From Lota lota (taxonomy: Eukaryota > Chordata > Actinopteri > Gadiformes > Lotidae), in the NCBI GenBank assembly GCA_026745465.1, contig JACYXH010000815.1:62001-126000 (forward strand): DNA of 64,000 bases, given 5' to 3'. Both the position numbers and the translations under genes were made by a program. The notes beneath the pieces are model-generated. The model was not told the DNA's origin. It was given only the letters and a program-made list of their open reading frames with translations, and did not search any database. This document shows, piece after piece, positions 1-64,000 of the stretch (positions are counted from its first letter, which is position 1; every line of letters begins with the position of its first letter).

Positions 1-79
1 GGTCTTGTTTAAGGGACAGAGTCTCACGGCCACATGCAACGCTCGGTCCTCTCTGAAAACCACTGCTGTGTGGTACAAG
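1..79 (+). CDS. Ig-domain exon of an MCAM/BCAM-type adhesion molecule (partial)
   Basis: Start of the window lies inside an exon. Read from base 2 it encodes about 26 residues with the first half of an immunoglobulin fold: a strand-B motif with cysteine (SLTATCNARS) followed by the strand-C tryptophan (AVWYK). It ends at TACAAG|GTTATT, a donor leaving phase 0. The next exon (341-482) continues in the same phase and supplies the second half of the domain, so the two form one membrane-proximal Ig domain. The 5' part of the gene lies outside the window. A weak point is the non-canonical GTTATT donor. Confidence 0.6.
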
Positions 80-340
80 GTTATTATCATTCTTCTTCTT
101 CATAAGGAAAATGTGTTCGGTTTGGTAACGATCACTCAAAGATCGATGACACGGGCCAAATGTCAATGAATGCTAAGCTAAGCGCCAATACCTGCTGTGT
201 ATAACTACAGCAATACACAAAACAAATACCAGCACCCTCCTACAAGTTATTACTATGTCAATCGTCTTTTTTGAGACAATAACTTGAGTCTGACGTGTGC
301 GTGTGTTTGGTGTGCGCGTGTGTTTGGCATGTGTCTGCAG

Positions 341-482
341 AAGGGAAAGCAGGTGGGGAGCGGGCGCACACTGACCCTGGAGGACGCCACCTCCGCCACA
401 GCCGGGAAGTACGTGTGTGAGGTGACGGTGCTGGCCCTGCCGGCCCTTCACTCCACGGGCTCCGTCCACATCAAGGTCGAGG
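341..482 (+). CDS. Ig-domain exon of an MCAM/BCAM-type adhesion molecule
   Basis: Bounded by TGTCTGCAG| and |GTACGT; 142 bp, phase 0 to phase 1. The product contains the classical end of an Ig domain: a LTLEDATSATAGKYVCEV motif (Leu-x-Leu, then the Gly-x-Tyr-x-Cys strand F), then a strand G segment ending HIKVE. The run VLALPALHSTGSVHIKV resembles the matching segment of the MCAM/BCAM family, where the Cys strand is followed by a Pro-x-hydrophobic stretch. Together with the TM exon downstream this supports an MCAM (CD146)/BCAM type I surface glycoprotein that mediates cell-cell and cell-matrix adhesion. Choice between MCAM and BCAM rests on the cytoplasmic juxtamembrane motif. Confidence 0.75.
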
Positions 483-1299
483 GTACGTGTCCCCATAGAC
501 CCCCCTGTGCACAGAGGGGTCATCGTAGGACACACACAGGTGTCGCTCATAACACTGATCATGGGTGGGCTGCTTTGCTGTACCAGGGCAGGGGAAGCAG
601 ACTAAGCTGGAGAAGATAAGCTACTTGTGCCCTGGTACAAGTAGCAGACCCAGAATTCGTGTCGTGAGTGCGACCTGTGTGTGTCCTACGATGACCCTTC
701 TGTGAAAAGGGTCAATTAGTTGTTGTACACAAAAACATAACACAATATCCCCCTACCATATTAAACACTGGGTTAATTGAAACTGTGGCAGGGGAATTTT
801 GTTAGCCTGGCGTTTTCTAATAAATATGTCAATCCTATATTCTGACAAACTCAGAAGCCCCACACTTGAAACATAAATGACTTAACCAGCTGTAAATAAA
901 TAACCAAACGAACAGAAAGTGGACAGATGGCTTGAAGGATAGGATGGTTTGTTTGCCACCGATGAGCAAGGGACTTGTATTAAGAAGAGTTCTGTAATTA
1001 TATTCTACATTTTGCAGAGTGCAGTTTAAGAAGGTGTATTTTAACATTTTAAACTTTAAACAAATGTATGGTGGTGGCTGCAGAATCAATTGAAACCCAG
1101 CAGGGGTTGTCATTGGGCCATATGTTAAATAGATACATAAAAACAATATGAGACATAAGAAATGCAGAAAATGACAGCAGTGACCTTTTCAGCGGGAGGG
1201 GATAGGGAGTCCACATCAGAAGTAGAGAGCTCTGTGTGTATCTAGGCTAGCGGTGGATGGCCAGTCCGTTCTAAGTGGGATTCTGCCTGTGATTCACAG
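483..1299 (+). other. intron of the adhesion gene
   Basis: No coding signal was recognised between the Ig exon and the stalk exon. The sequence is AT-rich in its second half with no identifiable element. Confidence 0.5.
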
Positions 1300-1337
1300 C
1301 TCCTCTGGCCACATCCACACCGTCCCCAACTGTCCCG
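1300..1337 (+). CDS. short stalk exon of the adhesion gene
   Basis: A 38-bp candidate exon between GATTCACAG| and CCCG|GTAAGC. It accepts phase 1 from the Ig exon and leaves phase 0, which fits the TM exon if that exon begins at 2244. In that frame it encodes a Ser/Thr/Pro stretch (PLATSTPSPTVP), as expected for the short extracellular stalk between the last Ig domain and the membrane. Support is phase consistency and composition only; no homology can be claimed for so short a piece. Confidence 0.5.
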
Positions 1338-1754
1338 GTAAGCATGGCTCCCCTCTCCTGAAAGCTGTCCTCTTTTATTCCCCACCTAAGAAAAGCTCTT
1401 CCTCTCTTCCACCGCCACCCTCGCTCTCCACATGAACCCTAAAGCTTCCAGGTCAGAAGCACCTTGGGTCACCTCTCCCTTCTTCCAGTTCAAACCCACA
1501 GACAGAAGGAGAAACAGGGCTCTTAATGGTTCTGGGTCTGCAGCGGAGCGATGGTGTGGGTCAGTTGGTCGGGAGGGTTTGTAGCACGCTGGGAATGAAA
1601 GAGACTCATGGTTCTTTAACACGATGAGCCCAGCCCTGCTGGAATTTATTTTGGCAGAGGCACGCTTTTTTCCATGAATTCTTCTACATTTGCCTCCTAA
1701 TTTAATGTTGTGGTTTGTTTTTGTGGGACAAATTCATGATACCGAATGCTAATT

Positions 1755-1834
1755 GTTAACTCATTCCACTGACTAGTTAACTCATTCCAGTGACTAGTTA
1801 ACTCATTCCAGTGACTAGTTAACTCATTCCAGTG
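1755..1834. repeat. 21-bp tandem repeat, about 4 copies
   Basis: Unit GTTAACTCATTCCAGTGACTA repeated head to tail inside the intron before the transmembrane exon. The first copy has C instead of G in CCACTG. Confidence 0.9.
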
Positions 1835-2243
1835 GGCAGACGAGCTTTAACATCCAGTCCAGACCATCGACTTTCTCAGACCAAGTGTCTAAAGGTTTCT
1901 AATCAGCATCGTTTAGACTGGCAACTGTAGAAATACACGTATTAGAAACCCTTCTGAAAGCCCTGGCTCTGTGCCGTCTCCCCCCAGAGGCCTGGCTGGG
2001 ACATAGCACGACTGATCAACAGTAACACAACATCATCTCAGGCTGCTTTTGTTTAAAGCGGCACTAGGGCTGGCCGTTATTCACACTGCTACTTCTTCCT
2101 CTTCTTTCTGTTCCTCAGATCAGCACATTGTGGCGAGAAGCCATTTAACACTGCATCGTCTGTCTCTGTTCCATCCCTGCGTCTGCCTGCGTGCGTGTGT
2201 GATGGTGCGTGCGTGTACCCGTATGCGTGTGTTTGTAGCCAAG

Positions 2244-2380
2244 GCGATGGTGGTGGTGGTGGTGGTGGTTGTTGTGGTTGTGATCATCCTGGCCCTCCTG
2301 CTGCCGGCCGTCCTGGGGAGCGTCATCTACTTCCTGCACAAGAAAGGCAAGATCCCCTGCTGCTCGGGGAAGAGGGAGAT
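2244..2380 (+). CDS. mcam: transmembrane exon, MCAM-like
   Basis: Encodes a single hydrophobic helix followed by a basic juxtamembrane segment. The helix begins with a long valine run coded by a (GTG)n microsatellite, continues IILALLLPAVLGSVIYFL, and is followed by HKKGKIPCCSGKRE. Known MCAM proteins have the same order VLGAVLYFL-YKKGKLPC-SGKQE, so MCAM (CD146) is preferred over BCAM. The acceptor is placed at CCAAG|GCGATG because it keeps phase with the stalk exon. The alternative TTTGTAG|CC would need a missing exon. The donor is GGAGAT|GTACGC, leaving phase 2, as expected if the next exon completes an isoleucine codon. The cytoplasmic tail exon with the usual C-terminal motif was not found downstream. 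Confidence 0.75.
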
Positions 2381-2389
2381 GTACGCTGT

Positions 2390-2432
2390 TCACACACACA
2401 CACACACATAGACACACACACACTGGTTCATG
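2390..2432. repeat. CA microsatellite
   Basis: (CA)n interrupted by TAGA, immediately after the transmembrane exon donor. Confidence 0.9.
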
Positions 2433-4229
2433 CACCGTTTTCATAGAAGAAATTGATTGTTTGCAGTTTATGGAAGTTTGATGACACTCGTGTGTTCTTA
2501 CGAAACTGTATATATATAGTTATTTAAGGACTTTCTGCACGTGGTTTTGTTTTGTAGGGACATTTGACAGTGAATTTCCTTTGGTTTTGTCATTATTCTG
2601 TGTTCAATAATCACAGAGGAAGCCAAAGCTATTTTCTTGCTGGGTTTTCATTTTTATATTACTATGTTTTGATGGGAAGGGACGCTATGGTATAAAGAAG
2701 GGTCCCTAATAGTGTCTGTAGCTGTGAGAGAACAATATACCAGGAGGACCCCAATAAAGCCCCTCTCACTGTGTCATGCAGGCAAACACCACATCGCCAA
2801 CACAGATGCACTGACACTACAGCCGTCGTTTAAACGGCTCCTTTTGGCAAAACTACTCTCAAGCTGCTTATTCACAAAGTCCCAGAGTTTAAGGATTGTT
2901 TTGATTTGTTTTTTCCTTCGAAAGGCCAAGTCTTTGTATTTGACTCGAATGCTGCAGTGCCTGTTTAACATGTAAAAGTTTGTTTGAAGAATCCATCGAA
3001 CGCTGTGTTCAATTTGTTGAAATATCCAGGTAGTCCTTCGATCCGGAACTCTTGCTTGTTTATGGTGTGTAGTTGAGAGAAAAAAGATAGACGTTTGACC
3101 TGTAGTTTTGATTGGCACTGTCTTCGTTCTGCAGGAGTGAGTGAGTGGACTTTGGCGCACGCAATAAGAAGCGGTGGTTTGGTTTGGAGTAGTTCTCTGA
3201 TTATAATGATTCTCATTATAAAGTGTTTACAGTGTGGAGGTGTCACCCACTGACGGGACCACATTGCGAGGGAGTGGAGTGGATATGCCATACTGCCATA
3301 CATACAGAGAGAAAACAATGTCCTAACATTGTGTGTGGTACAGGATTTCAGGAGTATGACTCCACTCAGTTTTTTGTTTTATTCGAATGGTTCTGGACAT
3401 TTCGCCAACGGGAGTTTGAAAGTGTACAGTTGGACTTTGTATGTTACATATACATTTGTTTTTCAAGAAAATTATGCCAAGTAAAAGTTGCATTTGAAAA
3501 AACAATGTTTCCATGACTTTCACTGTCGTCAACTCTTTGAAGAACAACCATTTGGCCGTAGATCAGTGTCAAAGCAGAGCGGGAGTTACACTCACAGGAG
3601 GAAAGCACAGAGCGTTCTTTCTTCAAGTCCTGGCTCACTTTGTGGTTAAAGCTAAACGTACACTACTGAGAATTCTGTACATTTGAACCCCAACGCTGAC
3701 AGCAAGGACAGGAGTCAGCCTGATGATTTGGCCTGTGAGATAGGGTTAGGGTTAGTTAATCTAACTGATAGATTAGTTAGGGTTAGATGATTTGGCCTGT
3801 GAGATGCTGGACAGAGGCAACAAGTGGAGTGCGCAGAACTTAGTAATATGGATAGGAATAATTATTCATCACTCTAAATTTGATGCAAAATGAGTATTAA
3901 AAAAGTACAGAAAACAATGGAGTCATGTTGTCTGTTGTCGTTTATTTTCCGCTTTTGTAGAACATTTTGTAAATCACCTCTTTTAATATAAACAACACAG
4001 ATAAAGTGTTAACAAAAATACTGTTTAATTAAAAATAGTCATGGCTTCGGCATGAACACATGACAACACAATAAATGCTGGTATTCAAGAAATTTAATCA
4101 AAGTCTTCACACATGCAATGACAAAAAGCCTTTTTTATGTTAATTACACTATCATTACAAATCTGCCCTCGTATGGGGATTTTCACATTAAAACGGTGCT
4201 AACAAGGTTATTTCATTAAAGTCTTAATG
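2433..4229. other. non-coding stretch, no gene recognised
   Basis: AT-rich sequence with several short chance ORFs. At 3734-3790 there is a small telomere-like motif (TTAGGGTTAGGG) followed by an imperfect inverted and direct repetition of GATGATTTGGCCTGTGAGAT/GGGTTAG. I see no exon here that I can support. Confidence 0.5.
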
Positions 4230-4565
4230 ATTGATGCACCTTTTGTCAATAAACCATCCACTCCATTCCATGTTTTCCGAAGAGCTTGGGGCCTGCTCTG
4301 TGCCGATGTTAACCCCATGATGAGTCAAGCCTTGAAGGACAGCTTCAGTGGCTTTAACAAAGTCCGGCAGCGCTTCGGCATCTCTGACGGTGGATCAACA
4401 TGCTTTTAGTTACTGTTTTCTGGGCAGTTAGTCATAGCATTGTAGCAGTAGATTATGTGTTCTTGCCTTTGGCAAATGGCTCGTTTATTGCATTTCGATT
4501 TGTCTTGGGCCATTCCAGGACCACCATTGACAAATTCATAGACAATGTGTTGAGACCTGAAATTT
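4230..4565 (-). pseudogene. possible 3' exons of the integrase-derived gene
   Basis: On the minus strand two open stretches look coding-like: about 4400-4230 (reading RDAEALPDFVKATEAVLQGL) and about 4560-4410 (reading YEFVNGGPGMAQDKSKCN, then Cys/His-rich text). They lie downstream of, and on the same strand as, the integrase fragments at 4.9-6.1 kb and may be C-terminal exons of that unit. I do not recognise a family and no splice chain could be fixed. Confidence 0.25.
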
Positions 4566-4914
4566 GATTGATAATGAAGATTATAAAAACAATTGTAATT
4601 GTAAACAAAAAACAACTTTATATTTGCTGTTTAAAATTCTCTAAAAGGTGTTGCGTTCCCTTGTGTTTGTCCCCTATCGGCCACCGTAGCCCTTGGTTCC
4701 ATCAGACAGGTGCTCTCCGTGGTAGCTCGGTTCTTACTCATTTTCTCTCTGCACTAAATCAGGTGATTCCGGCACTAGGAAACATGCTTTTTGCAGCCAT
4801 TAAACAAAGTTGAATGTTCATATATATATTTGTATTATTTTACATTTAACCCTTTTATTTGAGTATGTTAAATGCTGTTTCTTAGATAATTTAACAGTTA
4901 AAACAAGGCCGAAC

Positions 4915-6103
4915 TATGTACATTGATGTAGTTGTAAAAGGCATCTCTTAACCTCTGTATGGTCCCATTCAACCTCTCCACCGGGCACAGAGACACCTTC
5001 TGATCCCCAACACTTGGCACACTTTGGTGTTGATCTGAATGAATGGTGCAGAGAACGATTTAAACCCACTGTTACAATTAATAAATAAAAAGTACTCAAT
5101 TGAAATGACTAGTAATGTGCAAGTACATACTTTTTTGACAAATTTTTTCCTTGATCAGTGAGGATTCTTTGTGGCACTTTAAATTGATACACAGATTTTA
5201 GTATGCACTGTGTAACCTCTGCTGTGGATTTAGATTTGATGGCATAGGCCTGCGACCATCTGGTACAGCAGTCGACCATCACACAGATGTACTGGTTTCC
5301 CTGGTCTGTCATGACCAGCTTACCAACTAGGTCCATGCCTACAAGTTCAAATGGAACTTTAGTCTGTTTGAAAACAAAGACAAAAAGACGACACAATTAC
5401 TATGTTATTCACACATTAAATATGTTGGAAATATGGTGAATGCTCCTCCCATCTACTATAAAAAGGAACAGTGATCAAAACACACAAAAATGGAATGTTA
5501 ACCTTTATTGGTTTATAATCCGTGCCAAGCTTGAGGTCATGTCGGTGATACCTATGGAAGTTAAAGGTTAAATATGAAACCAAAAACATACCCAATTATC
5601 AATGTCGGCTGAGGCCGACCAGGCCAGTAGAACCGTTGAGAAATCACGTTCCTAGTCCGAATTTGGCCGCAGTGTGCGCCAATGTCACTGGTGTGAAATT
5701 CTTCCAATAATGAGTCGGCCTCAGCCGCCCCACAGACAACTTTCACTCAATCCTCTTTGTCAGATCCCTTATGTCTGACATAAAACAATTCACCATCTGA
5801 AGATAGGATAGCAATTATTGAGAACCCTTTAAGCCTTGTCTAATTCGGCCTACAGGCCTCTCTTACCATGAATTGCAATGGTAACTACTAATGTAGGCTA
5901 ATATGCAGTATTTTCTCAAAGGTTTATGCATTATTGTTAAATGATGTATTTAATGGATTAAGTATCTACTTTAGGCCTACCATCGATGCAGTACTTTTGG
6001 GCTCGTCGCCGAGTAGTGAAGCGCTGTTTTTTGTCACTTTCTTTAGGAAACTCTCTTTTGATGAGGAACTCCCTTAACTCCTCAAACATTTGTTTGTCCA
6101 TAA
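4915..6103 (-). pseudogene. degenerate gypsy-integrase-derived gene (GIN1/KRBA2-like)
   Basis: Minus-strand pieces in order match a Ty3/gypsy integrase split by introns. (1) 6103-5980: MDKQMFEELREFLIKREFP start followed by a basic Arg-Arg-Arg segment. (2) about 5800-5590: a GELFYVRHKG segment, an in-frame TGA, then an HHCC-like region with FHTSDIGAHCG and SQRFYWPG. (3) about 5555-5510: a short exon reading LGTDYKPIK. (4) about 5370-5140: the catalytic core with VGMDLVGKL, CTRWSQA and ILTDQGKN (first two acidic residues of D,D-E). (5) about 5050-4915: VERLNGTIQR in a shifted frame. Domesticated integrases such as GIN1 and KRBA2-like proteins share this layout. The stop codon and frame break suggest a dead copy, although residual sequencing errors cannot be excluded. 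Confidence 0.55.
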
Positions 6104-6752
6104 TGTAATCTCAAAACAAAGTATAAATGGCCAGCTATCATGAATTGTTTCCTGTTGCGTGTGGACTTTGATGAAAGCAGACATGAATAATTATACAGGA
6201 TGACAAATGAAAAACAGAGGTTGCTGTCGGGTGCTTCGTCCCGAGGCCCGCCGTGCTTCTACTGGAACTACAGGCTACTGCTTCTTCAGTGGCGCAATAC
6301 CGCTCCCTCCCCCCTCCCCCCCAAAATCCCGTGACCGGTTCAAAGGCCCACCGCGCATCGTCCTGGTCTTCTCATTGGTCGACGGGGCGGGCGCCTTCAT
6401 CAAGAGCGTCAAGAGCGAGATCAAAAGAAAGCGCGTGAATGTCATAGTATGGCGGGTATTCTGTACACTGTAAACCTGAACAGTACTACTAACTTATAAA
6501 GATTGCGAACACTACAATTAAAATCTGTCGCATGGTTGCTAGAACTTAAAACTATTTCATTCTCTTAACGAGTAACCTACTTATATGTTTACGTGGCTCA
6601 TCAGGTCTGAGTAAACACCTCTAGTTAAATGATTATTTTTAATTATTTATAATTAATTATTATAAAATTGTAATTATTATTTTGTATACGTCATTGACGT
6701 TACGACGTTGCGGCTCCGCCCTGAACGACGTTGACAGAGAAATCGATCCAAC
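6104..6752. other. possible bidirectional promoter region, no gene assigned
   Basis: Between the minus-strand integrase-like first exon and a plus-strand ATG at 6753. The interval 6230-6440 is relatively GC-rich, the rest AT-rich. No other feature recognised. Confidence 0.25.
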
Positions 6753-6798
6753 ATGGCTGCCCTCCACAAGCGACGGTCGTTCACACTTGGAGAAACTT
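6753..6798 (+). CDS. possible first coding exon of an unknown gene
   Basis: An ATG in a favourable context (ACATGG) opens a 15-codon reading MAALHKRRSFTLGET and stops at ACTT|GTAAGT, an ideal splice donor. It lies just downstream of a CG-containing stretch. No continuation was found before the DIRS element begins at about 7175, and no family is recognised. It could be a truncated gene start or a chance pattern. Confidence 0.25.
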
Positions 6799-7190
6799 GT
6801 AAGTAAAAAAAAAATAAACGTCGAAAGGCCTTTACTCATTATAACGCTGTAAGGCATCGTAACGAAGAACACTTTTGATCGACAGTGCTGTTTTTACATT
6901 CAGGATAAAGTGCAAAGCGCTCATTTCTGAACGCCAGCGCCACTGCCTTAAAATAATACGTCACCGTCAACAAGGTGTCTCCTTTCAGTCAGCAGCATAT
7001 ATATATGTACTATTGTAATAAGTAAGTACGTAAAAATGATAACTTTGAATAAATAGTATTTTTAGTAATAATTACTATATTTTTAAGTACAGTGCACTTG
7101 AATAAAAAAATGATAACCGAAGAATGTCTTTATTTTATTTTTCTCAACCATTTAGGAAAAGTTTAAATGGCAGCAGTAGTTCTATTTCAT

Positions 7191-7234
7191 GTAGGCTACG
7201 CCGTCTAGGCTTCGCCTTATGGGCTTGTCCCGTG
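7191..7234 (+). repeat. left inverted terminal repeat of the DIRS element
   Basis: 44-bp arm, reverse complement of 10727-10770 apart from a four-base block; a weaker outer match extends back to about 7175. Confidence 0.85.
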
Positions 7235-7367
7235 CGCGCACTCGCGTTTTTCAGCAATGCACCAATCAACGTGGGCACAGCCCACACTTCCCACGGCACC
7301 GTGTATATAACGCGGCGCACAGCTGCGTTCGTCCTCTTTTTTCTTTCAGCATTTGTACCAACAAAAC

Positions 7368-7973
7368 ATGATGACTTCATGCAGCAGCGGCGCGGCGGCA
7401 TCTGGGGAGGTACGGCCCTTTTCAGGGCCTCTCTGCTCCTCTTGCCCGGCGATCCTTGCTCCGGACGACGGGCACGTCATGTGTTTCCGTTGCCTCGGTG
7501 CGGAGCACGCCATGGCAGCCTTTTCAGGCTCCGGCTCCTGCGCCGCCTGTACCACCCTACCTCAAGAGGTTCTCCTCTCGAGGCACCTGTTTTTTTTTTG
7601 TTCCCCGTCGGTGGAGCTAGCGGACGCCATCGATATCTTCGACGCCGTGGCGACACCGGGGGAAGACGAGGACTACGACCTCGATGTGGACTCCGCGTCG
7701 GGGACTTCCTCAAGGCCTTCAGGGGTTTTGCCCCCGGAGAAGCCGCATCGTTTCGCCGACCTGTTCGGCGATATCATGGGCGAGGCAGCGGCCATCAAGG
7801 GCATTGCTATGCCACCTCCGCCGCCCTCCCCGGAACTGGACGACATGCAGGGGGACTATTTTAGGCCTCCTTCGTCGACCAGACGGCCTACTATATATGC
7901 CCTCTGTTCCCACCCGTTCAGCGGTATCTTACCGCGGCGGCTGTGGACCCGTCCTCCCTTAAGGCCCCGGTGA
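7368..7973 (+). CDS. DIRS gag-like ORF1
   Basis: About 200 residues. Starts probably at the ATG of MMTSC (two methionines follow another upstream in-frame ATG). Residues about 20-60 hold paired cysteines in the pattern CSSCPAIL...HVMCFRCLG...CAACTTL, a small zinc-binding module typical of the first ORF of fish DIRS elements. The middle is acidic (EDEDYDLDVD). It overlaps the start of the RT ORF by about 30 bases in another frame. The protein presumably packages element RNA. Confidence 0.65.
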   Translation: MMTSCSSGAAASGEVRPFSGPLCSSCPAILAPDDGHVMCFRCLGAEHAMAAFSGSGSCAACTTLPQEVLLSRHLFFFCSPSVELADAIDIFDAVATPGEDEDYDLDVDSASGTSSRPSGVLPPEKPHRFADLFGDIMGEAAAIKGIAMPPPPPSPELDDMQGDYFRPPSSTRRPTIYALCSHPFSGILPRRLWTRPPLRPR

Positions 7974-9802
7974 AGGCGTTCACCGATTTCACCAGGGTGG
8001 AGGGGTGGTCCGCCACACAGGCGAGGGGGATACCTCGCCTGGAGCCTCCTCTGGCAGCGCTCCTATGTCCGGGCGCCGGATGGCGTCCGAACGAGAAGCC
8101 GCTGCCCCCCGACCGGCTTCTCAAGCAGCTCGCTGCCTTGTGGGACAGATCCTTTGTCTGCGCCTCACAAGCAGCGGCGGCCGTGAACAACATTGCCCTG
8201 CTTTCCTCTGCCCTGTCGGCCATGACAGTTGGCAAGGATTCGTTCGGGCAGAGCGACGTGGAGAAGGTCGCTAGATTCTCCGGCGCTGTCCTCCAGCTTT
8301 GCCAGCCAGTGGCGGTTACTGCCGGACGTCAGATGGCGTGGGCGACCATGGGTCATCGAGCCATGTGGCTGTCCTTCTCCTCTGTCCCTGACAGAGAAAG
8401 GGCGGGCCTTATCCAGGGTCCGTTGGCCGCGGACGGACTCTTTGGACCTCGGTTCGCGGAGGTTCCCGCCCACCTCCAGTCCGTCCGTGAAAATCGTTCC
8501 CGGTTCGGGCCGATTCTCACGGGCTCCTCCTACCAGGCCAGCGGGAGCAGTCGGGCCAGCAGGAAGCGGGGTCGACCACGTCCTCAACGGGCCACACCGC
8601 CACCTCTAGCGCTGACGCCGCCTCCGCAGCAGCGCCAGGCAGCGAAGGGGCAGAAAGCACGGAAGCTGGCGCCCACGTGGGACCGACCCACGTCTTTTTC
8701 CTTCCCCAATAAAGAATTGAAAGCCCGTTCGACCGAACGGCAGTACATCTTTAAGGAGCTGTGCCCTTTAAGCCGACCGCGCCCTGCGCCTGTCGTGCAT
8801 TCCTGTTCCCCTCAGCCTCTCCCTCCCTCTCAGCCTAGTGGCTGTGGGGCGGCGGCTAGGCAGTGTAGTATAGCCAGGGGGTCGTCCGGGTTTTACTCCC
8901 GCTACTTCCTGGTTCCCAAGAAGTCGGGGGAGATGAGACCCATTCTGGATCTTCGCGTCTTCAACAATTTTGTTGCCGCGAGGAACTTCAGAATGCTCAC
9001 CACCAGAGCGTTGCTCCGGTGTGTGAGAGAGGGCGACTGGTTCACATCCCTGGATCTCAAGGATGCGTACTTCCACGTCCCCATTCTCCAGGCTCACAGG
9101 AAATTTCTCCGCTTCGCCTTTATGGGCGTGGCGTACGAGTACCAGTGCCTGCCGTTCGGTTACTCTCTGGCCCCACGCATGTTTTTAAAGTGTGTAGAGG
9201 CAGCGCTGGGACCGCTCAGGCGTCAGGGAAAGAGAGTTTTCTTTTACCTCGATGACCTACAGATTCTGAGCGACTCAGAGGAAGCTGCGAGAAGAGACAC
9301 CATGACGGTGATAAACCATCTCTCCGCGTTGGGTTTCGCCATCAACTGGGTAAAGAGCTCTCCGCTCCCCAGCCGCCGGCTAGTCTACTTGGTGCTTTGC
9401 CTAGACTCCGTCACGTTCACAGCGACGCTCTCGCCTCCTCGGCGAGATGCTGTCCTGTTGGCGCTCTCCCGTTTTCACACTCGCGGAAGAGTGACCGCAC
9501 TGTCCGTCATGCACCTGTTGGGACTGATGGCAGCTGCTCACCATGTGGTGCCCCTGGGTCTGCTCTTTATGCGCAGACTACAGCGGTGGTTTGCTCGCCA
9601 GAGACTGGACCCCAAGAGACACAAGCGCAGGCTACTGTCAGTTCCTCGCTCGGTGTCTCCAGACCTGAGATATTGGGGGAGTTCCCCGGCTATTCTCAGA
9701 GGGGTTCCCCTAGGCAGAGTCACGTCTCACGTGGTGGTCTTCACGGACGCCTCGTTGACGGGTTGGGGAGTAACGTGCCTTTCCCACTCGGTCGGAGGCT
9801 AG
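7943..9802 (+). CDS. DIRS reverse transcriptase / RNase H (N-terminal part)
   Basis: Copies element RNA into DNA. About 619 residues. The RT core begins near 8880 with GFYSRYFLVPKKSGEMRPIL, followed by SLDLKDAYFHV and the catalytic box FFYLDDLQIL near 9240, then the DIRS-type connection and the first RNase H strand (VVVFTDASLTGWG) near 9740. The ORF then stops at 9802 while the RNase H continues at 9833 in another frame, so a one- or two-base shift or a real break lies at about 9790-9830. The N-terminal third (7943-8860) is Pro/Arg-rich and carries no recognised domain. Confidence 0.8.
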   Translation: MDPSSLKAPVKAFTDFTRVEGWSATQARGIPRLEPPLAALLCPGAGWRPNEKPLPPDRLLKQLAALWDRSFVCASQAAAAVNNIALLSSALSAMTVGKDSFGQSDVEKVARFSGAVLQLCQPVAVTAGRQMAWATMGHRAMWLSFSSVPDRERAGLIQGPLAADGLFGPRFAEVPAHLQSVRENRSRFGPILTGSSYQASGSSRASRKRGRPRPQRATPPPLALTPPPQQRQAAKGQKARKLAPTWDRPTSFSFPNKELKARSTERQYIFKELCPLSRPRPAPVVHSCSPQPLPPSQPSGCGAAARQCSIARGSSGFYSRYFLVPKKSGEMRPILDLRVFNNFVAARNFRMLTTRALLRCVREGDWFTSLDLKDAYFHVPILQAHRKFLRFAFMGVAYEYQCLPFGYSLAPRMFLKCVEAALGPLRRQGKRVFFYLDDLQILSDSEEAARRDTMTVINHLSALGFAINWVKSSPLPSRRLVYLVLCLDSVTFTATLSPPRRDAVLLALSRFHTRGRVTALSVMHLLGLMAAAHHVVPLGLLFMRRLQRWFARQRLDPKRHKRRLLSVPRSVSPDLRYWGSSPAILRGVPLGRVTSHVVVFTDASLTGWGVTCLSHSVGG

Positions 9803-9832
9803 TGGCCGACTCTCCCCACTCCACACATAAAT

Positions 9833-10528
9833 GTGCTGGAGCTCATCACGGTGAGGAAAGTGCTTGTACACTTCTCTCACCTGGTGTGCGGCCGCCACGT
9901 TCTGATCCGAACGGACAGCGTGTCAGCGGCGGCATACATAAACAAACAAGGGGGAGTGCGCTCCGCTGCTCTCCACCGAGCAGCAGTCGAGCTCTGGCTG
10001 TGGGCTCATCAGAACCTGCTCAGCCTGAGAGCCCTGCATATCGCGGGTGCCCTGAACTTTGGGGCGGACCTCATGTCTCGCGGCGGTCCCCGCCGAGACG
10101 AGTGGCGGTTACATCCCGACATTGTCAGACTGATCTGGCAGAGGTTCGGGATGGCTCAGGTGGACCTTTTTGCGTCCAGGGAGAACACCCACTGCAATCT
10201 GTGGTTCTCTCTCAGCCCTCGGGATCTTTCCCCGTTGGGGGTGGACGCGATGGCTCACACACCGTGGCCGCGGGAACTCTTATATGCGTTCCCGCCGCTT
10301 CAACTAATCCACCCTCTCCTAGAGCGGGTCAGGCAGGAGGGATTGTCCCTCATTCTAGTGGCCCCGGAGAACCGCTCAGCTCTGTGGTTCCCAGAGCTAG
10401 CGGCGCTCTCTTGCACGGAGCCGTGGCCGGTACCGATCAGACCAGACGCGCTGACGCAGGCTCACGGGACGGTGCACCACCCACCCTGTGTGACGGGTCG
10501 GTTGTTGGTTTGGCTTCTGAGAGGTTGA
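9833..10528 (+). CDS. DIRS RNase H remainder and C-terminal extension
   Basis: Continues the RNase H fold after the frame break: LIRTDSVSAAAYINKQGG and HIAGALNFGADLMSRGG are the conserved later motifs (Asp in RTDS, His-x-Ala-Gly, Ala-Asp). A downstream segment VDLFASRENTHCNLWFS with LVAPENRSALWFPEL is the usual linker to the recombinase in this superfamily. Together with 7943-9802 it forms a single ancestral polyprotein. Confidence 0.7.
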   Translation: MLELITVRKVLVHFSHLVCGRHVLIRTDSVSAAAYINKQGGVRSAALHRAAVELWLWAHQNLLSLRALHIAGALNFGADLMSRGGPRRDEWRLHPDIVRLIWQRFGMAQVDLFASRENTHCNLWFSLSPRDLSPLGVDAMAHTPWPRELLYAFPPLQLIHPLLERVRQEGLSLILVAPENRSALWFPELAALSCTEPWPVPIRPDALTQAHGTVHHPPCVTGRLLVWLLRG

Positions 10529-10716
10529 TTTTGCAAGGCAGAGGTCTGCCAGCGTCAGTTATCAACACTATTCAGAGTGCTCGCGCGCCTTCCACTTCCT
10601 CCCTTTACGCGGCGAAGTGGGGCGCTTTCTCTACGTGGTGTGACCTCAACCACGTTATCCCATCTCGCTGTGAGGTGGGAAGCGTGCTGGGGTTCCTTCA
10701 GTGTTTACTGGAGAAA
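10461..10716 (+). pseudogene. DIRS tyrosine recombinase, N-terminal remnant
   Basis: A third frame, overlapping the end of the previous ORF, reads LILQGRGLPASVINTIQSA then SSLYAAKWGAFSTWCDLN and SVLGFLQCLLEKG. This is the SAM-like N-terminal core-binding part of DIRS tyrosine recombinases. The catalytic domain with R-H-R-Y should follow but is absent: the sequence jumps directly into the right terminal repeat. The junction carries GGGACAAGCCCA twice in a row, so a microhomology-mediated deletion is likely. Confidence 0.65.
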
Positions 10717-10726
10717 GGGACAAGCC

Positions 10727-10770
10727 CACGGGACAAGCCCATAAGGCGAAGCCTAGACGGCTACGCCTAC
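10727..10770 (-). repeat. right inverted terminal repeat of the DIRS element
   Basis: Reverse-complement partner of 7191-7234. Confidence 0.85.
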
Positions 10771-12929
10771 AATCATAGAACTAGAGTTATAATAACATAA
10801 CTATCGTTCTCGTTTCTACTCAACATGACATTAGTACATCATTCTGAGGCCAGCCACCATAGAAATCCTGTGGTGGATATGAGTATGAATATCTTGCCCC
10901 AGGGGCCATAATCTGTCTTCACGGTTCATCTGATTACTCGATGTAGATACAGTGTATTATACATCGTTGTATTGTACTGACACAAGACAGAGAACCTTCA
11001 CAACGCAATTGAACTGAATTGTGTCCAAGATAGATGGCTAGCGTGATGGGGAACTGAAAGCAGAATACCGCATTCAGTTACCCACCAAGCTAGCGTTTAC
11101 AACCAGATGGCCGCTAGTGAATAAGGCCCGTCAACCAAGCAAGGCTGATGAGTGGGATTTGTGTCTGTCAGGGTGGACCACATGGAATCGGATGGAAGAC
11201 ATCTGTTCAAAAAGGTAAGAATTGATTTGTGTCGTTTCAACACTTCAACGGTAAATGAGACTTGTTAGAAAAACGAACCCTTTTGTGCCCTTTATTAAAC
11301 GACAACAGTTGTGTGTACATTTAGTTTTTACAATTCAATACAAAAATAAAACAAAATGTTCTTTACTTCTGCTGGGACATTTAGGATCCAAATGTTTGAT
11401 GTTTAAAGTTCATCCGATCATGTTGTGTAAATGAGCATTTGAAGGTTTGCATTGCTTGTTTACTATGGATGCTGTTCCTCTGTCTCCCAGCCTGACACCA
11501 GCCTGTCACAGATCAGCCCTCCACAAGACGGCCGCATGGGTGTGTACTTTCATTCACACTTTCACCATCACTGCACAACACATCGCCACACTTTCCTGCC
11601 CCCTTTTTCTTGCCGTTCTTCTGCGAGTGCTTTGCATTCTGGGATATTTGCGCTATTTACGCACATATTATTTAGCTGTATGCTCTCTTCTGAAGTCATC
11701 CTCTATAGGGAATCCTAATTGCTAGTAGATACATGGTTAGCGATGCACAGTGTTTATACAGTTGGTTGTATAGAGTCTAGGGAACCAAGTTGGTGCCGGC
11801 TAGGGTTTAAATTGATCCCCATGACCCCGTCACAGCCCCCTGACTTTGAGGTCACCGTGTAAATGAATCCAGATGTTTTCCCCATAACTCTCCATCTGGT
11901 CCTTTCTGAGGCACGTGACTGATTTGTAAAGTGCACGTTATCGGGGGCATTAGTGCACGTGTTGCAGGTAAACATTCAGGCATCAGAAATAGTTAGCAGC
12001 TGACCGAGCAGGAGAGGTTAAGTGCTGACACACATGACAGTTGGGGGCCAAGAAGGCGTGAGCATGTGTCCGTGTGTTGGCTTGTGTGGTCTTCTTCTGT
12101 GGTATTGACTACGCTATTCTTCTTCTACATAATGGGGCCAAGAAGGCGTGAACCTGTGTCCGTGTGTTGGCTTGTGTGTCGTTCATCTCCTAGATCATCT
12201 TGAAATTAATAATATTCACGACTGCTCGTAAATAGCTTCAGTTTGTCAGCCGCCTAGCCAGCACTTCTGCAATAAAAACAGTGAAACAAATACTTCAACT
12301 CTTTTTAAAACATCTTCAACATCCCTCTCCTGTGAATGTCCGCATCATAATCCAAAAGACACACACGTCCGCTATAAAGGTTCAATGTGTTTATCTGCTC
12401 TCATTGGTCAGGTACAATCCCTCACCCATCAACCAATCAGAACACACTGGCCAGCAGCTCAACACTTCCTGCCAGGCTCAGGTAACAGCTCTTTCTAAAC
12501 AGATGTCTGTCTAATAAAATAATCTAAACGATGAGTGGAAAGCCAATAGCTATGCTTATTACTTTAAAGTAATTACATGTCTGTAACTTCTAATGTTCGG
12601 TCAAATTGTTTTCTAGTGCTGTATTTTGAAAGGGTCTCGACATTCGCCGCTCTCTCTTCTTCTGTGGTATTGACTATGCTATTCTTCTGTGGTATTGGCT
12701 ATGCTATTCTTTTTCTGTGGTATTGACTATGCTATTGTTCTTCTGTGGTATTGACTATGCTATTCTTCTTCTGTGGTGTTCATCCCCCTGTTCTACTTTG
12801 TCATCTCCAGGCAGCCACGGCGACACCAGAGACGTCTACATATGGGCAGAGCTCGCCGTGGGCGTCGCCCATTCTCCTAATTCAGCTCTACATCCTCCCT
12901 GAACTGGCTGCCACATTAGCCCTGCCCAC

Positions 12930-13138
12930 ACACTCATATGCACACTCACACTCACATGCACACTCACACTCACATGCACACTCACACTCACATGCACGCA
13001 CACACACACAAACACACACTCACATGCACACACAAACACACACACACAAACACACACTCACATGCACGCACACACACACACTCACATGCACACACAAACA
13101 CACGCACACACTCACATGCACACACATACACACACACT
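12930..13138. repeat. CA-rich compound microsatellite
   Basis: CACACTCACATGCA-type units and (CA)n. It gives long false ORFs on both strands. Confidence 0.95.
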
Positions 13139-13495
13139 GACAACAGTTAGGAACTGTTAGGGAATGTATAAATAAAGATTTTAAAGCGTTTTTGTTCTGT
13201 ACACATGGCAGTGTCTCTCTTTTATTGTGGAGGGCGATTATTACACGTAATGTTTCTCTGCGGAAACATTTGAGTAAGCTGGTTTTGGAGAGTCCACAGA
13301 AACACAAAGCTAAATGTAAAGGCCCTGATATACCTCAAACAAAATAGTCCCTGTGATCTTTTGGCAATTTGTTTAATAAGGGCTTACTGTGTGTGGTTCT
13401 GCATGTGCGCTGTAAAGGTGTGTGCATTTAATAAGATTGGTTTGAATTAAATAAACTAGTTCTTCTAGGTACTAGAAGTGATGTGTAAGTGTAGT

Positions 13496-13634
13496 CCATG
13501 TGTGTGTGTGTGTAAGTTTACCACAGGGCCAGTGTGTGTGTGTGTAGGTGTGTGTGTGTGTAGGTGTACCACAGGGCCAGTGTGTGTGTGTGTGTAGGTG
13601 TACCACGGGGCCAGTGTGTGTGTGTGTGTGTAGG
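13496..13634. repeat. GT microsatellite with a 30-40-bp higher-order unit
   Basis: (GT)n blocks separated by TACCACAGGGCCAG, three copies. Confidence 0.9.
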
Positions 13635-13644
13635 CAGTCAGGCA

Positions 13645-13674
13645 GAGTTTCATACTTGAACGAGCACCCTATTA
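13645..13674 (-). pseudogene. inverted fragment of the inhibin-alpha-like C terminus
   Basis: On the minus strand this reads GCSFKYETLP, almost the same as the plus-strand segment at 14283-14312 (GCSFKYETRP). The two are inverted copies about 640 bp apart. Confidence 0.5.
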
Positions 13675-13956
13675 AAACAGTTCCCTATGCCATGCTCATA
13701 ATGTCTGTTCATCAAGCCGATGGAAGGCAGTATTGCACCTACCTAAATATTAAATATATGGCAATCAGGAAAACGAATCAGATTAGGATCAAATAAAAAA
13801 ATGATCTAATTGTAATGGAATTTTATCCTGATTCAACACTGACGTAGATCAATAAACGGGTCAACAGTCCCCTAGAAGAATGAAGAGTAGTGTGACGCTG
13901 GCGGGGTCCAGAGGGGACCCGGTGCTGAAGCCACACTGACACAGAACTCAATGCAG

Positions 13957-14012
13957 AGTAGTAGACCATTACTGGGTAATCTAGTACCGGGTGGGCTCCT
14001 GCTTCATTCCAC
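13957..14012. repeat. direct repeat flanking the inhibin-like fragment, copy 1
   Basis: AGTAGTAGACCATT ... GGCTCCTGCTTCATTCC; recurs with about a dozen differences at 14384-14439, so the remnant is framed by two diverged direct repeats. Confidence 0.7.
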
Positions 14013-14059
14013 ACCGCGGCCCCTGGTCCCTGTGGACCAGGAGACCAGGACTCAGGACC

Positions 14060-14349
14060 AGGAGACCAGGACCAGGGACTCAGCAGCAGCAGCAGAGCAG
14101 AGACTGACGGCGGGACCAGGTCCACATCAGCTTTGACGACCTGGGCCGGGGAAACCGGACCGTCCACCCCAAGGCGGTGACTTTCGGCTATTGCCACGGT
14201 AACTGCTCGGCCCCCGACCGCGGCGCCGCCGCCCTCGGTCCCAGAGTCCGTGAGATTGTTGAGGATCACGTACCACCTCGGATGGAGGGTGCTCGTTCAA
14301 GTACGAGACTCGGCCCAACACAACACCTGCAGAGTGCAGCTGCGTCTAA
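14060..14349 (+). pseudogene. inha: inhibin alpha-like TGF-beta domain remnant
   Basis: From 14120 the plus strand reads VHISFDDLG, then HPKAVTFGYCHGNCSAPDRG; after a frame change it reads VPESVRLLRI, and after another TTSDGGCSFKYET and a C-terminal ECSCV followed by TAA. Inhibin alpha subunits have exactly this order: SFQELGW, YCHGGC, a CCAxxPG motif, RTTSDGGYSFKYET, and a final CxC pattern. The Cys-Cys-Ala motif is missing and at least two frame changes break the reading, so this is a decayed or rearranged piece. An Ala/Gln-rich lead (14088-14105) may be the prodomain end. The family ligand is a secreted hormone subunit that antagonises activin. Confidence 0.6.
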
Positions 14350-14383
14350 ACAGTAGCCTATACCATGAAATATACATTCAAGA

Positions 14384-14439
14384 CCGTAGTAGACCATTGT
14401 CGGGCAATCAAGTACCGTGTCGGCTCCTGCTTCATTCCC
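14384..14439. repeat. direct repeat flanking the inhibin-like fragment, copy 2
   Basis: Partner of 13957-14012. Confidence 0.7.
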
Positions 14440-15727
14440 TCACCTGCTTAATAGCTCCATTACTCCACCCATGAAGACCCCGCAAATACTGTTCTTGTCG
14501 CTTTGCCTTCCCACATTTCTGCAATGATGCTATGCTACCATACGCTTGTATGGTTTATGTACGCATAAATAAACTCCACTGAGACGTGGACATTTTGTGT
14601 TAGCACCACTGGGGGGCAGTGAAGGCTGAAGGTGGAACCACTTTCACAGCCCTGCTACGCCATCAATCCATATGTTTAAAATAATGTATGTTCGACAACT
14701 GGACTCGACCTGTGGACACCTTGCCGAAATGTATTTGTCTGTCATTTAAATATTAGTCAATGCTACCCATGACAGCCTGAGAATGTCTGTCAAAATCAGA
14801 CATTTAGAAAACCTCAACTTTGGTGGTGCAAAATGTAGCAAGAAATGTTTGTTTGGGACAATTTCACTTCATATGCATTTATTAACTGGCCATTAGAAAA
14901 TTACAAAGCCAAACCATATAAAAAAACGATCAGAGAAGTATGTTATTACCTAATGTAAAAAGAACAAAATAAAACATAAAGCTCAACACTCAAAGGCCAA
15001 AATTTGTAATAGTACGGTCTCGTCAACCCAAACACCATCCAGTCACTGTAGAAATAGTTTCAAGTTTTTCCGAGGTAAACATCTTAATTTAAATTTCTGC
15101 GTAATACTTAATTACAAATTACAAATCCACGCACAAATATTGGGTTGAAATGTAATGTGGTGACATAACAACACAAGACGACACCACACACACACTCACC
15201 ACCAACACATTTGAAAGTGAGGAAAACAATGATCTATAACTTTGCCTGGTGGGAGAGTAGAACCCCTTTCAAAAAAGTAAAAGTTAACGGACAAGGCAGG
15301 GGTCAGCCATGACTAAAGCCCATAGCTGTGCCAACGCAACACAAGAGTACCCTGCCTTCAACATGTAGTGTGCTCACTGAACACTCTGGACACTTCAATG
15401 GTTTCTTTGGATTGGATTTGGTGTCTGGGATGGGCTTTTAACACTGAAATGCACATTTCTCTCTCCCTCTCACACACACCTCTCCGTCTCTCACAGTCTG
15501 GTTTTCCAGGGTTGTTTGACCTTTTTTGCATGTCCTTGTGCGTTTGGGGCCGGTGGGCCACTCGCTTGGGCATGGACTCCTGGAAAAACACAGATCATCC
15601 ATTAGTACTGCAGGTATTGTACATGAATGCACATGTAGGCCATGTGATTCATTTGAACCAATCAGCAACATTATTGCAATAACCTGTGGTCGCCAGAGGG
15701 GGCGCCACTGCTTGTGTTTGATGCCCT
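14440..15727. other. intergenic stretch, nothing recognised
   Basis: AT-rich, no repeats of note and no supported exon. If the connexin has a further 3' exon or a long 3' UTR on the minus strand it would lie here. Confidence 0.4.
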
Positions 15728-16548
15728 TTAATGGAGAATGAAAAAGGTAGAACCTACTGGCCCCTTACAGGCCACCATAGCTTCTTCAAGGTAATTGGAA
15801 GGGGAGAGGTGAGGGGGGTTCAGTTGGTTGCAGTTCATAACCTCACCACAAACGGCCACTGCACACTGCAGCTTTAAGTGTCCATCTCTCAAGATGCTAC
15901 CTTTCTGGCCGCGCTTCCCCTCGGCGAGATTGTGCCGGTTCTGCTCGGCCGCTGTTGGCTCCTGGCCCCCGCTGCTCCGAGACGGGCTGCGCTCCTCCAG
16001 CTGGCACAACAGCTCCAGCTGCTGCTGGAGCCGCCTTATGCGGCGCCGCTGGCGGTCCAGCTCCGGGCCGCTGCCCCCCTCCCCCCCGGGACTCGTCCGC
16101 CCGGAGCCCGCCAGTGGCAGAAGCCCCGCCGCCTCCTCCTTGGGCCGGTCCCGCTCCACGGCGGAGTGGTAGCCCGGGGGCGCCGAGGCAGGCGGCGGCT
16201 TAGGGCGGGACGTTAGGGTGGCGCGGCGGCGGAAGGTGTCGCGGACGCCGCCCAGGCCGAGGTGCACCATCTCCAGGACGGTGAGGAGCAGGCAGAGGAA
16301 GGACACCACGTACATCGCCAGCAGGAAGATGGTCTTCTCGGTGGGCCGCGACACAAAGCAGTCCACCGTGTGGGGGCACGGCGCCCGCTTGCACTTGTAG
16401 TCCGGCGCCACGCGGAAGCCGTACAGGACGTACTGGCCGTAGAGGAACGCCACCTCCAAGGCGGCACGGGACAGGAGCTGGCAGACGTAGACCTTCATCA
16501 GGCCGATGCGTAGACCTTCATGACGCCGGCCGTCGTGCTTCTCCTGGC
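15728..16548 (-). CDS. gamma-type connexin, coding exon 3
   Basis: Acceptor CCCTGCAG|GCCAGGAG; phase 1 fits exon 2. It encodes the second half of a connexin: HDGRR motif, then [20 protein letters not shown] (TM3, residues about 160-180), the second extracellular loop with its cysteines ([19 protein letters not shown]), TM4 ([20 protein letters not shown]), and a cytoplasmic tail with [10 protein letters not shown] and a basic, Arg/Gln-rich possible coiled coil ([17 protein letters not shown]). The HDGRR-LMK and SAPPGY motifs are shared with Cx45/Cx47/Cx43.4 (gamma group; gjc1, gjc2, fish gjc4). The ORF ends at 15728 without the usual SVWI-like C terminus, so the last residues are uncertain. 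Full reading with exons 1-2 is about 412 residues. Confidence 0.85.
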
Positions 16549-16552
16549 CTGC

Positions 16553-16925
16553 AGGGGGAGACACCAGGAGGACAAGAGACACCAGGAGGAGAGGCCAGGA
16601 GACACCAGGAGGAGAGACCAGGAGGACAAGCGACACCAGGAGGACAAGAGACACCAGGAGGACAAGAGACACCAGGAGGACAAGAGACCAGGACAAGCCA
16701 AGAGACACCAGGAGGAGAGACCAGGACAAGCCAAGAGACACCAGGAGGAGAGGCCAGGACAAGCCAAGAGACACCAGGAGGAGAGACCAGGACAAGCCAA
16801 GAGACACCAGAGGAGAGACCAGGAGGAAAAGCCAAGACACCAGGAGGAGAGACCAGGAGGAAAAGCCAAGAGAGACAAGGAGGTGAAGCCAAGAGAGACC
16901 ATGAGGTGGAGCCAAGAGGAGAGGA
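16553..16925. repeat. minisatellite in connexin intron 2
   Basis: Degenerate array of AGACACCAGGAGGAGAGACC/AGGACAAGCCA units. Because units are free of stops on the minus strand, exon 3 appears to extend far upstream in the raw reading frame. The splice acceptor at 16549-16550 marks the real exon start. Confidence 0.9.
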
Positions 16926-17258
16926 GATACCAAGGCGAGAAAAAACCGGAGACATACTGGTTATCTTATGGTGCAAGCTGCAGGCAACACAAAAGCCTTT
17001 ACATGGTGATTTCATTACATCCAAAGTTAGGTTTGTACTTTCATTTTGCGACCAATAGTGAATAAGTCCTGATGGAGTCATGTGCAGAGCCAGCCACTAA
17101 CACTACTACCACTACTAGGGTAGGGGGTTCCATTCCCACTGGGGTCACCCATGCTTACAAATGAATAATACAGCATGCACATTATACACTGGTCCCAAAG
17201 TGAAAGCATCAATCGTTTTTAGCTCAGCATGCTAAAGCTCTGCATCACTCCAGCGTAC

Positions 17259-17436
17259 CCTTGTCCGCCTTCTCCTTGTCCTGCTCCATCTCCTCCTCCA
17301 TCAAGGGGTCCTCCTCGCTGTCTCCCATCGCCTCCTCATCGCCGCGGGTCGGCCGGTACCGGGCGTCGCCCATGCGGGCAACCTTGTGCGTGGCGAAGCC
17401 CAGGTACATGATGGTGGGCGTGGTAATCATGAGCAC
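17259..17436 (-). CDS. gamma-type connexin, coding exon 2
   Basis: 178 bp between a poly-C/CAG acceptor and the donor AAGG|GTACGC. It encodes [22 protein letters not shown], which completes TM2, followed by an acidic cytoplasmic loop ([15 protein letters not shown]) like that of Cx45. It is joined in phase 0 to exon 1 and in phase 1 to exon 3, and the junction restores the loop leading to the HDGRR motif. Confidence 0.85.
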
Positions 17437-17455
17437 CTGGGGGGGGGGGGGGGTT
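17437..17455. repeat. poly-G run in connexin intron 1
   Basis: About 15 G (poly-C on the coding strand) directly before the exon 2 acceptor, where it forms the pyrimidine tract. Confidence 0.9.
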
Positions 17456-17534
17456 TGTCAGGTAAACCAGCTCGGTGAAACGTCCACCCCCCGTGGGGAA
17501 ACGTTCCGCCGGTCGGCGAGGGGGCGGGGCTCAC

Positions 17535-17774
17535 CTGGAAGACCCAGAAGCGGGCGTGCGAGAGCGGCGCGAAGGCGTTGTAGCACACGTTCTCACAGCC
17601 GGGCTGTTTCGTGTTGCACACGAAGCTGCTCTGCTCGTCGCCGTAGATGGTCTCACCCCCCACCGCCGTCAGCACGATGCGGAAGACGACCAGCACCGTC
17701 AGCCACGCCTTGCCCAAGAAGGTGGAGTGGTTGGAGATCTCGTCCAGCAGTTGCGTGATGAAGCTCCAGCTCAT
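17535..17774 (-). CDS. gamma-type connexin, coding exon 1 (start codon)
   Basis: Exactly 80 codons from ATG to the donor TTCCAG|GTGAGC. Starts [19 protein letters not shown], the standard connexin N terminus. TM1 is [18 protein letters not shown], the first extracellular loop has its three cysteines in [15 protein letters not shown] (residues 53, 60, 64), and the exon ends within TM2 at SHARFWVFQ. Six connexins form a hemichannel and two hemichannels a gap junction that passes ions and small metabolites between cells. The sequence is closest in style to fish Cx43.4/gjc4 and to Cx45. I do not assign an exact paralogue. Confidence 0.9.
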
Positions 17775-18089
17775 GGCGGCCCGGAGCTGGACAGCCTATC
17801 GGAAGACAGAATCAGCAGGGGGAGGAGGGACTGTGGATGCCTGTTGCTATTGTCGCGGTTGGCTATTATTATTATTGCGGATTGGCAACGCCTATATCTC
17901 CGGGGAAACTTGGCATGCACACAGAGGACACCTCCCTTGACATGTGATCAAATGTTGGTGTCGATGTCTTTTTCCGTGACGTCACAGTGTCAATTAAAGT
18001 GATTGCTCTGAAGCGTAATTCGCCAGCAGGTGGCAAAATATCACACATAAACGGCATCTACAATGTAACCACTTTCTGTGTGTGTCTCT

Positions 18090-18166
18090 GTGCCTTTGTG
18101 TCTCTCTCTCTTTGTGTGTGTGTGTGTGTGTGTGTCTCTCTCTCTTTTTCTGTGTGTGTGTGTCCC
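18090..18166. repeat. GT/CT microsatellite
   Basis: (TC)n and (GT)n tracts. Confidence 0.9.
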
Positions 18167-18353
18167 CATCTGGTTCTTTATATTTCAGAATATAATTGGA
18201 TGCATTGGTTTGACGTTCGCCTATGCAAACAGAGGCCTCTCTACAACGCAGGCTGGGCAGATGTGTTTGCTTTCGGAAAACCAGTTTATAAGGGATGCAA
18301 ATGCCCTCTTACCGCAGCTACCAAGCTCACTGTATCCGCCACGTATGGATTTT

Positions 18354-18471
18354 GCGAGACAAGGCACGGACGTAGGGTCGCCGGTTCGAGTCCGACATCG
18401 ACCGAGCATTTAGCGAGACAAGGCACGGACGTAGGGTCGCCAGTTCGAGTCCGACCTCGACCGAGCATTTT
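18354..18471 (+). repeat. two tandem 59-bp units with pol III B-box consensus
   Basis: GCGAGACAAGGCACGGACGT... occurs at 18354 and again at 18413. Each unit contains a B-box-like block near its middle: unit 1 has GGTTCGAGTCC exactly matching GGTTCGANTCC, unit 2 has AGTTCGAGTCC. The array is followed by A11. No complete A box or cloverleaf was found, so this is a tRNA-like or SINE-derived tandem, not a tRNA gene. Confidence 0.6.
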
Positions 18472-18481
18472 GTGAGAAAAA

Positions 18482-19690
18482 AAAAAATTCTAATGCAACA
18501 ATTGTTCAAGCAATTGCTTAAAGCTTGACATTCAAACAACAACTTTCAATGGAAATACAAGCTGACTTTAGCAACAAGGCGAAGAGCATCACATTGAACA
18601 GAACCTCAAACGAACAGACTGCAAGACAAATGTTAGATAACAGGTCAGCTATAGGATATGCAACTGTTTTGCATGGGCCGTGCTTGGCTAGTTAAAAAAA
18701 AGACACACAATGTAACCTCAACAGAAACGAATGTGGCCTACTACCTGGTGGGAAACGATGAACAAACGTTGAGAAGGTCACGGTGGAACGGAATAAAAGC
18801 TTCAGTAGTCCTTACGCCATGGAGGGGGTCGCCTTACGCCGTGAAGCGGCCTCAGAGTTCACAGGCTTCTCCCCATGGATCTAATCGACCTTACCGGGGT
18901 TTGCCAATTATTCCTCGTCACCAGCGCGAGCAACTTTTAATATGGACGCCCATTGGACGCTTCGATGCGGAACACCCATGTGACCCCCGACCACAGGGTC
19001 GCTACTGGACGAAATAATCGAGAATCTCCTCCCACACGTCCACGTAATCCCGCCCCCTTCACAACAGGCCTCCGTACTGTGAGGCCTGAGAGCAGATGGT
19101 CACCAACATCTGTAATCTCCATCAGCCCCAAGGGAAAGCAAGGCTTTTACTTTGAAATACCTCAGTGTCAATATTGGGCATGGCGACTTGTTATTATGCT
19201 ATACACGGTATACTTTTCCACGTGCTTATGATTATATAACGTGTTTATATGCCTTGATGGTGTCATAAAATGCGCGTTTAAAAAGGGCATACATTAAAAT
19301 ATAGATGTTGGGCACATTTTGAATGTGAACTGTCGCCTGTAATAGGGATTGGATCTTATTCCACCAAATGTAGCTAGACGTTTATAAAACCACTTTTGAA
19401 TACAGGAAGGCATTGAGTGGTTAGGAGTCTACAAGGCATGCAGTCGGATGTGGTTTTGACTGATTTATTTTAAACGTATTTAACGTGTTTTATCCCAATC
19501 GGCTGTATATTCAAGCGTTCACCAAGCGCTGTTCCCCTTGACAACATGTCTGGGGAAGGCCGAATAGCCCCGTTTCCTTTGTGCATCAACAAACCACCAA
19601 TACAACTGGAACGCTGCTCAAGACGATAACATTACATGTTATTCATCACACCACAACCACAAACTTCCCGTTTATTGGTTGGCCATGGAA
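18482..19690. other. no feature recognised
   Basis: Mixed-composition sequence with short chance ORFs only. Confidence 0.4.
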
Positions 19691-19707
19691 CTCAAGGAAC
19701 AAATGCA

Positions 19708-19771
19708 CCTAATTACCTAATTACATCTAATTACCTAATTACACCTAATTACCTAATTACACCTAATTACC
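19708..19771. repeat. short tandem repeat CCTAATTACA
   Basis: CCTAATTAC units alternating with ACACCTAATTAC and ATCTAATTAC. Confidence 0.85.
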
Positions 19772-20177
19772 GTCACACGTGATTCTCCCCTTTCCCCCCA
19801 CAGCTCTCATGGATGCTTAAACAATGCATAGTTTAATGTTGGGGGGGGGGGCAGCTTATTTGAGGTTTAGTGGGGGCTTGGTTTGCTGGAACATGCATTG
19901 AAAACAGCGCACTAGTGCGTCTTCTTGTGTCAGTATGCTTCTCATTTATTGACACATATTATATAAAGTGAGTCTAAACCACTGTGTTATAGCACGGTGC
20001 AAACTATATGTATAAACTATACATATAACATATAATATATATATATAAACATATACAAACTATATGTAGGACAATCAAAATAAACGCCAGTGTCCAATAT
20101 AATAGATTCAAGAATACACATACTGTTGTTTGTATGTTTTTACAGGTGCTACAATTTGGCCGTATGCCTGTTAAAGC

Positions 20178-20755
20178 GGGGCTGACTGGTGGACCGCAGT
20201 GGGCTGACTGGTGGACCGCAGTGGGCTGACTGGTGGACCGCAGTGGGCTGACTGGTGGACCGCAGTGGGCTGACTGGTGGTCCGCAGTGGGCTGACTGGT
20301 GGTGGGGCTGACAAGTGGACCGCAGTGGGCTGACTGGTGGACCGCAGTGGGCTGACTGGTGGACCGCAGTGGGCTGACTGGTGGTGGGGCTGACTGGTGG
20401 ACCGCAGTGGGCTGACTGGTGGTGGGGCTGACTGGTGGACCGCAGTGGGCTGACCGGTGGACCAGTGGGCTGACCGGTGGACCGCAGTGGGCTGACTGGT
20501 GGACCAGTGGGCTGACCGGTGGACCGCAGTGGGCTGACTGGTGGACCGCAGTGGGCTGACTGGTGGACCAGTGGGCTGACCGGTGGACCGCAGTGGGCTG
20601 ACTGGTGGACCGCAGTGGGCTGACTGGTGGTGGGGCTGACCAGTGGACCGCAGTGGGCTGACTGGTGGACCGCAGTGGGCCGACTGGTGGACCAGTGGGC
20701 TGACCGGTGGACCGCAGTGGGCTGACCGGTGGACCGCAGTGGGCTGACCGGTGAT
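20178..20755. repeat. about 22-bp minisatellite, more than 20 copies
   Basis: Unit GGGCTGACTGGTGGACCGCA with variants (GGACCAGT, GGTGGG). Variants alternate in blocks, indicating unequal exchange. Ends directly at a hairpin. Confidence 0.95.
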
Positions 20756-20793
20756 TTAGAATGATATGATTACATATATCATTCTAAATCACC
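20750..20793. repeat. inverted repeat, 18-bp arms
   Basis: Arms 20750-20767 and 20776-20793 are exact reverse complements around an 8-base loop; AT-rich. Followed by 19 C (20797-20815). Confidence 0.9.
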
Positions 20794-20855
20794 TTACCCC
20801 CCCCCCCCCCCCCCCACGAATGCGGCTAGCCAGAGAGAGCCCTTGTGCCTTGTGC

Positions 20856-20901
20856 CCACCACACACACTCGGGGAGAGCTCTCCCCGAGTGTGTGTGGTG
20901 G
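20856..20901. repeat. perfect 46-bp palindrome with no spacer
   Basis: Centre between 20878 and 20879 (GAGAG|CTCTC). All 23 pairs match; the outer part is a CA tract mirrored as GT. Confidence 0.95.
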
Positions 20902-21038
20902 TGGCTGGTTTAACCTGTGCACACTGATTGGTCAATGTGCAACAGGTGTGCAGCCCCACCCAGCCCCAGAGTCCAATCAGTCTGACTCGGGCCAGGTGAG
21001 GCTGCTTAAACCAGCCGCCATCCACACACACTCCCACA

Positions 21039-21232
21039 CCTGTATATCTTCAATGTAAGCCGATTTGGTTAATAAAAGCTCCTTAATGACCTGTATATCT
21101 TCAATGTAAGCCGATTTGGTTAATAAAAGCTCCTTAATGACCTGTATATGTCTTCAAGTTAGCCGATTTGGTTAATAAAAGCTCCTTAATGACCTGTGTA
21201 TGTCTTCAATGATTTGGTCAATAAAAGCGTGT
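21039..21232. repeat. 51-bp tandem repeat, about 4 copies, each with AATAAA
   Basis: Unit contains CCTGTATATCTTCAATGTAA and GATTTGGTTAATAAAAGCTC. The last copies are shortened. Confidence 0.9.
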
Positions 21233-21335
21233 TCTCAATAGCTAACTAGTACCGAGTTTGGGTGAAAAAACAACATGCCATTAGGGCAGCACTGGAACCA
21301 CTCCTCATTAGTCATTCCAATCATGTTTCCCACAG

Positions 21336-21397
21336 ACAAGGAGGATGAGGAAGAGGAAGAGGAAGAGAGCCCCCCCCTCCCCGAGGGGTACTATTAA
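21336..21397 (+). CDS. possible acidic terminal exon of an unknown gene
   Basis: After TTTCCCACAG| a plus-strand reading gives DKEDEEEEEEESPPLPEGYY and a TAA stop. The acceptor and the strongly acidic tail look exon-like. No preceding exon in a matching phase was found, and the purine-rich low-complexity text makes a chance reading quite possible. It would fit a cytoplasmic tail of a plus-strand membrane protein. Confidence 0.25.
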
Positions 21398-21971
21398 GTG
21401 ACATAATGTGGCGTTGCAGGAGTTCTGCTCTGGTTCTGGCACACCCCGGACCACAGTAAGCCCAACCCCCCATCGCCCTCTAGCCTGATCACAGCCAGAG
21501 ACTAAAAAACAATCCTTTCTCAGAGACTAGTATCAGCTTTAAGGCTTTCCCCTCTCTTTACATCAATCATCTCTCAGTCTCAGTCTAAATTTAGATGCAG
21601 CGATTTCCTGTTTCTAAACGCGGCGCGTGTCGCCCACATGTGCGCCAAGTTAACGGGGAAGGGAGGCCCGATTTAAAATCTCTAATTAGATGCTGGCAGA
21701 GCTATTGATCTGCTAGCGAGCCGCGAACCGGGGTCCATTCCTGGGCTCATTAACGGCGAAGCTGTTTAACGAAGAACCGCTCCTGTTGTTCCTCTCCACA
21801 GGGGGAAATGTCGGTAAATTCTCATGGCACACAGATACATCATATAAAGTCTTGTTAGCAACCCAACGGCAAAATACTTTGACGTTTTTGTTTGGCTGAT
21901 GACCAGTTCGATATTCACAACACAATGCAGAATAAGAACCCATGTTTTGGCGTCACTGGTAGGAAGGAATG

Positions 21972-22242
21972 GTAAATGGACTGCATTTATATAGCGCTTT
22001 TCTAACCAGTGGCCCGTCAAAGCGCTTAACAATTATTACCTAACATTCACCCATTCATACACATTCACACAACGACGGTGGCGTCAACCATGCAAGGCAA
22101 CAGCCAGCTCGTCGGCTGGAGCAGTTAGGGTTAGGTGTCTTGCTCAGGGACACCTCGACACTAAGCCAGGAAGAGCCAGCGATTGAACTAGCAACCTTCC
22201 GATTGCCAGTTAACCCGCTCTACCTCCTGAGCCCCACAAGGA
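21972..22242 (-). repeat. tRNA-derived SINE-like repeat
   Basis: On the minus strand it begins GGCTCAGGAGGTAGAGCGGG (A-box-like) and has GGTTGCTAGTTCAATC (B-box-like) about 40 bases later, followed by the conserved body with GTCCCTGAGCAAGACAC. It ends in the block complementary to ATGGACTGCATTTATATAGC, a widespread teleost repeat end. It sits only about 20 bp beyond the last visible hivep1 exon. Confidence 0.75.
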
Positions 22243-22264
22243 AGAGGCTATGGGCCAAACGTAC

Positions 22265-22366
22265 CCGAGTCCTCGGCGTCCTGGTCATCGATGAGTCCCA
22301 CTGGCACCCCAATCTCCAAGCACTTTTTGCTGTGGGCCTTGGACTTCATGTGCTTGGTCAGGTTCC
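22265..22366 (-). CDS. hivep1: hivep1 exon with end of second zinc-finger pair
   Basis: 102 bp, acceptor CTTCCAG|GGAACC, donor CTCGG|GTACGT. It reads [16 protein letters not shown], the last finger helix of the C-terminal ZAS zinc-finger pair, then [17 protein letters not shown]. Human HIVEP1 has the same text with small changes (VDLGVSVGLIDEQDTEE). The phase joins the previous exon's FKTK|G. The following acidic exon and the long C-terminal exon of HIVEP1 are not recognisable further left in the window. Confidence 0.85.
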
Positions 22367-22394
22367 CTGGAAGAAGACCGTGTGTTAGATCAAG

Positions 22395-22560
22395 CACGGG
22401 TGTTAGCTAAGCTATCGACCGTTTGTATTTTTTTCCTAAACTTGTCAGCTAAGCTATCGACCGTTTGTATTTTTTAGCTAAACTTGTCAGCTAAGCTATC
22501 AACCTTTTGTATTTCTTTGCTAAACTTGTCAGCTAATCTTATGCATGGGTGACAAGTTTA
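22395..22560. repeat. about 50-bp tandem repeat, 3 copies
   Basis: GTCAGCTAAGCTATCGACCG ... TATTTTTTAGCTAAACTT repeated; the last copy is followed by a partly inverted version. Confidence 0.8.
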
Positions 22561-23284
22561 GCAAAGAAAATACGAAAGATGGACATATTGGTTTAGCTGT
22601 TGATTGATGGTTGTGTTTCAGTTTGAGGGTTCAGTGTGGTAATGGTCAGGTTAATGGTTCGGGTATGACCAAGGCATCGAGGTGGCGTGGGGAAAAGGGT
22701 GTCAACCTGTTAAAAAAGCCTGCATAGTTTCACTCAAACTAGGTCTTTTAAGTGGATGGAGACCTAACAGATGCAGAAAGTGGGTTTATATAAGAGAACA
22801 TTCTCCCTCTCTCTGTCTCTATCTCTCAGCAGGCAGGCAGGCAGGCAGCACGCAATGTGCAAGTATCCGGTGAAGAAATATTTTAAAGGAACGTGGGCTG
22901 CAGCGCTTTTGCAGCGCCGCGTGGGAAGGAAGTTCAACAAGGAACGGTGAATCATAGCTGCTAGGGTGGAGGTATGGAGAATGAAACAGCGATGTAGGTA
23001 GAGGAAGTAACAGTCGCAGTGAAAAGGCTTTTTTACTGGAATGAATGTTAAGAGTTAAATGTCTTTTAGGTATGCATACCATAATCATACATTGGATTCA
23101 TCGTACAGGAAATATGAGTCACCAATAGTTTTGATGCAAAGCTAATGTTGTAAACAACTCATTCTTTTAATATCCACAATGATGTTAAAAATCCAATTGC
23201 TCATTTGGAGTTCATTAGATATAAAAATCCAATATTTTAAGATATTCATGTTTTCAATATGATTTCGAGGGATCATGATTAACA

Positions 23285-23455
23285 CTCGATTGGGGGCAGA
23301 ACAGTGAAGTGGACTAAGCATCATCAGACTTCCTGTAGGCATCCTTTCAGCAAGATGTCTGACCCCCTACCTGCTCCTTATTGGCATGTATCTAACTTCA
23401 CTGTGAGACGCTTTGGATAAAAACATCTGCTAAAATGACAATCAAATAATAAATC
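23285..23455 (+). repeat. SINE fragment (same family as 42297-42500)
   Basis: Body with CCCCTACCTGCTCCTTATTG and tail TTTGGATAAAAACATCTGCT-AAATGAC, the common 3' end of fish tRNA-derived SINEs. The tRNA-like head is worn. Confidence 0.6.
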
Positions 23456-23500
23456 TGAAAATAGTCGATAAAGATCTACGGTTCTTCACCCGATGCAAAC

Positions 23501-23503
23501 TCA

Positions 23504-23546
<43 letters not shown>
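23501..23546. repeat. CA microsatellite
   Basis: (CA)n, just downstream of the hivep1 zinc-finger exon donor. Confidence 0.95.
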
Positions 23547-23547
<1 letters not shown>

Positions 23548-23586
23548 ATATACCCCGTGATGAAAACATGTCAGCCAAGCCCTCAC

Positions 23587-23760
23587 CTTTGGTCTTGAAG
23601 GAGAAGTTGCAGTGGACGCAGTGGTACGGCTGCACGTCTGAGTGGGTGCGGATGTGTTTCCGCAACATGCTGGGCTTCTTGCAGCGGATCCCACACTCCT
23701 CGCAGATGTACTTCCCCCGACCTCGCCCACGCATACACGTACTCCTCGTTAGACTTGTAC
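23587..23760 (-). CDS. hivep1: hivep1 exon with second ZAS zinc-finger pair
   Basis: 174 bp, acceptor CCTGTAG|GTACAAG, donor CCAAAG|GTGAGG. Encodes YKSNEEYVY, then [16 protein letters not shown] with the finger residues C-x2-C...H-x3-H ([14 protein letters not shown]) and the start of the next finger ([13 protein letters not shown]). Between YVY and RGRG two bases are missing relative to the family (TATGTGCGT expected, TATGCGT present), in a TG-rich context. ZAS finger pairs bind kappaB-like GGGRNNYYCC DNA. Confidence 0.9.
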
Positions 23761-24044
23761 CTACAGGGGTACAAGGGGGGGGGAGGGAAATAAGCAAGGG
23801 ATTTCAAATAATATAGCAATCACGTACACCTTACTTTATCTTTCGATTGGACACATTTCTGAAGTTAAGAATTAAATTGCTGATTTATTAAAGGACTAAA
23901 TATGCAATTTGGTTCTAAATAGACAGTTAAACTAACAAAGCAATCATGAAATAACTTAATTTAAATTAGATTTTTAATTAATTAATTGATTTTATTTTTT
24001 TTATAAATCTAATCAAAACAGTGAATGAATTGAATGGGTCTTAC

Positions 24045-24163
24045 CCGCCGTCAAATATCTTAACCCTTCTCGGTTCGGTTTTAGCTGCCACGTCCTTATC
24101 TGCTTCCCCCCCGGCCTGGGTCTCTGGCTGAGCTTTGCTCACATTTTCCACTGCTTTCGTCTT
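24045..24163 (-). CDS. hivep1: hivep1 exon upstream of second zinc-finger pair
   Basis: Acceptor TTATCCCAG|AAGACG, donor GGCGG|GTAAGA. Ends EPRRVKIFDGG, the conserved lead into YKSNEEYVY of the next exon. Phase fits on both sides. Confidence 0.85.
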
Positions 24164-24315
24164 CTGGGATAACAGCAGCTACACATCAAAACAGGGGTTA
24201 ACCCTGCTGTGTATTTACATATTTAGACACACACAATCCTCAATGTTTTCGCCTCAAGAGCCACGCGTTGACTAGCTCAACACAAACAATGACAAAACTA
24301 CGTTTGTTTTCTTAC

Positions 24316-27300
24316 CATGGACATGATGTCTTTCAGCTGGCTCGAGTAGGACACAATGTCCAATTTTCCGCTGGTCCTTATCGCCGAGGTATAGTGCATC
24401 TTCTTGGAGCACTGCTTCGAGTCAAACAGGGACATGACCACCTTGGTGGGCAGGCCCAGGCGGTTGAGGTTCTTCGGGCTGATCATCCAGGCGGCGTACG
24501 CGGAGGTCTTCAGGTTGGTCTGGGGAATGTGCAGGGGCTTCCTCTTCATCAGGAAACACCAGGTGAAGGTGGTGGCCGTCTTCAGGCTGGGGAAGGACAG
24601 GCGGTGGCTGTCTTTGGTGGTGACCACGGAAGCAGACGATGTCTTCTTTACCTGGCTACCGTGGAAGCTGGACAGTCTGATGGGGGATTTGGCAGGGGTC
24701 CACCTCTGTTCCTCACTCTTGTCCTGAGGTTTCAACGAGTTACTGGTTGAGATGGAGGTGGTTTGACTGAGCGCACTGCTTGCATCCCGAGGAACTACAG
24801 TTGTGTCTTTGTCCGGTTCGGTGCTATCCGGCGACATGGGTTTGCAGTCGTCGGTAGCCTCAGAGTCGTTCCCTGCTTTATCTTCTGACAAGGGTGGAGC
24901 CTCTGTTTCAATGGGACTATCCGCCGGCTCCGTGGTGCACACCTGTCTGACAAGTGTAAGCTTCCTCTGTCGAGTGACGTCGGCCATCTTGGAGTTAAGG
25001 TAGTTTACCGACCTGCCGTCTGTGAGACACGCGACGCCATGTTCGTCCTTGGCCCGCTTTTGGTGCTTCTCCATGTAGATGTCCAAGCTGTTGTCAGGGG
25101 AGAGCATTCGCTTGCTAGAGGCAGTGGGTTCCTGTTGAGGACAAAGCTTCACTGAAGCAAGCTTCTGCGTGCAATGTAGAGACCCAAGAGAAGATGGCTT
25201 CTCAACGGGATGGATCTGAGAGCTGCTGATGGTCTGCATTTGACCTCTATCCCTGTTGACGTTTGGCGTCGTATGGGGGTCATTACCAATGCTCTGAGTG
25301 GATGGATGGCTGTTTCGCTTGGCTAAAGATGAAGCAGGGTTAACTTGTTCATGGGTTATCAGAATCTGTGGCAATGGCGTAGCAACTGGTTGGCTCTGGC
25401 TGAACGAGTTCCTTTGCTGTCCTCCAGGTAAAACTACCTGCTGTGTCTTGATCTCAAGACCAAGATGCTTATGCTGAGCCATATAGACATTTTGGAGCAC
25501 CTCTGAAGACTTCGAAACACTCAAATTCAGATTGGCAAGGGGTATCATCAAAATAGGCAATGTCATCTGATTTCCCTGCGTGCTTGAAAATGAAAATGTT
25601 TGGCATGCTTTCTGAGCAGAACACTGCAGTTGGTACTTGGGCACCAAGCTTTTCCTTTCCTCAGATGCAGATGATTGAGGGAAGGTACTTTCACGACTTA
25701 CCACAATCTGGCTCGGAGGAGGCGGTAACTTTTGGCATGTTTGAACCCTGGACGTTTGATGCCAAGGGTGGGGAAGGCCATATATCTGAGGCTGCTGAGT
25801 TGGGCTTCCCAAATTAATACTTTGCACCATTTTCTCAGTAATTGTTATGGGTGTATCAACAAATAATGGTTGCGCAATATGTCCTTTGTTGACAATATTA
25901 GTATCTTGAGGTCTCCGCTGAATGAGAGGTTTAATGTTTGATAATGCCAATTTCTCCATTGGGATAATCATCTTCTTTGGATGTTGCGGAATCTCTGGAT
26001 TGATCTTTAAAGACATCTGCCGAACCAATGGGCCTCTCTGCCTTTCAATCAGGGGCACCTGGGGAAGTTGAGAGCCTTGTGTACATCTTGGCTGTGCGGC
26101 TGGAGACGCAGACCTTCTGGGAGACACATTGGCACAATCGAAGGACTTGCTACGGTAGTCGCAAGTCGGTAGCCCTCCACTGCGGGCTGAGTACAACTGA
26201 TCTGTTCAGACGCAGCCCGCCTCATGACACCAGGTACCCCTAGGGTGTTGAAAGCTGTTGATAGCCCTTGTGGTTCTTGGACAACAGTGACGCACTCGCC
26301 CCGGGAAGGGCTTTCGGACCTGGCGGCTTCTTCTCTGTCAAAAGAGGCTGAAACACTGGAGCAGCGTGATAGACTGCTGTCCCTGCTGAGGCTCCTTGAA
26401 AGGCTGGACTCATAACTGGATTCTCCTGAGGACTGCTCCATTTGAGCCAGCCGAATTCGCTTCTTTTTAGGTGGGTGTTTTTCCGCTGGTACCTTAGATA
26501 GGCTTTCACTTCTCGGGGGCCAGATGAAGGATTCTGTTGGCTTTTTTGTTGGCTCAGTTGTCTTTTTGTCATGTTCTCGGTCAGGCTCCTCTGTGACAAG
26601 GATCTCTGGGACCTGGATGTTGTTTTGACGAACCAGTCGAGACTGGTGCACAGGTGTAGTGCTCTCAGCAGAAACAGCTACAGGACAGTCAGCGCTGCGG
26701 TCCTGTTTTCCATAGTCAACACTCTTTTTCATGGTAGCCATCAACTGACGCATTCTCTGCTTCTGGGTTGGTCTTGCTTTGGACATGTTTAATGTCAACA
26801 GGTGATGTCCTGTCAAACGATTCGGATGTCTCGAATGAATTCGGTCTACTCAGTGAGTTGGTGTGTCTGATGACCGAGGTTCCACTGCCTTGTCTCTGCA
26901 GGTCTCCTCTCTCTTTAGCAGAAGTGCTTATCTGGGCCTCTCGGATTGGTGACAACCTGGAGTCAGAAGGATCTACAAGTTGGATCTGAGGTAGTTGTGC
27001 TTGGTGGCCTTTGGGCTGTATGTCCACTACGACCGCGCGAGAATGAGAAAACTTCTGGCCAGCCACGGCGGCCGTCAACTGACACGAATCGAAGCTGACA
27101 GAACAACGAGGAATAACGTCTGTCGGTGATTGATCGTCGTCATCTCCAACGCTCTTCATTTTCCTTCTCTTTCTAATCGAGGTCTGCTGGTCCAGAACAC
27201 CTGGAAGTCCTGATAACCTCTGGACCGGGGGCTGCATTAAAGTAACCTGGAAGACATCTGGATAATTTTCTTTAACCATGACTGGCTTGTTTTTTGGACC

Positions 27301-30205
27301 GTGAAGCTCAGAGCAGTAGAACTTCTTGTGATTTTCAAAATTCTCTAGCTTTCTGTACCGATTCCGACAAGTCTCGCACTCATACATGGTGCCTTTAGTC
27401 TGCATTAGCCTTCTGCTCTTGTCCTGACCATGCTCAAAAGACCTGCTTCGTTGCATCATCTCCGTGGATACATTGGAGCCATGATAGCCTTCGTCCATTG
27501 AACGAACAGTGGGGATACTGTGCTTTTCATGTGTGGTAAAATCCTCGACAGCCACTTGCCTAACTAAAGTGCGGGAATGAATAGCAGGGTTTGGGGTAGT
27601 TGGGGCTGAGGAAAAGACGTCATCGTTCAAAGAACTAATCTTGTCGTCAAACGACTGGCAAAATCGCAAGGGGTAGAGCTGTGGGGCAACATTAATTGGA
27701 AGTCCAGAGTTTCCTGGTGTCGTTGGCATAGAGTTACTCCTTGTAATTGGTAAACAATCCATAGGCGGGTACTGAGAGGGACAGGAAGAAAGAAGAAATA
27801 CTGGCTTTGATTTATCTGTGGGGGTGAATGGAGACTTGGGAATATCAGAGCTAGAACTTGACCTTCTTCCAATGGGATTGAGGTCAAATTGAAAAGAGTC
27901 TTTGAATATATATGACTTTGGAGAGTCTTCTATGCTTCCTCTCCTGGGAGAGAGAGAGTTCTCCTCGGTTTGAGACGTCGCTGACGCTGTCTCAGCTTGT
28001 TATCAACTGCCTCGTTGTCCGATATTAACTTTGAGATACGCTCCTCTAAAGAGAGTGCTTTGTTTCCGGTGTGGCGGTCGCATCATGTCATTGTGTCCCT
28101 CTGGGTTGTTGCTCCTCAGGGACATGCATCACTTGGCAGCAACCACAGGGGAGACATTCGAAACAGTGATCTTGGAGATGTCAGTTTCCGCTGGCGGAGT
28201 TATCTTCACAAACGCAAAACCTCGCACCTCATTCACTCGCCAGCACCGCCACTGCTTCCTAAACCGTCGTGTGCACTGCTTGGCCTGTTGGCCTGGGAGA
28301 GAGAGTCACGTTGAGCCTGTTTGCGCATGGCCTCCAGAAGGGACAGGAGTCAGTGTTGGTCTTCGTCTTTGCTCTCTGTCAAAGAGGCTGGGACTAGCAG
28401 GGAGACTTGGTGTACTGGTAACATGAACTGTGCAGCAGACTTATTGCAGTCTGTGGCTCATATCAGATTGACTTTGGGAGATGGGCCTGAGAGCTCTGTC
28501 TAACTGCCCTCAGGAGGCCAACTCTTGTCCATCCTGCTGTTGGCACTCAGATAGGTCTCCACATAACTGACTGTTGCCTCCTTTGCTTCCACTCGACGGA
28601 GGGGTTTGACACTCCTGCGCCTTCCAGATATGCTTCATATCTCCCTCAGCCTAGCGTGGTCTCCTCGCTGTCAGTGCAGGCCCCACCACAGTCACCAGTG
28701 TCCCTTAATGTCTTTCGGATCAACGTCTGGTCCTCTTCGCTTCCTCTTCCTCTGCTCTAGGCCTGCCCCTCTCTCCCCGAGAGAGGCCCGCTGCCGTCTC
28801 GCTGCAAGCTAGCTTCAGATAGCGCCGTAACACTACTTTGGGAGGAGTCAGGGTCCTGGTCCGCAGTGCTACTCTCTCCATCACTGTCTCCGCTGTCCTC
28901 AGCCTCCGAATGCGTCCCGTCTGCTCTGTCCGATTCCTGGGAGAGCGACCCGCTGCCTCCATTGGATTCGGATCTTGCGACGAGAAAGAGTTTTATGGCG
29001 TGAGCGCGGGACTTCCTGTGCTTGTACAAGTTGCTGTTGGTCTTGAACGAGAAGCCACATGTAACGCACGGGTATGGTCTCTCGCCCGTGTGAGACCGGA
29101 TGTGTTTTAGCAGGACACTGGGCTTAGCACATGCCCGACTGCAGTACTCGCACACATACTTCCCCTGCTTCTTTGGCTTCAGGTCCTTAGCTGCCTGTTC
29201 GGGACCTATGTTCACCACGGTGGCCATTTGGACCGGGTTGCAGCCAGGCGTCACTGGGACTTGGATTGTGCTGGGAACGCTGGCTGTGATGGACTGGCAC
29301 GTGTGAACCACCGGTGGTTGGCTTTGCGGCATGGCCTTACACCCAGAAGGAATGGGGGCGTGGGTGATGGTGGATGAGCCAGTGTGGAAGCTAATGTGCA
29401 AGCCTTGTTTCTCCTTGCTGGAGGCTAGGAAGTGGGGCGTGGTTTGATGCGTAGACTGCAGTTGGGTCACATGGCCAGAGGAGGACACGTTGCTCCCGAT
29501 TGGAGCAGCGATGCCGATCACCTTCCCTTGTGTGTCAACATAATACGTCTGCACATGGGAAGCTTGGTTCTGAAGACCAAAGTTGACACTTGTTGGCATT
29601 GTCTTAATGTCAGTTCTTGGCTGGACAGGGACAGTCGGGGCTGGTCTCCCAGTGGCTTGCATTTGGAAGGAGCGCTCTCCTCTCCACTAAAGTACTGAAG
29701 TCCTGCTCCATGGCCTTGAGTAACACTTCGAGGGGAGCGTTCGAGTTGTAAGACCCCCCCTCTGAAGTTGGGGTCACTGCTGTTGCCGCTTCTGCTGCAC
29801 TCGGGCTGGGATACCTCGGCTTCAGTCTCAGGTTCCTCACTGCCGGGAGTGGAAGTCAACGACGGCGGCGGCGCCGCGAAGAGGACGTTTCTGGCGGCTT
29901 CAGCTCTTCATGGTTGGGGGAGGATGTTCCTTCCGCGGAGATGCTGATGGGACTTGCTGGGCATACTTGGGGTCTCTGTTCACACTTGGCGACTTTGAGG
30001 TGTTATGGGAGGGCTCTCAGGGTTTGCAGGGCAGGAGACAGTCGCTGTCTCAGAGGTGGCCCTGGAGTCCGGTCCGGTTTCTTTGACTGCAGGGGCTTCT
30101 TCACGGGGGATTTGGGGATTTTCTTCAGCTGATTCTCTGCCACTATTTTCTTCCTCTTCAAGCCTTTGATGTTGTCTGCATTTCTTCGACTGCTCCCAGA
30201 TATCC
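24316..30205 (-). CDS. hivep1: hivep1 giant central exon (ZAS-N fingers, CHC2-type finger), frame-broken
   Basis: HIVEP1 (Schnurri-1 family) is a nuclear transcription factor binding kappaB-like sites and acting in TGF-beta/BMP and immune gene control. The 5.9-kb exon runs from TCCTCAG|GGATAT to CCATG|GTAAGA, the size of the giant human exon. Recognisable in order: [32 protein letters not shown]; first finger pair [20 protein letters not shown] / [19 protein letters not shown] near 29150-29000; [31 protein letters not shown]; the central finger [20 protein letters not shown] near 27360; [59 protein letters not shown]; and the tail [12 protein letters not shown]. The frame changes at least five times (near 30000, 29660, 28760, about 26760, about 26165). 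Confidence 0.85.
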
Positions 30206-32053
30206 CTGAGGACAACAAACGAGAAAGATACAGGAAGGTGAGTGAAAAACACAATGGGCCATGACAAACAAACTTTTTTGTACAAAAAAGGACAATAAAC
30301 ATGAAGTTATATTCCTGAATTGAAAAAAAAGGAAGCAAGCTGGCAGAAAACCTTTTTGTTTTTCAAAAGGCACGCGTGGTTTTGATAGAAACACCCACAC
30401 AAAAGAATATATAAATAATAGATACATTCTTGTTTCCACTTAACTGCCACTTGCATAACCATACAATAAACAAATGAAGTCATTTAGTTTAGTTGCAGTG
30501 CAGAGGCATTATATAATCAATGAACAAAATGCAATGCTGTTACGCAACAAATGAAAATAATGCGGTCCCTCCAGCACTTCAAATGTTATACCTTGGAAAA
30601 CAAGATAGAAGTTAATCCAAATTAATTCAGCCAGATGATGAATCAAACTCTTGTGTTCAGTGTTAAAACGCATAAAAAGCATAAAGACCTAGTGTTGTTA
30701 AAATGGGCGCACCCAAACTTCGAGTGGCACGCAATTCATGACCATTGCTACTGAAACCGGCAATGCTGGTTTCAGCTGGTTTTATTTTAAGGACGTGTGA
30801 CTGTCACAGTTTCCTGGCTTGTTAAGGTATTTCCCAAGAGGAGGTCAGGATTCCTACGGTCACTGGCAGAATTAGATTGAGGAAGACCTAGTCTCTTTAC
30901 ATTAGATAACCCCCCCCCCCCCCCCCCGCCCGCCAAAAATAGCGTGTTCTGCACTGAGACAAACAAGAAAATATGAAGTATGACTATATGAGGAAGAAAA
31001 AAACAGCAAAAATAACTTTACTGCAATAGGGACCACTCTGGTTCCTTAAAAAAAATTCCGCTTATGAATGACTTAATATTGATTTATTCAGTGAATTGTT
31101 TATTTAAGATATTGTTATGCTGTCTTTGTTTTATATTACAAAAATGTTGTAAATGGTCAATCATTTTTACAATTCTCTCCACTGAGTTAAGTATTGTTTA
31201 AAAGACGTGTTTAGCTCAGGATGTGAGAGCTATAGGAAGTGACTAGTCAAAAAGATTACCCTCTGTGATATCAGCAGCGGCTGTATTTTGTTTGAAGAGA
31301 TTTCTATGGACCTTTCAGTCTAATTTCAGTCAACCGATCCCATTAGAAGGAAGTTATGTGTCCCTGTGCATGCATGGCCTGCTTTCTTTACTTGTTATTT
31401 TCAACACTGTTTTGCAATCTTGGGAAGACATATTTGACATAGATTATTTTCCTGTTCAGCCAGAAAACCCTTTAAAAGTCTGAATGAATCTCCTAAGTTG
31501 TGTAATAAAATTACTGAATAAATAGTAAGATTTGAATAAATGACCGCATACATCATACGTCATGATGTAGACAAAGTAATGGAGCAATTTTACAAACAAA
31601 GTTTGTTTTTAGAAGGGCAACAAAAACATAAAGTTTAAATTCTGTACCTCCGCTTATAATAATAATAATCTACCACCCCCAACTGCTGCATGTTAATATT
31701 AACCCCCACAGTTTCACTCTTCCCCATTAATGTTTTTCCGATCCTCTTCGTCTGGTCCCTAGTTCAGGCTACACACCACAGAACATTCCTTACAAAATAA
31801 GGAAAATGGGAGGAATTCCCTCCACACACCTCGGCCCGACTCAACTGGAAAAGACCCTGTGCTCGATAGTTCCTGTTTGAAACATAAACCCTGAAGCTTC
31901 TGACACACACTCACACACACGCACCAGCACACACACACACACACACACACACACCCGCACACCCACACACCCGCACACACACACACACACCCCCACCCAC
32001 CCACCCCCCACCCCCCCCCCCCCCCACACACACACACACACACACACACGCAC

Positions 32054-32116
<63 letters not shown>

Positions 32117-32153
32117 CACACACACACCCACACACCCACACACACGATCCTAC
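30206..32153 (-). other. hivep1 intron
   Basis: Intron between two phase-matched coding exons. Contains a poly-C tract at 30909-30929 and the CA-rich array 31905-32146; otherwise AT-rich with no feature. Confidence 0.7.
31905..32146. repeat. CA/CCCA compound microsatellite
   Basis: (CA)n with CGCACCAG interruptions and a central poly-C (about 32008-32025). Confidence 0.95.
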
Positions 32154-32207
32154 CGTTGGGTGAGCCGGTTGGGTCTTTGAGTTCTTTCTGCGCCTCCTCG
32201 ATTTTAT
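32154..32207 (-). CDS. hivep1: hivep1 short 5' coding exon
   Basis: 54 bp, acceptor TTGCAG|ATAAAA, donor CAACG|GTAGGA. Encodes [18 protein letters not shown], matching the [12 protein letters not shown] segment near the N terminus of HIVEP1. It ends in phase 1, and exon 30205-24316 starts with the two bases needed. The first coding exon (family start MPRTKQIHP) was not found to the right and may lie beyond the window or in unrecognised sequence. Confidence 0.8.
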
Positions 32208-32287
32208 CTGCAACACAACAACACAGGAGGGCATGTTGTCACAACGCGGCACTGAAGGAGGAGAAGGAGACAGACATCAGACAGACA

Positions 32288-32351
32288 GGAGGAGGAGGAG
32301 GAGGAGGAGGAGGAGGAGGAGGAGGAGGAGGAGGAGGAGGAGGAGGAGAGA
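32288..32351. repeat. GGA microsatellite
   Basis: (GGA)n; a second CCT/CCA-rich patch follows at 32428-32466. Confidence 0.95.
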
Positions 32352-32527
32352 GGGGGGTGTTCTTAGCAGCTGAGTGCAGCAGGAGATGCTTCCCACTCGG
32401 AGCGATGGAAGGGCTAATGTGAACCAGACCTCCTCCACCACCTCCTCCTCCACCACCTCCTCCTTCGTGCTGCTGGAGGGACGGAAGCGCGGCAACACAG
32501 AGCGCCATGGAAACTAACCGGAGTGCT

Positions 32528-32640
32528 GTACACACACACACACACAAACGGGCATGCACACACACATACAAACAAACGCACACAACGCACACACACACAC
32601 TTGCACATTCACACAAACACACACACACACACACACAGAA
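32528..32640. repeat. CA-rich microsatellite
   Basis: (CA)n with AAACG interruptions. Confidence 0.95.
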
Positions 32641-32866
32641 CTACAAAAAAAGATGTCAATATGACAATTACAATAACACCACACGTGTGTGTTTGGGGTG
32701 GGTTTTTCTTTTTTTTCCTAATTAAGAAATATTGAATGATGAACCCAATAGACAAAGGATCAATGGTATGTCATTATTACAGAGGGAGTTATTGGGGCCC
32801 CACACACACTTTAAATTACGACACAATTTCCTCATAATTAACAATTATGACGTGACAAGAGCACGC

Positions 32867-33698
32867 TGTGGCAACCCGGTTCCACTATGCGGTCGTTTCC
32901 CCCCAGTGAACACAAACCGGAAGTCAATTTGAAGCCAAAAAGGCGTATTTATTAAACAAATAATAAATAAACTATAAGTTAGACCGTGCCTAACACCAAC
33001 CTAAATGTTATTCATTAATTAATGGTCCGGCTGTAATCCCCGTCTCCTCTCCGTAGACGGTCTGGTTCAGCCGCCGGGGTTTCCGTGGACCCTCCAATCA
33101 TTTGCGGGGCAGTCCTCTCTGTCGGTCCTCTGTAGGGGACTGCCGAACTCCAGGACACTCCTCCGTGTCGCTCACGGGCGATCTCCTCCTTGGTGTCGCT
33201 GCCGAGCAATCTCCCTCTCGGTGTCGCGGCCCAGCGATCTCTTCCTCGTATCGCTTTCCACTTGGTGGCGCTCCCGTGTTAACAGGGGTTCCCTCTCTCG
33301 TAGGGCCGAGGGACCTCTTCCCCGTATCGTCAAGCGATCTCGTCCTCGAGTCGCTCACCTCGTTGTCGCCGGGGAATCTCCTCCCATCGCCGAGGTATCT
33401 CGTCCTCGTATCGGGTTGACGGGATTTCCTTCCCCGTGTCGTTTCGCCAAGGAAACTCCTTTTCCCCGTAGCGCCGAGGTTCCTCGTTCTCGTATCTCGT
33501 CTCTCGTCTCCCCGTAAACCACGCCGAGCGCCGCTTATGTCGGCGTTTCTTCCGTCGTCGCCGGTGTCGCCCATTTCGTTGATTACTATCAACGCTAATG
33601 AGCTCCGGCGTGCGATTTTCCGGAGAGCGGTGGTATACTCCATTTACCACTGCTCCCCTGAGCCTCCTGGGGCGCTGTCCTGGAGCCGGGTTGCCACA
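32867..33698 (-). mobile_element. long terminal repeat (probable 3' LTR)
   Basis: On the minus strand the block starts TGTGGCAACCCGGCTCC and ends GGAACCGGGTTGCCACA: 17-bp inverted ends with one mismatch, TG...CA. Immediately upstream on that strand is a purine-rich tract AAAGGGTGGAGGAG (33699-33712), a good polypurine tract, so this is the 3' LTR of a minus-strand element whose interior lies to the right. An AATAAA lies at 32948-32953, about 85 bp before the end, suiting an R/U5 boundary. The U3 part (33100-33560) is a degenerate array of short CGAGGACGAGAT-like units. No second LTR was found, so no target duplication can be tested. Confidence 0.6.
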
Positions 33699-33712
33699 CT
33701 CCTCCACCCTTT
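33699..33712 (-). promoter_or_regulatory. polypurine tract next to the LTR
   Basis: AAAGGGTGGAGGAG abutting the TG of the LTR on the minus strand; expected plus-strand primer site of an LTR retroelement. Confidence 0.5.
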
Positions 33713-33770
33713 GATGAAGGCCCGGGCTTCTCCAGGACGCCACGAGGCAGGCGTCGCCGGGGGTTCCCGT

Positions 33771-34661
33771 CATCCTCCTCGGAGGTCTCCGTCGCGGAGG
33801 ATTGGGCCATGGGACCCCGTAGGCGGGTCAGGCGGCGCGTCTGTGCCGCCTCGGGTGTGGTCCATGTCCGTCGCTCCGGTACTTCTCGGCCTGGCGTGGG
33901 TCGGCAGGGCCGGCCTCCTGGGCCCTCCTCCGCAACTCGGCCAGCAGATCCTCCAGCTGCTGGTGGCTGCGCTCCACCTGCTGGTCGCTGCGGCCCAGGT
34001 GCTGTTCACTGCGGCCCAGGTGCTGGTTGCTGCGGCCCAGGTGCTGGTTGCTGCGGCCCAGTTGCTGGTTGCTGCGGCCCAGGCGCTGCATGGAGGCTAA
34101 CCGCTCGGTCAGCTCGGCGTTGGCCGCCCCCAGCTGTCTCGAGCGGGACGCCTCCCTCTCCAGCTGCACCTGCAGGCTCTTGTTCTGGCGCTCCATCTGA
34201 GCGCGAGCGCCCTCCAGGACCTGTGAGGTACTGCGCTCCGCCGTCATCTCCACGCTCATCTGGTCCGTCTGCAGCATGGCTCTCTTGAGACGGTCGTTGA
34301 CGAGCTCCGTGTTACACTGCTCCTCCTCCAGCTGGGCAATGCGTGCCTCCAGCCTATTCTCCGTCTCCTTGGCCTGGGCCAGGATCTCCTCCCGGGACAT
34401 GCGGGTGTCCTCCAGTTCCCAGATCAGCTCCTTCATCCGCTCGATGATACGCTCCTTCTCAGCGAGGGATTCCTCCAATGTGGAGAGAGCGGTGTCCATG
34501 TTGGAGGTGTCTACCTGCAGAGACTTGACCCTCTCTTTCAGGCTGCCCATCTGCTTCTCCTTGTCCCGAAGCTGCTCCTGCAGGTTCTCAACACCCGTCC
34601 AGTCTATGCACGCTGCTTGCATATTAGCATACCACAGCGGGAAAACCGAAGACATTAGTGA
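33771..34661 (-). CDS. intronless chimeric coiled-coil ORF: ELKS/ERC-like plus myosin II tail-like
   Basis: One continuous minus-strand frame. The N-terminal part (about 34595-34435) reads LQEQLRDKEKQMGSLKERVK and TALSTLEESLAEKERIIERM, as in ELKS/ERC active-zone proteins. It passes directly into LEDTRMSREEILAQAKE, RLEARIAQLEEEQCNTELVN, DRLKRAMLQTDQM and ARAQMERQNKSLQVQL, the distal coiled-coil tail of non-muscle myosin II (MYH9/10/14), with blocks missing compared with myosin. A 21-bp repeat then codes heptads. The family genes are multi-exon, so this is an mRNA-derived fusion. It sits directly before a polypurine tract and LTR. Start is uncertain: an ATG at about 34661 is preferred because text upstream of it is CA microsatellite. 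Function unknown. Confidence 0.65.
33955..34085 (-). repeat. 21-bp repeat coding coiled-coil heptads
   Basis: About six units of CTGCGGCCCAGGTGCTGGTTG (plus-strand view). On the minus strand each unit is one heptad of the type LGRSNQQ, with variants HLGRSEQ, HLGRSDQ and VERSHQ. Confidence 0.85.
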
Positions 34662-34674
34662 TTGTATACTGCTT

Positions 34675-34677
<3 letters not shown>

Positions 34678-34705
<28 letters not shown>
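34678..34705. repeat. CA microsatellite
   Basis: (CA)n at the upstream edge of the chimeric ORF. Confidence 0.95.
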
Positions 34706-35270
34706 TTAGCGGTGTATGCTATGTACAGAGCATTAGCGCCTGCTAACTATGTGACGTAACAACAAGACCTCTCTCGGCACGCGAGGACCGCCACTAAGAC
34801 GGTATCGCCACGCCGACCAGGAAGGACGCACAGCAGGGGTGGGAAAACAAGGTAGCGGCCTTTTCTGTTTTCAGTTCAGTGTTGAATAAACCTTTATTCA
34901 GGTAATCAAAAGGTACAGCGTTTGAGTCGGTGGATTGAGATTTGAAAATTGTGTGGTTGATTTTTTTCTCTTTGATCATAAATTATTTTTCATCTTTTTC
35001 AGGCATGAATATAAACTGCTCAAAAAATAAAGGGAACACTAAAATAACACATCCTAGATCTGAATGAATGAAATAATCTTATTAAAAACTTTTTTATTTA
35101 CATAGTTGAATGTGCTGATAACAAAATCACACAAATATTATCAATGGAAATCAAATTTATCAACCCATGGAGGTCTGGATTTGGAGTCACACTCAAAATT
35201 AAAGTGGAAAACCACACTACAGGCTGATCCAACTTTGATGTAATGCCCTTAAAACAAGTCAAAATGAGGC

Positions 35271-36312
35271 TCAGTAGTGTGTGTGGCCTCCACGTGCCTG
35301 TATGACCTCCCTACAATGCCTGGGCATGCTCCTGATGAGGTGGCGGATGGTCTCCTGAGTGATCTCCTCCCAGACCTGGACTAAAGCATCCGCCAACTCC
35401 TGGACAGTCTGTGGTGCAACAAGTTGCACAAGTTGCAACAAGTTGGTGGATGGAGCGAGACATGATGTCCCAGATGTGCTCAATTGGATTCAGGTCTGGG
35501 GAACGGGCGGGCCAGTCCATAGCATCAATGCCTTCCTCTTGCAGGAACTGCTGACACACTCCAGCCACATGAGGTCTAGCATTGTCTTGCATTAGGAGGA
35601 ACCCAGGGCCAACCGCACCAGCATATGGTCTCACAAGGGGTCTGAGGATCTCATCTCGGTACCTAATGGCAGTCAGGCTACCTCTGGCGAGCACATGGAG
35701 GGCTGTGCGGCCCCCCAAATAAATGCCACCCCACACCATGACTGACCCACCGCCAAACCGGTCATGCTGGAGGATGTTGCAGGCAGCAGAACGTTCTCCA
35801 CGGCATCTCCAGACTCTGTCACGTCTGTCACATGTGCTCAGTGTGAACCTGCTTTCATCTGTGAAGAGCACAGGGCGCCAGTGGTGAATTTGCCAATCTT
35901 GGTGTTCTCTGGCAAATGCCAAACGTCCTGCACGGTGTTGGGCTGTAAGCACAACCCCCACCTGTGGACGTCGGGCCCTCATACCACCCTCATGGAGTCT
36001 GTTTCTGACCGTTTGAGCAGACACTTGCACATTTGTGGCCTGCTGGAGGTCATTTTGCAGGGCTCTGGCAGTGCTCCTCCTGCTCCTCCTTGCACAAAGG
36101 CGGAGGTAGCGGTCCTGCTGCTGGGTTGTTGCCCTCCTACGGCCTCCTCCACGTCTCCTGATGTACTGGCCTGTCTCCTGGTAGCGCCTCCATGCTCTGG
36201 ACACTACGCTGACAGACACAGCAAACCTTCTTGCCACAGCTCGCATTGATGTGCCATCCTGGATGAGCTGCACTACCTGAGCCACTTGTGTGGGTTGTAG
36301 ACTCCGTCTCAT
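35271..36312 (-). pseudogene. Tc1 transposase with C-terminal frameshift
   Basis: Cut-and-paste transposase. Best start is [20 protein letters not shown] at 36312, which begins the paired-like helix-turn-helix domain; an Arg-rich hinge (RRRGGGRRR) follows. The DDE catalytic parts are visible: LFTDESRF (first Asp), [20 protein letters not shown] (second Asp) and [16 protein letters not shown] (final Glu). At about 35450 the frame changes: the C-terminal text [16 protein letters not shown] continues in another frame to the stop near 35271. So the copy is probably inactive unless the shift is a sequencing error. Confidence 0.85.
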
Positions 36313-36589
36313 GCTACCACTAGAGTAAAAGCACCGCCAGCATTCAAAAGTGACCAAAACATCAGCCAGGAAGCATAGGAACTGAGAAGTGGTCTGTGGT
36401 CACCACCTGCAGAACCACTCCTTTATTGGGGGTGTCTTGCTAATTGCCTATAATTTCCACCTGTTGTCTATTCCATTTGCACAACACCATGTGAAATTTA
36501 TTGTCAATCAGTGTTGCTTCCTAAGTGGACAGTTTGATTTCACAGAAGTGTGATTGACTTGGAGTTACATTGTGTAGTATAAAGTTTCC

Positions 36590-36911
36590 TGTAGCCACTC
36601 TGGCTACCGACCAGGTGTTCAAAAGAACCTCCACACACACCAGTGCTGAGCAAAACTGTCACCTTTTATTGCACACTTTAAATAACACCAAAAAACAACG
36701 CTTGTCCGTCTCTGGGGAAATGCGTGATCGCCTTCTGGGCGAGTTGCTTCCTCTACTCAGACCCACCTCACTGTGGGAAATGAGCACAATACACATCATA
36801 TTTAATACTATCTAATTGCGCTCATAGCCTACAGCTGCGTCTAGACCCCAATTGAGCCGCGTCCGCCCTCTGCCCGGCAGCCGGCGCTAAATCCACGCCC
36901 TCCGTACCACA
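36590..36911 (-). mobile_element. solo LTR inserted in the Tc1 terminal repeat
   Basis: Block beginning TGTAGCCACTCTGGC and ending CTCCGTACCACA (TG...CA), 322 bp. Flanks are GTTTCC (36584-36589) and GTTCC (36912-36916), a 5-bp target duplication if one T is extra. On the minus strand it contains AATAAA (plus-strand TTTATT at about 36664). No internal region remains, as expected after LTR-LTR recombination. Confidence 0.6.
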
Positions 36912-37099
36912 GTTCCCTTTATTTTTTTGAGGCAGTGTATATATTTGCATCGACAACAAATATAGCACACACACACACCTCACACACCAGCCGGACCTTC
37001 CATCACCCTAAATGATTTGGGTGTTGATGTGAAAACTCTGACCCTTGATGCCTGTGTGTGTGCACGTCCGAACATGTGTGCGTTCCAAGCTGAAACTCA

Positions 37100-37165
37100 C
37101 AAATGTGAGAGAGAGGGAGAGAGAAAGAGGGAGGGGGAGAGAAAGAGGGAGAGAGAGAGGGAGGG

Positions 37166-37227
<62 letters not shown>

Positions 37228-37376
37228 CTGGGACGTTGCCAGTGGTTTCCTCAGAAAGATTGTGACGAGGAGGGAAATTCCTGTAAATGCCCTGGAAGGG
37301 AGGGAGGGAGGTGAGGCATGAGATGAGGGAGAGAAGGAGAGAGGGAGAGGGAGGGAGGGAGGGAGGGAAGGGCAGT
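37100..37376. repeat. GA-rich simple repeat
   Basis: (GA)n and GGGA tracts in two blocks (37106-37225 and 37300-37370). Confidence 0.95.
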
Positions 37377-37432
37377 TGACGAAACTAAAAACAGGCTCTG
37401 GCACCTTCTATTAGTTGTTTCTTGTTATCTGA

Positions 37433-37497
37433 ATCGCTCTCTCTCTCTCTCCCTCTCCCTCTCTCCTCTCCCCCTCCCTCTCCCTCCCTCTCTCTCT

Positions 37498-37528
<31 letters not shown>

Positions 37529-37531
37529 CCA
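37433..37531. repeat. CT-rich simple repeat
   Basis: (CT)n and CCCTCTC tracts. Confidence 0.95.
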
Positions 37532-38079
37532 GAGAGTGCACATGAGTTCATGGCCGAATGAAATCAGTGAGTCCTGCCAACTGTCCCGTCGCCTATCCTC
37601 TCTCTCTCTCCCCCATTCCCTCCCCCACCCCTCAGGTGGGGAGGAGTTATGTACGTTCCCACCACAGCTATGTCATCACCAACATAGTAAACACACTGTT
37701 CCCTTCGGGGCCCCACGCCACGATGACTGGCTCCTGACTCATGTAGACGAAGATAAAGAGACGCTTCAGCAGGTTGGGAGACGTTGGACAGAAGTAGTCA
37801 AATAAACGTTGTCCGCAAGTCAGGTCTCACCAGGCTTCACGGGCGCACATTATTGGACCCTGCCTAAAGCCAGGCCCAGACCTCAGCCCTGTAAAACAAA
37901 AGGAGAAACTCCCCAGATCCAGAGGTGAAGAAACCTTGAGGCGGAACGCAGAAGGGTGACCCCGCCTTCCAGAGACCGTTAGGAGTCATGTTTGATGTCC
38001 CCTGACACAAACTGAAACTCTGGCTGGCTAACTTTCTGACCAGACAGACAAAGACTCACTTTTTGACTAGCCAAATTGC
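37532..38079. other. no feature recognised
   Basis: Mixed sequence between a CT tract and the tetranucleotide array. No exon could be supported. Confidence 0.4.
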
Positions 38080-38768
38080 CTACTGACTAACTGACACTAA
38101 CTGACTGGCTGACTGATAACTGAAACACTGATTAACTGACTGACTAACTGACAGGCTAGCTGTCTAACTGACTTACTGACTGGTTGGCTTACTGACACAC
38201 TTATTGACTGGCTGGCTAACTGACTAACAGACTGGTTGGCTAACTGACACACTTACTGACTGGCTGGCTGGTTAGCAAACTGATACACTGACTGGCTGGC
38301 TGGTTAACTGACACACTGACTGACTGACTGGCTGGCTGGCTAACTGACACACTGACTGACTGGCTGGCTGGCTAACTGACACACTGACTGACTGGCTGGC
38401 TGGTTAACTGACACACTGACTGACTGACTGGCTGGCTGGCTAACTGACACACTGACTGACTGGCTGGCTGGCTAACTGACACACTGACTGGCTAACTGAC
38501 TGGCTGGCTGGCTAACTGACACACTGACTGGCTAACTGACACACTTACTGACTGGCTGGCTGGTTAGCTAACACACTGACTGACTGACTGGCTGGCTGGC
38601 TAACTGACACACTGACTGGCTAACTGACACACTTACTGACTAGCTGGCTGGTTAGCTAACTGATACACTGACTGGCTGGCTGGTTAACTGACACACTGAC
38701 TGACTGACTGGCTGGCTGGCTAACTGACACACTGACTGACTGGCTGGCTGGCTCAACTGACACACTGG
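38080..38768. repeat. CTGA/CTGG-based minisatellite array
   Basis: Higher-order unit about 30-60 bp made of GACTGGCTGGCTGGCTAACTGACACACTGA variants. The left part is more diverged than the right. Confidence 0.95.
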
Positions 38769-39462
38769 CTTACCGGGGAATGTTTACACTGCAGTTGTCA
38801 GGGGCCACGGGCCCCCAGTCAAATGGCATTGGGAGTCATTGTGCTTTTAAAACAAGCCAGGGGTCGATATGCGAAGGCAGAGCCGGGCCCCGTTCAGAGA
38901 ACACAGGGGGACAACAGAAGAGGCTATCGCCAGGAGCAACGCCTGCTTATCTGGCCAGCTCCATTATGTAAACAGTGTTAGACCAGCGGCGCGGCTAACG
39001 CTTTAAATGGCAGGAGGTTGGTTGTTAACGATGGGTGCCGCTACATTTAGCGTGCAACAACACTGTAACCTGATCAAGGAAAAGAAAAGGGGAAGAGAGA
39101 AAGAGAGGGAAGCTCTTACAGTTTGCTTTTGTCATGCTGGGGATTTCTGTGGCCTCGTGACCGTTTGGCCACGAAATGGGGGGTTCACAAAATCAGGAAC
39201 ATATTTATAGAGGCCCACGAGATCGGGCACTTTCTGCACTGTCACCGCCACAGTTCCCTGGATGGAATAAAAAGGCACCTCTGACAGATAGAATCAACAT
39301 TAAGGACTGTAATTACCGCTGGTGAAAACCCATGACACAAAGCTGGTATTGTGAAGTTCAGAAACGAAAGACAAACACTAACAGAGTTTGGATGGTTCTT
39401 TGGTTATTCGATAACTTTGCAGTCTAGGAACCCCACTGAGGATTGTGTGTACCTTTATGTTT

Positions 39463-39507
<45 letters not shown>

Positions 39508-41101
39508 GTATGACTATGTGTGTTTGCAAAACATTATGCTTACTAAGCGTATGCTTAATTTGTGTTTTTGGAGGGGGGACACATTCACACACACACTATG
39601 TGTGTCAGTACATCTATCCATGTGCGAGAGTGCGTGCGTGCGTGCATGTCTGTTATGTTGTCTATGTCTCAATTCAGAATATGCCTTAAGGTAAACCTGA
39701 AGATATATACAACTTCCCATTGCGTAAGAGCCACAGTGTAGCCCGAGTGCAAATAAACCGGTCTCGCCTATTGAAAAATAAATCTTACCTCCATCTTTGG
39801 CAATACTGATGCACGGAAGTGTTGCACCCTAGGGTATTCCAGATAATCAAGTCCTTTCACAACCAGACTTCCTACACTTCGCACTTGAGAGATTGTTGTT
39901 CTCAAATGTCTAAACTCAAATGGCGAATGTGAATCAACGTTGCCTTGTGACACATGGCCGCGGACGGCTGGCGAGATAACGCCTTGTTGAACGCAGCCCC
40001 CAGAGGCCGGACACGCCGAGTCACGGTAGAGACAAACAACAAACAACAAAGAGAACTGGTGATGACCCGGCGGTGTGAGAGAACAGGTTCGTCCGGTTGG
40101 GAAATAATCGGACGCTGACGTCAAGCACCATGGCAACCGCCGCCACTTTCTGGAAGTTACAGTTACACATACTTTTCAGGAAAACCTTTATTACGTCCAT
40201 TCGGTTTGGGTATTTTCGCAGCTGCCAATGTTTTGCAATTAGCTTAGAAACGTTAGCCAGCGAGCATCGCTGAAAGTTAGCTAGAAAAATAAGCTGAAAT
40301 TCCATAACCCCCCCCCCCCCCTAAGCTAATTCTGAATCTGTGAGGAGATACAGGAAGGTAACGACCTTGAAAGGAACTTCGTTTCATTCTTATAGCTCAA
40401 CAGACTAGCTCTTACTAAAGTATGTTTTGAGGCAGGTTTGGTGTTCCAGTCAGAGCCGTGGTTGCCGGTACCATTCTGTCTGCGTGTTGTTGCCGGGGGA
40501 GCCACATCCCCCCCGGGGTGGCTGGTGACCAACTGAACAGCCTCCCTCTGGGCATTTCCTGAATTGTTTCCACTCCATACGCCCTCTCCTCCCTCTCTCT
40601 TCTCCGTTCTTTCTCTTCACCTCAACTGATGCCACCAGCAAAACGGTATGTTTTCAGACCTTCTTCATGGATAATTCCAAGACAGACGTTCCCAAAGACA
40701 TGCACGTGAAAGTGTTATTAAAAGAAAACTGTATGTGGTTAGAGTTAGGTTCAAAGCCCTGCCATTGTTTTACGATATCCCATTTAAAGGTCAGAATCCG
40801 GACTTTAAAGAGCAATTGTATCATATCCTTTTTACTAAAGACGTCAACCAGCAACTGCCTTGCCACTTGGTAAACCTGGAGTTAAATCAGGACTAAGCTG
40901 GACCTATCAAATATTATCGACTAGCGTAGGGCTAGCGTTCTGAAGGCTGTGTCAACTGAAAATAAACATGGTTGGACTGGAGCAGGTAAATTCATAGGCC
41001 AACGTAGGGTGGTGCAGCTTAACAAGCAGGGGTGAAGGTGTGTGTGTGCGTGTCTCCGAGCGGCAGGGGGTAATGTTACATAACACCAGCGGGCGGTAAT
41101 G

Positions 41102-41133
<32 letters not shown>

Positions 41134-41950
41134 GGAGAGACACTCAGTTCCCTTCATTCTCTCACTTTCTCGTCTTCTCCTTCTTCTATACTTTGTTTTT
41201 TCTTTCCCCCCCTCCTCAATCCCCCTTATTAGTTCAGCCTCAACGTGTCACTGCCCACAAACATCCCTCCCCCCCTCCCCTCGCCAACGCATCGCCATTT
41301 TCACCTCGTTCTTTTACTCACTCCCTTCTCCTGCGCTCACCCCCCCCCACCCCACTCCATCCCTTCTCTCACTCCTCATTCTCATCCGTTATCCCTCCCC
41401 CTCGCTCTCCCCTCCCCTCCCCCTTGTCCTCCCACGTTCTCATCAGGAGCGACAACAAAAAGACACAAGCGCAGGAAAAATACGTTAGCATAAAAAGCTA
41501 AATGCCCGCTGGTCCGAGTCCGCGTCTAGTCCCAACCTTCTGGGCTGCGGTTTGTCTACTAATGACATTTTTAGATATTGTTAATCGTCCTGATGCGCCT
41601 TCACCCTTCAACCGTCACTGAAGCAAAACAACAACAACAGCTAAAAGTGTCAACTCCGACGCGTGTGCTCTAGCCAAATTGGCGATGTGCCAACAACATT
41701 TTGAAATAGAAAAACTGACGAATTGGAAACGTAAAATAAACAAAGATTAACCATTGAATAAAAAGAAACAGGGGTTATACAGGCCTGACATGGGGCACCG
41801 CGGAAGACACTAATGACATCATTACATTGTAATGACCGTGGTGAAACTGAAGGCCCCGAAGGGAAACGAAGGCAGCTAAGAACATTAGCCAAAGACAACC
41901 GACCAGTACGACCTGCAGCAGGCCAACATACACATGCTTCCATTGGCAAC
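38769..41950. other. intergenic stretch without recognised gene
   Basis: Contains a GT microsatellite (39463-39506), poly-C (40309-40321), GGA tract (41108-41133) and a CT/CCCC-rich stretch (41160-41430). A possible start ATGCCACCAGCAAAACG|GTATGT at 40629 has exon-like borders but nothing downstream supports it. Confidence 0.35.
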
Positions 41951-41952
41951 AG

Positions 41953-42011
41953 CGTCCTAACAAGGCTGGCTAGTCCTAACAAGGCTGGCTAGTCCTAACA
42001 AGGCTGGCTAT
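41953..42011. repeat. 19-bp tandem repeat, 3 copies
   Basis: GTCCTAACAAGGCTGGCTA three times. Confidence 0.9.
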
Positions 42012-42136
42012 TCTTACACTGCTGCGTGGGGAGTTGACGGCACAAGCTAAAGCTAGAGTAAAATAAATCCAACCCTGACATGGAGGAGGAAGCCACCAAT
42101 AACCTTACTCAGCACCCACCAGCATCCCCCAACCCA

Positions 42137-42139
<3 letters not shown>

Positions 42140-42193
<54 letters not shown>
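42140..42193. repeat. CT microsatellite
   Basis: (CT)n. Confidence 0.95.
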
Positions 42194-42197
<4 letters not shown>

Positions 42198-42296
42198 AGC
42201 AAGTTAGACAGGGTACAGTGTGTGCATTGTGAATACCTCATGGAGTCAGCATGCATTTAGCACCAAATTAGAAAATATATTGATATCGCGAGGATA

Positions 42297-42500
42297 GGGG
42301 CGGGATAGTCTAGTGGTTAGGCTGGCAGCATAAAGGTTCTGGGTTCGAATCCTCATGACTGCAGTCTACCTTTAAGGAATCCTTGAGCAAGCTGCCCAAA
42401 CACCCTACCTACCTCTGAATGACATGTATCTGAAAACTCACTGCAAGTCACTTTCCGTGAAAGAGATTTAGCAAAATGATTCAATAATGTCAGGCCAAAG
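42297..42500 (+). repeat. tRNA-derived SINE
   Basis: tRNA-like head with A box TAGTCTAGTGGTTAGG (about 42308) and B box GGTTCGAATCC (about 42342) at the right spacing. The body has CCTTGAGCAAGCTGCC, and the tail is TTAGCAAAATGATTCAATAA, related to the tail at 23430. RNA polymerase III-type promoter; mobilised by LINE enzymes. Confidence 0.85.
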
Positions 42501-42945
42501 TGATAACTCTCCATGATTATCCATTTTATCATGCGTTCATTTAATATGGATACTAACTGCCAATATCTCCCACAGCAATATGCCGTTTGGCTCCTACAAG
42601 CCTTTCTATTAATTCTGATACGTCAGAGAGAGAAACAACAGTCTAAGATGCAATATTCTGGAACAATGTCGAAAATAACTGCATTAATAAAATGTTGAAT
42701 ATCCAAAAAATAAATTGAATTCTCCCATCTCTGCAAACATGAAATAGTTGTAGTCAGGAAGTATTGAAAATCATAAATGTAATGCAAATCATATGAGATT
42801 AAATGACACAAGTGAAAGCGTATAAAACATCGAGAAAACGAATTAAAAAGAAATCAAAACAAGAGAACACTGATTCAATTCAAAAACTAAAACTAAACTA
42901 CAAGTTGAAGGAGAAACTGGGGGAAAATTAAATACCACAGAAAAT
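42501..42945. other. no feature recognised
   Basis: AT-rich sequence. Confidence 0.4.
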
Positions 42946-43111
42946 ACACACACAAACCCAGGGCACACACACAAACCCAGGGCACACACACACACTAACC
43001 CAAGGTGCACACACACACAAACCCAGGGCACACACACAAACCCAGGGCACACACACAAACCCAGGGCACACACACACACAAACACACACACACACACACA
43101 CACACAAACAG
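42946..43111. repeat. minisatellite CACACACAAACCCAGGG plus CA tract
   Basis: About seven copies of a 16-27-bp unit containing AAACCCAGGGCACAC. Confidence 0.95.
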
Positions 43112-43348
43112 CCAAGCAAGGGGAACAACAGTCTGATTACAATCAAATGAGGAAACCAAGCTAAGTGAATCACAATCAAAACAAACCCTCCAGACGCACA
43201 CACAGCCAAACAGAACCCTGAGCGAACCCCAGAGGGAGCGGAACCGCAGCTCTCTGTCAATGCAGAACCACGCGACCCGTCAGCCACACTGCGCGGTCCG
43301 GAGCGCCTTTCCCTGGAACCTGCCGATCCAACAGGGGAATACCTGACC

Positions 43349-43369
43349 CCCCCCCCCCCCCCCCCCCCC
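43349..43369. repeat. poly-C run
   Basis: About 20 C, next to a CA microsatellite (43381-43402). Confidence 0.9.
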
Positions 43370-43689
43370 TCCCCTGGTCTCTCACACACACACACACACA
43401 CACTCCCGCCGCTGGTAAAGTTGCTGTAGAGCGAAGCGTTGAGTGTCTAGTTGCCGTCTGCCTCGGCACGTACTGACTATCTCTCTCTCTCACACACACA
43501 CACACACACTGACTCTTAACAGGCTCCGTCTCTCGCGCACACACTTACACACACACGCGCGCCAGCGGGGGACGCGCACGGCTGTGTCTTCCCCGTGCGC
43601 AGCGCGAGCCAAGAATCTGCTTCTCATTTCTGCCTTAGCCCCGTCGGCGTAGCGACCACACTTGTCCTCTCCTCCCGCCTCGCTTCAGT

Positions 43690-44090
43690 TTTTTACTCAT
43701 GTGCTCTCTCTCGCTCTCCTTCTCTCCCTCCCTCTCCTTTTCTCATTCTCTCTCCTCCTAGTTCTCCCCCTCCCCCCCTCCACCTCCTTCTCCCCTCCCC
43801 TCTCTCTCTCTCCCCCCTCTCCTTCTCTCCCTCCCTCTCCTTTTCTCATTCTCTCTCCTCCTACTTCTCCCTCTCCCCCCCCTCCACCTCCTTCTCCCTC
43901 CCCTCTCTCTCTCTCTCCCCCTCTCCTTCTCTCCCTCCCTCTCCTTTTCTCATTCTCTCTCCTCCTACTTCTCCCTCTCCCCCCCTCCACCTCCTTCTCC
44001 CCTCCCCCTCTCTCTCTCTCCCCTCTCCTTCTCTCCCTCCCTCTCCTTTTCTCATTCTCTCTCCATCTACTTCTCCCTCCCTTTTTTTCT
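43690..44090. repeat. pyrimidine minisatellite, 4 copies of about 110 bp
   Basis: CTTTTCTCATTCTCTCTCCT marks each unit; the rest is CT/CCCT text. Confidence 0.95.
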
Positions 44091-44263
44091 TAATCCCGTC
44101 TTTAAAGAAGGGAATGCCCAGGTTGCTAGACAACGCACGCTCACTCTCTCGTTGAACCCCCAACTCCCTGTGTGTGTGTGTGTGTGGCAAACTATCACAC
44201 CCACACACGTCTGTTAATCTCTATATTTGCAAGATCTCTATCCTTGCAAGAAGCTGCACGCAT

Positions 44264-44309
<46 letters not shown>
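44264..44309. repeat. CA microsatellite
   Basis: (CA)n. Confidence 0.95.
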
Positions 44310-44312
<3 letters not shown>

Positions 44313-45758
44313 CATGACGGTGCTAGTAGGCACAGCAACCATTACACACACATTACCTATAAGGCCAGAGTGTGGCACAAAAAGGAACAAAAAGGTGGGA
44401 TCCATTGATGTAACTCTGCACAGACCATCAACAAAAACACGACGACGCACATAGACATACATAAACATAATACACACACACCAGTTGAGGATTAGTCATG
44501 GCGAACGCAGGTTCACACGGGAACGCCCGCGGACCTGGGTTGAGATTTACAACGCACACCTTAACACTCGCTGAGTCACACAACAATCACGACGGATTTC
44601 TCTGAAAACACACCTGTACTTTGTTCGCTATTAATCGCCTATTTAATTATTTATTGTTAAATTTGTTGTATGGGCTTGTTTGCCTTGGTGGTTGAGCAGT
44701 TGATGTGGTGCCTTTATTTTGAAACACACTTTTGCGTTTGTCACTGTAACTGTATGCTGCTACATATTGAACAGCATCATCTGTACAGATTCAAAAATAA
44801 AACGTAATATACAGAGATTCAATAAAATAAATTCATTTTAGTTTGCTCTATTTTTATTAAATATATACTAGTACTCCCTCCCTATACTAGTACTAGCCTC
44901 TGCTCCAATTGAGCTCCTTCCATAGCCATGGCTAGTGATTCCCTAACCATGGCTAGTGTTTCACTCCGCAGCAATGCCTGTTTTCTCGTGGTGGCATAGC
45001 TTAGCATAGCGGTGGTTGTGCTTCCTTAGTCGTGCTATAGCTTAGGTTATGCTTAGGATATGATAAAATATGAGAGAAAAATAGTAATGGTCAGGACAGG
45101 AGTGATTTCCCCTGAACTGGGCCATAGTACGACAAACGTGGACTACTGTTAACCCATCTCCATAGACTCCCATCTACATATTGACAGAATATTAAAAAGG
45201 GGGGTATAGCTTAGCATAGTGGTCGCGTTGCTGAGCGTAGCGGTGGCATAGCTTAGCAGTGGCATAGCTTAGCGTAACGGTGGCGTAGCTTAGCGTAGCG
45301 CTGGCTGTGCTATTTTGGGAGGGAGGGAAGTCAGGGACAGAATTCCCTCAGAAACCACCCGGCTCTCTCCCTCACCATGGCAACAGGGAAGAGCCGGTCC
45401 CCGTTACGCAAGAGTATGAGAATCTGGCAGGGGAGGGAAAGCAACTCCCCCACACTCTCCCTCTCCTCCATCCTCCCATCACCCCCTCCCACCCCATTCC
45501 ATTCGTCAACTGTTTTCAGCCCACTAACAATCATGTGTTCATCCTTTCCCTCGTTCACTCGCTCTCTGCCTCAATCTCTCTTACTAACATATATAAACAA
45601 CATACTTCCTAACTCTCTCACATCTTCCGTCTAGAACCTTTGACGTCCCATCTTCCATCTCATCCGTCTCTTTCTCTTTCTCCTTCCTCATTTCATTTTG
45701 CTCACCAATGTAAGAAAAAACACCCGCAAAGCAACAATGAGACTAGTTCTGTGGTCCA
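44310..45758. other. non-coding stretch
   Basis: No gene recognised. 45205-45310 is a degenerate array of TAGCTTAGCGTAGCGGTGGC-like units. Confidence 0.4.
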
Positions 45759-45933
45759 CACACCTGGAGGTCTCCTCATGTGAGGTGGGCTTGGTGTGTG
45801 CACACCTGTAGGTCTCCTCATGTGAGGTGGGCTTGGTGTGTGCACACCTGGAGGTCTCCTCATGTGAGGTGGGCTTGGTGTGTGCACACCTGGAGGTCTC
45901 CTCATGTGAGGTGGGCTTGGTGTGTGCACACCT
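45759..45933. repeat. 42-bp tandem repeat, 4 copies
   Basis: Unit contains CCTGGAGGTCTCCTCATGTG. Because 42 is a multiple of 3, several frames on both strands stay open. Confidence 0.95.
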
Positions 45934-46964
45934 GGCCGGCTCAGGGGAGCGGGGTTTCAATGTCCCCCGTTGTGAAACCCCCAGCATGCACAGAAACCTG
46001 AGCAACTGCATGAGCCTGGAACCAAGTGAGTGAGTGAGTGAGTGAGCATGTGTGCGTATTTGTGTGTGTGTGTGTCCTTTCAGTATTGATCTAACATTGA
46101 GAGCTGTGACCATTGACAGCCATGGATGAGTCTTAATGACACAAAAGAGTGCACGCTCACACACACACACACACACACACACACCTGGAGGGAATAGTGA
46201 ATGGCTGACCCAAACACAACAGGGAGTGCTGTAAAGGAGTGAGCCGCATGGCTCAGTGAGGTTAAATAACACATTAAAACAAAGAGCATCAATAAACAAA
46301 GCCAGGCCTAGAGTTTACCCTCCCAACCATTTCTTTATTCTGCGGTTCGCTTTCTACTGCCCATGTGATATAGACCAGGAGACTCGTTGATTGTGTGTGC
46401 AATAGGTTAGGTCATTTGATCGCACAAACACTATCTATCCCAAACATCTTGTTGGGAATAGATCCCAAACATCATTAATACAGTATTCCCCTTTTCAGTC
46501 TTCAAACCTTCTAAGGATTTAAATTAAACGCTTATGAATCGTGAGCCACAGTGTGAACACCACTAATCTTATCGGCTTTGAAAAGTCACAGGACGAGAAG
46601 AAAACCCAGATCATGCAGGATGTTCCAGCGGGGGCGGCCGTTGTCTTAGCGACGCGGCCTATCAACAAACAAGCAAGCGCTAAAGCACAACAGGATTTCT
46701 GCAATTTCTTCCAATCAAAACATGCTGAGCCGCTGCGCTGCAGCTGCTGTGATGCTAATTGCGCTAGCACAGTGGCTTCAGAGTGGAGAGGTTTCATTTG
46801 AGCCCCCTGCGGAGGAGTCCTCCTCGGGTCACAACGGGTTCAAGAAACTTGAAAATATTAAAATAAATCACAATCAACGGCAACTGGATAGAGAGAGAGA
46901 CAGACAGAGAGAGACAGACAGAGAGAGAGAGACAGAGCGAGAAGCAGAGAGAGAGAGAGAGATC
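45934..46964. other. non-coding stretch with microsatellites
   Basis: GAGT (46027-46045), GT, CA (46158-46184) and GACAGA/GA (46888-46962) tracts. No exon supported. Confidence 0.4.
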
Positions 46965-47129
46965 GTGATCTTTCAAAAAAGGTCTGGGCTCCAAGACCAA
47001 CATTTTAAATTATATTTGGACTCTTTCAAACACACAAATAATTACACATACTTGGGCCTAAACATCTGTCCAACTGGTTCATTCAAAACGGCTGTCAACA
47101 ACCTCAGAGACAAAGCCAGAAGAGCCTTC
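46965..47129 (+). mobile_element. LINE reverse-transcriptase fragment, 5' part
   Basis: Reads VIFQKRSGLQ, then NNYTYLGLNICPTGSFKTAV and NLRDKARRAF, the thumb/connection part of a fish non-LTR retrotransposon ORF2. The reading is cut at 47129 by the mag-type element and resumes at 51945. Confidence 0.7.
47125..47129 (+). repeat. target-site duplication, left
   Basis: CCTTC, identical to 51940-51944. Confidence 0.9.
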
Positions 47130-47296
47130 TGTTGTAGAGTGGGATATGACCACTAGGGGCAGTAGTGCCATTGTTGGGCACAGGAACTGACCGCTCTCTC
47201 CCCGGAGTTAGAAGTTGATGCTTGGTCATTCAATAAAGAGTTATGAGCCAAGTCTGTGACCGTCCAGTTACTAATTAGTATTCCCAAGATACTACA
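47130..47296 (+). repeat. 5' LTR of the mag-type element
   Basis: TGTTGTAGAG...GATACTACA, contains AATAAAG. Differs from the 3' LTR at one base (GGGCAC versus GGTCAC). Confidence 0.95.
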
Positions 47297-47483
47297 TTGG
47301 CGACGAGGATAATTTGGAATATGGAAGCGGTGAAGACAGGACGTTTTTACTGAGTAAGTGACGGCGGAACCTAGTAACAGGCTAGTTTGCTAGGAAAGGC
47401 TAAGAGTGTGACGCTATCGACATTGGGCAAGCTAGCGAAGGCTTCGCTCTCTCTTTGGCGGCTGTGACTGGTCGACAGACAAG

Positions 47484-48440
47484 ATGGCAGGCACATTCGG
47501 GTCGGTGGCACCATTTGACAACAAGACACAAGTGTGGGAAGAATACTGCGAAATTCTGGAGCATTTTTTTGTTGCAAATGAGATCGACGAGGCTGTAAGG
47601 AAAATGGCCATCCTATTGAGCTGTGTGGGCGCGCAGACCTACGCATTGATGAGGAACTTACTGAGCCCGGCAAAGCCAGGGGAAACGTTATATATGACTT
47701 GGTGAGTCTACTGCGATCCCATTTCAATCCTAAACCGAGTGAAATAGTACAAAGATGGAAATTCAACTCAAGAAATAGGAAACCTGAGGAAAGTGTCAGT
47801 GATTATGTGGCGGAGCTGAGGAAGCTCGCGCAGGACTGCAACTATGGGGACACGCTCACAGTGATGATACGTGACAGATTAGTGTGCGGCATAAATGACG
47901 ACAGAATACAGCGGAGACTTTTGTCAGAGGATGGTTTGATGTTTGACACGGCGCTAAAGAAAGCGCTGGCCATGGAAGCGGCCAACAAGGACATAAAGGA
48001 CTTGACTTCTATGAGCGACGGAAAAGGGAGCCGACTTGTGGCGGGGTCCGTTTACAAAGTGGACGCCCGCGCAAAGACGCAGCAGCGGGGGCGCAAAATG
48101 CTACAGATGTGGCGGGAACAGCCACTTGGCAAACGAGTGCAGGTTCGCGGGAGAAAAGTGTCACAACTGCGGTAAGACAGGGCACATAAAGCGGGCCTGC
48201 AAACTGGCATGGAACGAGACATCGAGCGCCCAGGGACCTACAAAGGTTAAAAGGGAGAGTGAGAGTTATTCAAAAAGTGCGCATTTCATACAGGAAGAGG
48301 AAGAGAGTAGTCAGGAGAGTAGTGAGGATGTATTCACTATTCACAGTATGAACACTACCATTCCCAAAGTACCTCCTCTCAGGCAATATTTAAAAGTAAA
48401 TGGATGTAAGGTAAATTTGAGATTGATACCGGCTGTAGTG
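47484..48440 (+). CDS. gag of the mag-type element (frame-broken)
   Basis: Structural protein. Starts MAGTFGSVAPFDNKTQVWEE at 47484, continues after a one-base shift near 47700 with the capsid segment NPKPSEIVQRWKFNSR and RDRLVCGINDDRIQRRLL. In a third frame after about 48090 come two CCHC zinc knuckles, CYRCGGNSHLANEC and CHNCGKTGHIKRAC. These motifs are those of mag-clade Gag. The shifts are small and the protein text is conserved on both sides. Confidence 0.85.
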
Positions 48441-51400
48441 TAACAGTAATGTCACAGTCAGAGTATGCTAAGCTATGGAAGAAGGCAAATGTGCCAGAGC
48501 TAGGTACATGTCCTATCAGTCTTAAAACATATACGGGACAAAAAGTTGACATTCTGGGGTCAGCTAATGTGAAAGTTGAACATAAAGGAATGGTCAAAGA
48601 GTTACCAGTTGTAGTTGTAGCGGGGTCAGGACCAAACCTGCTTGGGCGAGGGTGGATCACCAAGTTAGATGTGGACTGGCGTACAATGAATAAGATAATG
48701 GACAGCAAAGATGCTTTACAGGAAGTGTTAAAGAAACATGAGCAGGTGTTCAAGGATGAGCTTGGCACATTAAAAGGAGCCACAGCAAAGATACATGTAG
48801 CCAGTGATGCTACACCCCGCTTCTTCAAACCGAGGTCAGTTCCGTTTGCAATGAAAACGAAGGTAGAGGCTGAGTTAGATCGGCTCTTGAAGGAAAACAT
48901 CATAGAACCAGTGAAGTTCTCAGACTGGGCAGCACCAATAGTCCCAGTGGTAAAACCGGACAATACGGTGAGAGATTGTGTGGTGACTATAAAGTGACTG
49001 TAAATAGAGTGTCATCACTAGAACAGTACCCCATTCCTAAAATGGAGGACATGTTCACGTCCCTAGCGGGGGGGTGAAAAATTCAGTAAACTGGATATGA
49101 GTCATGCTTACCAACAGATAAGGCTAGATGAAGACTCAAAGAAATACGTCACAGTGAACACGCACAAGGGACTGTTCACCTATGCAAGGTTACCCTTCGG
49201 AGTCAGCTCCAGTCCTGCAATCTTCCAGCGCACTATGGAAGGGATTCTACAGGGGATTCCCCAGTGTGCAGTCTATCTCGACGACATCCTTCTGACAGGA
49301 ACGGATGATCAGGACCACATCCGTACACTGGACAGAGTGTTACAACGGCTGGAGGAGGCAGGGCTACGATTGAAAAGGAGTAAGTGCAACTTCATGGAGA
49401 AGGAAGTTACATTCCTAGGACACAGGGTGGACGCTACTGGGCTGCATCCAGTGCCAGAGAAAAGTGAAGGCGGTCCAAGATGCACCAGCGCCTACTACAG
49501 TCACGGAATTGAAAGCATATCTGGGACTGTTAAACTACTACCATAGGTTCCTACCGAAGTTGTCTACCCTATTGGCTCCTCTGCACCAGCTGCTTAGGAA
49601 GGACGAGCCATGGTGTTGGGGGTCGGAGCAAAAACGGGCCTTCAACCAGTCAAAAGAATTGTTACAGTCGAGCAGAGTGTTGGTACATTATGATGAAGGA
49701 AAAGTACTGATACTATCCTGTGATGCCTCACCCTACGGGTTGGGAGCGGTATTGTCTCATCGTATGCCAGATGGGGCTGAGAAGCCTATAGGGTTTGTAT
49801 CGCGCACACTCTCACCTGCTGAAAAGAACTATTCAAAACTTGATAAGGAGGGGTTAGCTATCATATTTGGCGTGAAGAAGTTTCATAAATACTTATATGG
49901 GAGGAAGTTTGAAATCTGTACTGACCATAAGCCTCTTATCAGTTTGTTGAATGAAATGAAAGCGGTGCCACAAATGGCATCTCCCAGAATAATGAGATGG
50001 GCAGTAACATTACGAGCATATGAGTATGTCATTACTTACAGAGCAGGCATGGACAACGGTAACGCTGATGCTCTCAGCCGCCTCCCTCTCCCAGAGTGTC
50101 CAAGCAGTCCGCCTCCTGAGGAACGAGTGCTAATGCTGGATCAGGAGATCAGCCCAATGACGACCTCGAAACAAATCCAGAGCTGGACAGCCAAAGATCC
50201 AGTCCTGTCGAGGGTCCGGGAGTACCTACTGAGGGGCTGGCCAAATCACATGGATGGACATGAGTTTGCCGTTTACAAACAGAGGCAGCACGAGCTCAGT
50301 GTTCAGGACAGCTGTGTGCTGTGGGGAGCCCGGGTCGTCGTTCCAGAGAGAGGTCGCACAGCAATGATGGAACAACTGCATCAGAGTCATCCCGGCATGA
50401 CCAGAATGAAAGGCTTGGCCAGGAGCTACATGTGGTGGCCCAATATGGATTCTGACATTGAAAAGAAGGTCAAATCATGCACCACATGTCAAGAGCAGAG
50501 AAAAGCACCTGCTAGTGCCCCACTCCATCCCTGGGAGTGGCCCAGTAAGCCATGGAGAAGGCTACACATAGACTATGCAGGTCCTTTCATGGGAAAGATG
50601 TTTTTGGTAATAGTAGACGCTCACTCAAAATGGATGGACGTATACCCATTGAGCTCAGCTACGTCAGCTGCTACCGTGGATAGTCTCAGGAACAGTTTCA
50701 GTAGTCACGGCATTCCGGAGATGATCGTTTCAGATAATGCTCAGTGTTTTGTGTGTGAGAACACCAAAGAGTTCATGACAAAAAATGGAATCACACATGT
50801 CACATCAGCACCCCACCACCCTTCTTCCAATGGGCTGGCGGAGCGGGCTGTTCAAACTTTTAAAGAGCTAATGAAAAAGAGCTCAGGTGAGACATTGGAG
50901 ACAAAACTGAATAGGGTTTTATTTAGTTATCGTATAACTCCACAGTCTACCACTGGACTTTCCCCTGCTGAGATGATGATGGGAAGGAAGTTGAGGTGCA
51001 CATTAGACCTGATACACCCAGATCTAAAGAGTAAAGTGGAGGCTAAACAAGCAGGACAGAAAACATACCATGACAGACACACAAAAGATCGCAGTTTTGT
51101 TGTCGGAGACTTGGTGTATACCAAGAATTTTGGGTATGGCCCTAAATGGATACCGGGGCTGGTTCAGGAGATCACAGGGCCCGTCTCGTACACTGTACTA
51201 TTGGGGAATGGTCGAGTGGTGCGTCGGCATGTTGACCAGCTGTTCAGCAGGCAAGAAGATGACAGTTCAGAGCCAATGACAGACAAAACAGACGAGGACG
51301 ACTACAGAGAGCTCAGTCCACCAGACAGTGAGGTGCCACAGGACACAGGTATACCACGGGCACAAACAGACAATGCACCTGTTGCTGAGGAAATCAACGC

Positions 51401-51485
51401 GCCTGGTGGTTCACCTAAAGTGGAATTGCGACGCTCTCAAAGAACAAGAAAAGCCCCAGCTCGTTTTGGAGAGTTTGGGAGGTAA
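48405..51485 (+). CDS. pol of the mag-type element: protease, RT, RNase H, integrase (frame-broken)
   Basis: Protease: the active-site text around 48420 (I-D-T-G) is shifted by a missing T in a T-run. [16 protein letters not shown], then [33 protein letters not shown] and [10 protein letters not shown] near 49270. RNase [17 protein letters not shown] and [10 protein letters not shown], ending [11 protein letters not shown]. Integrase: HHCC finger [17 protein letters not shown]...CTTCQ, core [15 protein letters not shown] and NGLAERAVQ (D,D-E), ending near 51485. One-base shifts lie near 48430, 48965, 49070 and 49465; the last is an extra A in AAAA. Confidence 0.9.
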
Positions 51486-51757
51486 AGGAGATTCCTTCTT
51501 ATGGGCTAGAATGCGCCCTTATCTCCTTTAGGAAGTAAGGTAGTCTACCCTTGCTTCAAATAAAGACATTATGTGAGTGTATCTGAAAAGAAAAAGAAAT
51601 GGGACACTCACACGGCCTTTTTTATTGTTTTTGAAACCGGTTCAAGCTGTTGCTTATAAGTTGAATTGTTATTTGTGGTTACTGTTGTTGAAAATGGCAT
51701 ATTGTGTTCACATAGTGTTTAATATGAAGATATTTTACTAACCGGGTTAGTTCAGAT

Positions 51758-51772
51758 TTAAGGGGGGAGGAA
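51758..51772 (+). promoter_or_regulatory. polypurine tract of the mag-type element
   Basis: AAGGGGGGAGGAA abutting the 3' LTR. Confidence 0.85.
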
Positions 51773-51939
51773 TGTTGTAGAGTGGGATATGACCACTAGG
51801 GGCAGTAGTGCCATTGTTGGTCACAGGAACTGACCGCTCTCTCCCCGGAGTTAGAAGTTGATGCTTGGTCATTCAATAAAGAGTTATGAGCCAAGTCTGT
51901 GACCGTCCAGTTACTAATTAGTATTCCCAAGATACTACA
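51773..51939 (+). repeat. 3' LTR of the mag-type element
   Basis: 167 bp, 166 identical to the 5' LTR; followed by CCTTC. Confidence 0.95.
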
Positions 51940-51944
51940 CCTTC

Positions 51945-53085
51945 CATGCAATAAAATGAAACATTCAAATTGAAATCCCAATCCAAATCTGGCTGAAGAT
52001 CCTAGTTTCGGTCATAGAACCCATTGCCTTATATGGCAGTGAAGTCTGGGGTCTACTCAGCAAACAACTACGATTTGAAACCTGGAACAAACACACAAAT
52101 TGAATGCATGTCAAATGTCAAATTTGGTAAAATATATATTTCACCTTCAAAGGAAAACCCCAAACAATGCCGGCGGAGCAGAACTAGGCCAATATCCCCT
52201 CCAAATCAAAATAGAATAAATAACTATAAAATTTCACATAAAATCAAGCAACCCCCTAGCCCTCCACCACAAAGCCCTAAACCAAGAAACATACCCAGAA
52301 AAAAAGTCCTCTTCACCAGCTGGTCCTGAGGCTCTGTTCACTAACTAGCCCTACAGAGCCCCAGGTCAGCACACACACAACCTGGCCCAAACAAATCATC
52401 AGCAAACTAAAATAAAGATACATTACACATTGGAAAGACACGACAAAAACCCAATCCTAAAATGGACTGCTATCTGGCCCTAAACCGTCCATACACACGA
52501 GCAGAGTACCTGAGCACCGTATCTAACTCCACACTCAGGAAGACACTGACCAGATCCCGGCTCAGCGGACACAGCCAGGCCCGGTCGCCCCAGACAGACC
52601 TGGCTACCCAGGGAGGAGAGGCGGTCAGGCGGTCCACAGAAACAAGTGGAAACCCAAACCCACTTCCTGCTGCACTGTCCAAAGTACAAAGACAAATATA
52701 TAATATTTATTTCCTACATTTACCCAACAATACCCACAATTCGAATCCCAATCAGACGGTGAGAAAATAAAATATATCCTTGGGGAAATACCAAAATGCT
52801 GCTTGTTGGCAGCAAGATATGTCCTCGCTTGTCATATCCTCAGGGACAACCAGGGAAACACCTTATAACCAATGTTCTTTCATGTCCTGTTACGGTTCTT
52901 TCATGTACAATTATTGTTCTTTCATGTACTATTACTGTTTTCATAGTGTATTGTCGTTGTATTACTGTTGTATCATCACTGCCTTATTGTCTTTGTATTA
53001 CTACTTACATTATTGTTTTATTTATGTTTTTGTAACTCTTTTGCTTTTTCATGCTAGTAAAGCCCTTAAATTTGCAATTTAAATT
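51945..53085 (+). mobile_element. LINE fragment, 3' part with tail
   Basis: Continues the split LINE: PIQIWLKILVSVIEPIALYG and SEVWGLLSKQLRFETW, then, after decayed text, LNRPYTRAEYLSTVSNSTLR near 52490 and an AT-rich 3' UTR ending CTTTTTCATGCTAGTAAAGCC. The end touches the GA-rich array at 53086. Several stops and shifts; an old copy. Confidence 0.7.
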
Positions 53086-53470
53086 GAGAGAGGCAGAGAG
53101 AGCGCGAGGCAGAGAGAGAGAGAGAGGCAGAGAGAGAGCGAGGCAGAGAGAGCAAGAGAGAGAGAGGCAGAGAGACAGCGAGGCAGAGAGAGCAAGAGAG
53201 AGAGAGGCAGAGAGACAGCGAGGCAGAGAGAGCAAGAGAGAGAGAGCAAGAGAGAGAGAGGCAGAGAGAGAGCAAGAGCAGAGGCAGAGAGAGAGCAAGA
53301 GAGAGAGGCAGAGAGAGAGCAAGGCAGAGAGCAAGAGAGGCAGAGAGAGCGAGGCAGAGAGAGAGAGAGAGAGAGAGGCAGAGAGAGAGCGAGGCAGAGA
53401 GAGAGAGAGAGAGAGAGAGAGGCAGAGGGAGAGTGTGAGAGAGTAGCAGAGGAGAGAGAGATGCAGAGAG

Positions 53471-53514
<44 letters not shown>

Positions 53515-53516
53515 GA
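53086..53516. repeat. GAGAGGCA/GA array
   Basis: GAGAGAGAGGCAGAGAGAGC-type units; starts exactly at the LINE 3' end. Confidence 0.95.
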
Positions 53517-53815
53517 AAAAGAGGGACCTCAAAGCTGCGTTGTGATTTGTCAGGACGAGTGTTTTTGTTATGGTACACAGCTGAGTATACTGAAATTCAA
53601 TCCATCCCGTGCAAATGATGAATAAAGTGTTGTGAGGTGATGATGAGCTGAAGTTAGGGACAGTATGGAGGGTAGAACAGCATTCGCCCTCCTGATGTTA
53701 TGCCCCTCCTGTCTACCCCACCCAAACATCTGTTGAGAGGAGCACCCCCTGCTGAGGCAAGGGCGGAGGGATGCACCACCTTTAGTCAAGGACGAGGCCA
53801 CTCAAGGGCTTGGTG

Positions 53816-53820
<5 letters not shown>

Positions 53821-53867
<47 letters not shown>
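53821..53867. repeat. GT microsatellite
   Basis: (GT)n. Confidence 0.95.
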
Positions 53868-54603
53868 CGTGTGTGCGAAAGTGTGCAAAAATGTGTGTCT
53901 CTGTTTGTGTGTACTGTTGTCAACCTGAGTGAATTAAATTTGCTCTTGAATAACCCCCCCCCCCCCCCACCACCACCACCTCGCCATGCCTGCTGCGTCC
54001 TGATTGGCCGGTTGGTTCCTGGTGGCAGGACATGAGGCCCACATCACCTGGCGCCCGCCTGTTTCCCTGGTAACCGCCACACCGGGCCCGGGTACTGCAC
54101 ACCATTAGGCCATGCCAGCACCGCTCGGCAGACGAGCACACACAAACACACACACGTATTTACACGAACGCGCACACACACACATATATATTTACAAACA
54201 CATTCAGATACACACACACACACACAATACAAGTATATACACAGATTCACACATACACAGACACGCACAAATACACCCCTACACTAATGCCCATTTCAAG
54301 ACTTCCTCCTCGGCTGCGTCATATTGATTCAACCCTGTACTTTTCCCAAACGCACTTGCCTAACTGTATATACACATATACACACACACGTGTGTGTGTG
54401 TGTGTATATATATATAAATACTTTGTTATTTATTTTTTATTCCTACACTCGCGCGCGCCAGACATAGCTTCCTACTCGTCACATTTTCCCGTCCCTCCAA
54501 AACCATAAAAAGAAGACGACGGCTTCCACATCCCCCCCCCCCCCCCCCACCACCAGGAGGGAGCAGGAGCCCAACAGAGACAGCTTTTGTGGTGGTCAGG
54601 GTG

Positions 54604-54637
<34 letters not shown>

Positions 54638-55430
54638 GGATGAGGATGAGGGTGGGTTGTTAAGGGAGAGGAGACGCAGGAGGACAGTGACGTGCGGGGC
54701 TACCTTCAGGAGAACTTCAACTACTATCTTCTCAGAACCCTCCCACCCCACCCCACCCCACCCCACCCCGGGGGACCGCAGCCATCGTTACAGAGCACCA
54801 TGCTGACGCTCACGCCCCCCCTTCTCACCGTCCTTCTCTCTCTACCTCTTCCCCTCTCCCTCTCTCACGCTTCCTCACTCACTCTCCCCCTCCCCCTCAC
54901 TCTCCCTCTCCCTCCTTCTTCCCCCAGCTCCTACGACAATGCTCACCTTTCTGCAGTGCCAACATCAATTCCACTCGGCCCAAGTTTCCAGGAAGTGTCT
55001 CCAGTAAAACAGAGGAGCTCACCTGCACATGGAAAAGTGTGTGTATGTGTGTGTGCATGCGTGTGTGTGTGCGTGTGTGTGTGTGTGTGTGTGCGTGTGT
55101 GTGTGCGCATAGTGTAAAGCAAGAAAGGGTTTATAAGGGTCCGCTTAGCTTTAACGGCTCTTTGGCTACAAAGGATTATCCAAACTATTCCACTGATTGT
55201 ACAGCAGGCCCTGTTGCTGGACCCTGACTTAAAGCCTAGCGCAAACACACACTCACACATACACACGGACAGACAGGTGCGCACGCCCCCCACACACACA
55301 CACACACGCACACGTACTAACACTACACATGTGAACACCCACACATACACATACGCACACAAAGAAAAACATTAAAACACACACACACACGTCTGCAGTC
55401 GTCAGAGGGTAGAGCGTAAATGGAAGGAAA
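53868..55430. other. repeat-rich non-coding stretch
   Basis: Poly-C at 53954-53969 and 54534-54549, CA tracts at 54140-54290, ACGTGTGT/TATA tract at 54378-54420, GAT repeat 54607-54655, CCCCA repeat 54746-54772, GT 55039-55110, CA 55240-55395. An exon-like piece after TTCTTCCCCCAG| at 54928 reads SYDNAHLSAVPTSIPLGPS but has no partner. Confidence 0.4.
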
Positions 55431-55502
55431 TTGTCATCCCATCGCCACGGTGACAGGTTAATGCCGTGGTCATCCCATCGCCACAGTGACAGGTTAATGC
55501 CG
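55431..55502. repeat. 36-bp tandem duplication
   Basis: GTCATCCCATCGCCACGGTGACAGGTTAATGCCG-type unit, twice. Confidence 0.85.
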
Positions 55503-55574
55503 ACTGAAAGCAGCTAATGAACGGCAGGCCCCTGAAGGAGACACGTGTAGCGCCATCACGCGGAGACGCAACAC

Positions 55575-55862
55575 GCACACACACACACACACACACGGGA
55601 ACATACAATCACATGAACACGAACACACACACACACACAGATACATACACATGCATGTGAGCAGACATGAATGTGAACACACACACACACACGGGAACAA
55701 ACATACAATCACATGAACACGAACACACACACACAGATACATACACATGCATGTGAGCAGACATGAATGTGAACACACACACACACACACACAAGCACAC
55801 ACGCAAATTAACACAAGCCCACACACAGACATGCATGAACACATACACACACACACACACAA
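55575..55862. repeat. CA array with duplicated 100-bp block
   Basis: GGGAACATACAATCACATGA ... GCATGTGAGCAGACATGAAT occurs twice within CA tracts. Confidence 0.9.
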
Positions 55863-56740
55863 GATGGTTCCTGCAGCGAGTGGGCGGTATCCGCTCTGAT
55901 AACATCAGAGCACGTTCGCCTGCCACTCAAATTGAAAGTCAGAGAGCAGAGGTGGAGGAAAGACAGCCAATAGCAACACACCAAATGAAAAATAAAAAGT
56001 CAAAACATGCAATTAACCTGCTTTACAAACAAGGGTCTGCAAAATGAAAAGCTTGCTTTAATAAGTACATCTGTATATCCAAGTAGTACCTACGTGACCA
56101 AGTACTTCACAAATACCTGAACCATAATAACTTAATAGGTGCTATCTGATATCTCTTTAAATTAGCCGGATGACAAATAGTTTTCCTGCAGGCCAGGTGT
56201 GATGGGTGGATTGCTTCCTGCCGGTTGCTTCGGTTATTAGTCAGCAATCAATCAGTCACTATCATCCCCGGGGCCTCTTGTGGGCCCCGGAGCCCTAATA
56301 AGACACACCTGATAATACAAGATCAGAAGGGAAAGAAGAGAACGCTCTCTTCATTTCGCACTCTCAGGATAAATGTGCTTTATTAATCCCGGATGGGAGA
56401 TTTGGGTCTACCGGACGGTCCTAAAAAAGGTAATCTGGTCCATAAAATAAAAATACGTACAAAAAATAATCTGTATACACAATATGAGGAGCAGAAACGT
56501 AAGAGCAGAATGTTAAATGTAAAAAAAAAAAAATTGTTTCCAGCCGACGTAGGAAGGAATAGACACTAACCCAACGTCAGGATGGTAAAGTGGCCGTATT
56601 CTGTTTCATTCACACAAAAAAAGCTGCCAGTTCAAATTCCGCCGCTCTGCGTTGCCTCCCTGTTGCACGTTCCCTCCGTTCCCTCCGTTTTCCTCTCCAT
56701 CCTAAAAGCGAACGCGTCTCCGAGGTTAGCGTTAAGCTAA
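55863..56740. other. no feature recognised
   Basis: AT-rich; an A13 run at 56521. Confidence 0.4.
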
Positions 56741-56780
56741 ACAGACGTCCCCGGGCTGGTTCCAGCCCGGGGACGTCTGT
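56741..56780. repeat. perfect hairpin, 19-bp GC-rich arms, 2-base loop
   Basis: Arms 56741-56759 and 56762-56780. Followed by short TATGCTGCT repeats to about 56840, where the loop-side half (GGTTCCAGCCCGG) recurs once. Confidence 0.9.
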
Positions 56781-56937
56781 TATGCTGCTTATGCTGGTTA
56801 TGCTGCTTATGCTGTATGCTGCTTATGTGCTTATGCTGGTTCCAGCCCGGCTGTTGTAGTTACCGTTGCTAAAACCTTGCATTGTTCCCCGCCTCTGGGA
56901 GAGAGTTCCCCTTTGTGTGACTCTCACCACCACCTCC

Positions 56938-56939
<2 letters not shown>

Positions 56940-56993
<54 letters not shown>

Positions 56994-57008
56994 CACACAC
57001 ACACACAA
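56940..57008. repeat. CA microsatellite
   Basis: (CA)n. Confidence 0.95.
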
Positions 57009-57551
57009 ACACAGTAATTTGAAGGTAGAGCACGGAAACACCGGTTTGGTTGCCTAAGTATGACACAACGTGTAAAAATTCACTCAGGGCCGCCTATAAA
57101 CATTAACCCTTTCACGGCAACGCTCTGACATGCCAGCCCTCGAAGCAAAAGAACAACTAAAAGCCATACGGTGCAGCGAATTACGCATTACAATTATGCA
57201 TTTGGTCATCTTTTGACTGGCTTGATTCTCCTGGGGCGGTAGAGGGTCCTGAGATGAGATGGGGAGTGTTTAGTGTTGACCTGGAGAGGACTGGCATGAC
57301 AGCAGACTGACTTGTGAAGACCAGTGTAGGAAGAGGTCAGCCAGGATTCAACACAGCTTTACATGTAGAGCACTCTATCCCAGGCTGACAAACTGTCAAG
57401 GGGGTTGTCTTAGAATTTATCGTTAACTTTCATTTTTCTATCTGTATTTTTATATTTTTGTGATAAAAATATATGATTTACCGTTGTAAAGTTTAAACGG
57501 CGGTTTTGACGATCAGATTACGGGGGAGAGGACGAAACAAAGAGCTTTCAG

Positions 57552-57648
57552 GTTGCGTCCAACTGCTCCACGTGTGTCGCTAATGTGTTGGCTGCGGACG
57601 CGGTCCATCAGCGACGCACGGCCGCGATCGAGCTGGAGGCCAGACGGC
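57552..57648 (+). CDS. candidate exon of an unknown gene
   Basis: 97 bp between GCTTTCAG| and CGGC|GTGAGT, both strong splice signals. The open frame reads VASNCSTCVANVLAADAVHQ followed by RRTAAIELEARR, a plausible amphipathic helical segment, phase 0 to phase 1. GC-rich compared with its surroundings. I do not recognise the family and see no second exon. Confidence 0.35.
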
Positions 57649-57820
57649 GTGAGTCAGTCCGAATCTGCCCCGAGGCGCCGTGTCTTCCAGTGGAGACAGC
57701 TGTTGCTTCACATCAGGGGGCTCTACAGTTCGGTGTGAGTCAGTCCGAATCTGGCCCGAGGCGCCGTGTCTTCCAGTGGAGACAGCTGTTGGTTCACATC
57801 AGGGGGCTCTACAGTTAAAG
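57649..57820. repeat. 86-bp tandem duplication beginning at the splice donor
   Basis: GTGAGTCAGTCCGAATCTG starts at 57649 and again at 57735; the two copies differ at a few bases (GCCCCG/GGCCCG, TTGCTT/TTGGTT). Confidence 0.9.
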
Positions 57821-58130
57821 ACTCTTAGTGGAGTTTTATGTGACGTTTGTTGGACATCTGCATGGTAGCTAGCCGGCAGCCCCACTATTGTAATTATCAT
57901 CATCCTCTCCTGTCTGGTTTCCGTTCACTGTCTGGCTGTAAAACATGTAGAAACACATCTTACACTGAATATAAATAGTCATGGGAAGGTAAATAAATAT
58001 TATAGAAATACTATATTATTTTAAATAATAAAACCAAATCCAAAGAGGACCAATATTAGATATTCAAAATAAAAACAACTAAATCCACACGTGATTAAAT
58101 AAAAAGAAAAGGTACTGTAGCTCCTCCGGT

Positions 58131-58554
58131 GACACGCATGAGGCATGAGATCTTGATTTATATACAGGGTTTTATTGCTGTTCAACCCGTGAGATCTCAT
58201 GCCTCATGCGGTTAAAGAAAAAGAAAAAATACATTAACCAAAAATAACGCATATAAACACAAACACTCTCGGCAAAGTAGTTAACGAACCTCATTGCGGC
58301 TTGTCCCAGAGGTGCTAAACATCCTTTTAATGTCCTTTATCTTCTTCGATAAGTATGTACTTGAACACGCTAACAGTGGAAAGACTCGCTCATGCGGTCA
58401 AGTTTCCTTAGGGTCGCTAAAAGGCGCCCGGGTGACAACACTCGAGCGGAACCAAGAATTAGTTCCGTCTTGTTGTAACGTATAATTCAAAAATAAATTA
58501 AATAATAAAAGGTACAAATACCTAAAACAAACCAACGTGACAGAGGCAGTTACA
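58131..58554 (-). repeat. probable 3' LTR of the BEL/Pao element
   Basis: On the minus strand a GGTGGGAG purine tract is followed by TGTAACTGCC at 58554; the other edge is taken at the plus-strand TGACACGC (58131), giving TG...CA. No second LTR is visible, so the borders are tentative. Confidence 0.35.
58135..58210. repeat. inverted repeat, 18-bp arms, 40-base loop
   Basis: Arms 58135-58152 and 58193-58210 are exact reverse complements (CGCATGAGGCATGAGATC). Confidence 0.9.
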
Positions 58555-58788
58555 CTCCCACCAAATCACGAGTGATTTCTTAAACTCGGAGGCAAACCTA
58601 CTGCATGAATTAAATGAAACTGTCCTAATAAACAACTAATAAACTTTGTGTGAGTGTATGATAGAACCATCATTCTGCTTCTAGCAATGTAACTGTTTTC
58701 TGAATGGGTCTCTCCAGGTAAACAGGTTTGGCTGTACGCTTTCCTCTTCCATCCAGGGAGGAGTCACTGATGAGTAACTTGAGTCTCC

Positions 58789-60008
58789 TCACTCTTTCAT
58801 CACTTCAGGATACACCTCGATGACTCTTGCTAGCTTCCATTGGTTTCGTGGTGCGGCAGCATCTTGCAACAGAACAATGTCACCGACCTTAGCATTTCTG
58901 CGATCTTTGGTCCACTTCTGTCTGTGTTGGAGATTCAGGAGATACTCCTTTTTCCATCGTACCCAAAAGTTGTTGGTTAAGAGTTGAACTCTGCGCCATC
59001 TTTTGCGGAGGTAGAGATCTTCCTTGACAAACTTTCCAGGGGGAGGGAGAATGATTGTGGATTTCATGGTCAAGATGTGGTTTGGTGTCAAGGGCTCTGG
59101 ACTGGTAGAATCGTTCAGATGATCAGTGGTTAGAGGTCTGCTATTCACAACCGCCATAACCTCATATAGAAATGTTCGTAGGGAAGAGGAGTCAAGTTGT
59201 CTGGATGACTGTTCTAGAATGGACGCCAGGACACTTCTGATAGTGCGGATTTGTCTTTCCCAGACTCCACCCATATGACTTGAGGCAGGGGTGTTCATGA
59301 TGAACTCGCAGCCCAAATCTTTGAGCTCTTCTTGATCTGTCTCTTTCAGTGCTTCAATGAACTCACGCCTTGCTCCGACAAAGTTTGTCCCTTGATCACA
59401 CCTTATCTGCCTTACTGATCCACGAATGGCGATGAAGGAGCGCAGAGCATTGATAAAGGCATCTGAGGTCAAGTCATCAAGTGCTTCAATGTGAACTCCT
59501 CTTGAACACATGCAGGTGAGCAACAGCCCATAACGCTTTAGCTCTTTCTTCCTTCCTTAATGTGAAACGGTCCGAAGCAGTCCATACCACAGTAAGTAAA
59601 TGGAGCAGTTGTTTCCATCCGCTCTTCTGGAAGGTCTGCCATCCTTTGTTGCTCTGTGCATCTTCGGAACCTTCTGCAACTTGTGCACTTGTGAATATGG
59701 GATGAAACAAGCTTGCTGCAACCCAGGATCCATATGCCATTGGATCGGAGTTCATTTATAGTCATTCCTCGACCTTGATGGTACACCCTCTCATGATAGT
59801 GCTTGACGAGCAATGCAGAAACATGACTGCCTCTAGGAAGTACTGCTGGATGCCTCACATGTGGATGTAGGGCAGCATTAGCTAAGCGGCCTCCTACTCT
59901 GATTACACCTTGGTCATCCAAGAACGGACATAGTTTGTGCAACTGGTTGGCTTTGTCTTTGACATTTGTCTCCTTATGATGTCTAAGGCGTCGAATGTCT
60001 TGAGAGAG
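58789..60008 (-). CDS. BEL/Pao polyprotein, integrase end (interrupted)
   Basis: Two overlapping minus-strand frames give the C-terminal half of a BEL/Pao Pol. From 60008: LHKLCPFLDDQGVIRVGGRL, the typical Pao pre-integrase motif, then HHCC finger text (HYHERVYHQGRGMTINELRS...CTSCRRFR) and the first catalytic segment YCGMDCFGPF. After a shift near 59530 comes CSRGVHIEALDDLTSDAFIN, IRCDQGTNFVGARREF, the WERQIRTIRSVL helix with Glu, and the BEL-specific C terminus NFWVRWKKEYLLNLQ. The protein integrates element DNA. The N-terminal part is cut off at 60008 by the gypsy LTR. Confidence 0.85.
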
Positions 60009-60546
60009 TGTTACGGGGAGAGCGACTGGTAAACCCAAATGCGGAACACAGCAGACGAGATGGAGAAGGGTTCAAGGGGTTTATTGTCCAAAGGTACAGG
60101 CAAGGGCAAGGCAGAGCAAGGCGTAGTCGGACAGGCAGTTGGCAGACAAGAGGTCAGGCAGACAGACAGACGGGAGCAGGCGGGGAGTCTTTGCAGGCGT
60201 GGAGTCGACAACGGGAAGGCAGTCCGGAGGTAGGTAACAGGAGACGGGCAGGTAATCGGGAAAACTGGGTAAAGGACAAAGGCAAGTTAAGGGTAAGCAA
60301 GGTACGGGAAAAGATAAGGTAACTCTAAACTTAGTGCGGGAACGTGGTACTAACTCTGGGTTTGAACACAACGATCTGGCGCCGGCTGCTTGGGGAGCGA
60401 GGGTTAAGTAGGGTGCGCTGATTAGCTGATGGAAGACAGGAGTGAAGACCGGAGTGCACGTGGGTGATTGACGAGGGAAAGTAAACAGAGGCACATGGTG
60501 AAGTGGCAGCCGGCGCCACTAGATGGTGGCAGAGGGTGATGTGACA
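60009..60546 (-). repeat. 3' LTR of the chromodomain gypsy element
   Basis: 538 bp, TGTCACATCA at its 5' edge (60546) to GTAACA at its 3' edge (60009). Preceded on the minus strand by GAGGGGGGGTAC. Confidence 0.8.
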
Positions 60547-61966
60547 GTACCCCCCCCTCGACGATCGCCTCCAGGCGAACGCCCGGGAAGGGATGGGTGA
60601 TGGCGGTGGAAGTCCCTGATGAGGGACGCATCCAGGATGTAGCTCCGCGGAACCCATGCACGTTCCTCCGGCCCGTACCCCTCCCAGTCCACCAGATACT
60701 GATGTCCTCGGCCGCGACGACGAACATCTAGTAGACGACGCACCGTCCAGGCCGGGTGGTTATCGATGATCCGGGGAGGGGGCGGGGCCGGGGATGGAAT
60801 AGACAGGGGACTGGAAGAAACAGGCTTGACCTGAGAAACATGGAACGTGGGGTGAATACGAAGGGAGGCAGGGAGTCTGAGGCGGACGGCACAGGGGTTG
60901 ACGATTGCCTCAATCTCGAATGGACCGATGAAACGGGGCGAAAGCTTCTGTGTCTCTCCCTTGAGAGGAAGATCCTTGGACCGGAGCCAAACCCTTTGGC
61001 CTGGGGTATAATGAGGGGCAGGTGCACGGCGTTTGTTGGCCTGTTTCTGGGAACGGGAGGAGGCCCGGAGAAGCGCCGTCCGAGTGCGCTTCCAGGTCCT
61101 CTGGCAGCGTTGCATGTGAGCCTGCACTGATGGTACAGCGATCTCCGCCTCCAGGGAAGGAAATAGAGGTGGCTGATACCCCAAGGAACACTGAAACGGG
61201 GATAAACCGGTGGAGGAGTTCTCTAGGGAGTTATGGGGCATATTCAACCCACGGTAATTGGGAACTCCATGTGGATGGGTTCGCTTCAGTGATGCAACGT
61301 AAAGCCGCCTCCATCTCCTGATTTGCCCGTTCAGCTTGGCCGTTGGTCTGGGGGTGGTATCCCGAGGACAGGCTGACCGAGGCCCCCAGAGCAGTGCAGA
61401 AGGCTCGCCAAACCTGGGATGTAAACTGGGGACCTCGGTCTGAGACCACGTCCATTGGAAATGCCGTGCAGCCGGAAGACGTGGGCGACGAGGAGTTCCG
61501 CAGTCTCCTTAGCAGAGGGAGAGTTTGGGGAGCGCGAGGAAATGGGCAGCCTTGGAGAACCGGTCGATGACGGTAAGGATGGTGGTGTTGCCGTCAGAAG
61601 GGGGAAGACCAGTGACGAAGTCCAAGGCGATGTGGGACCAGGGACGGCTAGGGAATGGGCAAGGGTCGGAGAAGACCGGAGCGGGGCCGAGTTGAGGTCT
61701 TACTGCGCGAACACGTTGGGCAGGCCGCGACGTAACCACGAACGTCCGTGTCCATCGTTGGCCACCAGAATCGCCGGCGGATGAACTCCAGAGTTCGGGT
61801 CACGCCAGGATGGCAGGTGAGCCTGGTGGAGTGTGCCCACGAAAGGAAAAACGCCCGGGTCGGGCATTTCCTGGGCCTGGAAACGGCGACTCCGTTCCCA
61901 TACGACCTCCCAGGTTGTTGCTACCAAGAGAGGACAATCACTCTTTCTCCCTAGAAGGCAGAACAA
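60519..61966 (-). pseudogene. integrase and chromodomain of the gypsy element (frame-broken)
   Basis: At least three frames. 61966-61700: DPGVFPFVGTLHQAHLPSW, worn HHCC region. 61739-61509: [20 protein letters not shown] with first catalytic Asp and [11 protein letters not shown]. 61455-61231: [17 protein letters not shown] with second Asp and [17 protein letters not shown] with catalytic Glu. 61247-60519: [16 protein letters not shown], the GPFEIEAI and [10 protein letters not shown]-terminal domain, and a chromodomain [20 protein letters not shown]. Chromodomains of this type direct integration to marked chromatin. The ORF reads past the pol end into the LTR. Confidence 0.85.
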
Positions 61967-62094
61967 AATTTCCCTAAGTTACAACCTTACATTGTCCCAT
62001 TGAATCCGGCCTGCCGATCAACAGCCTTTTGCTCGGCGGTACCCTCCGCCCGTCAACCACTCCATACTCCAAACAGCCAGTGTCGCCATTCTCC

Positions 62095-63078
62095 TTAATG
62101 ACTCACGGCCCACACGTAATTGCCCACGTCGTAATTCCTCAGTCGGCAAAGCACACGGGTGCATTTTCTGGTCGGAGGAGGACGCTGGGAAAGCACTGCG
62201 CCCACACCGGTGTCCGAAGCGTCCACCTCCACCACGAACTGGTTTGCAGGGTTGGGTTGGACGAGAATCGGGGAGGAGACGAAGCGTTCCTTGAGGTTGA
62301 GGAACGCTGCTTCGGCCTCCGAGGTCCATAGAAAAGGGCTCTTAATGGAGGTCAGAGCAGTGAGGGGTGCCGCGATCTGACTGTACCCGCGGATGAACCT
62401 CCGATAAAAGTTTGCAAAACCCAGGAATTGCTGGAGCTTCTTCCGGGTAGAGGGAGTGGGCCATTCAGCAACCGCCGAGACCTTTGCAGGGTCCATCCTG
62501 ACCTGTCCCTGGCCGATGATGTATCCCAGGAAAGAAGTGGAGGTGACATGAAACTCGCACTTCTCAGCTTTGACGAAGAGCCGATTTTCTAGGAGCCGCT
62601 GGAGAACCTGCCGGACGTGGATCTTATGTTCCTCCAACGACTCGGAGAAGATGAGTATGTCATCTAAGTAAACGAAAACCGAGCGGTTCAGCATGTCGCG
62701 AAGAACGTCGTTCACGAGGGCTTGGAAGACGGCTGGGGCGTTAGTGAGACCGAAAGGCATCACTAGATATTCAAAGTGGCCAAGGGGAGTGTTGAACGCC
62801 GTCTTCCACTCGTCCCCCTCCCGGATGCGGACCAAATGGTACGCGTTACGCAGATCGAGTTTAGAAAAAATCTGGGCTCCGTGGAGGGGAACAAAAGCAG
62901 AGCTGATCAGGGGCAGAGGGTATTTATTCTTAATGGTGATACCATTCAGGCCTCTATAATCAATACAAGGACGGAGGGAATGATCCTTCTTAGAAACAAA
63001 AAAAAATCCCGCTCCGACCGGAGAAGAGGAAGGGCGGATAATTCCCGCGGCCAGGGACTCCTGAATGTACCGCTCCAT
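62095..63078 (-). CDS. reverse transcriptase of the chromodomain gypsy element
   Basis: Continuous RT core: [67 protein letters not shown] and the catalytic [11 protein letters not shown]. It ends in the first RNase H strand ([18 protein letters not shown]). Most of the RNase H is missing: after YDVGN the text breaks, and integrase text starts only about 100 bp later. So the element carries a deletion as well as shifts. Confidence 0.9.
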
Positions 63079-63118
63079 AGCCTCCCGTTCCGGGCGGGAG
63101 AGATTAAATAACCGACTG

Positions 63119-63720
63119 CTAGGCAGGGGTGCGCCCGGAAGAAGGGTCTATGGAGCAGTCGTATGGGCGGTGGGGAGGCAAAGTGAGAGTGTGTGTCTTA
63201 CTAAAAATCTCCGCGAGATCATGGTAACAATCTGGAACCGCGGACAGGTCAGGAAGTGGCGGTTTCGTGGATTCAACTACGTGGGGTGACGAGGCGGAGC
63301 GAAGGCAGTGGGAGAGACAGTGAGGGCTCCAGGACGTAATACGAGCCGATTGCCAATCGATGTTAGGATTGTGCTCTCGCAACCAAGGGAAACCCAACAC
63401 TATTGGGGAAGCGGGACAGTCCATAATATGAAGTGAAAGTGTCTCGCGGTGATTGCCCGAGATTAACAAAGAAATCGGTACGGTTTGATGCTTAATACGG
63501 CCGAGGGACTTCCCATTGAGAGCCTGAGTCTCAATAGGGGAGCTAAGCGGGGTCGAATCTATTTTGAGTTGTTTAACCAACTCGCTATCAATAAATGACT
63601 CGTCGGCCCCTGAATCTAAAAGAACAGAAAGTGGAATCGCCTGGCCTCGCCACGAGAGAACGGCATCTAACTGAGGTCGGAAAACAGAGGGAATAAGAGT
63701 ACGACTCGCCAGGACCCCTC
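63119..63720 (-). CDS. protease region of the chromodomain gypsy element
   Basis: Minus-strand text from about 63720 contains an aspartic-protease active site of the form [12 protein letters not shown] near 63620-63590, followed by [16 protein letters not shown], the later [13 protein letters not shown] strand and a linker to RT with [20 protein letters not shown]. It stops at 63119, shortly before the RT frame. Confidence 0.8.
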
Positions 63721-63723
63721 GAA

Positions 63724-63933
63724 TTACTGACGAGACGGCTCTTTTCCCGGGCGTGTGGGACAGGTACTAATGAAATGGCCAGGAAGACCGCAGTAGAGAC
63801 ATACTCTCGTAGCTCGTCGGTGTTGGCGCTCGGACGGGGACAGATGAGCTCGGCCTACTTGCATGGGTTCGGAGTCGTACAACTGCTGTTCCCCCTTAGA
63901 CTCCTGGGACGTAATTCGGCCCCCCAACTCCAC
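63724..63933 (-). CDS. C-terminal gag with CCHC knuckle
   Basis: Ends a gag protein: YDSEPMQVGRAHLSPSERQ then a single zinc knuckle CLYCGLPGHFISTCP and a stop near 63724. The rest of gag extends beyond the window. Confidence 0.85.
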   Translation of the reverse strand: MELGGRITSQESKGEQQLYDSEPMQVGRAHLSPSERQHRRATRVCLYCGLPGHFISTCPTRPGKEPSRQ

Positions 63934-64000
63934 TCCATACCTGGAAGACTGACGACCCGGAGAATGGTTGGTAAACCTCTCACGTTTATCCCTCCTTCTC

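Follow-up and report, generated by a model that had tools for sequence, protein, structure and literature searches.

How did a single intronless reading frame, which looks like an ELKS/ERC coiled coil fused to a non-muscle myosin II tail, come to lie directly against a long terminal repeat (LTR) in the genome of the burbot, Lota lota? We addressed this question for a 64-kb stretch of DNA (64,000 nucleotides, hereafter the window, to which all coordinates refer). The initial annotation, made from the sequence alone, had proposed that an LTR retroelement captured pieces of two unrelated host transcripts and carries them as its own ORF. Our analysis partly supports this interpretation: the capture of host mRNA pieces stands, but the sources are more than two, and the copy in the window is truncated, has one LTR and belongs to a large family. 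The reading we favor, and consider very probable, is that of a young non-autonomous LTR family with a single gene, itself a shuffled mosaic of captured host coiled coils. Judged from its sequence, the window copy is a 5'-truncated member of this multi-copy family.

The window copy and the sources of its reading frame

The frame is open on the minus strand from 34718 to 33828, stop codon included, and its protein (P0001) was translated from 34661. Pfam recognizes in it both Cast, the ELKS/ERC family (1.3e-20), and Myosin_tail_1 (2.3e-21), and a PDB sequence search returned the ELKS1 chain 8i3e for residues 24-78 (1.2e-19) as well as myosin-9 (5.5e-15). The ERC part is 84% identical over 55 aa to an ERC1-like protein (P0044), while myosin II identity amounts to 71% over 41 aa with the genomic fragment P0062 and to 56% over 63 aa for the second myosin piece. 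Chance similarity was rejected on these values and on a match of 75% over 80 aa between another family protein, P0007, which has a myosin-18A-type coil, and the myosin-tail protein P0068 (we take the gene behind this coil to be myosin-18A). The features of the window copy are collected in Table 1.

Table 1. Features of the window copy, with the evidence for each.
Feature	Position	Strand	Evidence
Non-family upstream part of the open frame (flank of truncated copy)	34593..34661	-	compared with L014, L017, L018
ERC/ELKS-derived segment	34437..34592	-	P0001 residues 24-75; Cast, 8i3e, P0044 match, exon edges
Non-muscle myosin II tail, first piece	34359..34436	-	residues 76-101, MKELIWELEDTRMSREEILAQAKETE; match to genomic fragment P0062
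Non-muscle myosin II tail, second piece	34179..34358	-	residues 102-161; after losses of 52 + 4 aa relative to MYH9-like protein
Third coiled-coil module, common to the family	33876..34178	-	residues 162-262; match to P0063
21-nt tandem repeat tract (7-residue unit) inside third module	33953-34099	-	repeat search
Linker and stop, no knuckle	33828..33875	-	resembles start of linker before CCHC knuckle in P0011, L028
Family 3' tail ending in polypurine tract	33699..33827	-	tblastn match in window and all 17 elements
Polypurine tract (PPT) AAAGGGTGGAGGAG	33712-33699	-	abuts TGTGG at 33698
3' LTR, 832 bp, TGTGGCAACCCGG...CCGGGTTGCCACA	32867..33698	-	TG...CA ends
AATAAA in LTR	32953-32948	-	read from sequence

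Homology to the rest of the family starts at 34592, so that the family part of the ORF is 34592-33828 of the minus strand; residues 1-23 of P0001 (34661-34593) lie outside it, and other copies differ there. Position 34592 is also an exon edge in ERC-like genomic frames, which may be a coincidence. The PPT, the TG...CA block and the polyadenylation signal noted in the initial annotation were all recovered, but the inverted ends, given there as 17 bp, measure 18 nt (32867-32884 and 33681-33698), with 94% complementarity between the two arms. A blastn search of 32867..34661 against the 64-kb window found no second LTR for this copy, which has a single LTR and no target-site duplication (TSD). The 21-nt repeat codes for the unit LGRSNQH, and its copy number varies among family members.

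Both parental genes appear to be interrupted where the window is not. Five ERC-like frames (P0013, P0015, P0022, P0024, P0030) carry unrelated residues between SLAEK and ERIIER, which we read as an intron, and in the myosin-like fragments exons finish with AVLQ or AMLQ (P0059, P0061) and one begins with TDQM (P0060); these places were taken from public contigs of unstated species. In the window, the DNA continues without a break through both places (SLAEK/ERIIER and AMLQ/TDQM), so that both introns are gone, and the intronless ERC to myosin II frame described in the initial annotation is borne out. At these two introns, comparison with the genomic frames supports a capture that would have passed through spliced RNA. 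With the two introns absent, the possibility that the ORF is an exon of a host gene, raised along with the original proposal, was also rejected.

At the ERC-to-myosin join, the two parental sequences read LKE and MKE. Splicing or deletion after capture had been suggested for the blocks missing from the myosin part. The larger loss has both of its borders within exons (join KETE/RLEARI), and it is therefore a deletion; exon skipping was rejected because this join is intra-exonic on both sides. A burbot protein, P0002, shows the same joins and the same losses as the window ORF, so the chimera was inherited and not formed at the window locus.

Downstream of the myosin pieces, the third module is matched (1e-13) by P0063, a fragment that reads like a host exon, and its start is present in 12 of 16 burbot proteins. 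We assume its source to be an ANKRD26-like gene, akin to CCDC144. Some family members give a Pfam match to CCDC144C close to their N-terminus (P0012, 1.8e-16; P0067, 4.1e-17). By sequence comparison, the window ORF is drawn from at least three sources, and the family as a whole from at least five.

The window unit itself (35572-32719) recurs with its flanks on C706 (98.5%) and partly on C549 (97.9%), where it corresponds to the loci L009 and L010, and on C862 an LTR end (L029) lies beside the same zinc-finger gene as the window copy. These three recurrences are perhaps uncollapsed haplotypes.

Complete elements in the burbot genome

We searched the 575-Mb assembly (867 contigs), in which the query gave 669 candidate places and the LTR alone 665, 40 being scored in each case. 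Twenty regions were fetched, of which L009 and L010 are copies of the window unit and the other 18 are family loci; in 18 of the 20, an LTR with TG...CA ends lies on each side of related sequence. Seventeen internal regions were read (L019 was dropped, having the same matches as L018) and 16 distinct loci were dated (L015, close to L014, was also dropped). A PBS-like TATGGTGGAGRATGCGGGC follows the 5' LTR in all 17 elements, exactly in 12 and with one or two changed bases in five, and a PPT precedes the 3' LTR in family elements. A 4-bp TSD flanks 12 of the 16 loci; five of these duplications are weak and lie in simple repeats (L014, L017, L020, L023, L025), that of L025 requiring the LTR end to be shifted by one base, and none was found at L013, L016, L018 and L026. 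Divergence between the two LTRs of a locus (K) ranges from 0.0014 (L028) to 0.0905 (L018) over the 16 loci, the LTR ends of L016, L018 and L026 being placed only roughly.

The internal regions are short, 574-2212 bp, and none of the 17 gave a match to any of four pol queries, i.e. none of them qualifies as an autonomous element. In nine, a single frame of 416-737 codons spans at least 87% of the internal region without a stop; frames are interrupted in the other eight, three of which (L018, L023, L026) still keep 387-466 codons. TRIM and LARD elements are non-autonomous LTR elements that have LTRs, a PBS and a PPT and lack pol, and the burbot family resembles them in all these points; it differs in that 9 of the 17 sampled copies keep a long coding frame with host-derived segments.

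Further copies with two LTRs around the ERC-myosin sequence, which the original proposal had led one to expect, were found at L014 and L017. Cargo labels of the loci are tblastn matches, ERC and myosin II having been queried with proteins from outside the family; at L014 these matches reach 82% for ERC and 65% for myosin II. Myosin-18A cargo (L013, L024, L027) matches at only 31-50%, and the ROCK1 and CCDC144 labels are matches to pieces of the family protein P0012. The cargo of the family includes ERC, myosin II, ROCK1-like, myosin-18A-like and CCDC144-like pieces, and we suspect citron kinase as the cargo of L011 and L022. Intronless host segments lie between LTRs as in host-transducing elements of the Bs1 type, judged from the intron places in public contigs.

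A further family LTR pair is located at C736:128641-131401, with about 1.4 kb between the LTRs. The family LTR also occurs without the ORF of the window, an observation that the initial annotation had listed as contrary to its reading: L030 is an LTR fragment with no coil match, and other copies have other cargo. A family of this kind should, however, include solo LTRs and copies with exchanged cargo, and the observation does not refute the capture. The L030 fragment lies beside a gypsy gag-pol, and no LTR pair links the two.

Cassette exchange, relatives and precedents

Copies with nearly identical ends can carry different middles. Among the 11 elements compared, L013 and L022 are 98.4% identical over their first 243 bp and 97.1% over their last 307 bp, and their middles share no match of at least 120 bp at 85% identity or more; cargo therefore varies between copies whose ends are 97-98% identical. 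Shared blocks were found in other pairs as well: L017 and L027 have 443 bp in common at 95.3%, carrying ERC, L014 and L026 have 560 bp in common at 93.2%, and the ERC-myosin stretch of the window matches L017 at 94.9% identity across 414 bp.

A complete copy is built as LTR, PBS, mosaic coiled-coil ORF, PPT and LTR. We propose that host mRNAs were packaged together with element RNA, to which template switching of reverse transcriptase joined them, and that later jumps between element RNAs may have reshuffled the segments. An autonomous element, of which we found none with this LTR among the sampled copies, would supply reverse transcriptase and integrase in trans.

Protein searches returned 12 burbot proteins among 62 matches and four more among 17. 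The annotated proteins nearest to P0001 are from burbot (87% identity over 52% of P0001), and the ERC plus myosin II cargo is found in P0002, P0003, P0004, P0009 and P0010. P0012 has a ROCK1-type coil (6.7e-29 to 3o0z). In 17 named proteins of Gadus, Arctogadus and Boreogadus, the ERC piece occurs with different neighbors; in the proteins of these genera (between P0018 and P0058) a longer ERC piece is followed by another coil. Seven of these 17 Gadus-type proteins contain a string spanning the PPT and the start of the LTR (P0056, 1e-13; P0053, 1e-12), and a related LTR therefore exists in that lineage. Going by these sequences, this second gadid lineage with a related PPT-LTR border possibly captured ERC independently; a tree of 47 ERC residues separates burbot-type from Gadus-type copies, which is compatible with one ERC capture or with two. 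Scans of viral and prokaryote contigs and of plasmids gave no relatives.

We found no description of this cargo in open-license PMC papers, and a term search of the codfish genome paper PMC13011446 showed that "gag" and "coiled" are absent from its main text. Maize Bs1 comes closest as a precedent: this LTR element has taken up parts of three host genes (PMC13317346, PMC5408686). As far as these accounts describe it, Bs1 is similar in that several host gene segments sit in one LTR element, whereas the cargo of the burbot family varies by copy, has at least five sources, and its traceable pieces are coiled-coil regions. LTR-mediated retrocopies, including in zebrafish, have been described, together with template switches that link the RNA of LTR elements and host mRNA where the two share microsimilarities (PMC5408686, Tan and coworkers); the retrocopies in that description are copies of parental genes, whereas the burbot family replicates, and keeps and reshuffles segments of several genes. 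The coiled coil of mammalian L1 ORF1 also changes fast and has been passed between families (PMC3600994), a likeness in a mobile-element coiled coil that is exchanged, yet L1 belongs to the non-LTR elements, and there the exchange is from one L1 family to another. LTR retrotransposons of bdelloid rotifers have added ORFs, some with coiled coils (PMC5408684); those described are env-like or code for enzymes, and two kinds are considered to have passed among retroelements and not to come from the host. With the burbot family, one vertebrate genome very probably holds a young LTR family with repeated capture and exchange of host coding segments. Its near-identical ends and different middles make the frequency, the join rules and the selection of template-switch gene fusion measurable.

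A putative Gag-like role and its alternatives

Several observations bear on what the protein may do. L028, with a single difference between its two LTRs in 700 aligned positions, encodes a coil, a linker and a CCHC knuckle (Pfam, 1.1e-6) in one DNA frame, and the protein P0011 has the same layout. A clear knuckle was found in two of the 17 elements, L028 and L021 (the latter by tblastn), with a weak match in L024; the other 15 sampled elements are without a clear one. The AlphaFold model of P0011 (single chain, 9 sequences) is a single helix over residues 24-297 with the remainder at low confidence, and this one model has no capsid fold. We tentatively propose, at less than even confidence and from this layout and model, that the predicted protein would be a Gag-like scaffold with a host coil in place of the assembly domain, whose CCHC knuckle would, in some copies, bind RNA; this is the least certain step of our scheme. 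Equally tentative is the idea that the lineage has lost a capsid domain of its own and makes its Gag out of exchangeable coiled coils from the host. If the protein works, the assembly protein of a mobile element can be assembled from host parts; any in-frame coil would then work, copies would compete by swapping host cassettes, and the family would be an open-ended protein-shuffling machine in the vertebrate germ line.

One rival reading, to which we give about the same weight, concerns this Gag-like step only: host pieces trapped by template switching could be passive cargo in an ORF that does nothing, spread depending only on intact LTRs, PBS, packaging signals and PPT. Amino-acid change is nearly neutral, which favors this reading (dN/dS 0.58-0.97 in 10 pairs; ratios of 0.70-1.85 in 20 pairs, in well-aligned blocks only), and the interrupted frames of eight of the 17 elements, as well as the mere 574 bp left inside L020, point the same way. 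Against it, the other nine remain open over most of their length, exchanged-middle pairs such as L013 and L022 included, and no nonsense change was seen where neutrality would give 1.1-5.3 per pair, in copies that were, however, chosen for being open. The net changes of 56 and 84 aa in the window ORF are multiples of 7, and a crude model of the heptad register of P0001 places only two shifts. Selection on the register is nevertheless not supported: beyond the repeat tract, a length divisible by 7 is found in only 3 of 24 indel rows, which is about chance.

A lineage-specific family of host coiled-coil genes, with LTRs merely nearby, is most improbable: 16 copies are indeed annotated as Lota lota proteins, but the ORF region is directly bordered by LTRs, PBS, PPT and TSD, the burbot copies are spread over at least 10 contigs of different length, and the internal regions are open without introns. 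We give still less credit to convergence, i.e. an ordinary Gag coiled coil only resembling ERC and myosin: coiled coils do give spurious mutual scores (the weak rows of the PDB search), but the identities with ERC, myosin II and P0068 given above speak against it.

As for its surroundings, the window element of this mosaic family seems to sit within an intron of a large gene for a C2H2 zinc-finger protein (24298-32210, minus strand) and to share its orientation. We take this gene to be HIVEP-like, with an exon near 32150-32204; MBP-1 (1bbo) is among its PDB matches, with other zinc fingers scoring higher. On the other side is a Tc1-like DNA transposon (35022-36927) with perfect 16-bp inverted ends and a transposase frame at 35311-36399 on the minus strand (Pfam HTH_Tnp_Tc3_2 and DDE_3). 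The window also contains a connexin gene on the minus strand (15728-17795; Pfam Connexin, 3.6e-39, for 15728-16960, the part at 17427-17795 being assigned by eye). Three further places (49419-51485, 58789-59556 and 62095-63147) hold remnants of other LTR retroelements, in which Pfam finds domains of reverse transcriptase, RNase H or integrase and, in one of the three, DUF5641.
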